Shown here: in pieces, positions 1-64,000 of the stretch
Layout of the letters: the number at the start of each line of letters is the position of its first letter
How positions within the stretch are numbered: position 1 is the first letter of the stretch
Assembly (NCBI RefSeq): GCF_002900975.1
Contig: NZ_PJON01000005.1
Coordinates: 124,001 to 188,000, forward strand
Reading direction: 5' to 3'
Length of the DNA: 64,000 bases
From: Tabrizicola aquatica
GTDB taxonomy: Bacteria > Pseudomonadota > Alphaproteobacteria > Rhodobacterales > Rhodobacteraceae
Translations under genes and position numbers: made by a program
The notes under the pieces: generated by a model
What the model was told of the DNA's origin: nothing
Seen by the model: only the letters and a program-made list of their open reading frames with translations
Database searches by the model: none

Positions 1-231
1 GTCGGGCAGGGTCAGGGTGATGGTCCAGGTGCCCGAAGCCGTGGAAGCGAAAAGCTCCATCACGCCGGCCTCTCCGGCAAGGCCGAGTGCCTGGCGGCTT
101 TCGCCGTAGCTCTCGGCCAGAAGCGCGGTCACGCGGTCGCGGGCGTCGCATTGCGGGGCGCCGAAGGCGATCTGGGTGGCCAGGATCACCCCGCCGAAAC
201 CAAGCGAGAGGGCGAAGAGGGGTTGGGTCAT
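1..231 (-). CDS. Small secreted protein, C-terminus cut by window edge
   Basis: Reading leftwards from an ATG at 231 gives 77 codons without a stop, running off the window start. The N-terminus (MTQPLFALSLGFGGVILATQ, then IAFGAPQCDARD) looks like a Sec signal peptide followed by a mature region with an early cysteine. The remainder (YGESRQALGLAGE, then FASTASGTWTITLTLPD) resembles short conserved exported proteins of Rhodobacterales with no known role. Codon positions show the strong third-position GC expected here. Function unknown. The partial length prevents a domain assignment. Confidence 0.6.
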   Translation of the reverse strand, partial: MTQPLFALSLGFGGVILATQIAFGAPQCDARDRVTALLAESYGESRQALGLAGEAGVMELFASTASGTWTITLTLPD

Positions 232-761
232 CGCGGGGCCTTTCCGACGCTGGGGACAGGTGGAAAGGCTGCGGCAGGGCGGCTGAAAAGCGGTTAACGC
301 GCCGGACGGTCAGCGGCAGACGTCGGTTTCCAACCGGCTTCGGCGGCGGCGCTGGGGGGCGACGAGGATCGTCACCTTGCGACCTGCGGGAAGCGCGGAT
401 ATCCAGCGGCGTGCCGGTGCCCCGGTCGCGCCGTCGGGCGCAACCCATCCGGCGCCAGAGCGGGGCGCCTTTGATGAACGCGGTTTGGACATGGCCGAGA
501 CTCCGGGGCCGGGTCCGCTGGCCGTTTCGGGCCATCCAGGCCGCCTTGGCCGCACTGCGACAGGCGCGCCAGCCAAGGCTGATGCGGCTTTCCCAGATGG
601 CTTCGCCTGTTCGACCTCGGACAGGTCGGGATCTTCGCGTCCAGTAGTTTGGCACTTCTGCCGGAGTTGCGAAGGAATTTGCTGCAATGCGGCGAAATCG
701 GCCTTGCCGTTTCTGTCCAATCCGTGCTTTCAAGCGCAAGAATGTTGCGCAGAGGTGAGTC
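232..761. other. 530-base stretch without a convincing gene
   Basis: Frames are open on both strands because of high GC, but none has a good start, a recognisable protein or clean codon bias. A 136-codon frame on the minus strand (310-720) is rich in Pro, Arg, Ser and Ala and looks like chance. The right end (about 650-761) is less GC-rich and should carry the promoter of the downstream CoA-ester lyase gene. Confidence 0.4.
734..750 (+). promoter_or_regulatory. Palindromic motif upstream of mcl2
   Basis: A GCGCAA-gaatg-TTGCGC inverted repeat lies 12 bases before the GTG start of the malyl-CoA thioesterase-type gene. The core GCGCAAGAATRTT recurs before ccr (20564-20576). Both genes belong to the ethylmalonyl-CoA pathway, so this may be a shared operator. 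That is inference from two copies only. Confidence 0.3.
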
Positions 762-1607
762 GTGTCCCGTCCCTGTCGGTCTGTCCTTTATATCCCCGGC
801 TCTAAGGAACGTGCCTTGGAGAAGGCGCGCGAGTTGCCGGCGGATGCGATCATCTTCGACCTTGAGGATGCCGTGGCACCCGAGGAGAAGGCGCGCGCCC
901 GCACGCTTTTGTCCGCGGATCTGGAGCGGGGCGGCTTTGGCAACCGGCTGCGGATCGTGCGGGTCAACGGGCTGGAGACGCCCTGGGGCGCGGCTGACAT
1001 GCTGGCCTTTGCCGCGCATCGCGGCGTCGATGCGATCCTGGTGCCCAAGGTGAACGGGCCCGAGGACCTGGACGCGGTGGCGGGGCGGGTGGCCAAGCCC
1101 CTGTGGGCGATGCTGGAGACGGCACAGGGCTGTCTGACCCCCGGCCCGATCGCGGCGCATCCCCGGCTGGAGGGGCTGGTGATGGGCACGAACGACCTTG
1201 CGCGCGAACTGGGCGCGCGGTTCCGGGCAGACCGGCTGCCACTGCGGGCGGCGCTGGGGCTGTGCGTGCTGGCGGCGCGGGCCGAGGGGAAGATCATCGT
1301 CGACGGCGTGTTCAATGCGTTCAAGGACGAGGCCGGGTTGCAGGCCGAGTGTGAGCAGGGCCGCGACATGGGCTTTGACGGCAAGACGCTGATCCACCCG
1401 GCGCAGTTGAAGATCGCCAACGCGGTCTTTGCTCCGTCGGAGGACGAGGTGGCGCTGGCCCGCCGGCAGATCGCGGCCCATGCCGAGGCGCTGGCACGGG
1501 GCGAGGGCGTGGCGGTGGTCGACGGCAAGATCGTCGAGAACCTGCATGTGGCGACCGCGAAGGCATTGATCGAAAGGGCCGAGGCGATTGCGGCTTTGGC
1601 GGAATAA
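762..1607 (+). CDS. mcl2: CoA-ester lyase family, probable (3S)-malyl-CoA thioesterase
   Basis: The product is 281 residues of the HpcH/HpaI (CitE-like) TIM-barrel family. An N-terminal SVLYIPGS strand, DLEDAV near residue 34, VPKVNG near 90 and the LETAQG segment mark the Mg-binding and acyl-CoA site. The length fits the Mcl2-type thioesterase (about 285 residues) better than Mcl1 (about 318). In Rhodobacter, Mcl2 hydrolyses (3S)-malyl-CoA to malate, the final step of the ethylmalonyl-CoA pathway. The GTG start is preceded by AGAGGTGA. The nearby mch, ecm and ccr support this assignment, although a generic CitE-type lyase cannot be excluded from sequence alone. Confidence 0.82.
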   Translation: MSRPCRSVLYIPGSKERALEKARELPADAIIFDLEDAVAPEEKARARTLLSADLERGGFGNRLRIVRVNGLETPWGAADMLAFAAHRGVDAILVPKVNGPEDLDAVAGRVAKPLWAMLETAQGCLTPGPIAAHPRLEGLVMGTNDLARELGARFRADRLPLRAALGLCVLAARAEGKIIVDGVFNAFKDEAGLQAECEQGRDMGFDGKTLIHPAQLKIANAVFAPSEDEVALARRQIAAHAEALARGEGVAVVDGKIVENLHVATAKALIERAEAIAALAE

Positions 1608-1646
1608 GGTCAGGGTGCGCTCCGGTAAACTGGCAGGAGGCTATCG

Positions 1647-2216
1647 ATGACCCTGATCATTCTGGGACTGGCATTGTGGTGGGGCGCGCATCTGTTCAAG
1701 CGGCTGGCGCCGGGGCCGCGGGGCCGGCTGGGCGAGCCGGGCAAGGGGGTGATGGCGGTCTTGATCATCGCCGGCATCGTGCTGATGGTCTGGGGCTATC
1801 GCGGCAGCGACTGGCTGGGGATCGAGGGGGCCGAGCATGTGGACCTGTGGTATCCGCCGGCCGTCCTGACCCATGTGAACAACCTTCTGATGCTGTTCGC
1901 GGTCTATCTTTACGCGGCAAGCGGGATGAAGACGCGGATCACCCGCGCGATCCGGCATCCGCAGCTGACGGCAGTCAAGACCTGGGCCATCGCGCATCTG
2001 CTGGTGAATGGCGATCTGGCCAGCCTCGTGCTGTTCGGCGGCATCCTGGCCTGGGCGGTGGTCGAGGTGATCCTGATCAACCGGGCCGAGCCGCGCCCGG
2101 CCCCTCCGGCCCCTGCGCCGATGGGCAAGGAGATCGGGGCCGTGGTCGGGGCCGTGGTGGTGCTGGTCGGCATCATGCTGGTGCACAACTGGCTGGGGGT
2201 GCAGCCCTGGGGCTGA
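1647..2216 (+). CDS. NnrU family integral membrane protein
   Basis: The product is 189 residues with about five hydrophobic segments: the N-terminus, about 35-50, 73-90, 115-140 and 155-180. The conserved RHPQ and WAIAHLL.NGD segments are typical of NnrU/isoprenoid-related membrane proteins. An AGGAGG ribosome site sits 7 bases before the ATG. NnrU was named from denitrification loci, but its biochemical role is unclear. It lies between mcl2 and mch, so it may be co-transcribed with the carbon-assimilation genes. No heme ligand set is obvious beyond scattered histidines. Confidence 0.8.
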   Translation: MTLIILGLALWWGAHLFKRLAPGPRGRLGEPGKGVMAVLIIAGIVLMVWGYRGSDWLGIEGAEHVDLWYPPAVLTHVNNLLMLFAVYLYAASGMKTRITRAIRHPQLTAVKTWAIAHLLVNGDLASLVLFGGILAWAVVEVILINRAEPRPAPPAPAPMGKEIGAVVGAVVVLVGIMLVHNWLGVQPWG

Positions 2217-2223
2217 GGTCGGA

Positions 2224-2270
2224 CCGGGGGCCAGCCCCCGGACCCCCGGGATATTTGCGCCAGTATGAAA
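2224..2270 (+). repeat. GGATATTT element, copy 1
   Basis: A GGGGGC-ca-GCCCCC hairpin is followed by GGACCCCCGGGATATTT and CGCCAGTATGAAA. Related copies lie at 19081, 24158, 41463 and 58711. It begins 8 bases after the NnrU-like stop, so it may terminate transcription, although no clear U-run follows. Confidence 0.7.
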
Positions 2271-2307
2271 GAGCAGTTTGGTAGAATTGTCGGGGACTTG
2301 AGGGAAG

Positions 2308-2511
2308 ATGAAGCTTTATCGGTTCTTGAGCGCGGACGACACTTCGGCCTTCTGTCACAAGGTGACGGCAGCCCTGAACAAGGGGTGGGAGCTGCATGGC
2401 TCTCCGACCTATGCGTTTGATCAGGCCAATGGTGTGATGCGCTGCGGGCAGGCGGTGGTGAAGGAGGTGGCGGGCGACTACCACCCGGACGTCAAGTTGG
2501 GGGAGCTATGA
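2308..2511 (+). CDS. DUF1737 domain small protein
   Basis: A 67-residue protein, almost entirely a DUF1737 domain: LYRFLSADD at the N-terminus, then LNKGWELHGSPTYAFD and a MRCGQAVVKEV tail. Function unknown. The start is supported by GAGGGA just upstream. Its stop overlaps the ATG of the mesaconyl-CoA hydratase gene (ATGA, 2508-2511), which suggests translational coupling and a shared operon. No signal peptide or membrane segment is present, so it is probably cytosolic. Confidence 0.85.
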   Translation: MKLYRFLSADDTSAFCHKVTAALNKGWELHGSPTYAFDQANGVMRCGQAVVKEVAGDYHPDVKLGEL

Positions 2512-3530
2512 AGACCAATCCGGGGCGCTTCTTCGAGGATTACTCTGTGGGCGAGGTGATCGCGCATGCGGTGCCGCGCACGGTGGGGCAGGGCGAGCGG
2601 GCGCTGTACCATGCGCTGTATCCGGCGCGGGGGGCCCTGTATTCCTCGGACGTGTTCGCGCGGTCGGTGGGGCTGGCGGCGTCGCCGCTGGACGATCTGG
2701 TGGCGTTCCATACGGTCTTTGGCAAGACGGTGCCCGACATCAGCCTGAACGCGGTGGCGAATCTGGGCTATGCCGAGGGGCGCTGGCTGAAGCCGGTCTG
2801 GCCGGGCGATACCTTGCGGTCGGAGTCCGAGGTGATCGGGTTGAAGGAAACCTCCAGCGGCGCGACGGGGGTGGTCTGGGTGCGGACGCGGGGGCTGAAC
2901 CAGCACGGGGACGTGGTGCTGGAGTATGTCCGCTGGGTGATGGTGCGCAAACGCCGGCGTGAGGTGGTGGTGCCGGTGGTGGTGCCCGATCTGGCGGCGG
3001 TGGTGGCCCCGGGCGCGCTGGTGGTGCCGGAGGGGCTGGACTTTTCGGGCTATGACTTTGGCTTGGCCGGCGAGCCGCATCGCTGGGGCGATTATGCGGT
3101 GGGCGAAGTGATCGACCATGTCGACGCGGTGACGGTCGAGGAGGCGGAGCACATGCTGGCGACACGGCTGTGGCAGAACACGGCCAAGGTGCATTTCGAC
3201 GTCACCCAGCGTGAGGATGGCAAGCGGCTGATCTATGGCGGGCATGTGATCAGCCTGGCGCGGACGCTGTCGTTTAACGGGCTGGCCAATGCGCAGATGA
3301 TCGTGGCGCTGAACGCGGGCGCGCATGCGAACCCCTGTTTCGCCGGCGATACGGTGCGGGCCTGGTCCGAGGTGCTGGACCGGGCCGAGACTGCGGTCCC
3401 GTCGGTGGGCGCCCTGCGGTTGCGGCTGGTGGCGACGCGGGGCAAGGCCGGAGAGTTGCGGGGGGCGGATGGCAAGTATCTGCCCGAGGTGCTGCTGGAC
3501 CTGGACTACTGGGCGCTTGTGCCGCGGTAA
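2508..3530 (+). CDS. mch: Mesaconyl-CoA hydratase (MaoC double hot-dog)
   Basis: A 340-residue protein with two MaoC/hot-dog halves. The first (about 1-150) has FFEDYSVGEVIAHA and an SSDVFARSVGL block. The second (about 180-340) has YAVGEVIDHVDAVTVEEAEH, then KVHFD and YGGHVISLAR. This matches the mesaconyl-C1-CoA hydratase (beta-methylmalyl-CoA dehydratase) of the ethylmalonyl-CoA pathway, which interconverts mesaconyl-CoA and (2R,3S)-beta-methylmalyl-CoA. The length agrees with the Rhodobacter enzyme (about 343). It overlaps DUF1737 by 4 nt and lies about 0.9 kb after mcl2. Confidence 0.9.
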   Translation: MKTNPGRFFEDYSVGEVIAHAVPRTVGQGERALYHALYPARGALYSSDVFARSVGLAASPLDDLVAFHTVFGKTVPDISLNAVANLGYAEGRWLKPVWPGDTLRSESEVIGLKETSSGATGVVWVRTRGLNQHGDVVLEYVRWVMVRKRRREVVVPVVVPDLAAVVAPGALVVPEGLDFSGYDFGLAGEPHRWGDYAVGEVIDHVDAVTVEEAEHMLATRLWQNTAKVHFDVTQREDGKRLIYGGHVISLARTLSFNGLANAQMIVALNAGAHANPCFAGDTVRAWSEVLDRAETAVPSVGALRLRLVATRGKAGELRGADGKYLPEVLLDLDYWALVPR

Positions 3531-3629
3531 GATGCTGCGAGAATTCCGCAATATCTAGCGTGCGGGGGGTTCAGCCCACGCGCCTGTTGTGTCAGAATCG
3601 CTGCCAATAACAAAAATGGAGGCAGCAGT

Positions 3630-4265
3630 ATGCGCATCATCACAGGCATGGCGGTTCTGGCTTTGACGGCGGGAATGGCCGGGGCCCAGGGGTTCGAGCT
3701 TCTGGGCGGGGCCAAGCTGGAATACAAGTACAAGGAAGAAGGCGGCAGCTCGAACGCCTATCTCTCGGGTTACATCGAGGGGGAACTCGCCGGGTTCTAT
3801 GCCGGGGTCTGGGGCCAGGTGGCCAGCGACGACCTGCTGGACGAGACCAACCTGTATGTCGGCTATCGCAACGAGATCGCCAGCGGGCTGAGCTATGACA
3901 TCGGCTATACCCGGTATTACTATCCCAGCGACGGGGGCGAGTGCTGCGGGGAATACACTCTGGGGCTGGCGATGCCGGTCGGGCCGGTCGAAGGCTCTCT
4001 GGACCTGGCGCATGATCCGCAGTCCAATCTGAACAGTGCCTATCTGGGCGCGGCCTGGGCGGCGAGCGACGCGCTGGAGTTGTCGGGCGAGTTCGGCATC
4101 TACGGCACCGAGGCCACCGGCAGCGAGACCGAATGGGACCTGGGCGTGACCTATGCCCTGGGTCAGACGACAGCGGTCGATTTCCGTTACTACGATGGCT
4201 CGGAATATGCGGACAGCCATTTCGGCCTGGCGCTGACCTGGGATTCGTCGCTGCTGTCACGCTGA
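3630..4265 (+). CDS. Putative outer-membrane beta-barrel protein
   Basis: 211 residues starting with a signal peptide (MRIITGMAVLALTAG, cleavage near GAQG). The mature part has repeated short amphipathic strands with aromatic ends (LEYKYKEEGG, YVGYRNEIASGLSYD, YTRYYYP, VDFRYYDGSEYAD) and a final strand ending in aromatic/hydrophobic residues. This is typical of small TorF-like/OmpW-like beta-barrels. GGAGG sits 9 bases before the ATG. The role could be a narrow porin or an unassigned envelope protein. It stands alone between mch and the sdh operon with its own 100-base leader. Confidence 0.65.
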   Translation: MRIITGMAVLALTAGMAGAQGFELLGGAKLEYKYKEEGGSSNAYLSGYIEGELAGFYAGVWGQVASDDLLDETNLYVGYRNEIASGLSYDIGYTRYYYPSDGGECCGEYTLGLAMPVGPVEGSLDLAHDPQSNLNSAYLGAAWAASDALELSGEFGIYGTEATGSETEWDLGVTYALGQTTAVDFRYYDGSEYADSHFGLALTWDSSLLSR

Positions 4266-4282
4266 GGCCCCGCACCGGAGAC

Positions 4283-4315
4283 TTGTGATCACGCGTTCAA
4301 AATTCGTGATCACAA
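4283..4315. promoter_or_regulatory. Two GTGATCAC palindromes upstream of sdhCDAB
   Basis: TTGTGATCAC (4283-4292) and its inverted copy GTGATCACAA (4306-4315) form a perfect inverted repeat. Each core GTGATCAC is itself palindromic, and the two cores are 21 bases apart, about two helical turns. This suggests a dimer-of-dimers operator for sdh. It could also act as terminator stem for the preceding gene, but no U-tract follows. The regulator is unknown. Confidence 0.45.
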
Positions 4316-4468
4316 ACCGGAAAAACTTTGGCAGATAGCGGAAACATGCTGCCTTTGCGGCATTCGGGCGCGTGACACGGCCGAATTCCGCGCTATTGAA
4401 GAGTGCAATAATCGAAGCCACCAGACCCCGGCCAACCGGGCGCTGGGACAGCGACGAAGGGAACCGCA

Positions 4469-4861
4469 ATGGCTGCACCGAAGCGGGTCGAACGACCCCT
4501 CTCCCCGTTCATGATCGGGCCCTATTACCGGCCGCAACTGACCTCGATGACCTCGATCCTGACGCGGATCACCGGCAACGGGTTGATCGTCGGCGCGCTG
4601 CTGTCGGTCTGGTGGCTGCTGGCGGCGGCGACCTCGGACGACTACTTTGCGGTGGCGAACGCGGTTGCGACCAGCTGGTTCGGCGACCTGGTGTTCACGC
4701 TGTCCCTGTGGGCGGTGTGGTATCATTACCTGGCCGGCATCCGGCACCTGATCTTCGACGCGGGCAAGGGCCTGGACATTCCGACGGCGGAAAAGCTGGG
4801 CTGGGCCTGCATCATCGGTTCGGTCGTGCTGACCGTGATCACCATTCTTCTGGTTCAGTGA
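4469..4861 (+). CDS. sdhC: Succinate dehydrogenase cytochrome b556 subunit
   Basis: 130 residues. The N-terminal motif RPLSPF...[18 protein letters not shown] is diagnostic of SdhC (substrate-channel and quinone-site region with conserved Ser/Arg). Three membrane helices follow at about 38-58, 72-92 and 108-128. The [12 protein letters not shown] motif supplies the heme b axial histidine. It anchors complex II in the inner membrane and is followed 8 bases later by sdhD. The 203-base leader holds the paired GTGATCAC palindromes. Confidence 0.96.
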
Positions 4862-4869
4862 GGGTCGAC

Positions 4870-5241
4870 ATGCGCTATCTGACCGCCCGCAAGCGCGCCG
4901 AAGGCCGGGGTGCGGCCCATCACGGGGCCGAGCATCACTGGGCGATGACCGTCTCGTCCGTCGGCCTGGCGCTGATCGTTCCGCTGTGGCTGTACATCTT
5001 CGGCTCGGCCCTGGGCGGCACGCGCGAGGAGGTGCTGGCCACCTTCGCCCGGCCGTTCCCGGCGATCGTGACGGCGCTGCTGCTGGTCGTGGGGCTGCGC
5101 CATTTCGCGATGGGTGCGACCACGATGATCGAGGATTACGCCCGCGGCACCACGCGCAAGATGCTGATCATCGGCGTCGTGGCGCTGTCCTGGGCTATTG
5201 CCGCGACGGGCCTGTTTGCCCTGGTCCGCATCGCGCTGTGA
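4870..5241 (+). CDS. sdhD: Succinate dehydrogenase membrane anchor subunit
   Basis: 123 residues: a short basic N-terminus ([14 protein letters not shown]) and three membrane helices. The [16 protein letters not shown] motif contains the conserved heme-side histidine and the Asp-Tyr quinone-site pair. The start ATG at 4870 is eight bases after the sdhC stop. With SdhC it forms the membrane anchor of complex II. Its stop is close to the sdhA start, so the genes are clearly one operon. Confidence 0.96.
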
Positions 5242-5252
5242 AGGGAATGACG

Positions 5253-7055
5253 ATGACTGCCTATCCGTATGAAGTGCATGAGTATGACGTGGTCGTGGTG
5301 GGCGCTGGCGGCGCGGGCCTGCGCGCGACGCTGGGTATGGCCGAGCAGGGCCTGCGCACGGCCTGCGTGACCAAGGTCTTCCCGACGCGCAGCCATACCG
5401 TGGCCGCGCAGGGCGGCATTGCGGCGTCGCTGGGCAACATGGGCCCTGACAGCTGGCAGTGGCACATGTACGACACGGTGAAGGGCAGCGACTGGCTGGG
5501 CGACACCGACGCGATGGAATACCTGGCGCGCGAGGCCCCGAAGGCCGTCTACGAGCTGGAGCATTACGGGGTTCCGTTCAGCCGCACGGAAGAGGGGAAG
5601 ATCTATCAGCGCCCCTTTGGTGGCCACACGACCGAGTTTGGCGAGGGCCCGCCGGTGCAGCGCACCTGTGCGGCGGCCGACCGGACGGGGCACGCGATCC
5701 TGCACACGCTGTATGGGCAAAGCCTGAAGAACAACGCCGAGTTCTACATCGAATATTTCGCGCTGGACCTGATCATCACCGATGGCGCCTGCACCGGCGT
5801 CGTTGCCTGGAAGCTGGATGACGGCACGATCCATGTCTTCAACGCGAAGATGGTTGTGCTGGCGACCGGCGGCTATGGCCGGGCCTATTTCAGCGCGACC
5901 AGCGCCCATACCTGCACCGGCGACGGCGGCGGGATGGTGGCGCGGGCCGGGCTGCCGTTGCAGGACATGGAATTCGTGCAGTTCCATCCGACGGGGATCT
6001 ACGGCTCGGGCTGTCTGATCACCGAAGGCGCGCGGGGCGAGGGTGGCTATCTGACCAACGCCAACGGCGAGCGGTTCATGGAGCGGTATGCGCCGCACTA
6101 CAAGGACCTGGCGCCGCGCGACTATGTCAGCCGCTGCATGACGATCGAGATCCGGGAAGGCCGGGGGGTGGGGACGCAGGGCGACCACATCCACCTGAAC
6201 CTGAGCCACCTGCCGCGTGAGGCGCTGGAAGTGCGCCTGCCGGGGATCACCGAAAGCGCCCGCATCTTCGCGGGCGTCGATCTGCACAAAGAGCCGATCC
6301 CGGTCCTGCCGACGGTGCATTACAACATGGGCGGCATCCCGACGAACTATTGGGGCGAGGTGCTGAACCCGACCAAGGACAACCCGGACGCGGTCTTCCC
6401 CGGCCTGATGGCAGTGGGCGAGGCGGGCTGCGCCAGTGTCCACGGGGCGAACCGGCTGGGGTCGAACAGCCTGATCGACCTGGTGGTCTTTGGCCGGGCC
6501 GCGGCGATCCGCGCCGGGCAGGTGGTGGACCGCGCCGCCAGCGTGCCGGCGGTGAACAAGGTCGAGGTCGACAAGGCGCTGGGCCGCTTTGACGCGCTGC
6601 GCCATGCCCAGGGCAACATCGGCACGGCCGAGTTGCGGCTGGAGATGCAGAAGACCATGCAGTCGGACGCGGCGGTGTTCCGGGCCGAGGAAACCCTGGC
6701 TGCGGGCGAAAAGAAGATGACCGCGATTGCGGCCAAGATGGATGACCTGAAGGTCACCGACCGCAGCATGGTCTGGAACAGCGACCTGATGGAAACCCTG
6801 GAACTGACCAACCTGATGCCAAACGCGCTGGCGACGATCTATGGCGCCCATGCCCGCACCGAAAGCCGCGGCGCCCATGCGCATGAGGATCATCCGAACC
6901 GCGATGACGCGACCTGGCGCAAGCACTCGCTGGCCTGGGTCGACGGCGCGAAGGTGGTGCTGGACTATCGTCCGGTCCACGCCGACCCGCTGACCACCGA
7001 GGCGGAAGGCGGCATCCCGCTGAAGAAGATCGCCCCGGCGGAAAGGAAGTTCTGA
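5253..7055 (+). CDS. sdhA: Succinate dehydrogenase flavoprotein subunit
   Basis: 600 residues. The FAD-binding Rossmann motif [12 protein letters not shown] is at 17-28, and the covalent FAD histidine is His48 in [10 protein letters not shown]. Further markers are the capping-domain HTTEFGEGP, the HPTGIYGSG and EGARGEGG substrate segments, and the catalytic-region [11 protein letters not shown] nearby ATG at 5247 is in frame, but AAGGGA (5241-5246) directly abuts it and is better spaced for the ATG at 5253, giving [12 protein letters not shown]. The enzyme oxidises succinate to fumarate. Its TGA shares one base with the next gene's ATG. Confidence 0.98.
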
Positions 7056-7369
7056 TGCGCCTGCTGGCCGCGCTGCCCGTACTGTTCCTGCTGGCCGGGT
7101 GCGACCCGGCCGAGCTGGCCGACAAGGCGGTGCGTCGCGCGGCCGACTCGGTGGTGTTTCCGGTGGTGAACATCGACATGCCGGCCGATCCGGCGCGGCT
7201 GGCGACCGGGTGCATCTTGGATGCCGCCAGCCCGGACGAATTGCAGCTTCTGGCGCGCGACGTGGGGGTCGAGGCCGGGACATCCACCAAGGCCACGATC
7301 CGCGACATCGCCTTGCGCCCGGTGGCACAGGCCTGCTTTGCCGCGGCTGGCGTGCCGCAGGTCAGATAG
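7055..7369 (+). CDS. Small lipoprotein inside the sdh operon
   Basis: 104 residues with a lipoprotein signal peptide (RLLAALPVLFLLAGC, lipobox LAGC with Cys14). The mature region has one more internal cysteine pair (GCILD...QACF) and no known domain. The ATG overlaps the sdhA stop by one base, so translation is coupled to SdhA. Such small lipoproteins within sdh operons are not SDH subunits as far as I know. A role in complex II assembly is speculation. Confidence 0.75.
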   Translation: MRLLAALPVLFLLAGCDPAELADKAVRRAADSVVFPVVNIDMPADPARLATGCILDAASPDELQLLARDVGVEAGTSTKATIRDIALRPVAQACFAAAGVPQVR

Positions 7370-7373
7370 CGCC

Positions 7374-8219
7374 ATGACCCCGGCCCCGGATCAGTTGCGC
7401 ATTGCCATCGTGTTCTTCGGGATCACGCGGTCGCTGCGGTTCACGCTCGACTCGATCCGGCGCAACCTGATCGATCCGGCGCGGGCGTTGACCCCGCATG
7501 TCCGGCTGGTCGGGCATTTCTACGACCAGGCCCAGATCAACAACCCGCGCTCGGGCGAGGTGGGGCCGCTTGACCCCGAGGAATATCGCCTGCTGGATCT
7601 GGACGCGGTCGAGCGTGAGACGCCGGGTCCCGGTCTGGACGCCTATCCGGTCGAGGCGCTGAAGCGGAACGGCGACTACTGGACCAACAAGTTCCGTTCG
7701 TTCGGAAACCTGCTGCTTCAGCTGCATTCCCTGCGCCGGGCCACCACGCTGGCCCAGGCCGAGCGGCCCGATATCGTGGTTTTCGCGCGGCCGGACCTGT
7801 ATTACCACACCTCGGCTGCGCCCTGGCTGGCCGAGGTGGCGGCAAACCGTGACAGCCAGGTTCTGGTGCCGGACTGGGCGCAGTGGGGTGGTCTGAATGA
7901 CCGCGTCGCGCTGGTCCGGGGCGAAGGGGCGATTGCCGCCTATGGCCGCCGCGCCGAAGTCATGCAGGACTATTGCGCGGATGGCAGGATGCTGCATTCC
8001 GAGATGTTGCTGCAGTTCGCTGTGCGGGACTATCCGGTGCGGATGATCCCCTTCTATGCCTCGCGGGTGCGCTGCGATGGCCGGGTGGTGCTGGAGGATT
8101 TCCGCAAGGGGCATGGCCGGGCCGGCGGCGGCAAGACGCTGCCCTTCGACGCCTTCCTTGCGGCAGAGGCCGAGCGGCCGGTTGGCGGCCAGCCCATGCG
8201 CAACAGGAGGCTTGCATGA
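7374..8219 (+). CDS. Conserved protein of unknown function, glycosyltransferase-like features
   Basis: 281 residues, no signal peptide or membrane span. It opens with IAIVFFGITRSLRFTLDSIR and later has DIVVFARPDLYY, which resembles the DxD-like region of nucleotide-sugar-binding folds, and QWGGLNDRVALV. These features recall glycan-related proteins of surface polysaccharide loci, but no catalytic set can be named. It starts 4 bases after the lipoprotein stop and overlaps the next gene by 4 (ATGA). It therefore sits in the sdh operon between sdhA and sdhB. Confidence 0.7.
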   Translation: MTPAPDQLRIAIVFFGITRSLRFTLDSIRRNLIDPARALTPHVRLVGHFYDQAQINNPRSGEVGPLDPEEYRLLDLDAVERETPGPGLDAYPVEALKRNGDYWTNKFRSFGNLLLQLHSLRRATTLAQAERPDIVVFARPDLYYHTSAAPWLAEVAANRDSQVLVPDWAQWGGLNDRVALVRGEGAIAAYGRRAEVMQDYCADGRMLHSEMLLQFAVRDYPVRMIPFYASRVRCDGRVVLEDFRKGHGRAGGGKTLPFDAFLAAEAERPVGGQPMRNRRLA

Positions 8220-8515
8220 CAAAAGCCCTTCGAATGATTCCGGTCCTGGCGCTTTTGGCGGCCTGTGGCCCGATGACCCTGGCCGAGGCCGAGCGGCAAT
8301 GCTTTGACCGCGCCCGGCTGGCGCAGCAACCCCGGGGCGAGATCGGGGTCGGCATCGGCTCGAACGGTCGCGCTTCTGGCGGGATCGAGGTGAGCATCAG
8401 CTCTGACTACATCATGGGCCGCGACCCTGCGGCCGTCTATGAAACCTGCGTGATGTCCAAGGCGGGCGAACCGCCGAGCCGTCCGCTTTACGCAAGACCC
8501 GACTGGAAAGGTTGA
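8216..8515 (+). CDS. Second small lipoprotein inside the sdh operon
   Basis: 99 residues with a lipoprotein signal (RMIPVLALLAAC, Cys at about residue 17). The mature part carries a Gly-rich segment (GEIGVGIGSNGRASGGIEV) and a C-terminal DPAAVYETCVMSKAG block. No known domain. It overlaps the preceding gene by ATGA and ends 6 bases before sdhB, so it is clearly co-transcribed. AGGAGG before the start supports translation. Function unknown. Confidence 0.75.
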   Translation: MTKALRMIPVLALLAACGPMTLAEAERQCFDRARLAQQPRGEIGVGIGSNGRASGGIEVSISSDYIMGRDPAAVYETCVMSKAGEPPSRPLYARPDWKG

Positions 8516-8521
8516 TTTCCC

Positions 8522-9301
8522 ATGGTCCAGCTCACCCTGCCCAAGAACTCGAAGATCCGTACCGGCAAGACCTGGCCGAAGCCGGAGGGCGCCAAGAACG
8601 TGCGCAAGTTCCAGATCTATCGCTGGAGCCCGGATGACGGGGAAAACCCGCGCGTCGACACCTATTTCGTCGACATGGACAGCTGCGGCCCGATGGTCCT
8701 GGACGCGCTGATCAAGATCAAGAACGAGATCGACCCGACGCTGACCTTCCGCCGTTCGTGCCGGGAAGGCATCTGCGGCTCCTGCGCGATGAATATCGAC
8801 GGGATCAACACGCTGGCCTGCATCTACGGGCTGGACGAGGTGAAGGGCGATGTCCGCATCTATCCCTTGCCGCATATGGAAGTGATCAAGGACCTGATCC
8901 CGGACCTGACGCATTTCTATGCCCAGCACGCCAGCATCATGCCTTGGCTGGAGACCAAGACCAACCGCCCGGCCAAGGAATGGCGGCAGTCGATCGACGA
9001 CCGCAAGAAGCTGGACGGGCTTTACGAATGCGTGATGTGCGCGTCGTGTTCGACCTCTTGCCCGTCGTACTGGTGGAACTCGGACCGCTACCTGGGGCCG
9101 GCGGCGCTGTTGCATGCCTATCGCTGGATCATCGACAGCCGGGACGAGGCGACGGGCGAGCGGCTGGACCAGCTTGAGGATCCGTTCAAGCTGTACCGCT
9201 GCCACACGATCATGAACTGCGCCAAGACCTGCCCGAAAGGGCTGAACCCGGCCAAGGCGATTGCCGAGATCAAGAAGATGATGGTCGAGCGGGTTGTCTG
9301 A
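8522..9301 (+). CDS. sdhB: Succinate dehydrogenase iron-sulfur subunit
   Basis: 259 residues. The N-terminal ferredoxin domain has [15 protein letters not shown] plus a downstream Cys in NTLAC for the [2Fe-2S] centre. The C-terminal domain has [12 protein letters not shown] and [17 protein letters not shown] for the [4Fe-4S] and [3Fe-4S] centres. It passes electrons from SdhA flavin to quinone at SdhCD. It is separated from sdhA by three small genes, unlike the common sdhCDAB order, yet spacing keeps it in the same operon. Confidence 0.98.
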
Positions 9302-9584
9302 GCCGACCCCGCTTCCAGATTATCGCAGCGGTGCCGAGTTTGCCGTGTTGATGCGCCGGCTTGAGATGCAACTGCATGCCAAGAACCGGATCTGGCTTGG
9401 CGAGGATCTGTATGCCTGGCAGGTGGCCAGGCTGCTTGGGGCGATTGGCGAGGATTTTGCCGAAGCCCTCGCCGATGCGAAGGTGCATCGGGACTTCGGA
9501 AATGGCTATGAAGCGGGCCAGTTGGACGACATGGCGCAGGTCGATGTGCTTCTGGCACGGCTGAGGGCGCGGCTGGTTCGCTAA
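9294..9584 (+). CDS. Small conserved hypothetical protein after sdhB
   Basis: 96 residues from a TTG that overlaps the last eight bases of sdhB ([13 protein letters not shown]). An internal GTG or ATG near 9342-9348 is an alternative start. The protein is helical and soluble, with [27 protein letters not shown] hydrophobic spacing; the central [16 protein letters not shown] looks amphipathic. No known domain. The overlap with sdhB suggests it is the last gene of the operon, before the long hairpin at 9653. Confidence 0.65.
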
Positions 9585-9652
9585 GGGCGAGCCGCCTGGG
9601 CCGGTCGTTCCCAGCGGCTGTCGGCGTGGGCCGTCGGTATCCACCGGGGCGG

Positions 9653-9719
9653 CTCGTCGAGCACTTCGTGCACTCCTCGCGGGGTCGTTCTCCGAGGAGT
9701 GCACGAAGTGCTCGACGAG
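9653..9719. repeat. 27-bp-arm palindrome (dispersed family, copy A)
   Basis: A perfect inverted repeat with 27-base arms (9653-9679 and 9693-9719) and a 13-base spacer, followed by GGATTGCGG. Arms contain CTCGTCGAGCACTTCGTGC. Degenerate relatives lie after the dioxygenase gene (29306-29440) and after metK (45775-45848). It sits at the end of the sdh operon and could terminate transcription or be a REP-like element. Confidence 0.8.
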
Positions 9720-9758
9720 GGATTGCGGTGACGGCGGTTTCAAGCAAGCCTGCGGAGC

Positions 9759-10625
9759 ATGAAACCGGCCCATCCCGAACACCCCGCCCCCGTCGATGCC
9801 GCCACCCGCAAGGCGGTGCCCCCCGTGATCTGCTATCCGGTCGAGGGGCTGCCGCGCCCCGACCTGGCCGCCTATCGCGCCGCCCGCGAGGGGTGGAGCC
9901 TGGAGGCCGAGGTGCTGGTGCCCCCGCGCGAGGCGCGCACGTTCGAGGTTCCGGCCGGCTGGTTCTTCCGCATCCGTTCCGTCGAGGGGCCGCAGGTCGG
10001 CGACCTGAACCTGTTTGCGGCCGGCAACCTGGGCGAGCGGTTCTTTTCCGGCAAGACCCGGGCCTTGCATGGCACGCATCTGTCGACGGGTGACCGGATG
10101 TGGTCCTGCCTGCCCTACCTGCGGCCGATGGCGACGATCACGGACGACACGCTGGACTGGTACGGTTTCGATGCCTTTGGCGGTTCTGTCCACGACGTGA
10201 TCGGCACGCGCTGCGATCCCTATACCCATGCGCTCTTGTCAGGGGGCGACCAGTATCACCATTGCTGCCATTCCAACCTGACCCGCGCCGTCGCTGCGCA
10301 GTCCGGCCTGCCGCTGCACGCGGCCGAGTTGCACGTGCATGACGTGCTGAACGTCTTCATGTGCACGGGGTTCACCCGCGACACCGGGCAGTATTTCATG
10401 AAGGCCAGCCCGGTCCGGCCCGGGGATTACCTGGAGTTCATGGCCGAGATCGACCTCTTGGGCGCGCTTTCAGCCTGTCCGGGCGGGGATTGTTCGGCCG
10501 AACATTCCTCAGACGTCTCGGCCTGCCATCCGCTGCTGGTTCAGGTGTTCCGGCCCAAAGCGCCGCCCTTCGGCTGGCGTCCGGCCGGGACGAACGCCTA
10601 TGACCGGAGCCACGGTCAGGAATAG
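9759..10625 (+). CDS. DUF1989 / urea carboxylase-associated family protein
   Basis: 288 residues of the DUF1989 family: EVLVPPREARTFEVPAGWFFRI, then VGDLNLF, TGDRMWSCLPYLRPMATI and a Cys/His-rich HHCCHSN segment (likely metal-binding). GFTRDTGQYFMKASPV and GDYLEFMAEIDLL complete the fold. Members are found beside urea amidolyase genes and act in nitrogen metabolism in a poorly defined way, but no urea carboxylase gene is adjacent here. Its 3' end overlaps the convergent aldo/keto reductase gene by 10 bases. Confidence 0.8.
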   Translation: MKPAHPEHPAPVDAATRKAVPPVICYPVEGLPRPDLAAYRAAREGWSLEAEVLVPPREARTFEVPAGWFFRIRSVEGPQVGDLNLFAAGNLGERFFSGKTRALHGTHLSTGDRMWSCLPYLRPMATITDDTLDWYGFDAFGGSVHDVIGTRCDPYTHALLSGGDQYHHCCHSNLTRAVAAQSGLPLHAAELHVHDVLNVFMCTGFTRDTGQYFMKASPVRPGDYLEFMAEIDLLGALSACPGGDCSAEHSSDVSACHPLLVQVFRPKAPPFGWRPAGTNAYDRSHGQE

Positions 10626-11599
10626 CGTTCAACCGTCGCGGCCTGGTGGTCGTCGTAGCGGTCGCCCCAGGCCCAGCCGGGCGGTAGCAGGCGGTCGATC
10701 TCGGCGCGGTCGTCGTCCGTCAGGTCGATCTCGGGCGCGGTGATCCAGGCGCGCAGGTGGTCGGCCGTGCGGGTGCCGGGGATCGGGATCAGGTGCGCCG
10801 CGCGGTCAAGAACCCAGGCGAGTGCGAGGGCCGCGGGGGTGAGGCCGCGCCCTTGGGCAAAGGCGTGGAACGCGGCCAGCCGGGCGCGGTTCGTGGGCCA
10901 GTTCTCGGGATAAAAGCGCGGGATGCGGGTGCGGAACTCGCCCGGGGCGAAGGTTGCGGGATCGGCCATCGGCGTGCCGAACGCCCCGCGCGCCAGGGGC
11001 GAGAAGGGGACGAAGGCCACGCCCAGGCGGGCGCAAAGCTGGATCAGGCCCAGTTCGGGCTGGCGGGTCCAGAGTGAATATTCGCTTTGTACCGCCATGA
11101 CCGGGTGGACGGCGTGGCAGCGTTCCACGGTGTAGGGACCGACCTCGGACAGGCCATAGCCCAGGATTTTGCCCTCTTCGTGCAGGCGTTGCATGGTGCC
11201 GGCCAGATCCTCGGCCGGAATTTGCGGATCGTGGCGGTGGGCGTAGAAGAGGGTGACATGGTCCACCCCCAGCCGCCGCAGCGAGCCTTCCAACTCGGCC
11301 CGCATATGCTCGGGCCGGTTGTCGATGCGGCGGGCGGGATCATCGGTGAAGGCGGCCTTGGTGGCGATGTGCGGGCGGTGGCCACGGGTGCGAAGCCAGG
11401 TGCCGATCACGGTTTCGCTGACGCCCTTGCCGTAGCCGTTGGCGGTGTCGAGGAAGGTGATCCCGGCGTCCCAGGCGGCGTCCAGCGCGCGAAGGCTTTC
11501 CGCTTCGGTCGTCGGGCCGAAGATCCCGCCGAAGGACAGGCAGCCGAACCCGAGGGCCGAGACTTGGGGGCCGTTCCGACCGAGTTGCCGCTGTTTCAT
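10616..11599 (-). CDS. Aldo/keto reductase
   Basis: 327 residues with the (beta/alpha)8 AKR fold. KQRQLGRNGPQVSALGFG leads in, and GITFLDTANGYG carries the catalytic Asp and Tyr. The HVTLFYAHRHDPQ segment carries the His, and PIPGTRTADHL near the C-terminus binds NADPH. It resembles the general stress/YakC-type reductases for small aldehydes and ketones; the substrate is unknown. The ATG at 11599 follows a GGAGACGG-type site. It converges with the DUF1989 gene with a 10-base overlap. Confidence 0.88.
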   Translation of the reverse strand: MKQRQLGRNGPQVSALGFGCLSFGGIFGPTTEAESLRALDAAWDAGITFLDTANGYGKGVSETVIGTWLRTRGHRPHIATKAAFTDDPARRIDNRPEHMRAELEGSLRRLGVDHVTLFYAHRHDPQIPAEDLAGTMQRLHEEGKILGYGLSEVGPYTVERCHAVHPVMAVQSEYSLWTRQPELGLIQLCARLGVAFVPFSPLARGAFGTPMADPATFAPGEFRTRIPRFYPENWPTNRARLAAFHAFAQGRGLTPAALALAWVLDRAAHLIPIPGTRTADHLRAWITAPEIDLTDDDRAEIDRLLPPGWAWGDRYDDHQAATVERYS

Positions 11600-11648
11600 C
11601 GCCGTCTCCTGCCGTTTGGCGGCAGAAGACGGGACGGCGCGGGGATGG

Positions 11649-12968
11649 TCAAGCGGTCACATAGTGCAGACCCTGGAAGCGGGCGCGCAGCGCCTTGGTC
11701 CGGGGGGCGACGGTTTCGGGGGCGTTGGAGCGGAGGCCCTCGGCGATCAGGGCGGCCAGTGCGGGGGCGTCGGCGGGGGTGACGCCGCGGCGGACAAGCT
11801 CGGGCGTGCCGATGCGCAGGCCATTCATGTCGCCTTGGACCTCGGGTATGGGCAGGCCGATGCCGCAGGCCAGGAAGCCGGCCTTGCGCAGGGTCTTGGA
11901 GGCGGCCTGGCCCCCGCCGAACGCGGCGGCCTCGATGGCGAACTGGTGCGAGGTGGTGGCGCCACGCTCGGCGGCAAAGACGGGAAGGCCGAGTTTGCCA
12001 AGTTCCCCGGCAAGGGCGCGGGCGAGGTCGATCATGGCTTTGGCATAAGCCGCCCCATGGTCGCGCCAGTCGAGGAGGGTGTAGGCCAAGGCGGCGGATT
12101 TCGCGGCGTCGAAGTTGGCGGTCAGGCCGGGGAAGGCGATGGCGTCCAGCCGTTCGGCGATGGCGGCGTCGTTGGTAACGATCAGCCCGCCAGCGGGGCC
12201 ACCCAGGGATTTGTAGGTCGACATCGTCATCAGATGCGCGCCCTCGGTCAGCGGGTTGGCCCAGGTGCCGCCCGCAATGATGCCGCATTGGTGAGCGGCG
12301 TCGAAGAGGACCTTTGCCCCGACCTGATCGGCAATCTTGCGGACCTCGGCCACCGGATGCGGGAAAAGGTTCAGACTGCCGCCGACGGTGATGATCTTCG
12401 GTCGGACGGCGTGAGCAAGGTCGTGAAGGGCCGCCAGATCAAGGGTATAGCCGTCGGCGTCGATGGGGGCGGCGTGGGTGGTCAGGCCGTAAAGCCCCGC
12501 GCAACCGGCGCTGTGGTGGGTGACGTGGCCGCCGATGGTGCCGGGCGGCGCGATGATGCTGTCGCCGGGGTTCGCCAGCGCCATGAAGCTGTAAAGGTTG
12601 GCCAAAGCACCCGAGCCGACGCGGATTTCGGCGTATTTCGCGTGGAACACCTCGGCGGCGAGTTCGGCGGCGATGACCTCGATCTCTTCGATGGCCTCCA
12701 GCCCCATCTCGTACTTGTCGCCGGGATAGCCAAGCGAAGGGCGAGACCCGATGCCCGAGGCCAGAGTCGCCTCGGCCCTTGGGTTCATCACGTTGGTCGC
12801 GGGGTTGAGGTTGAAGCAGTCCTGGTCGTGGATTTCGCGGTTCTTGGCGATGAGGGCGTCAAGGCGGGCGGCGACCTGGGCGGAGGGCTGCCCGGCGTCG
12901 GTGGCGAGGCGCTGGATGTAGGTCTCGCAGGCGGCGGGAACCCAGGGGCGGGGGGCGAGGTGAGGCAT
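11649..12968 (-). CDS. Serine hydroxymethyltransferase-fold PLP enzyme (atypical)
   Basis: 439 residues, fold type I. Landmarks are GSRPSLGYPGDKYEMG (SHMT-like), RVGSGALANLYSF, the PLP-binding DAAHQCG (Asp223, His226) and the Schiff-base lysine Lys253 in MSTYKSLGGPAGG. Housekeeping GlyA has TTHKTLRGPRGG instead, so this is a divergent member. 2-Methylserine hydroxymethyltransferase or a threonine-aldolase-like activity is possible. AAGGAG precedes the ATG at 12968; an upstream in-frame ATG lacks such a site. It is divergent from the LysR gene, which may control it. Confidence 0.75.
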   Translation of the reverse strand: MPHLAPRPWVPAACETYIQRLATDAGQPSAQVAARLDALIAKNREIHDQDCFNLNPATNVMNPRAEATLASGIGSRPSLGYPGDKYEMGLEAIEEIEVIAAELAAEVFHAKYAEIRVGSGALANLYSFMALANPGDSIIAPPGTIGGHVTHHSAGCAGLYGLTTHAAPIDADGYTLDLAALHDLAHAVRPKIITVGGSLNLFPHPVAEVRKIADQVGAKVLFDAAHQCGIIAGGTWANPLTEGAHLMTMSTYKSLGGPAGGLIVTNDAAIAERLDAIAFPGLTANFDAAKSAALAYTLLDWRDHGAAYAKAMIDLARALAGELGKLGLPVFAAERGATTSHQFAIEAAAFGGGQAASKTLRKAGFLACGIGLPIPEVQGDMNGLRIGTPELVRRGVTPADAPALAALIAEGLRSNAPETVAPRTKALRARFQGLHYVTA

Positions 12969-13055
12969 GGGGGACTCCTTTTGCCTGACGATATTTGGCG
13001 GCAGACTTGCGGACAAATCAGTTCTGCGAAAAGCTAGGGTCAGGAAAACTTAGCC

Positions 13056-13928
13056 ATGCCTGTCGCCCCACCGCCCCTGACCCGGTTGCCGCTGAACGCG
13101 CTGCGTGCCTTCGAGGCGGCGGCGCGGACGGGGGCGTTCACGCTGGCTGCGGCGGAGTTGGGGGTAACTCCGGGCGCGGTGACGGCGCATGTGAAGGCGC
13201 TGGAGGAACGGCTGGGCGCGGCCTTGTTCGAGCGGCAGGCGCGGGGGGTGCGGCTGACGGCGCTGGGGCTGGCGGCGGTGGAGGAGTTGACGGGGGCCTT
13301 CGATGCGCTGGCGGGCGCCGAGGCTCGCTTAAGGGCGCTGGCCCTGCCGCGCGAGGTGCATATCGCCACGCTGCCGGCGATTGCGCAGTTGTGGCTGTCG
13401 CCGCGCCTGCCCGCGCTGCGGGCGGCGGCCCCGGAGATTTCGGTGTCGATCACCGCGCTGGAGGCCCCGCCGAACCTGAAGCGCAGCCTGCATGACCTGA
13501 GCCTGTTCCCGGCCGAAAGCGGTGGGCGGCTGGTGGCAGAGGATGAGATTTTTCCCGTGTGTTCCCCGGCCCTTGCGGCGCGATTGGAGCGGGTAGAGGA
13601 CCTGGGGTCGGTGCCTTGCCTGTCGGACACGGCCTGGGATCGGGACTGGGAGGTCTGGCTGGCCGCCGTCGGGGCCAAGGTGGCAGTGCGGGGGCCGGCA
13701 TTTTCGCTTTACGCGCTGGCGGTGGAAGAGGCGGTGAACGGGGCAGGCGTGCTGATGGGCCACGGGCCGCTGGTCGCGGGGCATCTGGCGCGGGGGGTGC
13801 TGGTGGCACCGTTTGCCCAGCGGGTGCCGATCGGGCAGGGCCTGCGGCTGTGGTCGGCGCGGCCGATGCCCAAGGGGTCAGCGGCCGCGCGGGTGGCGGA
13901 ATTCCTGGCCTATGGCTGGCCGACGTAG
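13056..13928 (+). CDS. LysR-family transcriptional regulator, GcvA-like
   Basis: 290 residues. The N-terminal winged helix-turn-helix (about 8-68) has RLPLNALRAFEAAARTG, AAAELGVTPGAVTAHVKALE and GAALFERQARGVRLT, matching the GcvA/DsdC-like subgroup. The C-terminal effector domain (90-290) contains the EVHIATLPAIAQLWLSPRL strand typical of GcvA-type proteins. It is transcribed away from the SHMT-like gene across an 87-base gap, the classic LysR arrangement, so that gene is its most likely target. Its 3' end overlaps the next gene by 19 bases. Confidence 0.9.
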   Translation: MPVAPPPLTRLPLNALRAFEAAARTGAFTLAAAELGVTPGAVTAHVKALEERLGAALFERQARGVRLTALGLAAVEELTGAFDALAGAEARLRALALPREVHIATLPAIAQLWLSPRLPALRAAAPEISVSITALEAPPNLKRSLHDLSLFPAESGGRLVAEDEIFPVCSPALAARLERVEDLGSVPCLSDTAWDRDWEVWLAAVGAKVAVRGPAFSLYALAVEEAVNGAGVLMGHGPLVAGHLARGVLVAPFAQRVPIGQGLRLWSARPMPKGSAAARVAEFLAYGWPT

Positions 13929-14845
13929 ATCACGATCTTGCCGGTGGCGCGGCCGGTCTCGCTGGCCTCTTGCGCTTTTGCCGCCGCATCCAACCCGTAT
14001 TCCGCGCCGATCAATGGGCGGACCTGGCCGGCGTCTACCATCGCGGCCAGTTCCGTCAGGATCGCGGCGTTGGGGTCGATGAAGACGAAACCGGCGCGCT
14101 TCCCCTCGGCCTTGGCGCGGTCCTCGGACGGGCGGTCGGTGATGGACACCAGCATTCCGCCGGGTTTCAGGACCGACCAGGACTTTTCCTGCACCTCGCC
14201 GCCGACCGTGTCGAACACCACGTCCATGTCGCGGGCGACGGTGGAGAAGTCCTGGGCGCGGTAGTCGATCACCTCATCCGCCCCAAGGGACTTCACAAGG
14301 CCGGCCTTGCTGGCTGAGGCGGTGGCAGAGACATGGGCGCCTTTGGCCTTGGCCAACTGGATGGCGATTGATCCGACGCCCCCGGCGCCGGCGTGGATCA
14401 GGACGCGCTGGCCTGCGGTCAGGTTTGCCGTGGTGAAGAGCGACTCCCACGCGGTGATGGAGACGAGGGGAAGGCTGGCGGCCTCGACATGGCTGATCGT
14501 GGCGGGTTTGAAGGCGATCTCGCTTTCGCGAACGGCGATGTATTCGGCATAGGCGCCATTGCGGCGGATGTCGGGGCGGGAATAGACCGCGTCGCCGGGT
14601 TTGAACCTGGTCACGGCGGGGCCGGTCTTTTCGACCACGCCCGAGACATCCCAGCCCATGATCAGCGGCATGTCGTAGGGGATGAAGGACCGGAGATAGC
14701 CCTTGCGGATCTTCCAGTCGACCGGGTTGACCGAGGTGGCGACGACGCGGATCAGCACGTCGTCGTCGTTCAGGGCGGGCAGGGGCGCGTCCTCGATGCG
14801 GATTTCAGTGGCGTCGCCATAGGCGTGGATGCGGGCGGCTTTCAT
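13910..14845 (-). CDS. NADP-dependent zinc-free MDR oxidoreductase (quinone oxidoreductase-like)
   Basis: 311 residues of the medium-chain dehydrogenase family. The GroES-like domain has VLIRVVATSVNPVDWKIR and GWDVSGVVE; the Rossmann domain has LIHAGAGGVGSIAIQLAKA. The zinc-ligand cysteines of alcohol dehydrogenases are absent, which places it with quinone/enone reductases. The physiological substrate is not clear. It is convergent with, and overlaps, the LysR gene over 19 bases. Confidence 0.88.
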   Translation of the reverse strand: MKAARIHAYGDATEIRIEDAPLPALNDDDVLIRVVATSVNPVDWKIRKGYLRSFIPYDMPLIMGWDVSGVVEKTGPAVTRFKPGDAVYSRPDIRRNGAYAEYIAVRESEIAFKPATISHVEAASLPLVSITAWESLFTTANLTAGQRVLIHAGAGGVGSIAIQLAKAKGAHVSATASASKAGLVKSLGADEVIDYRAQDFSTVARDMDVVFDTVGGEVQEKSWSVLKPGGMLVSITDRPSEDRAKAEGKRAGFVFIDPNAAILTELAAMVDAGQVRPLIGAEYGLDAAAKAQEASETGRATGKIVIYVGQP

Positions 14846-14923
14846 CTTTGGTCCAATCGGTTCTGGTCACGGGGGACCTAAGCCCGCCCGCGTAGGGACG
14901 CCAGCCGCGTCACGGAAGGGTGA

Positions 14924-15628
14924 TCAGGTGAAGGCGGCCTGAAGTGCGATCTCGATCATCGCGCCGAAGCTGCGTTCGCGCTGGTCCGAGGGCAGCGCCT
15001 CGCCCGTGGTGATGTGGTCCGAGACGGTCAGGACCGCCAGCGCCCGCGCGCCGTGGCGGGCGGCGACCATGTAAAGCTCGGCCGCTTCCATCTCGACCCC
15101 AAGGCAGCCATGGCGGAGGAGTTGTTCCGAGAGGTCCGGGCGTTCGTCATAGAAGGTGTCTGACGAATAGATGCCGCCGACGTGGACCGGGGTGCCTTTG
15201 GCGGTGGCAGCGGCATGGGCCTTGGACAGCAGGCCGAAGTCGGCGCAGGGGGCGAAGTTCAACTCCTTGAAGATCGACCGCGAGGGCGAGCCGAGGGTAG
15301 AGCAGGTCTGCGCCAGGATCACGTCGCGCACCTTGACATGGGTCGGCAGGGCGCCGGCCGACCCGACGCGGATCAGGGTCCGGGCGCCATAGTCGCGGAT
15401 CAGCTCGTTGGCATAGATCGAGAGCGACGGCATCCCCATGCCCGAGCCCTGGATGGTGACGCGATGGCCGTTCCAGGTGCCGGTATAGCCCAGCATCCCG
15501 CGCACCTCGGTCACCAGGACGGCGTCCTGCAGGAAGGTCTGCGCGGCCCAGCGGGCGCGGTAGGGGTCGCCGGGCATCAGCACGGTTTCGGCGAGCTCGC
15601 CCGGTTTGGCGCCAATGTGGACGGTCAT
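14924..15628 (-). CDS. deoD: Purine-nucleoside phosphorylase, DeoD type
   Basis: 234 residues, the usual length of hexameric DeoD. It carries [10 protein letters not shown] (phosphate loop), [16 protein letters not shown] (family signature), [12 protein letters not shown], and [12 protein letters not shown] with the conserved Glu for ribose binding. DHITTGE supplies the catalytic Asp. It cleaves purine (deoxy)nucleosides with phosphate to give the base and ribose 1-phosphate. It stands alone, downstream of DUF6455 on the same strand with a 66-base gap. Confidence 0.95.
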
Positions 15629-15694
15629 GGTCTCTCTCTCCCCCTGTGCGTCGGCGCCATTAAGGCTGGCGGGCGGGGCGAGGGCAAGGGGCCG

Positions 15695-16051
15695 TCAGTG
15701 CGGGTGAAGCGCCAGATCGGCAAAGCTGCGGCGGTTGCCGCAGAAGCCGCAGTCGGCCGGCTGCGGGTGGTCGCTGTCCAGAACCGTCGAGCAGGCCTTG
15801 CGGTCGGCGCACTGGCCGCAGGTGGTCAGAAGGTCGATCCACTGGGCATGGTCGCGCTTCAGGTCGGCCTCGGGAACCCCGAAGATTGCGCCCATGGCGG
15901 TGACCCGCTCGGTGATGTCGGCGGGCATGTGCAGGAACTGCATGACCTGATCGCGGCTGAGACCCAGGTCCGACAGGTCGCGGTCGGACAGGGCGTTGAC
16001 CTCTTTCACCTCGCTCAGGCGGTGAAGCAGCGTACGGATGCGGTTGAACAT
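15695..16051 (-). CDS. DUF6455 family protein with zinc-finger-like cysteines
   Basis: 118 residues. The N-terminus (NRIRTLLHRLSEVKEVNALSD) and RDLSDLGLSRDQV resemble the DUF1127 motif seen in small alphaproteobacterial proteins. The C-terminus has CGQCADRKAC and DCGFCGNRRSF, a four-to-five cysteine cluster likely to bind metal. Such proteins are common in Rhodobacterales and uncharacterised; DUF1127 relatives affect RNA turnover and stress responses. Cytosolic, no signal peptide. Confidence 0.78.
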   Translation of the reverse strand: MFNRIRTLLHRLSEVKEVNALSDRDLSDLGLSRDQVMQFLHMPADITERVTAMGAIFGVPEADLKRDHAQWIDLLTTCGQCADRKACSTVLDSDHPQPADCGFCGNRRSFADLALHPH

Positions 16052-16130
16052 GGACGGACCCCTTGGCCGGTGGATTGGCCAAGGAATAGCGCAGGTCTGC
16101 CCCGGGGGGATTGACCTGCGTCAAACCGGG

Positions 16131-16568
16131 TCAGTCGACCATGACCAACGACCGGGTGCCAAGGTCCCAGGTCGCGCGGAAGATCCCGGCACTGGGCTTG
16201 TTGATCAACTCACCGGCGATCGTGACCTGCAGAAGTTGCCGGTCGTCGTCGGGGACCAGTTCCCAATCGAGAACGATCATGCCGTGCCGGTCGACGCCGA
16301 CGAACAGGGTCAACTCGCAGCCGATGCCTTCGCCGCAATAAAGGTTCGGCGCGGTCGAGCAGGACAGCTTGCTGCCGTCCAGCATATAGGCCGGCTCCTC
16401 GGGCCCGAAGAAATACACCGGGACAATCGCGTCGTCGCCGACTGCCAGGGTGCCGCCCTGCGCCTGGCAGATCTGGGCATTATAGTCGATCAGCGGCTGG
16501 ACCACAGCGGGGTCCTGGGCCGCGGCGGGGTTGGCAAGAAGCGCCAACAGCAGGGCGTGGCGGGTCAT
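16131..16568 (-). CDS. Small secreted Cys-containing protein, second of a pair
   Basis: 145 residues with a signal peptide (RHALLLALLANPAAAQD). The mature part has SCSTAPNLYCGEGIGC, with cysteines spaced like the SVSSDTYCQAAGC stretch of the gene directly upstream, so the two may be distant paralogs. It ends with the ATWDLGTRSLVMVD strand. Start ATG 16568 overlaps the preceding stop by four bases (ATGA). Periplasmic; function unknown. Confidence 0.7.
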   Translation of the reverse strand: MTRHALLLALLANPAAAQDPAVVQPLIDYNAQICQAQGGTLAVGDDAIVPVYFFGPEEPAYMLDGSKLSCSTAPNLYCGEGIGCELTLFVGVDRHGMIVLDWELVPDDDRQLLQVTIAGELINKPSAGIFRATWDLGTRSLVMVD

Positions 16569-16960
16569 TGCAATCTCCATTCGATGCCGTTCCACAGGAA
16601 GCGGTCGGTTTCGCCCACCCAGTTCGGAGCGGTGAGGTAGGTCGTGCCGTCCACCGTCTGGGTGTCCCAGGCGCGAACCAGCAGCAAGCCGCGGGTGCCG
16701 TCGATGACAGTGTCAACGTAGCAGCCGGCAGCCTGGCAATAGGTGTCAGAGCTGACGGAGCACTGGAATTCGCCACTGTCGACCACCCAGTCCAGCGTGC
16801 CGTCGCCGTTCAGGTCGCGCCGGGTTACCGCCCTGGGCTCGGCGGTGAAGGTGCCACGGCACATCCGCTGCGCCTCGGCGACGATTTCTGCCACCTCGGG
16901 CGGCCAGTCCTGCGCAAGGGCCGGGGTGGAAAGAAGGCTGAGGCAGAGAGCAGTGCGCAT
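16565..16960 (-). CDS. Small secreted Cys-containing protein, first of a pair
   Basis: 131 residues with a signal peptide (RTALCLSLLSTPALAQD). It includes RDLNGDGTLDWVVD, an EF-hand/FG-GAP-like Asp/Gly loop that could bind calcium. CSVSSDTYCQAAGC is followed by aromatic strands (APNWVGETDRFLWNG). It lies directly upstream of and overlaps the next gene, which has a similar cysteine pattern. Likely a periplasmic pair of unknown role. Confidence 0.7.
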   Translation of the reverse strand: MRTALCLSLLSTPALAQDWPPEVAEIVAEAQRMCRGTFTAEPRAVTRRDLNGDGTLDWVVDSGEFQCSVSSDTYCQAAGCYVDTVIDGTRGLLLVRAWDTQTVDGTTYLTAPNWVGETDRFLWNGIEWRLQ

Positions 16961-17031
16961 GGGTGGCCTGTTCCAAGACGGATCAGCCCCCTGTTAGGCG
17001 GCGGCAGACAGGTCGGAAAGGCGGGAAAACC

Positions 17032-18984
17032 CTATTCGGCGGCCACCGGGGTGGGATCGGCCAAGGCCACCAGGTCCAGCATGATGCGGTTCAGCTGGAA
17101 ATCCTTTGGCGTGTAGACCTGCGCGACACCCATCGCCCTGAGTTGCTTTGCGTCCTCGTCGGGGATGATGCCGCCGACAACCAGGGGCTGGGTCAGATTG
17201 GCGTCGCGCATCAGGTCCAGCGTCTCGCGGATCAGGGGGATGTGGCTGCCGGAGAGGATCGACAGGCCGATGACATCCGGCTGTTTCTCGGCCGCAGCAG
17301 AAACGATTTCCTGCGGGGTCAGGCGGATGCCGTCGTAGGTGATCTCCATCCCGCAGTCGCGGGCGCGGGCGGCGATCTGCTCGGCGCCATTGGAATGGCC
17401 GTCAAGGCCGGGCTTGCCAAGGAGGAGGCGCAGGGGGCGGCCAAGTTTGGTGGCGACGGCGGCCACGGCGTCGCGGACCGGCTCCAGCCCTTCGGTGCGG
17501 TTCGAGGGGTTCTGGCTGACGCCGGTGGGGGCGCGGTATTCGCCATACAGCGCGCGCATGGCGTTGCCCCATTCGCCGGTGGTGACCCCGGCCTTGGCGC
17601 AAAGGATGGAAGCCGGCATGATGTTCTCGCCGGTCTGGGCGGCCTGCCGCAATGCGGCGAGGGCTTCTTGCACCTTGGCGGGGTCGCGTTGCTTGCGCCA
17701 TTCGGCGAGGCGGGCGCATTGGTCTGCCTCGGCCTTGGGGTCGGCCTGCATGATCGCGCCTTCGCCGGTGGCGAGGGGGGAGGGTTCGGTGGTGGTGAAC
17801 TTGTTCACGCCGACGACGGTGGTCACGCCGGTTTCGATCCTGGCCAGGCGTTCGGCATTGGCCTCGACCAGGCGGCCCTTCATGTAGGCGATGGCGGCGA
17901 CCGCCCCGCCCATGGCGTCGATGTGGGCGAGTTCTTCCAGCGCGCCCTTCTTCAGTTCGTCGACCTTGCGGTCGATGGCAGGGTTGCCGTCGAAGAGGTC
18001 GTCGTATTCCAGAAGGTCGGTCTCGTAGGCCAGGATCTGCTGCATCCGCAGCGACCATTGCTGGTCGAAGGGGCGGGGCAGGCCCAACGCCTCATTCCAG
18101 GCGGGAAGCTGGACGGCACGGGCGCGGGCGTTCTTGGACAGGGTGACCGCAAGCATCTCGATCAGGATGCGGTAGACGTTGTTTTCGGGCTGCTGCTCGG
18201 TCAGGCCAAGCGAGTTGACCTGGACCCCATAGCGGAAGCGGCGGAACTTGGGGTCGGTGATGCCGTAGCGGGTTTCGAGAAGTTCATCCCAAAGGGCGGT
18301 GAAGGCGCGCATCTTGCAAAGCTCGGTCACGAAGCGGATGCCGGCATTGACAAAAAACGACATTCTGCCCGCCATTGCGGGGAAATCTGCGGGTGAAACT
18401 TTCACTTTCAGATCATCCAGCACCGCGCAGGCGGTGGCCAGTGCAAAGGCCAGTTCCTGTTCTGGCGTGGCCCCAGCCTCTTGCAGGTGGTAGCTGCAGA
18501 CGTTCATCGGGTTCCATTTGGGCAGGTGTTTCCCGGTATAGGCGGCGACGTCGGTGATCAGGCGAAGCGAGGGCTGCGGCGGCAGGATGTAGGTTCCCCG
18601 CGACAGGTATTCCTTGATGATGTCGTTCTGGACGGTGCCCTGCAGGGCCGACACGTCGGCGCCCTGTTCCTCGGCCACGGCGATGTAGAGCGCCAGAAGC
18701 CAGGGGGCCGTGGCGTTGATCGTCATCGAGGTGTTCATCTGTTCCAGCGGAATGTCCTGGAACAGCGCCCGCATGTCGCCGAGGTGGGCAACGGGGACGC
18801 CGACCTTGCCGACCTCACCCCGGCTGCGGGGATCGTCGCTGTCATAGCCGGTCTGGGTGGGCAGGTCGAAGGCGACGGAAAGCCCGGTCTGACCCTTGGC
18901 AAGGTTGGTGCGATAAAGCGCGTTCGAGGCCGCGGCGGTGGAATGACCGGCATAGGTGCGGAAGAGCCAGGGTTTCTCGGACAT
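17032..18984 (-). CDS. ecm: Ethylmalonyl-CoA mutase (B12-dependent)
   Basis: 650 residues. The N-terminal mutase barrel opens with KPWLFRTYAGHSTAAASNALYR and contains GLSVAFDLPTQTGYDSD and MNTSMTINATAPW. The C-terminal B12 domain has DGHSNG (D-x-H-x-x-G), SILSGSH and VVGGIIPDED, the base-off cobalamin motifs. The overall length and position beside ccr identify Ecm, which converts (2R)-ethylmalonyl-CoA to methylsuccinyl-CoA, rather than methylmalonyl-CoA mutase. The start at 18984 has GAGGT upstream; the open frame continues to 19119 but without a good site. Confidence 0.95.
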   Translation of the reverse strand: MSEKPWLFRTYAGHSTAAASNALYRTNLAKGQTGLSVAFDLPTQTGYDSDDPRSRGEVGKVGVPVAHLGDMRALFQDIPLEQMNTSMTINATAPWLLALYIAVAEEQGADVSALQGTVQNDIIKEYLSRGTYILPPQPSLRLITDVAAYTGKHLPKWNPMNVCSYHLQEAGATPEQELAFALATACAVLDDLKVKVSPADFPAMAGRMSFFVNAGIRFVTELCKMRAFTALWDELLETRYGITDPKFRRFRYGVQVNSLGLTEQQPENNVYRILIEMLAVTLSKNARARAVQLPAWNEALGLPRPFDQQWSLRMQQILAYETDLLEYDDLFDGNPAIDRKVDELKKGALEELAHIDAMGGAVAAIAYMKGRLVEANAERLARIETGVTTVVGVNKFTTTEPSPLATGEGAIMQADPKAEADQCARLAEWRKQRDPAKVQEALAALRQAAQTGENIMPASILCAKAGVTTGEWGNAMRALYGEYRAPTGVSQNPSNRTEGLEPVRDAVAAVATKLGRPLRLLLGKPGLDGHSNGAEQIAARARDCGMEITYDGIRLTPQEIVSAAAEKQPDVIGLSILSGSHIPLIRETLDLMRDANLTQPLVVGGIIPDEDAKQLRAMGVAQVYTPKDFQLNRIMLDLVALADPTPVAAE

Positions 18985-19030
18985 CGGGACCTCACGAGTC
19001 GGGCGGGTAATTTTATTGCGTTGATGATGG

Positions 19031-19058
19031 CATATGGGAAAGATCATGCCAATGTCAA
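19031..19058 (-). promoter_or_regulatory. Candidate sigma-70 promoter of ecm
   Basis: On the minus strand TTGACA (19058-19053) is followed after 16 bases by CATATG (19036-19031), about 45 bases before the ecm start codon. The -35 hexamer is perfect and the -10 is moderate. Confidence 0.5.
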
Positions 19059-19080
19059 TCGCTGCGCTGCGGCAACCCTG

Positions 19081-19127
19081 CCGAGGGCCTGCCTCCGGAC
19101 CCCCGGGATATTTTTGCAAAGATGAAA
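19081..19127 (+). repeat. GGATATTT element, copy 2
   Basis: GAGG...CCTC hairpin bases, then CCGGACCCCCGGGATATTT and TTTGCAAAGATGAAAGG. It lies between the divergent ecm and acyltransferase genes, so it cannot simply be a 3' terminator of either. Confidence 0.65.
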
Positions 19128-19166
19128 GGCGTTGCCGGGGATGAGGTTTGGGATAGGGTTTCGCCC

Positions 19167-20525
19167 ATGTTCGGCACAGTCGCGGTTCCGGTGTGGTTGC
19201 TTGTCCTGATCCTTGGCTTTGCCGCGATCAGCTTTGCCACGCATTTCCTGTTCCCCTCGGTGCGCTGGTTCTTTCGGCGGCGGGCGGAACGCGCGCTGTC
19301 GCGGTTGAACGCGCGGCTGGATCGGAAGCTGGACCTGTTCAAGCTGGCCGAACGGTCGGACATGGTGGCGCGGCTGGCCTATGACCAAAGGGTGGTCGAG
19401 GCGGCGATGGTTCATGCGGCCGAAACCGGGGTGCCAGGCGAGGTGGCCTTCGAGGAGGCGCGGCGCTATGCGCGCGAGATCGTGCCGGGGTTTTCCGCCA
19501 CGGTCTATTTCGGCTTCGGCACACGGGCGGCCAAGTGGCTGTCGCGGCTGCTGTTCCGGGTGCGGGTCGGCAAGGTGGACCAGGCGCTACGCACGATCGA
19601 CCCCAAGGCGACGGTGGTGTTCGTGATGAACCACCGCAGCAACATGGATTACGTGCTGGTGACCTGGTTGGTCGCGGACCGCTCGGCGGTAAGCTATGCA
19701 GTCGGGGAATGGGCGCGGGTCTGGCCGCTGTCGGCGCTGATCCGGTCGATGGGGGCCTATTTCATTCGGCGCGGCAGTCGCAATGCGCTCTATCGCAAGG
19801 TGCTGGCGCGCTATGTGCAGATGGCAAGCGAGGAGGGGACGACGCAGGCGATGTTCCCCGAGGGCGGGCTAAGTCTGGATGGGCGGGTGGGGCCGGCCAA
19901 GCTGGGGCTAATCAGCTATATCGTCGAGGGCTGGACGCCGCACGCGCGGGACGTGGTCTTTGTGCCGGTTGGCCTGGCCTATGACCGGGTGCTGGAGGAC
20001 CGGGTGCTGGTCGAGGCGGCGCAGGCCGGGACGCGGCGGTTCCGCAACCGGCCGGGGCGGGTGGCCTGGTACGGGCTGCGCTTCCTTTGGGCGCGGTTCC
20101 TTGGCCAGACCCGGGGCTTTGGGACGGCGGCGGCAGGATTCGGGGCGCCGGTCAGTCTGCGTGAGCATCTGGGGGACGGCGGCTCGGTCGAGGCGCTTGG
20201 GGAACGCCTGATGGCGTCGATTGCGGCGGTGGTGCCGGTGCTGCCGGTGCCGCTGGTGGCCCGTGCCTTGGGCGAGGGCGCGGCCAGCCGCGAGGACCTG
20301 GCCGCCCGGGTCCAGGCGATGGTCGCGGCGTTGCGTGCGGCGGGCGCGGTGCTGAAACTGCCGCCGGTGGGAGGGGCCTCGGTCCTGGACGAGGGGTTGG
20401 AGCCGTTGATCCGCCGGGGCTTGGTGTCCGCGGATCTGCAGCCGGTGCCCAAGGAACGGGCGCTTCTGGAGTTCTACGCCGCCTCGGTGCCGGACCTTGG
20501 CATTGCTGCGCCGCCGCAGACATAA
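19167..20525 (+). CDS. Membrane-bound acyltransferase, PlsC/PlsB-like
   Basis: 452 residues starting with one membrane helix (FGTVAVPVWLLVLILGFAAI). The acyltransferase core has NHRSNMDYVL (HX4D motif, about residue 157), AYFIRRGSRN and FPEGGLS (motif III), as in glycerol-3-phosphate or 1-acyl-glycerol-3-phosphate acyltransferases. A C-terminal helical extension follows. The ATG at 19167 starts just before the helix; an in-frame start at 19122 lies within the repeat. It sits between ecm and ccr, an arrangement I recall from Rhodobacter. A role in phospholipid synthesis is the likeliest. Confidence 0.82.
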   Translation: MFGTVAVPVWLLVLILGFAAISFATHFLFPSVRWFFRRRAERALSRLNARLDRKLDLFKLAERSDMVARLAYDQRVVEAAMVHAAETGVPGEVAFEEARRYAREIVPGFSATVYFGFGTRAAKWLSRLLFRVRVGKVDQALRTIDPKATVVFVMNHRSNMDYVLVTWLVADRSAVSYAVGEWARVWPLSALIRSMGAYFIRRGSRNALYRKVLARYVQMASEEGTTQAMFPEGGLSLDGRVGPAKLGLISYIVEGWTPHARDVVFVPVGLAYDRVLEDRVLVEAAQAGTRRFRNRPGRVAWYGLRFLWARFLGQTRGFGTAAAGFGAPVSLREHLGDGGSVEALGERLMASIAAVVPVLPVPLVARALGEGAASREDLAARVQAMVAALRAAGAVLKLPPVGGASVLDEGLEPLIRRGLVSADLQPVPKERALLEFYAASVPDLGIAAPPQT

Positions 20526-20550
20526 AATTACAAGAAGCGCCAATCAGACT

Positions 20551-20580
20551 ATTGCAAAGTTGCGCGCAAGAATATTATCT
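20551..20580 (+). promoter_or_regulatory. Candidate ccr promoter and operator
   Basis: TTGCAA (20552-20557) lies 15 bases before TATTAT (20573-20578). Between them is the palindrome TTGCGCGCAA. The GCGCAAGAATATT part matches the palindromic motif before mcl2. The short spacer is atypical for sigma-70 and may indicate an activator-dependent promoter. Confidence 0.4.
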
Positions 20581-20631
20581 GCCCCTAACGGCGCGGCGAT
20601 TCTGCAGCGCGGCATCTGGTTGGAGGCTAAG

Positions 20632-21924
20632 TTGGCTTTGGATACGCAAAACGCTTCTGTGATCTACGACGCGCCCAAGAAGGACCTGTACGAGTTGGGC
20701 GAGATGCCCCCCTTGGGCCATGTGCCAAAGCAGATGTACGCCTGGGCGATCCGGCGCGAGCGTCATGGTGCCCCGGACCAGTCGTTCCAGATCGAGGTGG
20801 TGGACACCTGGCGGATCGACAGCCACGAAGTGCTGGTCATGGTGATGGCGGCGGGTGTCAACTATAACGGCGTCTGGGCGGGCCTGGGCCAGCCGATCAG
20901 CCCGTTCGACGGCCACAAGGCGGCCTATCACATCGCGGGGTCCGACGCGGCCGGGATCGTCTGGGCGGTGGGCGACAAGGTCAAGCGCTGGAAGGTCGGG
21001 GATGAGGTGGTGATCCACTGCAACCAGGACGACGGCGACGACGAAGAGTGCAACGGCGGCGATCCGATGTTCTCGCCCACCCAGCGGATCTGGGGCTATG
21101 AGACGCCGGATGGAAGCTTTGCCCAGTTCACCCGGGTGCAGGCGCAGCAACTGATGCCGCGGCCAAAGCACCTGAGCTGGGAGGAATCGGCCTGCTACAC
21201 GCTGACGCTGGCGACCGCCTACCGGATGCTGTTCGGGCATGAACCGCATGACCTGAAACCCGGGCAGAACGTGCTGGTCTGGGGCGCGAGCGGAGGGCTT
21301 GGGTCCTATGCGATCCAGCTGATCAACACGGCCGGGGCCAATGCGATCGGGGTGATCAGCGACGAGACGAAGCGCGATTTCGTCATGGGACTGGGCGCCA
21401 AGGGCGTGATCAACCGAAACGACTTCAAATGCTGGGGGCAACTGCCCACGGTGAACAGCTCCGAATACAACGACTGGCTGAAAGAGGCGCGGCGCTTTGG
21501 CAAGGCGATCTGGGACATCACCGGAAAGGGCGTGAACGTCGACATGGTGTTCGAGCATCCGGGCGAGGCGACTTTCCCGGTCTCAAGCCTGGTGTGCAAG
21601 AAGGGTGGTATGGTGGTGATCTGTGCGGGAACCACCGGCTTCAACTGCACCTTCGACGTGCGCTACATGTGGATGCATCAAAAGCGCCTGCAGGGCAGCC
21701 ACTTCGCCCATCTGAAGCAGGCCGCCAGCGCCAACAAGCTGATGGTCGAGCGTCGGCTGGACCCCTGCATGTCCGAGGTCTTTCCCTGGGCCGATATCCC
21801 GAAGGCGCATACGCTGATGTGGAAGAACCAGCACAAGCCCGGCAACATGGCCGTGCTGGTGCAGGCGCCCCGGACCGGGTTGCGGACGTTTGAGGACACG
21901 CTTGAGGCGAGTCGCGCTCAGTAA
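20632..21924 (+). CDS. ccr: Crotonyl-CoA carboxylase/reductase
   Basis: 430 residues, the exact length expected for Rhodobacter Ccr. The start is a TTG at 20632 (MALDTQNAS) preceded by TGGAGG; the open frame runs further upstream without such a site. MDR fold: AAGVNYNGVWAGL (Asn of the CO2 pocket), the NADPH Rossmann motif GASGGLGSYAIQL, and GSHFAHLKQA near the C-terminus (conserved His). The long insert CNQDDGDDEECNGGDP is typical. It reductively carboxylates crotonyl-CoA to ethylmalonyl-CoA, the signature step of the pathway. Confidence 0.97.
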   Translation: MALDTQNASVIYDAPKKDLYELGEMPPLGHVPKQMYAWAIRRERHGAPDQSFQIEVVDTWRIDSHEVLVMVMAAGVNYNGVWAGLGQPISPFDGHKAAYHIAGSDAAGIVWAVGDKVKRWKVGDEVVIHCNQDDGDDEECNGGDPMFSPTQRIWGYETPDGSFAQFTRVQAQQLMPRPKHLSWEESACYTLTLATAYRMLFGHEPHDLKPGQNVLVWGASGGLGSYAIQLINTAGANAIGVISDETKRDFVMGLGAKGVINRNDFKCWGQLPTVNSSEYNDWLKEARRFGKAIWDITGKGVNVDMVFEHPGEATFPVSSLVCKKGGMVVICAGTTGFNCTFDVRYMWMHQKRLQGSHFAHLKQAASANKLMVERRLDPCMSEVFPWADIPKAHTLMWKNQHKPGNMAVLVQAPRTGLRTFEDTLEASRAQ

Positions 21925-22065
21925 TCCACAACCGTTAATCTTCGATTTACCCTGCGCGGCGATTCTGCTGTCGCGGGGGGCAGAGTTCCCCGGCCGTCGT
22001 GGCAAGCGCCTCGGCGGCCGGGTTCGCTTTGGCCCCGCCGCAGACTGGATCGACCCGAGGGGTTC

Positions 22066-22245
22066 ATGCGCCACGACTGGATTTTCGATGTGCTGTCGGA
22101 TCTGCATGCTTATGCCGACCGCAATGCTTTGGCAGAGCTGGCACACAAACTGGAGGAGGCGCTGGCCGTGGCCCGCTGGGAGTTGGGCGAGGAGGCCGAG
22201 GCAGGCCCGCCGCCGCCGTTCCGGTCCGCGCGGCGTGCGCATTAG
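22066..22245 (+). CDS. 59-residue conserved small protein downstream of ccr
   Basis: MRHDWIFDVLSDLHAYADRN, then a helical LAELAHKLEEALAVARWELG and a Pro-rich basic tail. GAGGGG precedes the ATG. I recall similar short proteins (MRHDWIFEVL type) from Rhodobacterales, which makes a real gene likely despite the length. Amphipathic helices, no signal peptide; function unknown. It lies between ccr and the helicase gene. Confidence 0.68.
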   Translation: MRHDWIFDVLSDLHAYADRNALAELAHKLEEALAVARWELGEEAEAGPPPPFRSARRAH

Positions 22246-22282
22246 CCTTACACCCGACAGGCGAAGCGGCTAGGGTGCGGCC

Positions 22283-23821
22283 ATGCAGATGCCCGCGCTG
22301 ACCTTCTCTGACGACCAGGCCGAAGCCTTTGACCGGCTGGCCGCCGCCTTCCTTGGCGCGGGGATCGACCTGGCGGAAGGTGAGCTGTCGCCGATGGCCG
22401 AGGGGCGGACCTCGGTCCTGGCGGTGGTGGGCAAGGCGGGGTCGGGCAAGACCATGCTGCTGGCCGAGCTGTATCGGGGCCTGAAGGCGGCAGGGGTCGA
22501 GGTGATCTCCGGCGATTATGAGGGCAAGAAGCGCAAGGATCGTCGGACGCTGGCGATCCTGGCGCCGACGAACAAGGCCGCCAGCGTGTTGCGGCTGCGC
22601 GGGGTGCCGGCGACGACGATCCACCGCATCCTTTATACCCCGGTCTATGACCCGGAATACGAGAAGATTGCCGAGTGGCTGGCCGGGACCGGCCCGCGCC
22701 CGGTCATCGACAGCCTGGCCATTGCCGGGCTGACCGAGTTGGCGCTGGACCGCGCGCATGCGTTCTATCAGCAGGTGGCGTCGATCCCGGGTGCGCTTGC
22801 GGCAGCGGGGCTGAAAGGGTCGGATTTCATCAAGGGCTGGAAGCGGCGGGACGAGCCCCTGGATGTGGGCTTTGTCGATGAAGCCTCGATGCTGGACGAA
22901 CGCCAGTTCGACGACCTGCGCGAGATCTTTCCGACACTGGTCCTGTTCGGCGATCCGGCGCAGTTAGCCCCGGTCGGTCAGTCGGGCGCGATGGTGTTCG
23001 AAAAGCTGGGCGAGGGCCGCAAGCTGATCCTGTCCCGCATCCACCGGCAGACGCAGGACAACCCGATCCTGGACCTTGCCCATGCGCTGGGCGACGACCG
23101 GCTGGGGTTCGAGGATTTCGAGGCGCTGGTGCAGGAAAAGGCCCGCGCCGACGACCGCGTGGTCTGGGCCGAGCGGGTGGAGGCGGCGCTGATGGCGCGT
23201 TCGCCCGTGCTGGTCTGGCGCAACGCGACGCGGGTGCGGCTGATCCAGGCGTTCCGCAACGCCTATGGCGCGCCCGAGGACCAGCTTCTGCCGGGCGAGC
23301 CGTTGATCTGCGATGGAATCGAGTTGCCCTTGAAGCATCGCAAGAAGCGCATCGACCTTGAGGCGCGGGGTCTGATCAAGGGCGCCCAGGTGATCTATCT
23401 GGGCGAGGGCAACCGCACCGGCTTTGCGCGGCTGCATGTCGTGGGGGCGGAGGAGCCGCAGCTTTCCGCCGCCTCGATCATCAAGATCGAGAAGCCGGAT
23501 GAGGAAGAGCCCTTCATTCCCCATGCCGCCAGCATGGGTGCGGCCTTTCTGCATGGCGCGGCGGTGACGATCCACAAGGCGCAGGGCAGCCAGTGGGACG
23601 AGGTGCAGGTCTTTGCGCCGGACCTTTATGCCGCCGCCCAGTCCGGGCGCAGCGAGGCCGGGGTGCCCCTGTGGAAGCGGCTGGCCTATGTGGCGATTAC
23701 TCGGGCGCAGACGCGGCTCTATTGGGTGGTCCGCAACCGGCTGGCGCGGCCGACCGCCCCCCTGGGGATCGACGACCTGCGGCGCGAGCCTGCGCCCCTG
23801 GCGCTGGACCGGGCGGAGTAG
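22283..23821 (+). CDS. SF1B DNA helicase, Dda/RecD-like
   Basis: 512 residues. Walker A is VVGKAGSGKTML (about 48-59), motif Ia APTNKAASVLR, and motif II GFVDEASML. FGDPAQLAPVG (motif III), VTIHKAQGSQWDEV (motif V) and YVAITRAQTRLYWV (motif VI) follow, the last within a UvrD_C_2-type domain. This is a stand-alone helicase without RecB/RecC-type domains, resembling phage T4 Dda and bacterial RecD2-like proteins. It presumably unwinds DNA 5' to 3' in replication restart or repair. No SOS-box-like site is evident. Confidence 0.9.
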   Translation: MQMPALTFSDDQAEAFDRLAAAFLGAGIDLAEGELSPMAEGRTSVLAVVGKAGSGKTMLLAELYRGLKAAGVEVISGDYEGKKRKDRRTLAILAPTNKAASVLRLRGVPATTIHRILYTPVYDPEYEKIAEWLAGTGPRPVIDSLAIAGLTELALDRAHAFYQQVASIPGALAAAGLKGSDFIKGWKRRDEPLDVGFVDEASMLDERQFDDLREIFPTLVLFGDPAQLAPVGQSGAMVFEKLGEGRKLILSRIHRQTQDNPILDLAHALGDDRLGFEDFEALVQEKARADDRVVWAERVEAALMARSPVLVWRNATRVRLIQAFRNAYGAPEDQLLPGEPLICDGIELPLKHRKKRIDLEARGLIKGAQVIYLGEGNRTGFARLHVVGAEEPQLSAASIIKIEKPDEEEPFIPHAASMGAAFLHGAAVTIHKAQGSQWDEVQVFAPDLYAAAQSGRSEAGVPLWKRLAYVAITRAQTRLYWVVRNRLARPTAPLGIDDLRREPAPLALDRAE

Positions 23822-23823
23822 CA

Positions 23824-23844
23824 CAATTTTTCTGCGAAAAATTG
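23824..23844. repeat. AT-rich hairpin, copy 1
   Basis: CAATTTTT-CTGCG-AAAAATTG, eight-base arms, directly after the helicase stop. A near copy lies after trpF (54951-54971). Both follow a stop codon within a few bases, so a terminator or RNA-processing role is likely. Confidence 0.65.
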
Positions 23845-23907
23845 GGGACGGCTGTTCAGCTTGCGGCGCTTCTCGCCTATCCTGGTACCGAAAGAGGGAG
23901 CGTTCGC

Positions 23908-24144
23908 ATGGCTTTGGTTTTCGTCCAGTTCCGCTGCATGCCCGGCCGCACTTATGAGGTGGCCGATGCGATCTGGGACCGCGAGGTGGTCAGCGAGATG
24001 TATTCCACCAGCGGCGACTATGACCTGATGGCCAAGGTCTATATCCCCGAGGATCAGGACGTGGGGCATTACCTGTCCTCGCGGCTGTTCGACATTCCCG
24101 GCATCCAGCGGACGCTGACCACAATGACGTTCAAGGCGTTCTGA
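23908..24144 (+). CDS. Stand-alone AsnC/Lrp ligand-binding (RAM) domain protein
   Basis: 78 residues forming a single RAM domain: LVFVQFRCMPGRTYEVADAI, then YSTSGDYDLMAKVYIP and PGIQRTLTTMTFKAF. There is no helix-turn-helix, so it cannot bind DNA like Lrp. Such single-domain proteins form oligomers that bind amino acids and may modulate full-length Lrp regulators. AGAGGGAG supports the ATG. Convergent with pyrD. Confidence 0.88.
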   Translation: MALVFVQFRCMPGRTYEVADAIWDREVVSEMYSTSGDYDLMAKVYIPEDQDVGHYLSSRLFDIPGIQRTLTTMTFKAF

Positions 24145-24157
24145 GCCGGGCCGAGCG

Positions 24158-24209
24158 CCGGGGGTTTCACACCCCCGGACCCCCGTGGGATATTTTCGCC
24201 AGTATGAAA
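24158..24209. repeat. GGATATTT element, copy 3
   Basis: CCGGGGGT-ttcac-ACCCCCGG hairpin followed by ACCCCCGTGGGATATTTT and CGCCAGTATGAAAC. It sits between the convergent AsnC-type and pyrD genes, consistent with a bidirectional terminator-like role. Confidence 0.7.
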
Positions 24210-24216
24210 CGGCGGG

Positions 24217-25278
24217 TCAGAGCCAGTGGCCGCGGCCGGTGCCGACGGCTTGGGCGACGTTGGCAAAGCCGTCGCGGGCGAGCAGCACGTCAAGGCCCGT
24301 GGCCACGCGCGGGATCAGCGAGAGGCCTTCATAAACCATCGCCGTATAAAGCTGCACGGCCGAGGCCCCGGCGCAGATTTTCCGGTAGGCCTGTTCCGGG
24401 GTGGAGATGCCTCCGACGCCGATTAGGGGCAGTCTGCCCTCGGTCAGTTGTGAAAGCTCCGCCAGCACGCGCGTGGACTTTTCGAACAATGGCGCGCCTG
24501 AAAGGCCGCCCTGTTGGTCACGATTTGCAGATTTCAAACCTTCTCGCGACAAGGTGGTATTGGTGGCGATGATGCCGGCAAGGCCGGAGGTCAGCGCAAC
24601 CTCGGCAATCTGGGCAAGGTCGTCGGGCGTCAGATCGGGCGCGATCTTCAGGAATACCGGGATCGGGTTGGGCAGGGCAGCGCGCGCCTCCATCACGCCG
24701 GCCAAGAGCGCGGCCAGTGCGGCGGGGCCTTGCAGGTCGCGCAGTTTCTCGGTGTTCGGGGAACTGACGTTCACGGTGGCAAAGTCGACATGCGGACCGC
24801 AGAGGGCCAGCACCTTGGCGAAGTCGGCGGCGCGGTTGTCGCTGGTCTTGTTCGCGCCAAGGTTCAGGCCGACCGGAACCTGCGTGCGGCTGCGCTGGGA
24901 CAACCGCTGGCCGATGACTGCGGCCCCTTCGTTGTTGAAGCCGAAGCGGTTGATCGCGGCGCGGTCCTCGGTCAGGCGAAAGAGGCGCGGCTTGTCATTG
25001 CCCGGTTGCGGCAGGGGCGTGGCGGCGCCAACCTCGATGAAGCCGAAGCCCGCGCGGGACAGGGCGGCGATGGCGGTGCCGTTCTTGTCATAGCCGGCAG
25101 CAAGGCCCACCGGGTTCAACAAGTCCATTCCTGCCAGCGTGGTTGCCAGCCGGGGCGAGGTGACCGGACCGGGCAGCGGTGCAAGTCCCGTGTTCAGCGC
25201 CACCAGCGACAGGCCATGCGCGCGCTCCGGGTCCAGCCGGTGCAAGAGCGCGAGGCCCGTGCGTTCCACCAGGCTCAT
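24217..25278 (-). CDS. pyrD: Dihydroorotate dehydrogenase (quinone), class 2
   Basis: 353 residues. An N-terminal helical domain ([18 protein letters not shown]) directs it to the inner membrane and quinone. The FMN barrel has [37 protein letters not shown] (with catalytic Ser), [11 protein letters not shown] and IGVGGI. It oxidises dihydroorotate to orotate in pyrimidine synthesis. The ATG at 25278 overlaps the stop of the DUF952 gene (ATGA), so the two form an operon. Confidence 0.96.
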
Positions 25279-25613
25279 AGCAGGCCCTCGGGGAAGATGT
25301 GGCCGGTTGCGCCAAGCGGCAGGGACTTGTCCCAGACCACCTCGTCCAGCCGCAGGGGGCGGTAGAGATGCGGGAACAGCTGGCCGCCGCGCGAGGGTTC
25401 CCATTTCAGGGCCGGGCCAAGGCGGTCGGGGTCGAAGGCGACCAGCACCAGATCGCTTTCGGTGGCGAACCATTTCGCCGCCGTCTCGGCCACCTGGGCC
25501 GGGGTGGAGAAATGGATGAACCCGTCTGCCAGATCGACCGGCGCGCCCAGGGTTTCGCCCGCGGCGCGAAAGGCGTCCCATTCCGGGCGGCGGAAAATCT
25601 TCAGGATCAGCAT
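25275..25613 (-). CDS. DUF952 family protein
   Basis: 112 residues: [17 protein letters not shown] at the start, [22 protein letters not shown], then [26 protein letters not shown]. This is the DUF952 signature with the conserved His in FIHFS and the FPHLY block. The family is related to an ADP-ribosyltransferase-like fold by some proposals; function unproven. It is co-transcribed ahead of pyrD, with a four-base overlap. Confidence 0.9.
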
Positions 25614-25764
25614 GGCGCGCTTTTGCCCGGCATCGGCGGCGCGGTCAATGCGGATGCGCTGTCACCGGCCTTTCGCATTTGTCGCCCATGGAACAAAAAT
25701 CGGCCTTTGACTCGGCCAATCCGCGCGGGCAGGCTGAGGCCATCAACCATCAAGGGAGCATTCG

Positions 25765-27366
25765 ATGCGCACGCTTTACCTCTCCAGCGCGGCCCTGGCC
25801 CTGTCGGCAGGGCTGGCCCAGGCGGATTACACGCTGCATGTCATTCACATCAACGACCTGCACAGCCGGATGGAGGCGATCAACGCCTTTGACAGCACCT
25901 GCAGCGCCGAAGATGCGGCGGAAAACAAGTGCTTCGGCGGCGTGGCGCGGGTGGCGACCAAGATCAACGAGCTGCGCGACAAGGTGACGGCCGAGGGCGG
26001 CAACGTGATCGTGCTGGATGCGGGCGACCAGTTCCAGGGCAGCCTGTTCTACACCACCTACAAGGGCGCGGCCGAGGCCGAGTTCATGGAGAAGATCGGC
26101 TTTGACGCGATGGCCGTGGGCAACCACGAATTCGACGATGGGCCCGAGGGGCTGGCCGCGTTCTTGGACAAGGTGACCTTCCCGGTGATCAGCGGCAACA
26201 CCGATGTCAGCCAGAACAACGCTCTGGCCGGCCGGGTGCAGAATCACGTGGTGCTGGAGGTGGGCGGCGAAAAGATCGGCATCATCTCGGCCCTGGCGAC
26301 GGACACTGTCGATACCTCCAGCCCCGGGCCAAGCGTGATCTTCCAGGACGAGGTCGACAGCCTGGGCGCCGATGTCGCCGCGCTGGAGGCCGAGGGCGTC
26401 ACCAAGATCATCGCGCTGACCCACGTCGGCCTGCCAAAGGACCTGGAGATCGCGGCCGCCGTGCCGGGGATCGACGCGGTGGTGGGCGGGCACTCGCACA
26501 CGCTCCTGTCCTCCAAGGACCCCAAGCGCGCGGGCCCCTATCCGACCTGGGTCGACGGCCAGAACGGGGCGCTGGTGCCGGTGGTGCAGGCCTATGCCTA
26601 CTCCAAGTATGTCGGCCATCTGATCCTGACCTTTGACGACGCCGGGAACCTGAAATTCGCGGAAGGCGACACGATCCTGCTGGATGCCAGCGTCACCCCC
26701 GACCCCGAGATCGAGGCGCGGGTCAAGGAGATGGGTGCGCCCATCGAAGAACTGAAGAACAAGGTCGTGGCCGAAGCGACGGCCGAGATCGACGGCAGCC
26801 GCGAGACCTGCCGGGCGGTGGAATGCCCGATGGGCAACCTGATCGCCGAGGCGATGCTGGACCGGGTCAAGGACCAGGGCGTGACCATCGCGATCCAGAA
26901 CGGCGGTGGCGTTCGCGCCAGCATCGATGCCGGTCCGGTCACGATGGGCGAGGTCCTGACGGTGCTGCCGTTCCAGAACACGCTGTCCACCTTCGAAGTG
27001 ACCGGCGAGACCATCGTCGCCGCTTTGGAAAACGGCGTGAGCCAGGTCGAGGAAGGTGCCGGCCGCTTCGCGCAGGTCGCGGGGCTGAAGTACACGTTTG
27101 ATCCCAAAGCTCCGGCCGGGGCGCGGGTCAGCGACGTGCAGGTGCTGGTCGGCGGCGACGCCTGGGGGCCGATCGACCCGGCGGCCACCTACAAGGTCGT
27201 GTCGAACAACTATGTCCGGGGCGGCGGCGACGGGTTCCGCATGTTCGTCGATGCGGCCAATGCCTATGACTTCGGGCCAGATCTGGCGGACGTGACCGCC
27301 GAGTACATGGCGAAGGTCGGCCCCTACACCCCGATGACGGATGGCCGGATCACCGTGAAGCAGTAG
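25765..27366 (+). CDS. Periplasmic 5'-nucleotidase / metallophosphatase
   Basis: 533 residues. Signal peptide MRTLYLSSAALALSAGLAQA. The metallophosphoesterase domain has HINDLHSRME, VLDAGDQFQGSLFY, GNHEFDDG and GGHSHTLL, all metal-binding motifs. The C-terminal 5_nucleotid_C domain (about 330-533) has GNLIAEAML, IQNGGGVRASI and SNNYVRGGGDGF. It dephosphorylates nucleotides or related phosphomonoesters in the periplasm. Single gene followed by a strong terminator. Confidence 0.93.
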   Translation: MRTLYLSSAALALSAGLAQADYTLHVIHINDLHSRMEAINAFDSTCSAEDAAENKCFGGVARVATKINELRDKVTAEGGNVIVLDAGDQFQGSLFYTTYKGAAEAEFMEKIGFDAMAVGNHEFDDGPEGLAAFLDKVTFPVISGNTDVSQNNALAGRVQNHVVLEVGGEKIGIISALATDTVDTSSPGPSVIFQDEVDSLGADVAALEAEGVTKIIALTHVGLPKDLEIAAAVPGIDAVVGGHSHTLLSSKDPKRAGPYPTWVDGQNGALVPVVQAYAYSKYVGHLILTFDDAGNLKFAEGDTILLDASVTPDPEIEARVKEMGAPIEELKNKVVAEATAEIDGSRETCRAVECPMGNLIAEAMLDRVKDQGVTIAIQNGGGVRASIDAGPVTMGEVLTVLPFQNTLSTFEVTGETIVAALENGVSQVEEGAGRFAQVAGLKYTFDPKAPAGARVSDVQVLVGGDAWGPIDPAATYKVVSNNYVRGGGDGFRMFVDAANAYDFGPDLADVTAEYMAKVGPYTPMTDGRITVKQ

Positions 27367-27388
27367 GTCCTGCGGACCAAGACCCAGC

Positions 27389-27421
27389 GGGGCGCCAGCA
27401 TCTGGCGCCCCGTTTCCGTTT
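27389..27421 (+). terminator. Terminator of the 5'-nucleotidase gene
   Basis: GGGGCGCCA-gcatc-TGGCGCCCC, nine-base perfect stem, followed by GTTTCCGTTT. Confidence 0.8.
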
Positions 27422-27469
27422 GATGCGGCGCGTCTTGGCGTTTTCCCGGCGCGCGCCTATCTTCGCCCC

Positions 27470-28126
27470 ATGTGCGGGCGTTTCACCATCACCCATCCGA
27501 ATGAGGCGCTGGCCGCGCTGTTCGATGCCGTGCCGGGCAATGACCTGCCGCAGGGGCCGAACTTCAACATCTGCCCGACGAACCCGGTGGTCGTGGTGAC
27601 CTCGGATGGCGGGCAGCGGCGGTTGCGGGCGATGCGCTGGGGGTTCCTTCCGACCTGGTACAAGGCGCCGAACGATGGTCCGCTGATCATCAATGCCCGC
27701 TCGGACACGGTCGCCACCAAGCCGGCCTTCCGTGAGGCGGTCCGGGCGCGGCGCTGCATCGTGCCGGCCTCGGGCTTCTATGAATGGAGCGAGGGCGAGA
27801 AGGGTGCGCGGCTGCCGTGGTATTTCACCCTGGCCGATGGCTTGCCGATGGCGCTGGCCGGGGTCTGGCAGCGCTGGGGCGAGATGGACACGGTTGCCAT
27901 CGTCTCGACCGAGGCGGGGCCGGGGATGGACGCGATCCACCACCGTGAGCCGGTGGTGCTGGAGCGTGCCGACTGGCCGCTGTGGCTGGGCGAGGCCGGG
28001 CATGGGGCGGCGGTGTTGATGAAGGCCAGCGCGCCGGGGGTGCTGACCAAGCCCTTCAGGGTGGGGGTCGAGGTGAACTCGAACCGCGCCAGCGGGCCGG
28101 GGCTGATCGCGCCGCTGGCGGCTTGA
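27470..28126 (+). CDS. SOS response-associated peptidase (SRAP/YedK/HMCES)
   Basis: 218 residues. It begins MCGRFTIT, where Cys2 becomes the catalytic N-terminal nucleophile after Met removal. FNICPTNPVVVV, MRWGFLPTWY, NARSDTVATKPAFREAV (active-site Asn and Arg), CIVPASGFYEW (Glu) and the IHHREPVVL histidine follow. SRAP proteins crosslink to abasic sites in single-stranded DNA and shield them from breakage. It lies just before tRNA-Gly with no partner gene. Confidence 0.94.
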   Translation: MCGRFTITHPNEALAALFDAVPGNDLPQGPNFNICPTNPVVVVTSDGGQRRLRAMRWGFLPTWYKAPNDGPLIINARSDTVATKPAFREAVRARRCIVPASGFYEWSEGEKGARLPWYFTLADGLPMALAGVWQRWGEMDTVAIVSTEAGPGMDAIHHREPVVLERADWPLWLGEAGHGAAVLMKASAPGVLTKPFRVGVEVNSNRASGPGLIAPLAA

Positions 28127-28160
28127 AGCGGCCGGGGCGAGATGCTATCTGACCTGCAGC

Positions 28161-28234
28161 GCGGGTGTTGTGTAATGGTAAGACCCTAGCCTTCCAAGCT
28201 AGAGACACGGGTTCGATTCCCGTCACCCGCTCCA
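28161..28234 (+). tRNA. tRNA-Gly (anticodon TCC), CCA encoded
   Basis: The acceptor stem GCGGGTG pairs with CACCCGC, discriminator T, and CCA is encoded (28232-28234). D-arm TGTAATGGTA, anticodon loop CTTCCAA (TCC reads GGA/GGG), and T-arm GGGTTCGATTCCC are canonical. 74 bases. Confidence 0.97.
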
Positions 28235-28292
28235 TCCCCTTTTCGGTCCAAATGGGTTCTCGTGCGCTTCTGCGGACGTGATCCTTGCCGCT

Positions 28293-28313
28293 CTGTCCAT
28301 AGTGGACAGTTTT
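28293..28313 (+). terminator. Possible terminator after tRNA-Gly
   Basis: CTGTCC-atagt-GGACAG followed by TTTT, 59 bases past the tRNA end. The stem is short but the U-run is clear. Confidence 0.5.
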
Positions 28314-28445
28314 GGACTGTGTAGTGCTTTCAATGGCTTGGCAGTGAGCGTAAACCAATTGGCAAGGTTTGGCGCTCATGGCCGAGAACGGCGACGGAAG
28401 CCGATCTACGCGGCGTATGATGCGGATACGGCGTAGGAGACCTTG

Positions 28446-29294
28446 ATGCCCGGCAAGCCCGACCGAGACCATGACCACGACCATGACGACGGGCCGGAAG
28501 GCCTTGCCGCGGATTTGCCGCACCTGGCGCGGCGCCGGGCATTGCTGACCGGGCTGGCCTTTGGCGGGGCCGCGCTGTCGCTATGGGTGGCGCAGGGCGG
28601 GGCGCAGACCATGACGGGGCGGGCGGCGGATGGCAGCATCTGCGTTGCCAACCCGGCCGAGACCGCTGGCCCCTTCCCGGCGGACGGCACCAACGTGCGT
28701 GAGGGCCAGGCCGTCAACATCCTGACCGAGGAAGGTGTCATCCGCGAAGATATCCGCACCAGCATCGGCGGGCTTTCCCCGGTGGCCGAGGGCGTGCCGG
28801 TCGCGCTGGAGATCACGCTGGTCGACCTGGGGCGGGCCTGCGCGCCTTTGGGCGGGATGGCGGTCTATGTCTGGCAATGCGACGCGGAAGGGGTCTATTC
28901 GATCTATGGTGCCGCCGACCGCAACTATCTGCGCGGCGTGGGGATCAGCGATGCGCAAGGCCGGGTCCGGTTCACCACGGTCTTTCCGGCCTGCTACCCG
29001 GGCCGCTGGCCGCACCTGCATTTCGAGGTATTCTCCAGCGCGGAAATGGCCGTTTCGGGCAAGGGGGCGCTTCTGACCAGCCAGTTCGCCCTGCCCGAGG
29101 CCGCGTGCCGGGCGGTCTATGACATCCAGCCGCTGTATCGGGCCAGCCGCGACACCATCGAAGGGGTCAGCCTGAAACGCGACGGCATCTTCCGCGATGC
29201 GTCAGAGCAGGCGCTTTCGGCGCAGATGCTGGCGATGGAGGGTGACCCGGCCTTTGGCTATCGTGCGACGGGACGGGTGGGGCTGGTCCTTTGA
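28446..29294 (+). CDS. Tat-exported intradiol ring-cleavage dioxygenase-like protein
   Basis: 282 residues. An unusual His/Asp-rich leader (DRDHDHDHDDGPEG) precedes a twin-arginine signal (RRRALLTGLAFGGAALSLW). The catalytic domain resembles protocatechuate 3,4-dioxygenase: ETAGPFPADG, VYVWQCDAEGVYS (Tyr ligand), then YPGRWPHLHFEV (Tyr and the His-x-His iron ligands). Substrate unknown; exported members of this family are poorly studied. The start was set at 28446, spaced from GGAGA; a TTG three bases earlier is possible. The gene's 3' end is part of a tandem duplication (see repeat). Confidence 0.82.
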   Translation: MPGKPDRDHDHDHDDGPEGLAADLPHLARRRALLTGLAFGGAALSLWVAQGGAQTMTGRAADGSICVANPAETAGPFPADGTNVREGQAVNILTEEGVIREDIRTSIGGLSPVAEGVPVALEITLVDLGRACAPLGGMAVYVWQCDAEGVYSIYGAADRNYLRGVGISDAQGRVRFTTVFPACYPGRWPHLHFEVFSSAEMAVSGKGALLTSQFALPEAACRAVYDIQPLYRASRDTIEGVSLKRDGIFRDASEQALSAQMLAMEGDPAFGYRATGRVGLVL

Positions 29295-29440
29295 CGCTGC
29301 GGGCTCGTCGATGACTTCGTCACTCCTCGCGCTTTGGCGTGCGATGGGACGGGTGGGGCTGGTGCCACCTCTTGCTCGTCGATGACTTCGTCACTCCTCG
29401 CCGGGGTGCCCGCCGACGAGAAGACGAAGTCGCACGAGGA
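29262..29440. repeat. Duplicated hairpin region (dispersed palindrome family, copy B)
   Basis: The last 33 bases of the dioxygenase gene and the following CTCGTCGATGACTTCGTCAC arm (29262-29330) are imperfectly repeated in tandem at 29338-29401. A partner arm (CGACGAGAAGACGAAGTCG, then CACGAGGAGG) follows at 29413-29441 with ATTGCGG after it. It therefore has two left arms and one right arm. It is related to the palindromes at 9653 and 45775. Confidence 0.75.
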
Positions 29441-29449
29441 GGATTGCGG

Positions 29450-30238
29450 TCAGAGGTTCTGGGCCTGCGGGAAGCCAAGGACATGGTAGCCGCCGTCGAC
29501 ATGCACCACCTCACCCGTGGTGCAGGCGCCGTAGTCGGAACACAGCCAGACCGCGGTGCCGCCGATGGCGTCAAGCGTGGCATTCTCGCGCAGGGGGGCG
29601 TTTTCTTCGGTGTGGCGGAAGGTGGCCCGGGCGCCGCCGATGGCTGATCCGGCCAGGGTCTTCATCGGACCGGGTGAGATCGCGTTGACGCGGATCTTCT
29701 GCGGGCCAAGGTCATTCGCCAGGTAGCGGGTCGCCGATTCCAGCGCCGCCTTGGCCACGCCCATCACGTTGTAGTTCGGCGAAACCCGGTTCGAGCCCTG
29801 GAAGGTCAGGGTGATCAGCGTGCCGCCGTTCGGCATCATCGGCTCGGCCCGGCGGGCCACGTCGATGAAGCTGAAGCAAGAGATGTTCAGCGAGTTCAGG
29901 AAGTTGCCCTTGGTCGTGTTGATGAAGCGGCCGGTCAGCTCGGTCTTGTCCGAGAAGGCGATGGCGTGGACAAGGAAATCCAGCGACCCCCAACGGCGGC
30001 CGATTTCGGCAAAGCAGGCGTCCAGGCTGTCCTCGTTCGTCACGTCGACGTCGACCAGCAGGTCGGACCCCACGCTTGCCGCAAGGGGTTGCAGCCGCTT
30101 GCCGAACGCCTCGCCCTGGTAGCTGAAGGCCAGCTCCGCGCCCTCGGCCGCAAGGGCGGATGCGATGCCCCAGGCGATGGAACGTTCGTTCGCCACGCCC
30201 ATGACAAGCCCGCGCTTGCCCTTCATCAGTTCGGCCAT
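29450..30238 (-). CDS. fabI: Enoyl-[acyl-carrier-protein] reductase (NADH)
   Basis: 262 residues, divergent SDR. GKRGLVMGVANERSIAWGIA is the FabI nucleotide-binding loop, ending with the AWGI motif. The catalytic Tyr-x6-Lys is in PNYNVMGVAKAALE, and the SPGPMKTLAGSAIGG loop covers the triclosan/substrate site. It reduces enoyl-ACP in the last step of elongation. It lies 6 bases downstream of fabB on the same strand, so fabB-fabI is an operon. Confidence 0.97.
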   Translation of the reverse strand: MAELMKGKRGLVMGVANERSIAWGIASALAAEGAELAFSYQGEAFGKRLQPLAASVGSDLLVDVDVTNEDSLDACFAEIGRRWGSLDFLVHAIAFSDKTELTGRFINTTKGNFLNSLNISCFSFIDVARRAEPMMPNGGTLITLTFQGSNRVSPNYNVMGVAKAALESATRYLANDLGPQKIRVNAISPGPMKTLAGSAIGGARATFRHTEENAPLRENATLDAIGGTAVWLCSDYGACTTGEVVHVDGGYHVLGFPQAQNL

Positions 30239-30244
30239 GATGCG

Positions 30245-31474
30245 TTACCCGAGGTATTTGGACATGACGAGGGTCGCGTTGGTGCCGCCGAAGCCGAAGC
30301 TGTTCGACAGGACCGAGTCGAGTTGCACGTTGTCGCGCATGGTGGTCACGATCTCGGCCGGGTCCAGGGCGGGGTCCAGCGTTTCCACATTGGCCGAAGC
30401 GGCGATGAAGTTGCCGTTCAGCATGATCAGCGAATAGATCGCCTCCCACACGCCCGCGCCGCCAAGGCAGTGGCCGGTCAGCGACTTGGTCGAGGCGATG
30501 GGGGGCGTTGAACCCTGGCCGAAGACGCGGCGGATGGCTTCGACCTCGGTCACGTCGCCGACGACGGTGCTGGTGCCGTGGCTGTTGATATAGTCGATGC
30601 GGCGGTCCTTTGGCAGCGTGGACAGCGCCACCCGCATCGCCCGTTCCCCGCCTTCGCCACTGGGGGCGACCATGTCGTGGCCGTCCGAGGTGGCGCCATA
30701 GCCGGTGACTTCGGCATAGATCTTCGCGCCGCGCGCGAGGGCGTGTTCCAACTCCTCCAGCACCACGATCCCGCCGCCACCGGCGATGACAAAGCCGTCG
30801 CGGTTGGCATCATAGGTGCGCGAGGCGCGTTCGGGCGTGTCGTTGTACTTGGACGACATCGCGCCCATCGCGTCGAAGAGGCAGGAGAGCGTCCAGTCCA
30901 ACTCCTCGCCCCCGCCGGCAAAGACGATGTCCTGCTTGCCCATCTGGATCAGCTCTGTCCCGTTGCCGATGCAGTGGGCGGAGGTCGAGCAGGCGGAGGT
31001 GATCGAGTAGTTCACGCCCTTGATCTTGAACGGGGTGGCCAGGCAGGCCGAGACGGTCGAGGACATGCCCTTGGTCACGCCGAAGGGGCCGATGCGTTTG
31101 GGGCTGCCGGTTTCGCGGACGATGTTGTGGGCCTTGAAGAAGGATTTGGTGGACGGCCCGCCCGAGCCGACGATGATCCCGGTGCGGTCGTTCGAGATAT
31201 CCTGGGGCGCAAGGCCGGAGTCCTTTACCGCCTGGTCCATCGCGATGAAGGTATAGGCCGCCCCATCGCCCATGAAGCGCAGGTCGCGCTTGTCGATGTG
31301 ATCTTCCAGCACGATGTTCGGCTGGCCGTGGACCCGGCAGCGGAAGCCATGTTCGGCGTAGTCGGGCGCAAAGACGATGCCGGATTTGCCCGCCCGCAGC
31401 GAGGCTTCCACCTCGGCGGCGGAATTGCCGATGGACGATACAATCCCGATCCCGGTGATGACGACGCGGCGCAT
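30245..31474 (-). CDS. fabB: 3-oxoacyl-ACP synthase I
   Basis: 409 residues. Cys-His-His triad motifs: [13 protein letters not shown] (active Cys), [12 protein letters not shown] (His) and [11 protein letters not shown] (His), plus the [10 protein letters not shown] tail. It resembles FabB more than FabF because it is adjacent to fabI and near fabA. With FabA it makes unsaturated fatty acids by elongating cis-3-decenoyl-ACP. Gene order here is fabB-fabI, with fabA 2.2 kb upstream instead of adjacent. Confidence 0.95.
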
Positions 31475-31652
31475 GGGGCCTCCATTGGTAACCTTGCGTC
31501 TGTTTACGGGAGAGGGGGGAAGGGGGCAAGGCGGTTGCCAGTTGCGGCGTGCAGCGCCGCGTGCGGTCCGCTTGCCCGCAGTCCCAGCGGTTTGGCGAAA
31601 GAGGCACAGGGGCGCGAAGAAGTGTCGGAATATGTAGTGCTTTGGCGAATAG

Positions 31653-33116
<1,464 letters not shown>

Positions 33117-33132
33117 GCGGATCGCAGCCAAA

Positions 33133-33164
33133 GCCAGCAGGGCTTTCGTTAAGACCCTGCTGGC
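33133..33164. terminator. Hairpin between gdhA and the yfbU-like gene
   Basis: GCCAGCAGGG-(12)-CCCTGCTGGC, perfect ten-base arms, between convergent genes. A TTT follows when read on the minus strand, so it may serve both sides. Confidence 0.65.
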
Positions 33165-33192
33165 AAACACATACCTTAAATCGTGTTAGGCA

Positions 33193-33708
33193 TCACCGAG
33201 CGGCAAGCACCGCGTCAATTTCGCCTGCATCCAGCATGCGAAACCCACCTGGCCACGTCGTGCGCATCTTCTCGATGATCGGCTCGTACACTTCGAGCAT
33301 TGTCCGGTAGTTCCGTATAGATGCCGACGAGTGCGAGTTCTGAGTTGCCCCACGCAGGTCCGTGAAGCGGCCAAGTTTATTAACAAGCGTGTCGGCTACG
33401 CCGGAATGTGCATCGTTATTATGGTCGAAGCCCGAGAAGTTGGTAAGCTTTTTGTCCATCCCAAGCGTATCAGCACTCGACTGCAGGTGCCGGTACATTT
33501 CGAAGATTCTACGAGTCTCTTCCACTACTTCGTCCAGTGGATGCACAGCCTTTTCGAGCCACTCATACTCCCAGCTTAGTGCCCAGTCCTGACCCGAAGT
33601 TATAAGCTCTCCGACCAGTTTTGGGTCAACGAAATAATTGCTTCCGACACTGGCACTTGCCTGCATTACCAGTGTGAGTCGTTCAAAGTTGTTGAATTGG
33701 CTTTTCAT
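33193..33708 (-). CDS. YfbU family protein, low-GC gene
   Basis: 171 residues. The central EETRRIFEMYRHLQSSADTL and LTNFSGFDHNNDAHSGVAD blocks match the YfbU family (E. coli: a T-L-GFD signature and MYHAL helix), ending with NYRTMLEVYEPI and DAGEIDAVLAAR. YfbU-like proteins are cytosolic and their function is not established, although one report links the E. coli protein to cell death. GC is roughly 50% by eye against about 65-68% in neighbours, with unusual codons, so recent acquisition is likely. It sits 15 bases from fabA on the same strand. Confidence 0.8.
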   Translation of the reverse strand: MKSQFNNFERLTLVMQASASVGSNYFVDPKLVGELITSGQDWALSWEYEWLEKAVHPLDEVVEETRRIFEMYRHLQSSADTLGMDKKLTNFSGFDHNNDAHSGVADTLVNKLGRFTDLRGATQNSHSSASIRNYRTMLEVYEPIIEKMRTTWPGGFRMLDAGEIDAVLAAR

Positions 33709-33723
33709 TTGATTCCTTGGTTC

Positions 33724-34233
33724 TCAAGCCTCGCTGAGGGCGACCTTCATGTCCTTGACAAGATAGATCACCTCGCCGTCCGCCTCGACCCGGCCATCGG
33801 CGACGCCCATGGTCAGGCGGCGGGTTTGCAGGGCCTTGGTGAAATCGACGAAGTAGGTCAGCTTCTTGCGGTCGGGGCGGACCATGCCGGTCAGCTTCAC
33901 CTCGCCCACGCCAAGCGCATAGCCGCGCCCCTGCCAGCCGCGCCAGCCAAGGTTGAAGCCGGTCAGTTGCCAAAGGCCGTCCAGGCCAAGGCAGCCCGGC
34001 ATGATCGGGTTGCCGGGGAAGTGGCAGTCGAAGAACCACAGGTCGGGGGTGATGTCGAACTCGGCCACGACATGGCCCTTGCCATGCTCGCCGCGGTCTT
34101 CCGAGATGTCGGTGATCCGGTCCATCATCAGCATCGGCGGGGCGGGAAGCTGGGCGTTGCCGGGACCGAAAAGCTCTCCCCGCGCGCAGGCGAGCAGTGC
34201 TTCCTTGTCGAAATAGGTCGGATACGACGCCAT
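33724..34233 (-). CDS. fabA: 3-hydroxydecanoyl-ACP dehydratase/isomerase
   Basis: 169 residues, full length. [11 protein letters not shown] leads in. [27 protein letters not shown] holds the catalytic His (CHFPG) and Asp (LGLDGL) of Fab[14 protein letters not shown] and the FVDFTKAL strand complete the hot dog fold. It makes trans-2- and cis-3-decenoyl-ACP, the branch point for unsaturated fatty acids. fabB and fabI are usually next to it but are displaced here. Confidence 0.97.
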
Positions 34234-34324
34234 AGCTTGTGGTCCCCCCTGTGCGATTGTCCCTACCTAGCATCGGGCCGGGAAGAGTGGCAAGTCTGAC
34301 CCGGAAAACGGGGTGGAGGGCGGG

Positions 34325-35587
34325 ATGTTCCGGCAATTCCTGGCGGCAAGCGGGTTCGCCAATCTGGCGGACGGGATCGGGGTCCTGGCCTGGGTCTGGG
34401 TGGCCAGCACGCTGACCCGCGACGCGGCGTTGATCGCGCTGGTGCCGGTGGCGCTGCGGCTGCCCTGGGCGGTCTTTGCCATTCCGGCCGGGATCGTCGC
34501 CGACCGGGTGGACCGCCGCCGGCTGGTCATCGCGATGGACATCCTGCGGGCGGTGGCGTTCCTGGCGGCGGCGGGGGCCTTGGCGCTGCGCGGCGAGGCC
34601 GCGCCCGCGCCGATGGAGGGTGTGAGTTCCTGGCCCCTGTTCCTGGCACTGTGCCTTTGCGCGGTGACGGTCGGCGTGGCCGAGGTCTTTCGCGACAACG
34701 CGGCCCAGACCCTGCTTCCGGCCATCGTGCCAGATGCGGGGCTGGAGCGGGCGAATGGCCGGCTGTGGACGGTCGAGGCACTGGCCAACCAGTTGATCGG
34801 CCCGGCGCTGGGGGCCTTCCTTCTGGGCGTGGCACTTGCGGTGCCTTTTGCCTTCAACGCGCTGGCCTATGCCGGGGCCGCGTTCCTTATGGCGCGGGTC
34901 GCGGGCACCTTCCGTCCCGCCGTGGTGGCCGAGGCGCGCTGGCGGCAGGCGCTGGCGGTTGCCTGGCGCTATCTTTGGGGGCAACCGCTCCTTCTGCTGC
35001 TGGCGGTGATCACCGGGGTCTGGAACCTGTGCTTCGAGGCGAGCCTGTTTGCCCTGGTCCTGCATGCGCAGGAAAACCTGGGGCTTTCGGCGCAGCAATA
35101 CGGCTTTGTGCTGACCGCCTTTGCGCTGGGCGGCGCGGTGGCGGGCCTGACCGGAGACCGGATCGCGCGCCGGCTGGGGGCGGGGCGGACCATGGCGCTG
35201 ACACTGCTGGTCAGCGCGGTCCTGCTGTTGCTGGTGCCCCTGGTGCCGAGTGCCTGGCTCTTGGCGGCCTGTTTCGTCGGGTTCGAGATGGCCGGGATCA
35301 CCTGGAACATCGTCTCGGTCAGCCTGCGCCAGCGGCTGATCCCGGACGCGTTGCGCGGCAGGGTCAACAGCCTGTACCGGCTTTTGGCCTGGGGGATGAT
35401 CCCCCTGGGCATCGCATTGTCGGGCTGGACGATCAGCCTGGCCGAGCCGGTGCTGGGCCGGGCGCAGGCGATTGTCCTGCCGCTGTGGCTGGGCGGGGGG
35501 CTGCTGCTGGTAATTGGCCTTGTGGTGCAGCGGCCGTTACGGCGGATGCTGGACCGGGCCGCGTCCGGGGCGCAATCCGGGGAATAG
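34325..35587 (+). CDS. Major facilitator superfamily transporter
   Basis: 420 residues with about eleven to twelve hydrophobic helices. The A-like motif GIVADRVDRRRLVIAMD (about 60-76) lies between helices 2 and 3, and GDRIARRLGAGRTMAL between 8 and 9. It resembles EntS-like and drug-efflux permeases, including the FRDNAAQTLLPAIVP segment. Substrate unknown. GGAGGG precedes the ATG at 34325; a GTG at 34313 is less likely. Divergent from fabA, followed by irr. Confidence 0.88.
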   Translation: MFRQFLAASGFANLADGIGVLAWVWVASTLTRDAALIALVPVALRLPWAVFAIPAGIVADRVDRRRLVIAMDILRAVAFLAAAGALALRGEAAPAPMEGVSSWPLFLALCLCAVTVGVAEVFRDNAAQTLLPAIVPDAGLERANGRLWTVEALANQLIGPALGAFLLGVALAVPFAFNALAYAGAAFLMARVAGTFRPAVVAEARWRQALAVAWRYLWGQPLLLLLAVITGVWNLCFEASLFALVLHAQENLGLSAQQYGFVLTAFALGGAVAGLTGDRIARRLGAGRTMALTLLVSAVLLLLVPLVPSAWLLAACFVGFEMAGITWNIVSVSLRQRLIPDALRGRVNSLYRLLAWGMIPLGIALSGWTISLAEPVLGRAQAIVLPLWLGGGLLLVIGLVVQRPLRRMLDRAASGAQSGE

Positions 35588-35590
35588 GGT

Positions 35591-35620
35591 TTGAAACCCG
35601 GCGGTTTTGTCCTTTATATA
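35591..35620 (+). promoter_or_regulatory. Candidate irr promoter
   Basis: TTGAAA (35591-35596), 18 bases, TATATA (35615-35620), 21 bases before the irr ATG. The very AT-rich -10 (TTTATATAAGG) stands out against the surrounding GC. Confidence 0.55.
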
Positions 35621-35641
35621 AGGGGACGGACAGGATGATCG

Positions 35642-36070
35642 ATGACCCAGACGACGGACCCCCAGACAACGCAGCGCAGCACGTCCTGGCTTGCCTCGGC
35701 CGGATTGCGGCCGACGCGGCAGCGGTTGGCGCTGGCGGAACTCTTGGTCGGCGATGGCGAGAACCGCCATGTGACCGCCGAAAGCCTGCATGCCGCCTCG
35801 CGCGCGTCGGGTGAGACGGTCAGCCTTGCCACGGTCTACAACACGCTGCGCGCCTTCTGCGATGCCGGCCTGATGAACGAGGTCGTGGTGGACGGGTCGA
35901 AAAGCTATTTCGACACCCGCACCGATGACCATCCGCATTTCTACTGGGAAGACAGCCACAGCCTGACCGACGCCCCGGCCGAGGAGCTGAAGATCGCCGG
36001 CCTGCCCAAGGCGCCCGCGGGCATGGAAGTGGCGCGCGTCGATGTGGTGATCCGCCTGCGCAAGGCGTGA
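35642..36070 (+). CDS. irr: Iron response regulator, Fur family
   Basis: 142 residues. Winged helix (about 20-95) with GLRPTRQRLALAELL, HVTAESLHAASRASGETVSLATVYNTLRAF. The DDHPHFYWED motif carries the histidines expected in Irr for heme/iron sensing, and no C-terminal CxxC zinc pair is visible, unlike Fur. Irr represses iron-use genes and activates uptake genes under iron limitation, with heme affecting stability. An Irr-fabA pairing occurs in many Rhodobacterales. Confidence 0.9.
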   Translation: MTQTTDPQTTQRSTSWLASAGLRPTRQRLALAELLVGDGENRHVTAESLHAASRASGETVSLATVYNTLRAFCDAGLMNEVVVDGSKSYFDTRTDDHPHFYWEDSHSLTDAPAEELKIAGLPKAPAGMEVARVDVVIRLRKA

Positions 36071-36094
36071 AAAAGGGCGGGGTTTCCCCCGCCC
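36071..36094 (-). terminator. Terminator of the fasciclin gene
   Basis: Read on the minus strand, a perfect eight-base GGGCGGGG/CCCCGCCC stem is followed by TTTT (36074-36071). It also lies just past the convergent irr stop. Confidence 0.75.
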
Positions 36095-36115
36095 GCACTG
36101 GTCACGAACGCAGGC

Positions 36116-36658
36116 TCACTTCGGGACCATCACCGTGTCGATGACGTGGATCACGCCGTTCGACTGGTCGACATCGCCGATGGTGATGCGGCCGATATTC
36201 CGCGATTCCGAGTAGATCATCGCCGTATCGCCCTTGAAGCGGATCGACAGCGCGTCGCCCGACAGGGTGCGCAGGTTGGCCAGCCCGTCGCGTCCGACCT
36301 GGGCGCGCAGGTCCGCCAGCTTCAGGTCGCCGGCGACGACATGGGCGGTCAGGACCTTGGTCAGCATGTCCTTGTTTTCCGGCTTCAGCAGCGCGTCGAC
36401 GGTGCCGGCGGGCAAGGCGGCGAAGGCGTCGTTGACCGGGGCGAAAACGGTGAAGGGGCCATCGCTCATCAGGGCATCGACCAGGCCCGCCGCCTTGACC
36501 GCTGCCACCAGCGTGGTGTGGTCGGCCGAGTTCACGGCGTTTTCGACGATGTTGCGCTCTTCCAGCATCGGCGCGCCGCCCACATCGGGGTTGGCGGCCA
36601 GCGCGGCGAAGGGCAGGGCGGTCAGGGCAAGGGCGGCAAGGCCGTGGCGCAGGATCAT
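36116..36658 (-). CDS. Secreted fasciclin-domain protein
   Basis: 180 residues with a signal peptide (ILRHGLAALALTALPFAALA). One FAS1 domain (about 40-178): VAAVKAAGLVDAL, GPFTVFAPVNDAFAAL (H1 motif), VLTAHVVAGDL, and TIGDVDQSNGVIHVIDTV with the final VPK. Single-domain bacterial FAS1 proteins are periplasmic or surface proteins implicated in adhesion. Its promoter should lie in 36659-36787, which holds no gene. Confidence 0.92.
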   Translation of the reverse strand: MILRHGLAALALTALPFAALAANPDVGGAPMLEERNIVENAVNSADHTTLVAAVKAAGLVDALMSDGPFTVFAPVNDAFAALPAGTVDALLKPENKDMLTKVLTAHVVAGDLKLADLRAQVGRDGLANLRTLSGDALSIRFKGDTAMIYSESRNIGRITIGDVDQSNGVIHVIDTVMVPK

Positions 36659-36787
36659 GGAGACACTCCGTCTGGTAGGACCAGCCGGACCATCCGGCTG
36701 TCACATGCAAAGGAACGGAGGCGTTTCGCGCGAAGTTTCGCGCCGCGGATCACAGGAGCGTGAAAGGGTCATCGGCGCGTGAAGGGA

Positions 36788-37657
36788 TCAGAACCACTGG
36801 CCGGGTTCCATCAGGCCAAGGTCCAGCAGTTGCTGGCTGTGCCACTGGAACGGGGCCGAGTTGTGCCAGCGAAAGCTTTGGATCGCGTGGCGCGAGCCGG
36901 GGTTGGCGCGCAGGGCCTTGGCGGTGCGGAACGAGCAGACCGCGGCGGTCAGGTTGTGGTGCCAGGGGCAGGCATAGGTGTTCATCTCGTCTTCGGTCAG
37001 CGTGTAGTCCGGCAGAAGCCGCAAGCCGGGCTTGGCGCGGAACAGCGAGATACGGTCGATCTTGCGGCGGGCGGGGGGGATATGTTCCTCGAACCGCCAG
37101 CGCAGGCCGCCGTAGAAATCCAGCTGGCGTTCCTTGGGATGGTTGTGGCGTGCGCGGTCCTTGCGGGCCAGCGCGTAATAGCCCGACCGGTCCAGCCAGG
37201 CATCCTCCAGTGCCACCGCATTGCCGCTTGCGGTCAGGTCGCCGGCGTAAAGGTCGACGACATTGGTCAGCATCGCCTCGCGCCGTTCCTCGGCGTGGAA
37301 GGCCAGCAGTTCGCTGACCCGGCGCGTCTCGCAGAAGGGGAAGAACAGGTATTCGGCGTTGTAGCAGTAATGCACCCAGGCGCCCGCGACCTGGTCGATC
37401 ACCTGGTTCACGGCGGCGATCAGTGCGCCGTCGGCAAAGACGTCATGGGTGACGGTGTGGATGCGGTCGGCAAGATCGGCCGGCGGGTCAAGGCCGGGTG
37501 GCGCCAGCAGGACCACGTCGCGAAAGCCGGTTTTCAGCTGATGCGCGAGGGTGGAGTGCAATTCTACCCCATCCTCGGCCAGGACCAGCGAGAGGGGGCC
37601 CTTGGCAAGGGTCGGGGCCTTGGCGGCCAGAAGGGCGGCAAGCGACGGGTAACGCAT
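36788..37657 (-). CDS. Conserved protein of unknown function upstream of miaB
   Basis: 289 residues, from ATG at 37657 ([14 protein letters not shown]). Early [22 protein letters not shown] and VVLLAPPG read as a Rossmann-like start of a glycosyltransferase family 2 domain. [19 protein letters not shown] and [22 protein letters not shown] are rich in aromatic and His/Cys residues. Such proteins are widespread in Rhodobacterales and unassigned. It is divergent from miaB. An in-frame extension upstream to 37786 would overlap miaB and is unlikely. Confidence 0.7.
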
Positions 37658-37757
37658 CGCGGCAGAATCGGTGATCCGCCGCAGGGATGCAAGGGTGGTC
37701 GGTTGCGCCGATGGGTCGGTTCGGGGTAGAAGCCGCCCGTTCCCGGAGACCCATGCC

Positions 37758-39077
37758 ATGACCGACGCCAAGAAGCTGTTCGTCAAGACCTACGGCTGCC
37801 AGATGAACGTCTACGACAGCGAGCGCATGGCGGAAGCCCTGGGCGCCAAGGGCTATGTCACGACGGACGTGGTCGAAGAGGCCGACATGGTGCTGCTGAA
37901 CACCTGCCACATCCGGGAAAAGGCGTCCGAGAAGCTGTATTCCGACCTTGGCCGTCTGCGCGCGCTGAAGGCGGCGCGTCCGGGGATGAAGGTCGGCGTC
38001 GCCGGCTGCGTCGCCCAGGCCGAGGGCGAAGAGATCCTGCGCCGCTCGCCCGTGGTGGATCTTGTGGTCGGCCCGCAGGCCTATCACCGCCTGCCCGCGA
38101 TGGTCGAGGCCGGGGGCCGCGTGGTGGACACCGACTTCCCGGTCGAGGACAAGTTCACCCTCTTGCCCGAACGCAAGTCCCTGCGCGGGCCTGCGGCGTT
38201 CCTGACGGTGCAGGAAGGCTGCGACAAGTTCTGCGCCTTCTGCGTCGTGCCCTATACCCGTGGGGCCGAGGTCAGCCGCCCGGTCGCCCGCCTGCTGGAC
38301 GAGGCGCGGGGGCTGGTGGCCCAAGGCGTGCGCGAGATCACGCTGCTGGGACAGAACGTCAACGCCTATCACGGTCAGGGGCCGGACGGGGTCTGGGGTC
38401 TGGCGCGGCTGGTGCGAGAGTTGGCGACGATCGAGGGTCTGGCGCGCATCCGCTATACCACCAGCCACCCGAACGACATGGACGACGACCTGATCGCCGC
38501 GCATGGCGATCTGCCGCAGCTGATGCCCTATCTGCATCTGCCGGTGCAGTCCGGGTCCGACCGCATCCTGAAGGCGATGAACCGCAAGCATACGGCCGAG
38601 CATTACCTGCGTCTGATCGACCGCATCCGCACCGCGCGGCCGGATATCCTGTTGTCCTCGGATTTCATCGTGGGCTTTCCCGGTGAGACCGATGCCGACC
38701 ACCAGGCCACGCTGGACCTGATCCGCGCGGTGGGCTTCGGCGCGGCGTTCAGCTTCAAGTACTCGGCCCGGCCCGGCACCCCGGCGGCCGAGAAGGCGCC
38801 CGTCGCGGCCGAAGTGGCGGACGCCCGGCTGCAAGAGCTGCAGGCCCTGATCACCGCCCAGCAGCGCGCGGTGCAAGAGGCGATGGTCGGACGCGAGGTT
38901 GCGGTGCTGTACGACAAGCCGGGCCGCAAGCCCGGGCAGATGGTGGGCAAGTCCGACCACCTTCACGCCGTCCATGTCGAGGACGCAGATGGTCGAATCG
39001 GACAGCTGGTGCGGGTGCGGGTGACGGGATCGGCCACGAACTCGCTGGCAGCAGTTCCGGTGGGGCCTGCAACCTGA
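37758..39077 (+). CDS. miaB: tRNA-2-methylthio-N6-isopentenyladenosine synthase
   Basis: 439 residues, radical-SAM methylthiotransferase. The N-terminal UPF0004 domain has [24 protein letters not shown] and [10 protein letters not shown] with three Cys for the auxiliary cluster. The radical-SAM motif is CDKFCAFC in [19 protein letters not shown]. The C-terminal TRAM domain binds RNA. It modifies A37 of tRNAs. The ATG at 37758 gives [14 protein letters not shown]; phoH, ybeY and lnt follow further down, the conserved alphaproteobacterial order. Confidence 0.97.
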
Positions 39078-39251
39078 CCGGGAGCGACTGTTGCAGATCG
39101 GCCAAAAAAACCCGCACAAGGTGATTGCAGGGCCACAAATCCCGGTCCTGCCTGACGAATTCCTTCTCTTCGCCCGCTTTCCTCTGCTTTATAGACGCCA
39201 AACATGGGTTGCGCGGCCCCCTGGGGGTCGTGCTTTGGGAGTGTGGCATTG

Positions 39252-39815
39252 ATGAAGACGGGGAGCATGCTGCGACGCAGCCTGACGTCACTCGTGTCGG
39301 TGGCGTGTCTTGTCGTCGGGCCGATGGCGCAGGCGCAGGACGCGGCCGTGACCGGCAAGATCGAATGGGGCGTCTGGATCGACGCGGACGGCTGCCAGCA
39401 TTGGTGGGCAGATGGCGGGACCGAAGGCTACATGGTGCCGCGCCGCGACCCCAAGACGGGCAAGCCGGTCTGCCTGCAGCAGACCAGCTGCCTGTCGGAA
39501 AGCACGGACGCCTATTTCGCCACCGCCAGCGCGCAGTTGACGGCAGATGGCCGCCGCAAGCTGGAGCAGTTCTTCACCACCTCGGATGCGTTCAGCTATT
39601 CGATTGCCGGGCACACCGACAGTCGCGGCTCGGATGCCTATAACCAGGGCCTGTCCGAGGCGCGCGCCCGCAGCGTGGCCGAAGTGGCGCAATCGGTGGG
39701 CGCGGTCGTGGACAGTGTCTCGGGTCTTGGCGAGACGCAGCCGATCGCATCGAACGCCACGTCGGCCGGCATGGCGAAGAACCGCCGCGTCGAAGTTTTC
39801 TGCAAGAAGGGCTGA
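39252..39815 (+). CDS. OmpA-family protein with DGCQxW motif
   Basis: 187 residues. Signal peptide LRRSLTSLVSVACLVVGPMAQA. Residues about 40-72 carry the motif DGCQHWWADGGTEGYMVPRR, followed by DPKTGKPVC, which recurs in the next gene. The C-terminal OmpA domain has ATASAQLTADGRRKL, IAGHTDSRGSDAYN (peptidoglycan-binding Asp/Arg) and NRRVEV. Most likely it links outer membrane and peptidoglycan. ATG 39252 and 39267 are both possible starts. It lies between miaB and phoH. Confidence 0.88.
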   Translation: MKTGSMLRRSLTSLVSVACLVVGPMAQAQDAAVTGKIEWGVWIDADGCQHWWADGGTEGYMVPRRDPKTGKPVCLQQTSCLSESTDAYFATASAQLTADGRRKLEQFFTTSDAFSYSIAGHTDSRGSDAYNQGLSEARARSVAEVAQSVGAVVDSVSGLGETQPIASNATSAGMAKNRRVEVFCKKG

Positions 39816-39819
39816 CCAG

Positions 39820-40209
39820 ATGACGCTTGCAGTAAAGACCGCGACGACCCTTGGCCTGGCCAAGCGCCTGGCGCTGCTGCCGGTGCTGGCGCTGGGCCTC
39901 TCGGCCTGCGCCAGCGGCGAATTCTTCGAGGATGTCCAGCGCTATGGCGGGCCGGATTCGGTGATCGCCAAGGCGGGGGACTCGGGTACCGACAACGAGC
40001 CCTCGCTGGTCGATGGCGAGGCGGCGATCGCCTATGATCCCGACGGCTGCCAGGTCTGGATCATCGACGACGGTGTCGAGGGCTACTCCACACCGCGTTT
40101 CGATCCCAAGACGGGCCTGCCGGTCTGCGACGGCAAATATCCGCCCGGGACGGTGCTTGGGCCCTATGAAACCTCGACCGCGCCGGGCCCGGACTACGTT
40201 CCGCGCTAA
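39820..40209 (+). CDS. Lipoprotein with DGCQxW motif
   Basis: 129 residues. Lipoprotein signal with lipobox LSAC (LLPVLALGLSACAS). The C-terminal half has DGCQVWIIDDGVEGYSTPRF, then DPKTGLPVC, matching the OmpA-type neighbour almost position by position, and ends with a Pro-rich tail. The ATG is 4 bases after the previous stop, so the two are co-expressed. A shared envelope complex is inferred. A terminator follows. Confidence 0.82.
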   Translation: MTLAVKTATTLGLAKRLALLPVLALGLSACASGEFFEDVQRYGGPDSVIAKAGDSGTDNEPSLVDGEAAIAYDPDGCQVWIIDDGVEGYSTPRFDPKTGLPVCDGKYPPGTVLGPYETSTAPGPDYVPR

Positions 40210-40249
40210 AGCCTGGCGCTGGGCTTCCTTGTCCCGGTTTTCCGATCAG

Positions 40250-40277
40250 GGCCCCGACCATCGGTCGGGGCCTTCTT
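40250..40277 (+). terminator. Terminator after the lipoprotein gene
   Basis: GGCCCCGACC-atc-GGTCGGGGCC, perfect ten-base stem, followed by TTCTTG. It separates the envelope pair from phoH. Confidence 0.85.
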
Positions 40278-40414
40278 GCTGACGCATTAGTGGGCGGGCC
40301 TTCACAAAAATTGCGTCAACCAACGCAACAAATTGTGGGGGCAGCGGGTTTTCCTTGCCACAGATCGTATCCGGCTGCACAATTTCCCTGTGGCCTTGCC
40401 AGAAGGAGCACCCG

Positions 40415-41434
40415 TTGGGCATCAGCGCGCTGACCCCCCCGTCCGCCGAAGACGTCATCGAGACCGTCCTCGAATTCCCTGACAACCGATTGCTGATCGA
40501 CCTGTGCGGCGAGTTCGACCGCAACCTGGCGCAGATCGAGCACCAGATGGGGGTCCACATCCTGCGGCGTGGCAACCGTCTGGCGGTGATCGGCGACAAG
40601 ACCGCCCGCGAACAGGCCGCCGCAGTCCTGCGCTCGCTGTATGCCCGGCTGGAAACGGGCCGGGGCGTCGCGGCTGGCGACATTGACGGCGCGATGCGCA
40701 TGGGTCGCCCGGTTGTTGGCAAGCCTGGCGGGAATGCCGACAGCGCCGAACAGATCGAGCTGTTCTCGACCGGGATGGAGCTTCGCACCCGCAAGAAGCC
40801 GATCGAGCCGCGGACCGAGGCGCAGAAGGCCTATGTCGCGAACCTGTTCCAGCACGAATTGGGCTTCGGCATCGGGCCTGCGGGCACTGGCAAGACCTAT
40901 CTGGCGGTCGCGGTCGGAGTGACGATGTTCATCTCGGGCGCGGTGGAGAAGATCATCCTGTCGCGCCCGGCGGTGGAGGCGGGCGAACGGCTTGGCTTCC
41001 TGCCCGGCGACGCGAAGGAGAAGGTCGATCCCTATATGCAGCCGCTGTATGATGCGCTGAACGACTTCCTGCCGGCCAAGCAGGTGGAAAAGCTGATGCA
41101 GGAGAAGCGGATCGAGATCGCCCCCCTGGCCTTCATGCGGGGCCGGACGCTGTCGAACGCTTTCATCGTCCTGGACGAGGCGCAGAACGCCACGACCATG
41201 CAGATGAAGATGTTCCTGACCCGACTGGGCGAGGGCAGCCGCATGGTGATCACCGGCGACCGGACCCAGATCGACCTGCCGCGCGGCACGGCGAGTGGCC
41301 TTATGGACGCCGAACGCATCCTGAAGGGGGTGCGGGGGGTCAGCTTCAACTACTTCACCTCCAAGGATGTGGTCCGGCACCCGCTGGTCGGTCGGATCAT
41401 CGAGGCGTATGAGGCCGACGAAGCCCAGGGGTGA
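40415..41434 (+). CDS. ybeZ: PhoH-like ATPase (YbeZ)
   Basis: 339 residues from a TTG at 40415 (MGISALTPPSAEDV) preceded by AAGGAG at 6 bases; an upstream TTG at 40355 lacks this. An N-terminal KH-like segment, then Walker A GIGPAGTGKTYLAV, LSRPAVEAGERLGFLPG, Walker B FIVLDEAQNA, and ITGDRTQIDLP. PhoH/YbeZ works with YbeY in RNA and ribosome metabolism. The downstream ybeY, corC-like and lnt genes complete the conserved cluster. Confidence 0.93.
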   Translation: MGISALTPPSAEDVIETVLEFPDNRLLIDLCGEFDRNLAQIEHQMGVHILRRGNRLAVIGDKTAREQAAAVLRSLYARLETGRGVAAGDIDGAMRMGRPVVGKPGGNADSAEQIELFSTGMELRTRKKPIEPRTEAQKAYVANLFQHELGFGIGPAGTGKTYLAVAVGVTMFISGAVEKIILSRPAVEAGERLGFLPGDAKEKVDPYMQPLYDALNDFLPAKQVEKLMQEKRIEIAPLAFMRGRTLSNAFIVLDEAQNATTMQMKMFLTRLGEGSRMVITGDRTQIDLPRGTASGLMDAERILKGVRGVSFNYFTSKDVVRHPLVGRIIEAYEADEAQG

Positions 41435-41462
41435 CGGGTGGCTTTCAGGCGGAGCGCTGACG

Positions 41463-41560
41463 CGCAAGACTTTTGTCTCGTCGTCGGGCTTCGCCTCCTC
41501 CTCGGCGATGGGGGCATTCTGCCCCCAAACCCCCTGAGGATATTTGGGGAAGAGAAAGCC
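41463..41560 (+). repeat. GGATATTT element, long form, copy 4
   Basis: About 95 bases nearly identical to 58711-58810: TTTTGTCTCGTCGTCGGGCT, then CGCCTCCTCCTCGGCG, a GGGGGC...GCCCCC hairpin, AACCCCCTGAGGATATTTGG and GAAAGCC. The element lies between phoH and ybeY within an otherwise compact cluster. A terminator-like break between the two genes is possible. Confidence 0.78.
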
Positions 41561-41605
41561 CGGGTCGGGTTTGACGCCCGGCTGGCTTCGCGCTAGGGCG
41601 CAGGC

Positions 41606-42106
41606 ATGGATCTGGTCGAGACAGTGATCGAGGACGCGCGGTGGGAGGCTTTTGGGCTTGCCGCCCTGGCCGAGCGCGCCGGGCGTGCGGCGTTGGCGGG
41701 CCTTGGGTTGCCGGTTGCAGGGTTCTCGATCAGCCTGATGGGCTGTGACGATGCGCGGATCGCGGTGCTGAACGCCGATTTCCGCGGCAAGCCGCAGCCG
41801 ACCAATGTCCTTAGCTGGCCATCGGACGAACGGGGCGCGGAGTTTGTGGGCGAAGCGCCCGAGCCACCCGAACCCGGCGCGGCGGAGGATCCCGAAAGCC
41901 TGGGCGACATCGCCATCGCCTGGGATACCTGCGCGCGCGAGGCGGCGGAGCAGGACAAGCCGATGGCCGAGCATGTGACCCATCTGATCGTGCATGGGGT
42001 GCTGCATCTGTTGGGGTACGATCACATCGAGGACGAGGACGCCGCCCTGATGGAAGGTTTGGAAGTGCGGATACTTGCCAGCCTTGGGGTTTCTGACCCA
42101 TATTAG
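41606..42106 (+). CDS. ybeY: Endoribonuclease YbeY
   Basis: 166 residues. NADFRGKPQPTNVLSW and GDIAIAWDTCAREA precede the zinc site HLIVHGVLHLLGYDH (H-x3-H-x5-H). YbeY acts in 16S rRNA 3'-end maturation and ribosome quality control. Slightly longer than the E. coli protein by an insert of Pro/Glu-rich residues (EAPEPPEPGAAEDP). Followed by the CorC-like gene 43 bases later. Confidence 0.95.
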   Translation: MDLVETVIEDARWEAFGLAALAERAGRAALAGLGLPVAGFSISLMGCDDARIAVLNADFRGKPQPTNVLSWPSDERGAEFVGEAPEPPEPGAAEDPESLGDIAIAWDTCAREAAEQDKPMAEHVTHLIVHGVLHLLGYDHIEDEDAALMEGLEVRILASLGVSDPY

Positions 42107-42149
42107 GCGCTGCACCCGCGTGACGGGTGATTTTTCGGACAAAGGACCG

Positions 42150-43034
42150 ATGGGCAGTAGCACCGACGGGTCTCCCGCAGCGCAGGGCGCGCTGGACGGG
42201 ACGACCGATGACCCCGCCTCTGATCAAGGCCAACGCGGCTTTTTCGGACGGCTTCTCTCCGCCTTTTCCCCGGCATCCGAGCCGGCAGCCCCCGAGGCAG
42301 CTTCCGGTTCCAGTGCGGCGTCACAGGGGCTGCATGTCCTGCGCCGGATGCGGGTGGATGATGTGGCCATTCCCAAGGCCGAGATCGTGGCCGTGCCGCT
42401 GGACATCGGCAAGGAGGAACTGGTCGAGGTCTTTCGTGAGCATGGCTTCAGCCGGGTGCCGGTCTACAAGGGCACGCTGGACCATCCGCAGGGTCTGGTC
42501 CTTTTGAAGGACCTTGCCTTGCAGCATGGGTTTGGCGCCAGTGGCCGGTTCAGTCTGAAGCGGCTGTTGCGCCCGATCCTGTATGCGCCGCCGTCGATGC
42601 CCACTGGCGTCCTTCTGCAGAAGATGCAGAAGGAGCGCGTCCACATGGCCCTGGTGATCGACGAATACGGCGGGGTCGACGGGTTGGTGACGATCGAGAA
42701 CCTGATCGAAACGGTGATCGGCGAGATCGAGGACGAGCATGACGAGGATGAAGGCGCGCTGTGGAAGGAAGAAAAGCCCGGCGTGATCCTGGCCCAGTCC
42801 ACCGCGCCCCTGGAAGAGATCGAGGCCGCGCTGGGCATCGCGCTGCGGACCGGCGAGGAGGACGAGGAGATCGACACGCTGGGGGGCCTCGTGTTCCTGC
42901 GCTCGGGCCGGGTTCCGGCGCGGGGCGAGGTGATCGAGCATGAAACCGGCGTCCAGTTCGAGATCGTCGATGCCGATCCGCGCCGGATCAAGCGGTTGCG
43001 GGTGCGGCTGCCCTCGGCCCAGGCGACGACCTGA
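42150..43034 (+). CDS. CorC/HlyC family CBS-domain protein
   Basis: 294 residues. A disordered N-terminus (1-50), VLRRMRVDDVAIPKAEIVAV, two CBS motifs (EHGFSRVPVYKGTLDHPQG and MALVIDEYGGVDGLVTIENL), then an Asp/Glu linker and a CorC_HlyC transporter-associated domain ending RIKRLRVRLP. There is no DUF21 membrane domain, so it is the soluble CorC type, linked to magnesium/cobalt handling and often encoded between ybeY and lnt. Ends 3 bases before lnt. Confidence 0.93.
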   Translation: MGSSTDGSPAAQGALDGTTDDPASDQGQRGFFGRLLSAFSPASEPAAPEAASGSSAASQGLHVLRRMRVDDVAIPKAEIVAVPLDIGKEELVEVFREHGFSRVPVYKGTLDHPQGLVLLKDLALQHGFGASGRFSLKRLLRPILYAPPSMPTGVLLQKMQKERVHMALVIDEYGGVDGLVTIENLIETVIGEIEDEHDEDEGALWKEEKPGVILAQSTAPLEEIEAALGIALRTGEEDEEIDTLGGLVFLRSGRVPARGEVIEHETGVQFEIVDADPRRIKRLRVRLPSAQATT

Positions 43035-43037
43035 CGG

Positions 43038-44513
43038 ATGGCGCTGACCCGGTTGACGCCCAGGCGCCGGGCGGCGCTGGCTTTTATGCTGGGCATGGCG
43101 GTGGCGCTGGGGCAGGCGCCCTTCGGGTTGTGGCCTGTGGCGCTGGCGGCGCTGGCCGGGGTGATCTGGCTGGTCGCCGAGGCGGAAAGCTGGCGGGCCG
43201 CCTTCTGGATCGGTCTGGCGGCCGGGACGGGGCAGTTCGCCGTTGCGCTGTCCTGGATCGTGGAGCCTTTTCTGATCGACCTGCCCCGCCATGGCTGGAT
43301 GGCGCCCTTCGCGGTGGTGCTGCTGTCGGCAGGGCTGGCGCTGTTCTGGGGGGCTGCGGCGGCGTTGGCCGCCCGGACGCGGCATCCGGCGCTGGGGTTT
43401 GTCGCGGCCTTCGTGGGACTGGAATGGTTGCGCGGGGTGGTGCTGACCGGCTTTCCCTGGGCGATGCTGGGCCATGTGTTCATCGGCACGCCGATCGATC
43501 AACTGGCGGCCGTTCTTGGCCCTTCGGGGTTAAGTCTGCTGCTGCTGCTTGCCGCCGCGCTGCCGGTGGCCTGGCGCTGGCGGGGGGCGCTGGGGTCGGC
43601 GGTGGTGCTGGCGGCAGGGCTGGGCTTCGGCCTGTGGCGGCTGGACCAGCCCCTGCCCGATGCGCGTGAGGGGCTGGTCCGTCTGGTCCAGCCGAATGCC
43701 GAACAGGCGCTGAAATGGGACCAGGCGCTGGCGGACACCCATCTGGACCGGCTGCTGGACCTCACCGCGCAGGGAACCCCGGCCGAGCTGACGCTGTGGC
43801 CCGAGACGGCAGTGCCCTTCATGCTGGAATATGCGCCCTCGGTCGCGGGGCTGGTGATGGCGGCCTCGGGCGGGCGGCCGGTGGCGCTGGGAATCCAGCG
43901 CGAATCGGAGGGGTTGTTCTACAACAGCCTGCGCGTGCTGGAAGGCGAGGGGACCGAGGTCGCGCGCTATGACAAGCACCATCTGGTGCCGTTCGGCGAG
44001 TATATCCCCTTCGGCGACCTGGCCTATGACTGGTTCGGGATCACGGCCTTTGCGGCCCAGGCCGGCAGCACCTATTCGGCGGGCGCGGGGCCGGCGATCC
44101 TGGACCTTGGCCGCTTTGGCAAGGTCCTGCCGCTGATCTGCTATGAGGCGGTCTTTCCCCGGCTGGTCAATGCCGCGCCAGAGCGGGCGAACTGGATGCT
44201 GCAGATCACCAATGATGCCTGGTTCGGGGTCTGGACCGGGCCATTTCAGCATTTCGACCAGGCCCGGTTGAGGGCGGTCGAGCAGGGGCTGCCGTTGGTC
44301 CGGGTCGCCAACACCGGGGTCACGGCGGTGATCGACGCGCGCGGACGGGTGGTCGAGGCGCTGCCCTTCGGCACCAGGGCGGTCCTGGATACGCGCATCC
44401 CCGGTGCCCTGCCGCCCACACCCTATGCGCGTTGGGGCGATCTGCCGCTGGGTCTGTTGCTGGCGGGCCTCGCCGGGCTGGCCTTTGGGCGGCCGCGCCG
44501 CAGCGCCCATTGA
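43038..44513 (+). CDS. lnt: Apolipoprotein N-acyltransferase
   Basis: 491 residues. Six to seven N-terminal helices (1-200), a nitrilase-like periplasmic domain with the Glu in LWPETAVPFM, Lys in DKHHLVPFGEYIPFG and Cys in LICYEAVFPRL, and a final helix. It N-acylates the terminal Cys of lipoproteins in the inner membrane, the last step of maturation. Start ATG at 43038 lies 3 bases after the CorC-like stop, so the genes are coupled. A Pro/Arg-rich tail ends the protein. Confidence 0.96.
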   Translation: MALTRLTPRRRAALAFMLGMAVALGQAPFGLWPVALAALAGVIWLVAEAESWRAAFWIGLAAGTGQFAVALSWIVEPFLIDLPRHGWMAPFAVVLLSAGLALFWGAAAALAARTRHPALGFVAAFVGLEWLRGVVLTGFPWAMLGHVFIGTPIDQLAAVLGPSGLSLLLLLAAALPVAWRWRGALGSAVVLAAGLGFGLWRLDQPLPDAREGLVRLVQPNAEQALKWDQALADTHLDRLLDLTAQGTPAELTLWPETAVPFMLEYAPSVAGLVMAASGGRPVALGIQRESEGLFYNSLRVLEGEGTEVARYDKHHLVPFGEYIPFGDLAYDWFGITAFAAQAGSTYSAGAGPAILDLGRFGKVLPLICYEAVFPRLVNAAPERANWMLQITNDAWFGVWTGPFQHFDQARLRAVEQGLPLVRVANTGVTAVIDARGRVVEALPFGTRAVLDTRIPGALPPTPYARWGDLPLGLLLAGLAGLAFGRPRRSAH

Positions 44514-44551
44514 CGACCCGCCCCCTGCGGTCTAGGTGCTGCTGCATTGAA

Positions 44552-44597
44552 CCGCCACAACGGCTTCCTGGCGTGGCGGGGATTCACCAACGGAGCA
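44552..44597 (+). promoter_or_regulatory. SAM/SAH riboswitch upstream of metK
   Basis: The stem CCGCCAC (44552-44558) pairs with GTGGCGG (44573-44579) around the loop AACGGCTTCCTGGC. The loop CTTCC is complementary to GGAG (44592-44595), which is also the Shine-Dalgarno site 9 bases before the metK ATG. This fits the SAM/SAH riboswitch of Rhodobacterales: ligand binding closes the pseudoknot and blocks translation. Confidence 0.88.
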
Positions 44598-44604
44598 CTT
44601 CCCC

Positions 44605-45771
44605 ATGAGCCGCAAAGATTACGTCTTTACTTCCGAGTCCGTCTCGGAGGGCCACCCCGACAAGGTCTGCGACCGCATCTCGGATGCCGTCCTGGACGCC
44701 TTCCTGAAGGAAGAGCCGAACGCCCGTGTGGCCTGCGAAACCTTTGCGACGACCAACCGGGTCGTGGTGGGGGGCGAGGTCGGCCTGTCCTCGAAAGAGG
44801 CGACGGCGGCGATGATGCAGCGCGTCGACGGCATCGTCCGCGACTGCGTCCGCGACATCGGCTATGAGCAGAAGAAGTTCCACTGGGAAAAGATCAAGGT
44901 CCACAACTACATCCACGAACAGTCCGCCCATATCGCGCAGGGCGTGGACAAGGATGGGGCCGGCGATCAGGGCATCATGTTCGGCTATGCCACGCTGGAG
45001 ACGCCGGAATACATGCCCGCGCCGATCCAGTACGCCCATGCGATCCTGCGCCGTCTGGCCGAGGTGCGGAAATCCGGCGCGGAACCCACGCTGGGGCCGG
45101 ACGCGAAAAGCCAGCTGACGCTGCGCTACGCCGATGGCAAGCCGGTCGAGGTGACCTCGATCGTGCTGTCCACCCAGCACACGTCCAAGCGCCAGACCTC
45201 GAAGGTCATCCGCAAGATCGTGGAGCCCTATATCCGCGAGGTCCTGCCCGAGGGCTGGATCACCCGCAAGACCGAATGGCACGTCAACCCGACGGGGACT
45301 TTCGTCATCGGCGGGCCGGATGGTGACGCGGGCCTGACCGGGCGCAAGATCATCGTCGACACCTATGGCGGTGCCGCTCCGCATGGTGGTGGCGCTTTCA
45401 GCGGCAAGGACCCGACCAAGGTTGATCGGTCGGCCGCTTACGCCGCGCGCTATCTGGCGAAGAACGTGGTCGCGGCGGGTCTGGCCGAACGCTGCACGCT
45501 GCAGGTCTCCTACGCCATCGGCGTGGCCAAGCCCCTGTCGATCTATGTCGACACCCACGGCACCGGCCAGGTCGAAGCCAGCCGCATCGAAAAGGCCGTG
45601 GCCGAGGTCATGGACCTGACCCCGCGCGGCATCCGCACGCACCTGGACCTGAACCGCCCGATCTACGCCCGCACCAGCGCCTATGGCCATTTCGGCCGCG
45701 CGCCGGAAGCGGATGGCGGTTTCTCGTGGGAGCGCACCGATCTGGTCGAGGCGCTGAAAAAGGCGGTCTGA
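44605..45771 (+). CDS. metK: S-adenosylmethionine synthase
   Basis: 388 residues. The N-terminal [24 protein letters not shown] is the MetK ATP-binding signature; [12 protein letters not shown] (about 119) and [16 protein letters not shown] (catalytic Lys, Asp) are also hallmark motifs. It joins methionine and ATP to SAM. The riboswitch-type leader supports feedback by product. A long hairpin element and then a classic terminator follow. Confidence 0.98.
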
Positions 45772-45774
45772 GTC

Positions 45775-45848
45775 CACCTCCTCGATGACTTCGTCACGCG
45801 TCGTGCGCGCACCGACGAGGAGACGAAGTCGAACGAGGAGGCATCGCC
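45775..45848. repeat. Dispersed palindrome family, copy C
   Basis: Left arm CCTCCTCGATGACTTCGTCA (45778-45797) and right arm GAGACGAAGTCGAACGAGG (about 45820-45838) form an imperfect long hairpin, followed by GCATCGCC. The ACTTCGTCA and GACGAAGTC cores are shared with the copies at 9653 and 29306. Confidence 0.7.
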
Positions 45849-45877
45849 TTGACCCTTGCCCCCGGCTCTGCTTGAAG

Positions 45878-45904
45878 GCCCCGGATCATCTCCGGGGTCT
45901 TTTC
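45878..45904 (+). terminator. metK terminator overlapping the trmB start region
   Basis: CCCCGG-atcatct-CCGGGG followed by TCTTTTC, immediately before the trmB ATG (45905). Transcription from metK should end within bases of the next coding region. Confidence 0.8.
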
Positions 45905-46594
45905 ATGTCCGACGCGGGCGAACAGCGCAACTTCTATGGCCGCATTCACGGCAAGACCCTGCGCGCGCAGCAGAAGGCGGACCTTGAGACGGGGCTAGCT
46001 GCCCTGTCGCTGCCTGGCGTGACGCGTGAGGAGAACCCGTCGCGGGCGAAGCTGGACCTGGGCTTTACCGGTGGGCGGCCCCTGTGGCTGGAGGTCGGCT
46101 TTGGCGGGGGCGAACATCTGGTGCATATGGCCGCGCGGAACCCCGGCATCTACCTGATCGGCTGTGAGCCCTTCGTGAACGGGGTCGCGATGCTGCTGGG
46201 CAAGCTGCGCGACGGGAAGGTCGAGAATGTCGCGATCCATCCCGGCGACGTCCGCGACCTTTTCGACGTGCTGCCGGATGGCTGCCTGTCCAAGGTCTTT
46301 CTCAACTATCCTGACCCCTGGCCCAAGGCCCGCCACCACCGCCGCCGCTTTGTGACGCCGGGCTACCTGACCGCGCTGGCCCGCGCCTGCGCGCCGGGGG
46401 CCGAGTTCCGCGTTGCGACCGACATCCCCGATTACGTCCGCCAGACGCTGGAAGAGGTGCCGCAGGCCGGGTTCACCCTGGTCTCGCAGACCGGCGAGGG
46501 CGCGGCCTGGGAGGATTGGCTCTCTACCCGCTATGAGCAGAAGGCCCTGCGCGAGGGGCGGGCGCCGCATTACCTGACCTTCCGGCGGGGATAG
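45905..46594 (+). CDS. trmB: tRNA (guanine-N7-)-methyltransferase
   Basis: 229 residues. [16 protein letters not shown] is the SAM-binding motif. [20 protein letters not shown] holds the catalytic Asp-Pro-Trp motif of TrmB, and YEQKALREG follows near the C-terminus. It makes m7G46 in tRNA variable loops. The ATG at 45905 is 0-1 bases beyond a terminator hairpin, so ribosome binding needs GGGG inside the stem or another promoter. A longer in-frame start at 45785 lies within the repeat. Confidence 0.93.
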
Positions 46595-46688
46595 CCGAAG
46601 CCTCCGGTCCCACTGCCTTGCAGAAATCGGGGTCGCGCGGGGCTTTCGCTTGCGCTATCAGGCTTCCCGAAGTGTGAGGGAGACCAAG

Positions 46689-48035
46689 ATGTCCGGCCAT
46701 GGCGACGCGCAACCGATGAAATCCCGCAAGTCCGGGCCGCTGAAGGGCGTGGCTTCGGTGCCGGGCGACAAGTCGATCTCGCACCGCAGCCTGATCTTCG
46801 GCGCGATGGCGGTGGGGGAGACGCGGATCTCGGGCCTGCTGGAAGGCCAGGACGTGCTGGACACCGCCAAGGCAATGCGGGCGTTTGGCGCGACGGTCAC
46901 TCGGCATGGCGAGGGGGCCTGGACCGTGAATGGTGTCGGTGTCGGTGGCTTCCAGGAGCCGGCGGATGTGCTGGACGTCGGCAATTCCGGCACAGGCGCC
47001 CGGCTGATCATGGGGACGATGGCGACGACGCCGATCACCGCGACCTTCACCGGGGACGCCTCGCTTCGCAAGCGCCCGATGGGGCGGGTGACGGACCCGC
47101 TGTCGCTGTTCGGCGCGCGGGCCTACGGACGGCAGGGCGGGCGGTTGCCGATGACGATCGTCGGCGCGGCGAACCCGGTGCCGGTGCGGTACACGCTGCC
47201 GGTGGCTTCGGCCCAAGTGAAGTCGGCGGTGCTGCTGGCGGGGCTGAATGCGCCCGGCGAGACGGTGGTGATCGAGAAGGAACCGACGCGCGACCATTCC
47301 GAGCGGATGCTGGTCGGCTTCGGGGCCAAGCTGCACGTCGAGAAATCGGCCGAGGGGCATGTCATCACCCTGACCGGCCAGCCCGAGCTGCGCCCGCAGA
47401 CCGTTGCGGTGCCGCGCGATCCCTCCAGCGCGGCTTTCCCGGTCTGTGCGGCGCTGATCGTCGAGGGGTCGGATATCCTGGTGCCGGGCGTTTCCCAGAA
47501 CCTGACCCGGAACGGCCTCTATCTGACGCTGGTCGAGATGGGCGCGGAGATCGAGTTCCAGAACCCGCGGGAAGAAGGCGGCGAGCCGGTGGCGGACCTC
47601 CGCGTCCGGTTCAGCGGCGCCATGAAGGGGATCGAGGTTCCGCCCGAACGCGCGCCGTCGATGATCGACGAATATCCGGTCCTGTCGGTGGTGGCCTCCT
47701 TCGCGACCGGCAAGACGGTGATGCGGGGGGTGAAGGAATTGCGGGTCAAGGAAAGCGACCGGATCGACGCGATGGCCCGGGGGCTGGAGGCCTGCGGGGT
47801 CCGCGTCGAGGAGGACGAGGATACCCTGATCGTCCACGGGATGGGGCCGGGGGGCGTGCCGGGCGGGGCGACCTGTGCCACTCATATCGACCACCGGATT
47901 GCCATGTCGTTCCTTGTGGCCGGCATGGCAGCGCAGAAGCCGGTCGCGGTGGACGATGCCTCGCCGATTGTGACGTCTTTCCCGATCTTCGAAAGCCTGA
48001 TGAACGGGCTTGGGGCCAATATCCGGCGGGAGTGA
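46689..48035 (+). CDS. aroA: 5-enolpyruvylshikimate-3-phosphate synthase
   Basis: 448 residues, class II-like. [18 protein letters not shown] (PEP/shikimate site), [60 protein letters not shown] and [14 protein letters not shown] follow in order. It joins PEP to shikimate 3-phosphate in aromatic synthesis. Where glyphosate-tolerant CP4 has NAATG, this enzyme reads NSGTG, with Gly in place of the key Ala. The ATG at 46689 follows GGGAG; trpF and trpB lie 7 kb on. Confidence 0.96.
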
Positions 48036-48069
48036 ACCAGGGGGCCGCAGGCGAAAAAGGGGCGGGACG

Positions 48070-48687
48070 ATGGCAGGCAAGGTGGCAGTGGCTATCGCGT
48101 TCAGCGTAGGACTCACCGGGTTGGTGCAGACGGCGCATGGCCAGTCTGAAACGGTCGAAAGCCCGTTCCTTGCCGAATTCCTATACCGCTTCGTCGATCC
48201 GATCCGGCGGGGCGAACCAATTGACCTGACAGGGCTCAGCCAGGCGGGCACGATTTTCGAAGCGACAAGCTACGATGCCAGCGATGGCAGCTTTGGTGCC
48301 ACAATTGGGGAAAAGGGCGGCGATTTGGAAATCATGTCCATCGCCACTGCGGACGAGAATCTTGCCCCTGTTCCGCAGGGTGACCAGACAAACATCCGCA
48401 TGACCAGGGCCGAGCTTGATGCCTTTGTCACGGCTGTGAGGCATTGGCAAAATTCGACGGACGGTGTCGAGCCAGTGGAACGCTGCCCGGACTGGCCGGT
48501 GCCGGGAGCATCTGAAAACGTCCTGTTGCAGGACGTCGTCCAGTTTCAGGCCGCGGATGGCAAGCTCGCGCTCCTGCAGGTCACAGCGTCGAATATGATC
48601 TCGGCAGAGGCGGCGGAGACGCTGAAACCTGTCTGGTTTGTCGTCATGGTGCTGCAGACGGGCAAAGAGTGGCGCTGTCCGGCGTGA
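48070..48687 (+). CDS. Secreted protein of unknown function, lower GC than neighbours
   Basis: 205 residues. Signal peptide [22 protein letters not shown]. The mature part has [39 protein letters not shown] and [18 protein letters not shown]; two cysteines near the C-terminus (ERCPDW and EWRCPA) could form a disulfide. No domain recognised. Base composition is visibly less GC-rich (AAT, TTG, ACA codons) than aroA and cmk, which flank it, so transfer is possible. It lies between them in the same direction. Confidence 0.68.
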
Positions 48688-48703
48688 GCAGAGGGAGAGT
48701 GCG

Positions 48704-49303
48704 GTGATCTTCACGGTGGCCATCGACGGGCCGGCGGCGGCGGGCAAGGGCACGATCAGCCGCGCGATGGCCGAGCGGTTCGGCTTTGCGCATCTCGACA
48801 CCGGGTCGCTGTACCGCGCGGTCGGGGTGAAGAACGGCGATCCGGTCGCGGCGGCGCGGGGCCTGACGCCCGATGACCTGGAGCGGGACGACCTGCGGTC
48901 TCTTGCTGTGGGGCAAGCGGCCAGCCGGGTTGCGGTGATCCCCGAGGTGCGGGCGGCCTTGCTGGAGTTCCAGCGCAGGTTCGCGCGGCGCGAGGGTGGC
49001 GCGGTCCTGGATGGGCGCGACATCGGCACGGTGATCTGCCCCGAGGCCGAGGTAAAGCTGTACGTCACCGCCAGCCCCGAGGTGCGCGCGCACCGGCGTT
49101 GGCTGGAACTGGGCGGCGACGAGGCGCAGGTCCTGGCCGAAGTCCGCGAGCGTGACGCCCGCGACATGGGCCGGGTCGATGCGCCGCTGCGACCCGCTGC
49201 CGATGCCGTGCTGATCGACACCAGCGAAATGACCATCGGCGAGGCGGTGGAACTGGCCGCCGCAGCGGTCGAGGCTGCCTTGCGCCGGGCTGGGCCGGGC
49301 TGA
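48704..49303 (+). CDS. cmk: Cytidylate kinase
   Basis: 199 residues from a GTG at 48704 with GAGGGAG upstream. The P-loop is [42 protein letters not shown] and [18 protein letters not shown] are Cmk hallmarks. It phosphorylates CMP and dCMP. The usual neighbour rpsA lies 2.4 kb downstream, beyond three other genes. The gene ends 2 bases before the next ATG. Confidence 0.95.
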
Positions 49304-49305
49304 CG

Positions 49306-50271
49306 ATGGTCCCCCGGCCCGAGGTCCATTTCCACATCAACCCCAAGCAGGCCCATGCCTGGCGCGGCAAGGAACGGCTGGCGATCTTTACCCGGCTGGC
49401 CGAACTTTGCGAAAAACACGGTCTTACCGTTCGTGCCCTGGCCCGACCGGGGCACGAGATGAACGCGGGGCAAGGCGCTGCGGATGGCAACCTGCATGTC
49501 GTCGAGAATGGCCAGATGCAGGGCGAAGGCTGGCTGAACACCGCGCTGGCCTATATCGAGGGGTTCTGGCACCTGGACCCCGAGGGCATCCAGGCCGAAA
49601 GCAGCGCCGGCCGGGCAGTCTTTGATCCCGGCGCGGTGGACGAGCCTGCGGCCCGCCAGTTCCTGGACCAGTTGCAACACCGCCTCGTCACCCCCCGCAA
49701 GTCGCGGTTCAACCAGCCGCGCGCGGCGGCGCAAGGCTTGCCGCAGGGGGCGGTTGCGCTGTTCCTGCAAGGCCGCTCGGCCTATCACAAGGGGCGCTGC
49801 CCCCTGCCGATGGAGCGGATGATCCAGGGCGTTGCGGCCGGGGCAGGGGGGCGGCCGGTCCTGGTCAAGCCGCATCCGAAGGCGCTGGAGGAAGGGGCCG
49901 CCGCGATTGCCGCCGCGATGGCGCGCGGCGCCAAGGTGCAAGTGACCGATGCCAATGTGCATGACGTGCTGGCCGCCTGCGCGGTCACGGTCTCGGTCAA
50001 CTCGGCGGTGGCGATGGAAGGGTTCCTGCATGGCAAGCCGGCGATACTGTTCGGCCGGTCGGACTTTCCCAGCCTGGTGGTGCACGCAAAGGGTGAGGCG
50101 GATTTTCCGCAGGCACTGGCTGGGGCGCTGGGCCGGGACTGGCCCTTTGCCCGGATGCTGCACTGGTACTACGGCCAGCACACGCTGGAACTGGACGCCC
50201 CGGATTTCGAGGAACGGGCCTTTGCCGCCTTCGCGCGGGTCGGGTTTCCGAAAGACAGGCTGGGACTTTAG
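49306..50271 (+). CDS. Capsule polysaccharide synthesis/export-like protein (KpsS/KpsC-like)
   Basis: 321 residues. The late part has PVLVKPHPKALEEG and VTVSVNSAVAMEGFLHGKP, then AILFGRSDFPSLVV, the classic Capsule_synth (KpsS/KpsC Kdo-transferase-like) signature. An early VHFHINPKQAHAW and LALAYIEGFWHLDPEG-like block precedes it. No other capsule genes are nearby, so it may act on a different glycan. It starts two bases after cmk and is co-transcribed. Confidence 0.8.
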   Translation: MVPRPEVHFHINPKQAHAWRGKERLAIFTRLAELCEKHGLTVRALARPGHEMNAGQGAADGNLHVVENGQMQGEGWLNTALAYIEGFWHLDPEGIQAESSAGRAVFDPGAVDEPAARQFLDQLQHRLVTPRKSRFNQPRAAAQGLPQGAVALFLQGRSAYHKGRCPLPMERMIQGVAAGAGGRPVLVKPHPKALEEGAAAIAAAMARGAKVQVTDANVHDVLAACAVTVSVNSAVAMEGFLHGKPAILFGRSDFPSLVVHAKGEADFPQALAGALGRDWPFARMLHWYYGQHTLELDAPDFEERAFAAFARVGFPKDRLGL

Positions 50272-50280
50272 GCTGGGGCT

Positions 50281-50616
50281 TCAGCCCGACCGCCGCAGCA
50301 AGGCCGTCACCGCCGCCAGCGCCCAGGCGGGTAGGGCCAGGACAAGGACCGCAACCAGACCCAGGGGCAGCAAGCCCGCCCCACCGCCGCTGGCCAGACC
50401 GGTGACTGCAAGCACAAGCAGCAAGGGCAGAAAGACAAGCGCGGTCTGGCGCAGCGCCTGATCAGGGCGCAGCGCCGCCAGAACTGCGGTCGTCAGGACG
50501 GCCGCGCCCCAGACCGTCCAGAAGGCGGGGACATCCCAAAGCTCGCGCGGGTGGGCGGCCCAGGCGGCGCAGGACCACAGGGCAAGGCCGATGAGAAAGG
50601 GGGGCAACCAGGGCAT
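50281..50616 (-). CDS. Small integral membrane protein
   Basis: 111 residues, ATG at 50616. About four hydrophobic helices: FLIGLALWSCAAWA, VWGAAVLTTAVLAAL, ALVFLPLLLVLAVTGLA and LGLVAVLVLALPAWALAAVT, with a short basic C-terminus (LLRRSG). No domain recognised. Convergent with the preceding gene and 120 bases from the divergent YihY gene. Function unknown. Confidence 0.6.
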   Translation of the reverse strand: MPWLPPFLIGLALWSCAAWAAHPRELWDVPAFWTVWGAAVLTTAVLAALRPDQALRQTALVFLPLLLVLAVTGLASGGGAGLLPLGLVAVLVLALPAWALAAVTALLRRSG

Positions 50617-50736
50617 GGGCACAGTTTTCCGGGGAAAGATGGCCGGAATATGGGCCTGGAATGGCAATGATCGTCGCAGCGCCGGAACTTCCGGGGGCTT
50701 CCGGCCGTTGGCTTTCGGGACGAAGGGAGACAGCGA

Positions 50737-51570
50737 ATGATCCGGCTTTCCGATCTGGGCGGGTTTCTGCGCGCCTTGCGCGACGAGGTTCAGCGCGACC
50801 GCGTGCTGGCAGTGGCGGCGGGGGTGACGTTCTATGCGTTGCTGGCGGTGGTGCCGGCGATCACGGCGCTGATCTCGATTTTCGGGCTGATCCTGGCGCC
50901 GGAAGAGGTGCCGGGCCTGATGGCGCCGCTGGCCGGGCTGATGCCCGAGGAGGCGCGGGTGCTGGTGACGGGCCAGGCGGAACGGATCGCCGCCAAGGCC
51001 GACGACACGCTGTCCTTGACCGCGCTGGTGGCGCTGGCGGTGGCGCTGTGGTCGGCCAACGGCGGGACCAAGGCGCTGATCGAGGCGCTGGGGATCGCCT
51101 ATGACGTGCGCGAGATGCGCGGCTTTGTGCGGCTGACGCTGGTGGCGGTGGGCTTCACGCTGGGTGGCTTCGCGCTGGTGGTCCTGATCGGCGCGGCCGT
51201 GGCGGCGCTGCCCTTCCTGGTCGACCAACTGGGCCCGGGGGCCGAGGCGCTGGTGCTGATCCTGCGCTGGCCGGTGATCCTGGCGGTGATGATCGTCGTC
51301 CTGGCCGTGGTCTACTGCTGGGGGCCGAACCGGCCGGATGCGGAATGGCGCTGGATCACGCCGGGGGCGGTCATCGCCTCGGTCGGGCTGGTGGCGATCT
51401 CGGGCGGGATGGGGTGGTATGTCGCCAACTTCGGCAGCTATGACGAGACCTATGGCTCGCTTGCGGCGGTGGTGGTGCTGATGCTGTGGGTCTGGCTGTC
51501 GACGGTGATGGTGCTGCTGGGTGCCGAGATCAACGCGGAACTTGACCGGCGCACCGCCGCGCGACGCTGA
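50737..51570 (+). CDS. YihY/virulence factor BrkB family membrane protein
   Basis: 277 residues, five to six membrane helices. LAVAAGVTFYALLAVVPAIT and SANGGTKALIEALGIAYDV are the family motifs; VYCWGPNRPDAEWRWITPG and GSYDETYGSLAAVVVLMLWV follow. Despite old names (RNase BN), these are polytopic inner-membrane proteins with unclear role. A promoter for rpsA starts just past its stop. Confidence 0.92.
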   Translation: MIRLSDLGGFLRALRDEVQRDRVLAVAAGVTFYALLAVVPAITALISIFGLILAPEEVPGLMAPLAGLMPEEARVLVTGQAERIAAKADDTLSLTALVALAVALWSANGGTKALIEALGIAYDVREMRGFVRLTLVAVGFTLGGFALVVLIGAAVAALPFLVDQLGPGAEALVLILRWPVILAVMIVVLAVVYCWGPNRPDAEWRWITPGAVIASVGLVAISGGMGWYVANFGSYDETYGSLAAVVVLMLWVWLSTVMVLLGAEINAELDRRTAARR

Positions 51571-51576
51571 GTTTTC

Positions 51577-51605
51577 TTGCAGCGCGGCGGCATTGGGTCT
51601 ATAGG
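51577..51605 (+). promoter_or_regulatory. Candidate rpsA promoter
   Basis: TTGCAG (51577-51582), 17 bases, TATAGG (51600-51605). It begins 7 bases after the YihY stop and would give a leader of about 117 bases before the rpsA ATG. Confidence 0.65.
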
Positions 51606-51613
51606 CCGCCCAT

Positions 51614-51668
51614 CCCGAAGTGATCCCGACCGCCGGCCCGTCCGGAGGGGCGGGTCCTTTCATTCGGG
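51614..51668 (+). promoter_or_regulatory. Structured leader of rpsA
   Basis: An outer CCCGAA/TTCGGG pairing (51614-51619 with 51663-51668) encloses a strong GC hairpin (51635-51657) with a GGAG loop and a TTT tail. It could attenuate transcription or act in S1 autoregulation; this is inference. Confidence 0.45.
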
Positions 51669-51728
51669 CAAGACCGGCGGAGCCAACCGCATGGCCTGTG
51701 AAAAGACGTGAAAAGGAAACTGATCTAT

Positions 51729-53408
51729 ATGTGCGCTAAAGCAACCATGGAAGACTTCGAAGCCCTGTTGAAGGAAAGCTTCGAGATCGACACTCCCGAA
51801 GAGGGCACTGTCGTCAAAGGCCGGGTCATCGCGATCGAAGCGGGCCAGGCCATCATCGATGTCGGCTACAAGATGGAAGGCCGCATCGACCTTAAAGAAT
51901 TCGCGAACCCCGGTGAGCAGCCCAACATCAACGTTGGCGACACTGTGGAAGTCTATCTGGACCGCGTCGAGAACGCTCGTGGCGAAGCCCAGATCAGCCG
52001 TGAGAAGGCCCGCCGCGAGGAAGCCTGGGACCGTCTGGAAAAAGCCTATGCCGCCGAGCAGCGCGTCGATGGCGCGATCTTCGGTCGGGTCAAGGGCGGC
52101 TTCACTGTCGACCTGGGTGGCGCTGTTGCGTTCCTTCCCGGTTCGCAGGTTGACGTCCGCCCGGTGCGCGACGCTGGCCCGCTGATGGGCATGAAGCAGC
52201 CGTTCCAGATCCTGAAGATGGACCGTCGCCGCGGCAACATCGTTGTCTCGCGCCGTGCGATCCTGGAAGAATCGCGTGCCGAGCAGCGTGCGGAAGTCAT
52301 CGGCAACCTGTCCGAAGGTCAGGTCGTGGATGGCGTGGTCAAGAACATCACCGAATACGGTGCCTTCGTTGACCTGGGCGGCGTTGACGGCCTGCTGCAC
52401 GTCACCGACATGGCTTGGCGCCGCGTCAACCACCCGTCGGAAATCCTGTCGATCGGCGAGACCGTCAAGGTCCAGGTCATCAAGATCAACAAGGAAACCC
52501 ACCGCATCAGCCTGGGCATGAAGCAGCTTCAGTCCGATCCGTGGGATGCCGTCGAGAAGATGTATCCCATCGGTTCGGTCCACAAGGGCCGCGTCACCAA
52601 CATCACCGACTACGGCGCCTTCGTGGAGCTGGAAGCGGGGGTCGAGGGCCTGGTTCACGTCTCGGAAATGTCCTGGACGAAGAAGAACGTGCACCCCGGC
52701 AAGATCGTCTCCACCTCGCAAGAGGTTGACGTCATGGTTCTGGAAATCGACAGCGCCAAGCGTCGCGTTTCGCTGGGCCTGAAGCAGACTCAGCGCAACC
52801 CGTGGGAAGTCTTTGCCGAGACCCACCCGGTTGGTTCGTCGATCGAAGGCGAAGTCAAGAACATCACCGAATTCGGTCTGTTCGTCGGCCTCGACAACGA
52901 CATCGACGGCATGGTCCACCTGTCGGACCTGTCCTGGGACCAGCGCGGCGAAGAAGCCATCCAGAACTACCGCAAGGGCGACACGGTTCAGGCCGCCGTC
53001 ACCGAAGTGGACGTCGAGAAAGAGCGGATCTCGCTTTCGATCAAGGCTCTGGGCGACGACACCTTCACCGATGCGGTTGATGGCGTGAAGCGTGGCGCGG
53101 TGATCACCGTGGCCGTGACCGCGATCGAGGACGGCGGGATCGAAGTGGAATACAACGGCGCCAAGTCGTTCATCCGCCGCTCGGACCTGGCCCGCGACCG
53201 TGCCGACCAGCGCCCCGAGCGCTTCCAGGTCGGTGACAAGGTCGACGTGCGCGTGACCAACATCGACCCCAAGACCCGCAAGCTGGGCCTGTCGATCAAG
53301 GCGCGCGAGATCGCCGAAGAGAAGGAAGCCGTCGAACAGTATGGTTCGTCCGATTCGGGCGCCTCGCTGGGCGACATCCTGGGCGCGGCCCTGAAGGACC
53401 GCAGCTAA
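51729..53408 (+). CDS. rpsA: 30S ribosomal protein S1
   Basis: 559 residues with six S1 RNA-binding repeats. The start is taken at ATG 51729 (MCAKATMEDFEALLKESF), matching alphaproteobacterial S1; a GTG at 51708 is less likely. Repeats 3-6 carry VKNITEYGAFVDLG, VTNITDYGAFVELE and VKNITEFGLFVGLD variants. The C-terminus ends ASLGDILGAALKDRS, as usual. It binds mRNA and the ribosome for initiation on structured transcripts. Codon usage is the optimised set of highly expressed genes. Confidence 0.97.
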   Translation: MCAKATMEDFEALLKESFEIDTPEEGTVVKGRVIAIEAGQAIIDVGYKMEGRIDLKEFANPGEQPNINVGDTVEVYLDRVENARGEAQISREKARREEAWDRLEKAYAAEQRVDGAIFGRVKGGFTVDLGGAVAFLPGSQVDVRPVRDAGPLMGMKQPFQILKMDRRRGNIVVSRRAILEESRAEQRAEVIGNLSEGQVVDGVVKNITEYGAFVDLGGVDGLLHVTDMAWRRVNHPSEILSIGETVKVQVIKINKETHRISLGMKQLQSDPWDAVEKMYPIGSVHKGRVTNITDYGAFVELEAGVEGLVHVSEMSWTKKNVHPGKIVSTSQEVDVMVLEIDSAKRRVSLGLKQTQRNPWEVFAETHPVGSSIEGEVKNITEFGLFVGLDNDIDGMVHLSDLSWDQRGEEAIQNYRKGDTVQAAVTEVDVEKERISLSIKALGDDTFTDAVDGVKRGAVITVAVTAIEDGGIEVEYNGAKSFIRRSDLARDRADQRPERFQVGDKVDVRVTNIDPKTRKLGLSIKAREIAEEKEAVEQYGSSDSGASLGDILGAALKDRS

Positions 53409-53431
53409 GCTGTCCTCTGGTTGAAATCCGA

Positions 53432-53464
53432 AAGGCCCCGCCCCCGTGCGGGGCCTTTCCTTTT
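53432..53464 (+). terminator. rpsA terminator
   Basis: AAAGGCCCCGC-(6)-GCGGGGCCTTT followed by CCTTTT; a perfect 11-base stem. Confidence 0.9.
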
Positions 53465-53494
53465 GGGGCCCCACCCCCAAGTCCCGGTTTTTGT

Positions 53495-53524
53495 TTGCTC
53501 CGACACAAAACCTGCCGCTATAGT
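53495..53524 (+). promoter_or_regulatory. Candidate ihfB promoter
   Basis: TTGCTC (53495-53500), 18 bases, TATAGT (53519-53524), about 60 bases before the ihfB ATG. Confidence 0.55.
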
Positions 53525-53585
53525 CGCCCCAGAACAACGCGTGGCGGCCGCTGCCAACCTGGCCGACCACTGGGGGGGACAACGG

Positions 53586-53867
53586 ATGATCCGATCCGAA
53601 CTGATTCAGAAGATCGCTGACGAGAACCCGCATCTGACGCAGCGGCATGTCGAGCGGATCGTAAATACGGTGTTCGAGGAAATCATCGACGCATTGGCCA
53701 AGGGCGACCGCGTCGAACTGCGCGGCTTCGGGGCCTTTTCGGTCAAGGCGCGCGATGGCCGCGTGGGCCGAAACCCCCGCACGGGCGAGGCGGTGAAAGT
53801 CGACGACAAGAAGGTGCCGTTCTTCAAGACCGGCAAGCTTCTGCGCGATCGGCTGAACGGAAAATAG
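53586..53867 (+). CDS. ihfB: Integration host factor beta subunit
   Basis: 93 residues. [52 protein letters not shown], then [14 protein letters not shown] with the conserved Arg-Asn-Pro of the DNA-intercalating arm, and the [14 protein letters not shown] tail. It bends DNA as a heterodimer with IhfA. The position after rpsA is the standard arrangement. An upstream in-frame start at 53421 lies in the terminator region and is not used. Confidence 0.97.
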
Positions 53868-53930
53868 CCGCATCGCTTGCGCCCGGGCCGGATCGGGCCG
53901 ATATTGGTCTGACACGCCGGGGTTGACCGC

Positions 53931-54284
53931 ATGATCCGCTATCTACGCCTGATCCTTCTGGGCCTTTTGGGCCTGTTCCTGCTGACCGTGGCCCTGGCCA
54001 ACCGCGCCCCCGTCGAGGTGCGGCTGTTGCCGGGCGACCTGGCGGCGCTGACCGGGCTGACCTGGGCGATGCAGCTGCCGCTGTTCCTGGTGATCTTCGC
54101 CGGGATCGTGGCGGGCGTATTGATCGGCTTTGTCTGGGAATGGTTCCGCGAGCATGGCCACCGCGCCACCGCCAGTCAGAAGTCGCGCGAGGTCGCGCGG
54201 CTGGAGCGGGAGTTGGCGGTGCTGAAGGATTCCGCCTCGGTCCCGCCGAAGGATGAGGTGTTGGCGCTTTTGGACAAACGCTAG
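53931..54284 (+). CDS. LapA-like DUF1049 membrane protein
   Basis: 117 residues. Two membrane helices ([20 protein letters not shown] and [20 protein letters not shown]) separated by [15 protein letters not shown], then a cytoplasmic coiled coil ([18 protein letters not shown]). This is the LapA_dom pattern; in enterobacteria LapA/LapB affect lipopolysaccharide assembly. The stop overlaps the trpF GTG by one base, so the two are linked. Confidence 0.88.
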
Positions 54285-54949
54285 TGCAGGTCCGGGTCAA
54301 GATCTGCGGGCTGCGGACGGCGGCCGACGTGGCGGCGGTGGCACGGGCCGGGGCGGGCTATGCAGGGTTCGTCTTTTTCCCGAAAAGCCCGCGCCACCTG
54401 ACGCTGGAGGCCGCGCGCGAGTTGGCACTGGGGGCGCCGGACGGGCTGTGCAAGGTCGCGCTGACAGTGGATGCCGACGACGCCGCGCTGGATGCCCTTG
54501 TGGACGCGGTGCCCCTGGACATGCTGCAACTGCACGGCCTTGAGACGCCCGAGCGCGTGGCGGCGGTCAAGGCGCGCTATGGCCTGCCGGTGATGAAGGC
54601 GATGGGCGTCGCCGGAGAGGACGACCTGGCCGGCCTGATGGAGATGAGCCTGGCGGCCGATCAGCTGCTGATCGACGCCAAGCCGCCGAAGGGGGCCGAC
54701 CTGCCGGGCGGCAACGGGCTGGCCTTCGACTGGCGACTGCTGGTCGGGCGCAAGTGGTTGCGACCCTGGATGCTGGCGGGCGGGCTGACGCCGGACAACG
54801 TGGCACAGGCGGTGCGGCTGACGGGCGCGCGGCAGGTGGACGTGTCCTCGGGCGTGGAGTCTGCTCCGGGGGTGAAGGACGCAGGCCGGATCGCGGCTTT
54901 CGTCGAGGCGGCGCAAGGGGTGAAGGGCGGGGTGCCCATCCTGCGCTAG
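54284..54949 (+). CDS. trpF: Phosphoribosylanthranilate isomerase
   Basis: 221 residues from a GTG ([16 protein letters not shown]). VKICGL carries the catalytic Cys; [38 protein letters not shown] (Asp) and [14 protein letters not shown] complete the (beta/alpha)8 active site. It converts N-(5'-phosphoribosyl)anthranilate to CdRP in tryptophan synthesis. It ends just before the AT-rich hairpin, and trpB follows 121 bases later. Confidence 0.95.
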
Positions 54950-54950
54950 A

Positions 54951-54971
54951 CGAATTTTCTGCGAAAATTCG
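54951..54971. repeat. AT-rich hairpin, copy 2
   Basis: CGAATTTT-CTGCG-AAAATTCG, eight-base arms with the same CTGCG loop as the copy at 23824, directly past the trpF stop. Confidence 0.65.
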
Positions 54972-55070
54972 GGCGGGCGGCTTGGGCGACCGTCCAGTGT
55001 TTTCGAAAACTCCGGCTTTTCCAGACGCCGCAATGGCGCTACATCCCGCAGGGAACAACGGGGGTGTGCC

Positions 55071-56303
55071 ATGGCCGAGGACGGATTGAACAGCTTCATG
55101 ACGGGACCGGATGAGGCGGGCCGGTTCGGCCTGTTCGGCGGGCGCTTCGTTTCCGAAACGCTGATGCCGCTGATCCTGGAGTTGGAAGAGCGATACAATC
55201 ACGCCAAGACCGACCCCAGCTTCTGGGCCGAGATGGATGATCTGTGGAAGCACTATGTCGGGCGGCCGTCTCCGCTGTATTTCGCGCCGCGGCTGACCGA
55301 GCATCTGGGCGGCGCCAAGGTCTATATGAAGCGCGACGAGTTGAACCACACCGGCGCGCACAAGATCAACAACGTGCTGGGCCAGATCATCCTGGCGCGG
55401 CGGATGGGCAAGACGCGGATCATCGCTGAAACCGGCGCGGGTCAGCACGGCGTGGCGACGGCGACGGTCTGCGCCAAGTTCGGGCTGCAATGCGTCGTCT
55501 ACATGGGCGCGCATGACGTCGAACGCCAGGCGCCGAACGTGTTCCGCATGAAGCTTCTGGGCGCGGAGGTGATTCCGGTCACCTCGGGTCGCGGCACGCT
55601 GAAAGATGCGATGAACGACGCGCTGCGGGATTGGGTCACGAACGTCCGCGACACGTTCTATTGCATCGGCACGGTGGCCGGGCCGCATCCCTATCCGGCG
55701 ATGGTACGTGATTTCCAGTCGATCATCGGCAAGGAAGTGCGCTGGCAGCTGGAAGAACAGGAAGGCGCGGGTCGCCTGCCCGACGTCTTGGTCGCGGCCA
55801 TTGGCGGCGGGTCGAACGCGATGGGGCTGTTCTACCCCTTCCTGGACGACAAGTCGGTGCGAATCGTCGGTGTCGAAGCCGGCGGCAAGGGCGTGGACGA
55901 CCGGATGGAGCATTGCGCCAGCCTGACCGGCGGGCGTCCGGGCGTGCTGCATGGCAACCGGACCTACCTGCTGCAGGACAATGACGGGCAGATCCTTGAG
56001 GGGTTCAGCATCAGCGCCGGCCTCGACTATCCGGGAATCGGGCCGGAACATGCCTGGCTGCATGACGTGGGCCGCGCCGAATATGTCAGCATCACCGATG
56101 CCGAGGCGCTGGAGGCGTTCCAGCTGTGCTGCCGGCTGGAGGGAATCATCCCCGCGCTGGAGCCGTCCCATGCCCTGGCCCAGGTGATGAAGCTGGCGCC
56201 GACCCTGCCCAAGGACCAGATCATCGTGATGAACATGTGCGGCCGCGGCGACAAGGACATCTTCACGGTGGCCAAGCACCTTGGCGTCCAGATGAAGGTC
56301 TAG
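55071..56303 (+). CDS. trpB: Tryptophan synthase beta subunit
   Basis: 410 residues. [16 protein letters not shown] contains the PLP lysine; [13 protein letters not shown] (catalytic Glu), [13 protein letters not shown] (PLP phosphate loop), [11 protein letters not shown] and MCGRGDKD are all present. It condenses indole with serine as the TrpA2B2 complex; trpA is not in this window. The ATG at 55071 gives [14 protein letters not shown], as common in Rhodobacterales. Confidence 0.97.
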
Positions 56304-56352
56304 GGCCGCTGGCCCTTTCACCCCATGGTTGCAGGCGAAAAGCCCGTAACCC

Positions 56353-56412
56353 GGCCATAAACGTAAGTTTAGGCCGACAGCACCCCGGTTTATGGACGCC
56401 GGCCTAAACCGG
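56353..56412 (+). promoter_or_regulatory. Two hairpins with an alternative pairing, upstream of the poly-Asp gene
   Basis: Hairpin 1 (56353-56375) pairs GGCC-TAAAC with GTTTA-GGCC across GTAA. Hairpin 2 (56385-56412) pairs CCGGTTTA with TAAACCGG. Alternatively GTTTAGGCCG (56367-56376) pairs with CGGCCTAAAC (56400-56409), and CCATAAAC (56355-56362) with GTTTATGG (56388-56395). This could be a switch, an operator pair or a trpB 3' structure. Confidence 0.45.
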
Positions 56413-56514
56413 GGGCAAATGGTCAGTACGAGCTTGGCGAGGTCAGGTCGGGTCGTGCCACAGGGTGTGGTGCGGATCCGGCCCCCGGGCCAGTAACTCG
56501 TAACGGAGATGACC

Positions 56515-56994
56515 ATGAAACTGAGGACCAAGCTTTTGATGTTCACGGCAGCCGCCGCGCTGTCGGTGAACATGGCCCATGCCGCGATCAACGGCTCGGC
56601 GCTGGCCGACGCCTATCTGGAAAAGGGCTATGACTTCGTCGAGGTCAAGGTTGGCCCGACCCAGACCAAGGTCGAGGCGATCAAGGGCGGCGTGAAGGTC
56701 GAGGTCGTCTATGACAACGAGACCCAGAAAGTCATCAAGCAAGAGCAGGAAGCCGCCGATGGCGACGACCTTGGTCGCACGGGTAAGGACGTCCGCACCG
56801 TCAAGAGCGACTTTGAAGACGGCGACGACGATGACGACAGCGATGACGACAACGACGACGATGATGATGGCGACGACGACAACAGCGGGCGTGGCAGCGG
56901 CGACAGCGACGGCGATGATGATGACGACGACGATGATGACGACGACGATGATGACGATGATGACGATGATGATGACGACAGCGGCAAATCCTGA
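56515..56994 (+). CDS. Secreted PepSY-like protein with poly-aspartate tail (first of two)
   Basis: 159 residues. Signal peptide KLRTKLLMFTAAAALSVNMAHA. Residues about 23-75 look like a PepSY fold (DAYLEKGYDFVEVKVGPT, then VKVEVVYDNETQKVIKQEQE). The C-terminal half is Asp-rich, ending in a run of 22 Asp and SGKS. The tract is made of mixed GAT and GAC codons. The start at 56515 fits CGGAG better than 56509. Likely binds Ca or other cations outside the cell membrane; this is inference. A terminator follows. Confidence 0.75.
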   Translation: MKLRTKLLMFTAAAALSVNMAHAAINGSALADAYLEKGYDFVEVKVGPTQTKVEAIKGGVKVEVVYDNETQKVIKQEQEAADGDDLGRTGKDVRTVKSDFEDGDDDDDSDDDNDDDDDGDDDNSGRGSGDSDGDDDDDDDDDDDDDDDDDDDDDDSGKS

Positions 56995-57015
56995 GGTCCT
57001 GGCCTGAGGTCTGGG

Positions 57016-57038
57016 GGCCCCGGTATTGCCGGGGCCTT
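57016..57038 (+). terminator. Hairpin between the two poly-Asp genes
   Basis: GGCCCCGG-tattg-CCGGGGCC, eight-base stem, then TTCGG. Short U-run, so termination may be partial. Confidence 0.6.
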
Positions 57039-57072
57039 CGGCATGTTCCATATTGCCCATAGGGGTATGACG

Positions 57073-57561
57073 ATGAAACGCCGAGAATTCCTGACGGTTT
57101 TTGCAGCGGCTGCGGCCTTGGGCGGGCCCGCCCTGGCCCAGGACTATGTTGCCGGCATCAAGCGCCAGTTGAAGTCGCAGGGCTTTCGCTCGATCGTCGA
57201 GGAGCGGACGCTTCTGGGCCGCGTGCGGATTGTCGCGACCAGCCGCGACGGGCGGCGCGAAATCATCCTGAACCCCCGGACCGGGGAAATCCTGCGCGAC
57301 CTTTGGCAGCCCGTTTCGGGCAAGAAGGGCGAGGCGAAGATCATCGATGATCGCAAGTCAGGTCGTGATCCGAAGGACGACGATGACGACGATGACGATG
57401 ACGATGACGACGACGATGATGATGATGACGATGACGACGATGACGACGACAACAGCGGTTCCGGCAATTCGGGGTCGGGCGGCAATGGGTCGGGCGGTGG
57501 CGGCGGTGGATCGGGCGGCGGCGATAGCGATGACGACGACGACGATGATGATGACGATTAA
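57073..57561 (+). CDS. Exported PepSY-like protein with poly-aspartate and Gly/Ser segments (second of two)
   Basis: 162 residues. The N-terminus MKRREFLTVFAAAAALGGPA is a Tat-like or Sec signal (RREFL). A PepSY-like segment follows (GIKRQLKSQGFRSIVEERT, then VRIVATSRDGRREIILNPRT and GEILRDLW). Then come 25 consecutive Asp, a Gly/Ser/Asn linker and ten final Asp. Start at 57073 fits AGGGG upstream; 57067 is too close. The arrangement repeats that of the previous gene with little identity in the folded part, so the two may be paralogs or converged. Confidence 0.75.
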   Translation: MKRREFLTVFAAAAALGGPALAQDYVAGIKRQLKSQGFRSIVEERTLLGRVRIVATSRDGRREIILNPRTGEILRDLWQPVSGKKGEAKIIDDRKSGRDPKDDDDDDDDDDDDDDDDDDDDDDDDDNSGSGNSGSGGNGSGGGGGGSGGGDSDDDDDDDDDD

Positions 57562-57589
57562 GCCGGCCGTCGGCGCATCGGGTCATTGA

Positions 57590-58114
57590 TTGAAACGCGC
57601 TGCCCCCTTTCTGGCGATCTTCGTCATTCAGGCGCTGTGCGCCTTCTTTTTCGTATCCGACATCCTGTCCTCGGTGCTGGGGCTGCGCACGTCTCCCATC
57701 AGCTGGGAAATGCGCGAGCTGATGGAGATCGGCGCCTCCCTCGGGCTGGTCCTGGGCGTGGTGGTCGGCGGGCTGATGCTGCGGCGGGCGTTGCGCGAAC
57801 GGAACCACGCGGAAGAGCGGCTGCGCCGCGCATCGGGCGCGTTCATGGACCTCTTGCAGGAGCGGTTCACCGAATGGGGCCTGACCGCATCAGAGCGGGA
57901 TGTCGCGCTGTTCGCCATCAAGGGCATGTCCACGGCCGAGATTGCCGCCCTGCGCTCGACCAGCGAGGGGACGGTCAAGGCGCAGACGAACGCGATCTAT
58001 CGCAAGGCGGGCGTCAGCGGGCGGCCGCAGTTGCTGAGCCTGTTCATCGATGACCTGATGCGGGACGACGGCACCGTGCGGGCGGCGGCGAACCACACCG
58101 GATCGGCGGCCTGA
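57590..58114 (+). CDS. Membrane-anchored LuxR-type HTH regulator
   Basis: 174 residues from a TTG. Two N-terminal helices (FLAIFVIQALCAFFFVSDIL and IGASLGLVLGVVVGGLMLRR) are followed by a coiled region and a C-terminal LuxR/GerE-type HTH (LTASERDVALFAIKGMSTAE, then IAALRSTSEGTVKAQTNAIY). A membrane regulator of this kind would sense an envelope signal and bind DNA from the membrane. It lies 28 bases after the second poly-Asp gene, probably co-transcribed. Confidence 0.8.
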   Translation: MKRAAPFLAIFVIQALCAFFFVSDILSSVLGLRTSPISWEMRELMEIGASLGLVLGVVVGGLMLRRALRERNHAEERLRRASGAFMDLLQERFTEWGLTASERDVALFAIKGMSTAEIAALRSTSEGTVKAQTNAIYRKAGVSGRPQLLSLFIDDLMRDDGTVRAAANHTGSAA

Positions 58115-58489
58115 TCAGTCACCGTCGGTGGCGTGTTCGCGCAGAATGTCCAGCGGCACGACGGCCAGCGTAGCCTGATGGGTGGCCGCCAGGCGAACCT
58201 TGGGCGCGGCACCTTCCTGGTGCGCCTGCAGGAAGCGCGCGGCGCAGAGGCACCACTGGTCCCCGGCTTTCAACCCCTGGAAGCCGTATTCCGGCCGGGG
58301 GGTGGACAGGTCGTTGCCAAGATATTTCGACAGCGCCAGGAATTCGTCCGTCATGGTGGCGCAGACCGTGTGCAGGCCCCGGTCCATCGGGCCGGTGTTG
58401 CAGCAGCCGTCACGGAAGAATCCGGTGACCGGCGCGGTAGAGCAGGGTTGCAGATCCTGGCCAAGGACGTTGAGGGATGGAAGTTTCAT
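58115..58489 (-). CDS. DUF2237 family protein
   Basis: 124 residues. MKLPSLNVLGQDLQPCS, TGFFRDGCCNTGPMDRGLHT, MTDEFLALSKYLGNDLSTP, LKAGDQWCLCAARFLQA and PKVRLAATH are the DUF2237 hallmarks, with conserved Cys pairs (GCC and CLC). The function is unknown. The ATG at 58489 gives the standard N-terminus. It is convergent with the LuxR-type gene with no gap. Confidence 0.9.
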   Translation of the reverse strand: MKLPSLNVLGQDLQPCSTAPVTGFFRDGCCNTGPMDRGLHTVCATMTDEFLALSKYLGNDLSTPRPEYGFQGLKAGDQWCLCAARFLQAHQEGAAPKVRLAATHQATLAVVPLDILREHATDGD

Positions 58490-58710
58490 TGCCTCAGCAT
58501 GGCAGGACACAGCCGGCCTGTCCAGAGCCGTGCAAGGGCCGGCTGGTTTCGGCCAAATGAAATCAAGGGGTTGCGCGGGGGCCTTCGCGGGGGGCTATTG
58601 TTCGGGTGGGTATCATCGGAATGGGCGAATGCGCCTTGGCGCAAGGCTTTCTGCTGCAAAGGCCGCTGTGTCGCGGGCGCGGGGCGGTTTTCGGAAGGAG
58701 CGGCATGCGC

Positions 58711-58810
58711 CGCAAGGCTTTTGTCTCGTCGTCGGGCTGCGCCTCCTCCTCGGCGTTGGGGGCGCTTCGCCCCCCAAACCCCCAGAGGATATTTGGGCCA
58801 ATGTGAAACG
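58711..58810 (+). repeat. GGATATTT element, long form, copy 5
   Basis: Nearly identical to 41463-41560: TTTTGTCTCGTCGTCGGGCT, CGCCTCCTCCTCGGCG, hairpin GGGGGCGcttCGCCCCC, AACCCCCAGAGGATATTTGG, and GTGAAACG. Confidence 0.78.
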
Positions 58811-58823
58811 CAGTTTGCCGCAC

Positions 58824-58852
58824 TGGACCGTGCGCCGGCCTTTGTCTATAAG
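58824..58852 (+). promoter_or_regulatory. Candidate ileS promoter
   Basis: TGGACC (58824-58829), 17 bases, TATAAG (58847-58852). The leader to the ileS ATG would be about 125 bases. Confidence 0.45.
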
Positions 58853-58983
58853 CCCGTCATGCAGACAGGCTGGGTCATTCCTTCGCGAATTACCGGCCCG
58901 GCGGGCTGAGGCCCGGCCGGGTTCGTCGTCTTGCCGCTGGTCCTGTCCGGACCGTTCTGCCCCTGACCTGAGGTCCTGATCCC

Positions 58984-61899
58984 ATGTGCGCCGATACCGC
59001 CGCTGTTGACTATCGCGATACCGTTTTCCTGCCCGAGACCGCCTTCCCGATGCGGGCGGGCCTGCCGCAACGCGAGCCGGACTGGCTGGCGCGGTGGGAG
59101 CGGATCGGGGTCTATGACCGGTTGCGGTCCACGGCTGCCGGCCGGGCGCCGTTCGTGCTGCATGATGGCCCTCCCTATGCCAACGGGCACCTCCATATCG
59201 GGCATGCGCTGAACAAGGTCTTGAAGGACATGGTGGTGCGGTCGCAGCAGATGATGGGCAAGGATGCCCGTTATGTGCCGGGCTGGGACTGCCACGGCTT
59301 GCCGATCGAGTGGAAGATCGAGGAGCAGTACCGCGCCAAGGGGCTGAACAAGGACGACGTGGACATCGTCGACTTCCGCCAGGAATGCCGCCGCTTTGCC
59401 GAGGGCTGGATCGGGGTGCAGCGCGAGGAGTTCAAGCGGCTTGGCGTCACAGGGAAGTGGGACAAACCCTACCTCACGATGGACTATCACGCCGAAGCGG
59501 TGATCGCGGACGAGTTCATGAAGTTCGTCATGAACGGGTCGCTCTATCAGGGGTCGAAGCCGGTGATGTGGTCGCCGGTAGAGAAGACTGCGCTGGCCGA
59601 GGCTGAGGTGGAGTATCACGACCATACCAGCCATCAGGTCTGGGTGCGGTTCCGGGTGATTGCTAGCGATGCGCTGTTCACCAAGACGCCGACCGACGTG
59701 GTGATCTGGACGACGACGCCCTGGACGATTCCGCAGAACCGGGCGGTCGCCTTCGGGCCGGAGATTGCCTACGGTCTGTACGAAATCGTCGGACGGCCAG
59801 AGGACAGTTCGGCCACCATCGGGCACCGTGTTGTTCTGGCAGACAAGTTGGCCGAGGCGGTTCTGGCGCAGGCCAAGCTGGTGGGGCCAGAGATGGTGCG
59901 GCGGCTGGCAGACGTGTCTGCCGCTGACCTGAAGGGCATGGTCCTGGCACACCCCTTCCGTGGCGTTGAAGGCGGCAACGGCGAGTGGGATTATGATGTC
60001 CCCATGCTGCCGGGCGAGCATGTCACCGACGATGCGGGGACGGGGTTCGTGCATACGGCCCCCAGCCACGGCGATGACGACTATCAGCTGGGCGTGAAGT
60101 TCGGGCTGCCGATGACCTACAACGTCGAGGCGGACGGGTCGTATCGCACCGACCTGCCCTTGTTCGGCGGGCAGCACATCATCACTTCCGATGGCAAGGA
60201 AGGGCCGGCGAACGTGTCGGTCATCAAGCAGCTGGCCTATACCGGCGCACTGTTTGCCAAGGCGAAGCTGAAGCATTCCTACCCGCACTCCTGGCGGTCG
60301 AAGGCCCCGGTCATCTATCGCAACACGCCGCAATGGTTCGTGGCGATCGACCGCAAGCTGGACGACGGGCTGTCGACCTATGGCGAGACGATCCGGGCGC
60401 GGGCGCTGACCTCGATCAATCAACTGGTGGACTGGACCCCTTCGACGGGGCGGAACCGGCTGTTTTCGATGATCGAGGCGCGCCCCGACTGGGTGCTGTC
60501 CCGCCAGCGGGCCTGGGGGGTTCCGCTGACGGCCTTCGTCAAGAAGGGGGCGCGCCCGGATGCGGCGGACTTCCTTTTGCGCAACGCAGAGGTGAACGCG
60601 CGGATCAAGGCGGCCTTCGAGGCTGAGGGCGCGGATGTTTGGTATGTGCAAGGATTCAAGGAGAAGATGCTCGATGGCATCGTGAATCCGTCGGATTATG
60701 AACAGGTCTTCGACGTGCTGGACGTCTGGTTCGACTCTGGTTCGACCCACGCCTTCGTCCTGCGCGACCGCGAGGATGGCGCGGCGGATGGGATTGCGGA
60801 CCTGTATCTGGAAGGCACCGACCAGCATCGCGGGTGGTTCCATTCCAGCATGCTGCAGTCCTGCGGGACCAAGGGGCGGGCGCCCTATCGGGGCGTGTTG
60901 ACCCATGGCTTCACGCTGGACGAGAAGGGCATGAAGATGTCCAAATCGCTGGGCAACACCGTGGCCCCGGAAGAGGTCATCAAGGAATACGGCGCGGATA
61001 TCCTGCGGCTTTGGGTGGCGCAGTCGGACTACACCGTGGACCTGCGCATCGGGAAGGAAATCCTGAAAGGCGTGGCCGACAGCTATCGCCGCCTGCGCAA
61101 TACGATGCGCTATATGCTGGGCGCGCTGAAGGGCTTTACCGAGGCGGAGCGGGTGGACTTTGCCGACATGCCGGAAGGCGAGCGGTTCATCCTGCACCGG
61201 CTGGCGGAACTCGATGCCGAAGTGCGCGAGGGCTATGCCAAGTACGACTTCCAGGGCGTGTTCCAGAAGCTGTTCACCTTCTGCACCACCGACCTTTCGG
61301 CGGTCTATTTCGACATCCGCAAGGACAGCCTGTACTGCGACCCGGCGGACAGCATCACGCGGCGGTCCTGCCGGACGGTGATGGATATCCTGTTCCACCG
61401 CCTGACCACCTGGCTGGCCCCGGTGCTGGTCTTCACGATGGAGGAGGTCTGGCTGGAGCGGTTCCCGGGCGAGGAAAGCTCGGTCCATCTGGTCGATTTC
61501 CCCGAAACGCCGAAGGCCTGGCTTGATCAGGCGCTGGCGGCGAAATGGGACGCCCTGCGCGATGCGCGGCGGGTGGTGACCGGGGCGCTGGAGGTGCAGC
61601 GGACGGCGAAGGTGATCGGCTCCAGCCTGGAAGCCGCGCCGGAGGTGTTTGTCAGCCCGACCCTGGCGGCGGTGTTGGGCAGCGTCGATTTCGCCGAGCT
61701 TTGCATCACGTCGGACCTTGCCCTGCGGCAGGGCGAGGCCCCTGAGGAGGCGTTCCGGTTGGCGGATGTGCCGGAGGTGGCGGTGCTGTTCCATCCGGCC
61801 AAGGGCCAGAAATGCGAACGCTGCTGGAAGGTCCTGCCGGATGTCGGGACGCACAAGCATCCCGGCACCTGCGCGCGCTGCAACGACGCGTTGGGCTAG
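58984..61899 (+). CDS. ileS: Isoleucyl-tRNA synthetase
   Basis: 971 residues. N-terminal HIGH motif in GPPYANGHLHIGHALNK, editing (CP1) domain with WTTTPWTIPQNRAVAFG, KMSKS in GMKMSKSLGNTVAPEEV, and a C-terminal zinc-type motif (CERCWKVLP...CARC). It charges tRNA-Ile. The presence of the C-terminal Cys cluster and class I architecture matches bacterial type IleS (mupirocin-sensitive class); it is not the eukaryote-like form. ATG 58984 gives MCADTAAVDYRDTVFLPE. Confidence 0.97.
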   Translation: MCADTAAVDYRDTVFLPETAFPMRAGLPQREPDWLARWERIGVYDRLRSTAAGRAPFVLHDGPPYANGHLHIGHALNKVLKDMVVRSQQMMGKDARYVPGWDCHGLPIEWKIEEQYRAKGLNKDDVDIVDFRQECRRFAEGWIGVQREEFKRLGVTGKWDKPYLTMDYHAEAVIADEFMKFVMNGSLYQGSKPVMWSPVEKTALAEAEVEYHDHTSHQVWVRFRVIASDALFTKTPTDVVIWTTTPWTIPQNRAVAFGPEIAYGLYEIVGRPEDSSATIGHRVVLADKLAEAVLAQAKLVGPEMVRRLADVSAADLKGMVLAHPFRGVEGGNGEWDYDVPMLPGEHVTDDAGTGFVHTAPSHGDDDYQLGVKFGLPMTYNVEADGSYRTDLPLFGGQHIITSDGKEGPANVSVIKQLAYTGALFAKAKLKHSYPHSWRSKAPVIYRNTPQWFVAIDRKLDDGLSTYGETIRARALTSINQLVDWTPSTGRNRLFSMIEARPDWVLSRQRAWGVPLTAFVKKGARPDAADFLLRNAEVNARIKAAFEAEGADVWYVQGFKEKMLDGIVNPSDYEQVFDVLDVWFDSGSTHAFVLRDREDGAADGIADLYLEGTDQHRGWFHSSMLQSCGTKGRAPYRGVLTHGFTLDEKGMKMSKSLGNTVAPEEVIKEYGADILRLWVAQSDYTVDLRIGKEILKGVADSYRRLRNTMRYMLGALKGFTEAERVDFADMPEGERFILHRLAELDAEVREGYAKYDFQGVFQKLFTFCTTDLSAVYFDIRKDSLYCDPADSITRRSCRTVMDILFHRLTTWLAPVLVFTMEEVWLERFPGEESSVHLVDFPETPKAWLDQALAAKWDALRDARRVVTGALEVQRTAKVIGSSLEAAPEVFVSPTLAAVLGSVDFAELCITSDLALRQGEAPEEAFRLADVPEVAVLFHPAKGQKCERCWKVLPDVGTHKHPGTCARCNDALG

Positions 61900-61903
61900 G
61901 GGC

Positions 61904-61986
61904 GGTGGGCAGGAATGCCCACCCTACGCCGCTGTCGCGGGGTGTCCGGCCCGGGAACGGGCGTAGGGTGGGCGATAGCGCCCACC
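61904..61986. repeat. Nested inverted repeat upstream of the alkyltransferase gene
   Basis: Perfect 14-base arms (61917-61930, 61960-61973; core GTAGGGTGGGC) lie inside shorter GGTGGGC/GCCCACC arms. This GTAGGGTGGGC hairpin type occurs as an intergenic repeat in many bacteria. It lies between ileS and ogt. Confidence 0.7.
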
Positions 61987-61997
61987 CCGCGCGGGCG

Positions 61998-62429
61998 GTG
62001 GTCCTGACGCCGTTCGGGCCGCTGACCCTGATCGAACGACAGGGGCTTCTGGTCGCGGTGACGTGGCGGGACGACCCCGGCGAAAGCTCAACCTTGCTGG
62101 ACGAAGCGGTGGCGCAGGTCCGCGCCTATTTCGACCGGAGGCTGGCGCGGTTCGACCTGCCTTTGGACTGGGGCGAGGGGCTGAATGCCGCCGTGCGTCG
62201 TGCGATGGCGGCGATCCCGATGGGCGAGACGCGGACCTATGGCCAGATTGCCAAGGCGGTGGGCGCCCCGGCGCAGGCGGTGGGGCAGGCCTGCGGCGCG
62301 AACCCCTTGCCGATCCTGATCCCCTGCCACCGCGTCACCGGAACCGACTGGTTCGGCGGGTTCTCTGCCCCCGGCGGGGTCGAGACCAAGGCCGCGCTTC
62401 TGCGCCACGAAGGGGCCCTTCTGCTGTGA
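61998..62429 (+). CDS. ogt: Methylated-DNA-protein cysteine methyltransferase
   Basis: 143 residues from GTG at 61998 (VVLTPFGPLTLIE); upstream in-frame frame lies in the repeat. The helix-turn-helix is RTYGQIAKAVGAPAQAVGQA, and the active site is PCHRV with Cys, His and the following GFSAPGGVETKAALL. It transfers O6-alkyl groups from guanine to its cysteine. N-terminal part is short, as in the smallest Ogt forms. It overlaps the next gene by GTGA. Confidence 0.9.
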   Translation: MVLTPFGPLTLIERQGLLVAVTWRDDPGESSTLLDEAVAQVRAYFDRRLARFDLPLDWGEGLNAAVRRAMAAIPMGETRTYGQIAKAVGAPAQAVGQACGANPLPILIPCHRVTGTDWFGGFSAPGGVETKAALLRHEGALLL

Positions 62430-62653
62430 GCGACCGCATCCGGCACGCGATCCTAGACCTGGCGCTGGCCCGGGGGCGAAAGCGGTCCTTGTGCCCGTCC
62501 GAGGTCGCAAGGGCCCTGGCGCCGGATTGGCGGCCTTTGATGGTCGAAGTGCGCGCGGCGGCGGCCGGGATGCCCGAGATCATCGCGACGCAAGCCGGGG
62601 TCGAGGTGTACCCGCGGACCCCGCGCGGGCCGATCCGCCTGCGGTTGCGCTGA
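62426..62653 (+). CDS. DUF3253 family protein
   Basis: 75 residues from a GTG overlapping the ogt stop (GTGA). MSDRIRHAILDLALARGRK, LCPSEVARALAPDWRPLMVE and VRAAAAGMPEIIATQ form a winged-helix-like DUF3253 domain with the final GPIRLRLR. DUF3253 proteins are small, probably DNA-binding or regulatory, and uncharacterised. Co-expression with the DNA-repair gene suggests a damage-related role, which is inference. Confidence 0.85.
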   Translation: MSDRIRHAILDLALARGRKRSLCPSEVARALAPDWRPLMVEVRAAAAGMPEIIATQAGVEVYPRTPRGPIRLRLR

Positions 62654-62720
62654 TCCAGGGCTTGGCAACCCTTGGCCCATGCGGCATGGCTATGCGCAGT
62701 GAACTTGCAAGGAGCATCCG

Positions 62721-63209
62721 ATGCCGTCGACCTCTGTCCCCCTGGCCCGCATGTTGGCCGTCTTTCTGGCCCTCATGCTTGCGGCGAATGCGGCTTTGGC
62801 CGGTCTGACCCTTGCCTATCCCGACCTGCCCATCCCGGCCTCGATGGGGGCCATCCTGGCCATGGTTGCGGCGCTTTCAGCGGGTCAGACGGGCACCAAG
62901 GCAGTAGAGCGGCGGCTGGTCTTCAAGGAAAAGGCGGTCTTTGCCGTGCTGGCGACCGCCCTTTCGCTGGCGTTGAGCATCGCGGCCTATTGGGTGATCT
63001 TCGCCTATGAGGGCGTGCCCTTCACGCTGGAAAACGTCGTTCTGCTGATGACCGGAGATGTGGTCCCGGCTTACGAGATCCGGCAGATCCTGTCCTGGGT
63101 CCTGCCCGTCGTTCTGTTGGTCTATCTGCTGGTGATCTACTTCGGCGTGGGCATCGGTTCGCGCAACCAGTTGAAGCTGCAAGAGAAGCTGGCGGCCAAG
63201 GGTCGGTAG
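62721..63209 (+). CDS. ABZJ_00895-like integral membrane protein
   Basis: 162 residues with four membrane helices: LARMLAVFLALMLAANAALAG, SMGAILAMVAALSAGQTG, AVFAVLATALSLALSIAAYW and WVLPVVLLVYLLVIYFGVG, with cytosolic KEKAV and a basic tail. This matches the ABZJ_00895 family pattern (ALSAGQ plus the YFGVG end). Function unknown. AAGGAG supports the ATG. Confidence 0.8.
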   Translation: MPSTSVPLARMLAVFLALMLAANAALAGLTLAYPDLPIPASMGAILAMVAALSAGQTGTKAVERRLVFKEKAVFAVLATALSLALSIAAYWVIFAYEGVPFTLENVVLLMTGDVVPAYEIRQILSWVLPVVLLVYLLVIYFGVGIGSRNQLKLQEKLAAKGR

Positions 63210-63372
63210 GCCGGGACTCCGGCCCTGTCGCCGGTGGCTGCGGCCTGCGGGCATTCCGGGGGGTCGCAGCGGCTGACCCTATCGACCGCGCGTGTCTGGA
63301 CCTATCGCCTGGCTTGCCGGGCGTTGCGCAAGGGCTTAGCCAGTCGGTAACAGTTTTGCGACAGGTGCGCCC

Positions 63373-64000
63373 TTGACCCTTGGTGTCTTCCTGGCCGTCC
63401 TTGGCGCGGCTTTCCTGCATGCGCTGTGGAATGCGCTGATCAAACTTGGGACCTCGAAGGTCGGCGGGATGGTGATCCTGTCCATCGTCGAGGTTCCGAT
63501 CGGCCTGGCAGTGGTGACTTTCGCCGCGCCGATCGACCCGGCGGCGGTGCCCTGGGTGATCGCGGCGGGTTGCACACATTTCGCCTACAAGTTCTTCCTG
63601 ACCTATGCCTATGACCGCGGCGACCTGAGCCGGGTCTATCCGATTGCACGGGGCGCTGCGCCGATGGTCGTGGCGCTGGTCGGGGCGGCCTTCCTGGCCG
63701 ATGCGGTCAGCACCCAGGAATACCTTGCGATTGCGGTTCTGGCGGGGGGCATCTTGCTGATGGCCCGCGGGGTGCTGACCAGCGGCGAGGATCGGCGGCT
63801 GTTGCCCTTCGCCCTGGGCTCGGCGCTGGCAACGGCGACCTATACGCTGATCGACGGGATGGGCGCGCGGGTTTCAGGCGCGCCGGTCGCCTATGTGGCC
63901 TGGGTCTTTGTGGCGGACGGGTGCTTCTTCACGCTGGGCATGCTGGCCTTGCGCGGCTGGGACGTGATCCCGCGCAACTGGCATGCCTGGCGGATGGGGG
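63373..64000 (+). CDS. EamA/DMT-type transporter, C-terminus cut by window edge
   Basis: At least 209 residues from a TTG start (MTLGVFLAVLGAAFLHALWN). LHALWNALIK and a set of membrane helices with GDLSRVYPIARGAAPMVVAL mark an EamA-like drug/metabolite transporter; ATYTLIDGMGARVSG begins the second repeat. Substrate unknown. The gene runs off the window. The weak AGGTG site and TTG leave the exact start uncertain. Confidence 0.82.
   Translation, partial: MTLGVFLAVLGAAFLHALWNALIKLGTSKVGGMVILSIVEVPIGLAVVTFAAPIDPAAVPWVIAAGCTHFAYKFFLTYAYDRGDLSRVYPIARGAAPMVVALVGAAFLADAVSTQEYLAIAVLAGGILLMARGVLTSGEDRRLLPFALGSALATATYTLIDGMGARVSGAPVAYVAWVFVADGCFFTLGMLALRGWDVIPRNWHAWRMG

Follow-up and report, generated by a model that had tools for sequence, protein, structure and literature searches.

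A conserved gene set of two exported acidic PepSY-like proteins and a membrane LuxR-type regulator in Rhodobacteraceae, with a candidate operator of its own

Our analyses of a 64-kb stretch of the 3.87-Mb Tabrizicola aquatica genome (C8:124001-188000; hereafter, the window) revealed three plus-strand genes, A, B, and L, lying in that order between trpB and a convergent DUF2237 gene, as judged from open reading frames and Pfam matches. The features of the locus, in window coordinates, are the following.

Ending at 56303: trpB, the 5′ flank of A (Pfam domain; the gene name is our own reading).
56358 to 56371, unstranded: candidate operator site 1, TAAACGTAAGTTTA (TAAAC-N4-GTTTA), the only exact match in the window and in the 3.87-Mb genome.
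56388 to 56409, unstranded: candidate operator site 2, GTTTA-N12-TAAAC, unique in the window, with its right half at +47 from site 1.
56515 to 56994, plus strand: gene A, an exported PepSY-like protein of 159 residues with a Sec-type signal peptide and an acidic tail.
56914 to 56979, plus strand: the Asp22 run of A, 12 GAT and 10 GAC codons.
57011 to 57041, plus strand: putative hairpin between A and B, CTGGGGGCCCCGGT-ATT-GCCGGGGCCTTCGG, terminator-like, with no T run.
57026 to 57054, plus strand: probable B-L promoter, with a −35 TTGCCG (57026-57031) inside the hairpin, a 17-nt spacer, and a −10 CATATT (57049-57054).
57073 to 57561, plus strand: gene B, an exported PepSY-like protein of 162 residues with an RR-type (Tat-like) signal peptide and an acidic tail.
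57376 to 57450, plus strand: the Asp25 run of B (D25).
57529 to 57558, plus strand: the Asp10 run at the C terminus of B (D10), separated from D25 by a Gly/Ser linker.
57590 to 58114, plus strand: gene L, a predicted membrane-anchored one-component regulator with two transmembrane helices, a long helix, and a GerE/LuxR helix-turn-helix (HTH).
57713 to 57727, plus strand: the RExxE codons of L (R42-E43-L44-M45-E46), at the predicted periplasmic end of its second transmembrane helix.
58115 to 58510, minus strand: the DUF2237 gene, followed by ileS (Pfam domains; gene names are our own reading).

The reading frames and aspartate runs bear out the original prediction for this locus, namely that two adjacent genes for exported proteins, with runs of 22 Asp in the first and 25 plus 10 in the second, are followed by a membrane LuxR-type regulator starting 28 bases farther on: the stop codon of B ends at 57561, and the TTG start of L lies at 57590. 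Two small corrections apply. For B, 57073 is the start with the better support, AGGGG lying immediately upstream, and A carries further, shorter Asp clusters, its acidic region consisting of D5, D5, and D22. A GGAG lies immediately 5′ of the A start. The A and B runs are the sole runs of at least five Asp in all six frames of the window. On the far side of the cluster, the DUF2237 gene stops at 58115, the base after the L stop codon (58114), so these convergent genes abut with zero gap. No Rfam family reached its gathering score over positions 55000 to 59000. Elsewhere in the window, a repeat finder reported a 71-base tandem duplication of 1.9 copies at 29262-29401.

The hydrophobic N termini of A and B are read as signal peptides, and that of B has RR among its first residues. 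An RR is found in the signal peptide of 64 of 83 B proteins, including 27/27 from the same genus, but of only 2 of 65 A proteins; the export route of B is a prediction from sequence. The claim of a PepSY-like segment in both proteins held. The window copies of A and B score 14.5 and 13.5 bits against PF13670 (PepSY_2), below the curated cut-off of 24.3 bits, whereas orthologues do match this family, at E ≤ 0.01 in 17 of 41 A alignment rows (best, 8.5e-7) and 11 of 56 B rows (best, 2.3e-5), with one A orthologue (L105) exceeding the cut-off at 29.3 bits. We therefore file A and B as PepSY-like. The predicted B core consists of one helix and four strands, with mean pLDDT values per ten residues of 86 to 97 over residues 21 to 80; from residue 91 onward, the ten-residue means are 60 or lower. 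The higher rows of a structure comparison held PepSY and BLIP-like proteins mixed with unrelated folds, and a sequence search of solved structures with A and B gave no PepSY entry among its matches. Short solved-structure matches of A, to ribosomal protein S3 and others, were judged to be due to chance.

The assignment of L as a membrane-anchored protein with a LuxR-type HTH was upheld by a GerE (PF00196) match of 29.7 bits, compared with a cut-off of 23.5, and by two hydrophobic segments, which are predicted membrane helices. In the predicted structure, a helix (residues 5-30) and a short loop precede one continuous helix (39-95) and the LuxR HTH (100-169), the last being strongly conserved between genera in our alignment. 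Pfam searches gave no match up to E=1 for an autoinducer-binding domain, which a quorum-sensing LuxR protein would carry, in the N terminus of L, and no match for a kinase or receiver domain in L. Among 47 aligned L rows (two being paralogues that have gaps in this region), E46 is present in 47/47, E43 in 45/47, and a basic residue at position 42 in 47/47. The wider pattern PxxW..xExxE recurs at 81 of 83 loci, in 80 with a basic residue ahead, its location following from predicted topology. The first Glu of ExxE is missing in the L of one locus (L151) and in the paralogue L2, described below. The ExxE motif is short and lies at the membrane edge, and its glutamates could be structural.

Among named loci, those closest by L come mostly from Tabrizicola and Rhodobacter-like isolates and metagenome-assembled genomes. 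In the genus sample, consisting of our own genome and 31 others, 28 genomes encode a full L orthologue, one gives a split match, and three have only a paralogue. One of the 28 loci (L015) is cut by a contig end; all 27 that could be scored have B and 26 have A, which is absent from L007, where trpB adjoins B directly, and strongly diverged in L021. The family sample comprised 394 Rhodobacteraceae genomes, one per genus and two for our own genus. In this set, L was found in 241 genomes at E ≤ 1e-10 and B in 187 at E ≤ 0.001. L accompanies B in 186 of these 187 genomes at E ≤ 1e-10, in 171 at E ≤ 1e-50, and in 160 at E ≤ 1e-60, and 160 of the 165 genomes with L at E ≤ 1e-60 have B. For the best 79 of more than 150 L places, B lies upstream, on the same strand and within 1.5 kb, in 78; the position of B at the remaining place (G402) was not among the matches listed. 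The A profile matched 170 of the 394 genomes, 167 of which have L, but this is an upper bound on which we do not rely for co-occurrence, since some of the matches are B (for example, in G086). Thus, the exported PepSY-type genes and the LuxR-type gene belong together, as had been proposed, and the recurrence of the cluster across Rhodobacteraceae with a conserved neighborhood rules out a local low-complexity artefact. In a class-wide sample of 327 genomes, B was found in five, three of family f1 and two of one other family, f117. One f1 match (G264) is marginal, with no L beside B in the sequence at hand. In the two f117 loci (L169 and L170), a gene for a PepSY protein whose tail is rich in Asp and His precedes one for a membrane relative of L (E values of 1.1e-35 and 9e-34), and the TAAAC site is absent from both.

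Several loci show other arrangements. At L060, L087, and L110, the place of A is taken by another protein that looks exported and has a low-complexity tail; our profiles found no PepSY core in it. L-like genes stand in tandem with the cluster at L159 (2945-6050, where B′-L′ lies ahead of A-B-L) and L160 (2760-5441), a repeated PepSY-LuxR pairing. Extra B-like PepSY cores lie about 2 kb from the cluster at L056 (262-519), L059 (3864-4127), L080 (453-755), and L107 (261-530).

We next consider the acidic tails, of which 64 from A (65 A loci, the tail of L082 being omitted at fewer than 15 residues) and 83 from B (83 distinct loci) were measured. Net charge is negative in 64/64 A tails and in 82/83 B tails, the exception being L091, in which the B frame runs on into L. 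The weakest acidity is −0.06 net charge per residue for A (L104) and −0.04 for B (L056). On the genus side (the 27 same-genus loci plus L036), runs of at least 10 Asp occur in 20/27 A tails and 22/28 B tails, and all of the tails are acidic. Outside it, such runs occur in 5/37 A and 6/55 B tails, and DGDGD, DSDD, DDHGG, or Gly/Ser-rich patterns stand in for them. Pure poly-Asp is therefore an elaboration found mainly on the genus side, while the negatively charged tail is the conserved feature. The original prediction had expected tract lengths to vary between strains and had counted the absence of tracts from close relatives as a sign of a local low-complexity artefact. Lengths do vary widely between species, from no D4 run up to D54; long runs are not universal among the relatives, but every genus-side tail is acidic. 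At L091 (2500-3471), from a metagenome-assembled genome, B and L share one open frame. A B-L gene fusion was rejected there in favor of a probable frame error or decay, as the start of L looks disrupted.

Upstream of the cluster, the exact palindrome TAAACnnnnGTTTA is present at 73 of 83 distinct loci across genera and at 26/27 within the genus. It occurs once in the host genome, at window position 56358. A reversed control pattern also occurs once, elsewhere, and hence it is position rather than count that gives site 1 its weight. Allowing one mismatch yields 6 sites in this genome versus 15 for the control, so further targets are not evident. The sequences upstream of A in 26 genus members can hardly be aligned outside CATAAACnnnnGTTTA and a second segment some 47 bp farther along. 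Of the 73 loci having site 1, 62 carry an extra TAAAC at +45 to +48, the left half of site 2 being less conserved than the right, and AAT follows at +58 to +61 in 57 of the 72 loci with sufficient left flank. Site 1 is missing from 10/83 loci, seven with at least 488 upstream bases and three (L063, L099, and L101) with fewer than 480 available. Loci in which A was not detected can keep the site, then farther upstream of B (L060, L087, L088, L096, and L109).

Between A and B, a putative hairpin with a stem of at least eight pairs is found at 80 of 83 loci, 30/30 on the genus side (a group that here includes L030 and L031, from other genera) and 50/53 elsewhere (raw counts); its sequence varies by locus, and the pairing is kept. 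A promoter-like TTG inside the hairpin with xAxxxT at a distance of 16 to 18 nt was found at 27/30 genus-side loci and 18/53 others (raw counts), the genus-side form being TTGCCG inside the hairpin with CATAGT-like hexamers 17 nt on. These features suggest that a terminator-like hairpin lacking a T run probably marks the end of A and that B and L have a promoter of their own. The inverted repeat was also considered as the DNA site of L. It was rejected because its stem sequence changes between genera, whereas the HTH of L hardly does.

Our genome also contains a paralogous locus.

L001 1405-2820 (C6 of our own genome, near 415562-417116): PepSY_2 gene, cytochrome b561 gene, and L2.

Its PepSY_2 protein scores 33 bits, and L2 is 42% identical to L. 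Ahead of the PepSY gene lies a palindrome, GCTTA-N12-TAAGC, which is exact in seven of nine genus loci fetched, variant in an eighth, and not found in the ninth (L148). In the five loci where its position was determined, it precedes the PepSY start by 131 to 165 bp, and it occurs once in our own genome (reversed control, 2). Like the A-B-L cluster, this locus (L001 and L142) thus combines a PepSY gene, a membrane LuxR protein, and a palindrome of its own found once in the genome; unlike the cluster, it has no acidic tail, includes cytochrome b561, and uses the half-site GCTTA rather than GTTTA, and L2 differs from L in missing the first Glu of ExxE at the aligned position. The paralogous regulators are accompanied by sister palindromes that share a layout and occur once each, and the palindromes are likely the regulators' own sites. 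These sister palindromes are the best evidence here for that assignment, and what is new is the pair of them, one upstream of the cluster and one at the paralogue, from which we infer a dedicated self-regulating circuit. In another genome (L152, in G036), an L paralogue lies near genes that by eye resemble cytochrome b/c1 genes, with GCTTA-N12-TAAGC about 0.9 kb upstream of L.

The set is thus conserved in many Rhodobacteraceae, and its use is most likely the sensing and buffering of positively charged ions at the cell surface. Known PepSY-kinase systems provide precedents. According to the parts of PMC12714742 covered here, PepSY genes are neighbors of two-component genes over 60 times more often than expected, and DbfQ, a small PepSY protein of the periplasm, makes direct contact with the kinase DbfS and controls it. 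In the covered parts of PMC12666569, BqsS is described as binding Fe2+ at a periplasmic RExxE whose second Glu is essential and whose first has an auxiliary role; Ca2+ did not act directly on BqsS, and the authors propose that it may be sensed by a protein encoded in the bqsPQRS operon. Together with the RExxE of L, these precedents lead us to read L as a one-component cation sensor and A and B as its accessory proteins and output. L would be an inner-membrane regulator in which the RExxE periplasmic loop is joined by one continuous helix to the cytoplasmic LuxR DNA-binding domain. It would bind the TAAAC/GTTTA operator upstream of A and thereby control, whichever the sign of regulation, its own locus, and a second promoter in the A-B gap would also drive B and L. 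The folded PepSY cores of A and B may make contact with the L loop or compete with it, and their disordered acidic tails may bind metals or other cations, most likely iron or calcium, and so set the input of L. Production of acidic proteins and sensing of cations would then close a feedback loop. Taken as a whole, a dedicated, self-regulating envelope circuit in which cation-binding tails set what L senses is a tentative reading, to which we give slightly less than an even chance. It draws on the co-conservation of B and L, the palindrome upstream of A and its sister at the paralogue, the conserved RExxE, and the correlated charge of the A and B tails detailed below. Weighing against it are the barely acidic tails of some loci, the missing or replaced A of others, the exact site being absent from some loci and from some genomes with a strong L, and the loss of the first Glu of ExxE in L2 and in the L of L151. 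In the known systems, the missing direct effect of Ca2+ on BqsS, the unchanged V. cholerae reporter under iron, and the prediction of sensor binding for just one of the two P. aeruginosa PepSY proteins also count against it. The tails may instead act on cationic peptides or simply keep the proteins soluble.

If this is so, L may be the first one-component counterpart of PepSY-kinase metal sensing, in which a periplasmic RExxE reads a cation directly and one private operator governs two exported polyanions acting as buffers of that cation, a possibility we rate as rather doubtful. PepSY-LuxR pairs with sister operators, such as that at the cytochrome b561 locus, would then form a Rhodobacteraceae family of private metal circuits. 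The whole system, from input and regulator to DNA site and output, takes up about 1.8 kb and would fit one reporter construct.

Other explanations were weighed. An envelope-damage or cationic-peptide circuit, in which PepSY proteins, as in DbfQRS, report on the integrity of the outer membrane and the tails serve chiefly to capture cationic peptides or polyamines instead of metals, is unlikely, though the most probable of the alternatives: the covered parts of PMC12714742 describe DbfQRS as responding to LPS defects, link dbfS to polymyxin B resistance, and report that iron left a V. cholerae DbfQRS reporter unchanged, and tails with a fixed sign of charge but no fixed motif would suit a nonspecific polyanion. 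The conserved RExxE of L and the presence of His in 44/65 A tails and 31/83 B tails point rather to metals, and the identified flanks, trpB, DUF2237, and ileS, are not envelope genes.

Somewhat less probable is that B and L are a real sensing pair and the tails are neutral filler, with the poly-Asp of the genus arising as an expandable tract drifted. The tails do vary freely in sequence, length, and type (Asp runs, DGDGD, DSDD, DAED, and GSG), and in certain loci, such as L104, tails can be mostly Gly/Ser. Yet net charge is negative in 146/147 tails, the exception being a disrupted frame, and the charges of A and B tails covary, with a Spearman coefficient of 0.80 (64 pairs). When independent contrasts were computed on a tree built from L and the two cores, r was 0.71 (63 contrasts, p = 3.5e-11), or 0.63 once the three largest products were removed, and the contrasts had a rank correlation of 0.41 (p = 8e-4); without L091, the Spearman, contrast, and rank values were 0.81, 0.71, and 0.43, respectively. 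GC content was rejected as the source, given that its contrasts correlated at −0.14 to 0.06 and that r was unchanged at constant GC. Gene conversion between the tails was rejected as a general cause, since the longest shared stretch was 25.7 within versus 24.2 between genomes (22 genomes, p = 0.53), although single genomes could still show copying (L075, 44 versus 24.3). The covariation could also stem from shared mutational habits. The expectation that the GAT/GAC tracts would be prone to expansion and contraction agrees with their differing lengths between species, but the codons are mixed: in 71 long runs, the median GAT share is 47%, compared with 27% in the rpsA, trpF, trpB, and ileS genes of the window, and a median of 53% of neighboring codons differ. 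Hence, these are not pure slippage tracts. The tails offer a natural experiment on acidic low-complexity sequence, in which charge is kept and co-evolves and sequence is not kept.

It is improbable that the operator belongs to another regulator, with L controlling distant genes and A and B being mere neighbors under a common stress regulator. Across the 394 genomes, the exact site was found in 144 of 168 with a strong L (E exponent of −60 or better), 29 of 73 with a weak L, and 54 of 153 without L. The 24 strong-L genomes lacking the exact site, as well as the f117 L relatives that also lack it, are consistent with this explanation, which gains from binding of L to the operator being itself a prediction. 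Against it, presence of the site tracks L (strong-L versus no-L genomes, odds ratio 11, p = 3e-21), and the sister palindrome of L2 shares the N12 layout of site 2, each occurring once in its own genome or window. Finally, extracellular matrix or mineral-binding acidic proteins with a local regulator are very improbable: poly-Asp binds calcium minerals, and polyaspartic acid serves in studies as a model for acidic macromolecules found in biomineralised tissues (PMC6463188, in the parts covered), but the PepSY cores and their co-conservation with L point to signaling, and the identified flanking genes include no matrix or mineral gene.

The reading of A, B, and L as a self-regulating cation circuit can finally be set against known systems. 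Matches listed from one limited literature collection included no publication on such a locus, none joining PepSY, LuxR, and aspartate, and none combining a PepSY domain, cytochrome b561, and calcium; in the parts covered, PepSY and Rhodobacteraceae were mentioned together only in protease work. PepSY proteins are widespread, and recent work on DbfQ links them to kinases, whereas here they accompany a membrane regulator consisting of one protein, whose predicted operator is private. UipA, which binds U/Fe (cited in PMC12714742), and LanPepSY, a periplasmic protein that binds lanthanides (PMC12482762), are PepSY proteins like A and B. LanPepSY has two PepSY domains as opposed to the one core with a disordered acidic tail of A and B. 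As in DbfQRS of V. cholerae, where control by DbfQ is direct (PMC12714742), a small exported PepSY protein is encoded beside a membrane regulator; DbfQRS differs in being a two-component system with one PepSY protein and sensitivity to membrane integrity, and the covered parts of that paper do not mention an acidic tail. The arrangement shared with both DbfQRS and bqsPQRS, exported PepSY genes directly upstream of a membrane regulator, is found in the window and at 78 of the best 79 L places. The histidine kinase and response regulator of those systems are absent beside A and B, whose neighbors are trpB, L, DUF2237, and ileS. The cluster also resembles bqsPQRS, or BqsRS (CarRS), of Pseudomonas aeruginosa (PA2656-PA2659), where two PepSY genes adjoin bqsRS, PA2658 being a predicted sensor binder and PA2659 not (PMC12714742, in the parts covered), and where the membrane sensor likewise carries a periplasmic ExxE preceded by a basic residue. 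The BqsRS sensor is a histidine kinase that works with a distinct response regulator, while L unites membrane helices and a LuxR domain in one protein, and poly-Asp tails are not mentioned for bqsPQRS in the covered parts of the cited papers. What L shares with the ExxE iron sensors, as judged from its sequence, is a basic-preceded ExxE on the predicted periplasmic side, present in 45 of 47 L rows.
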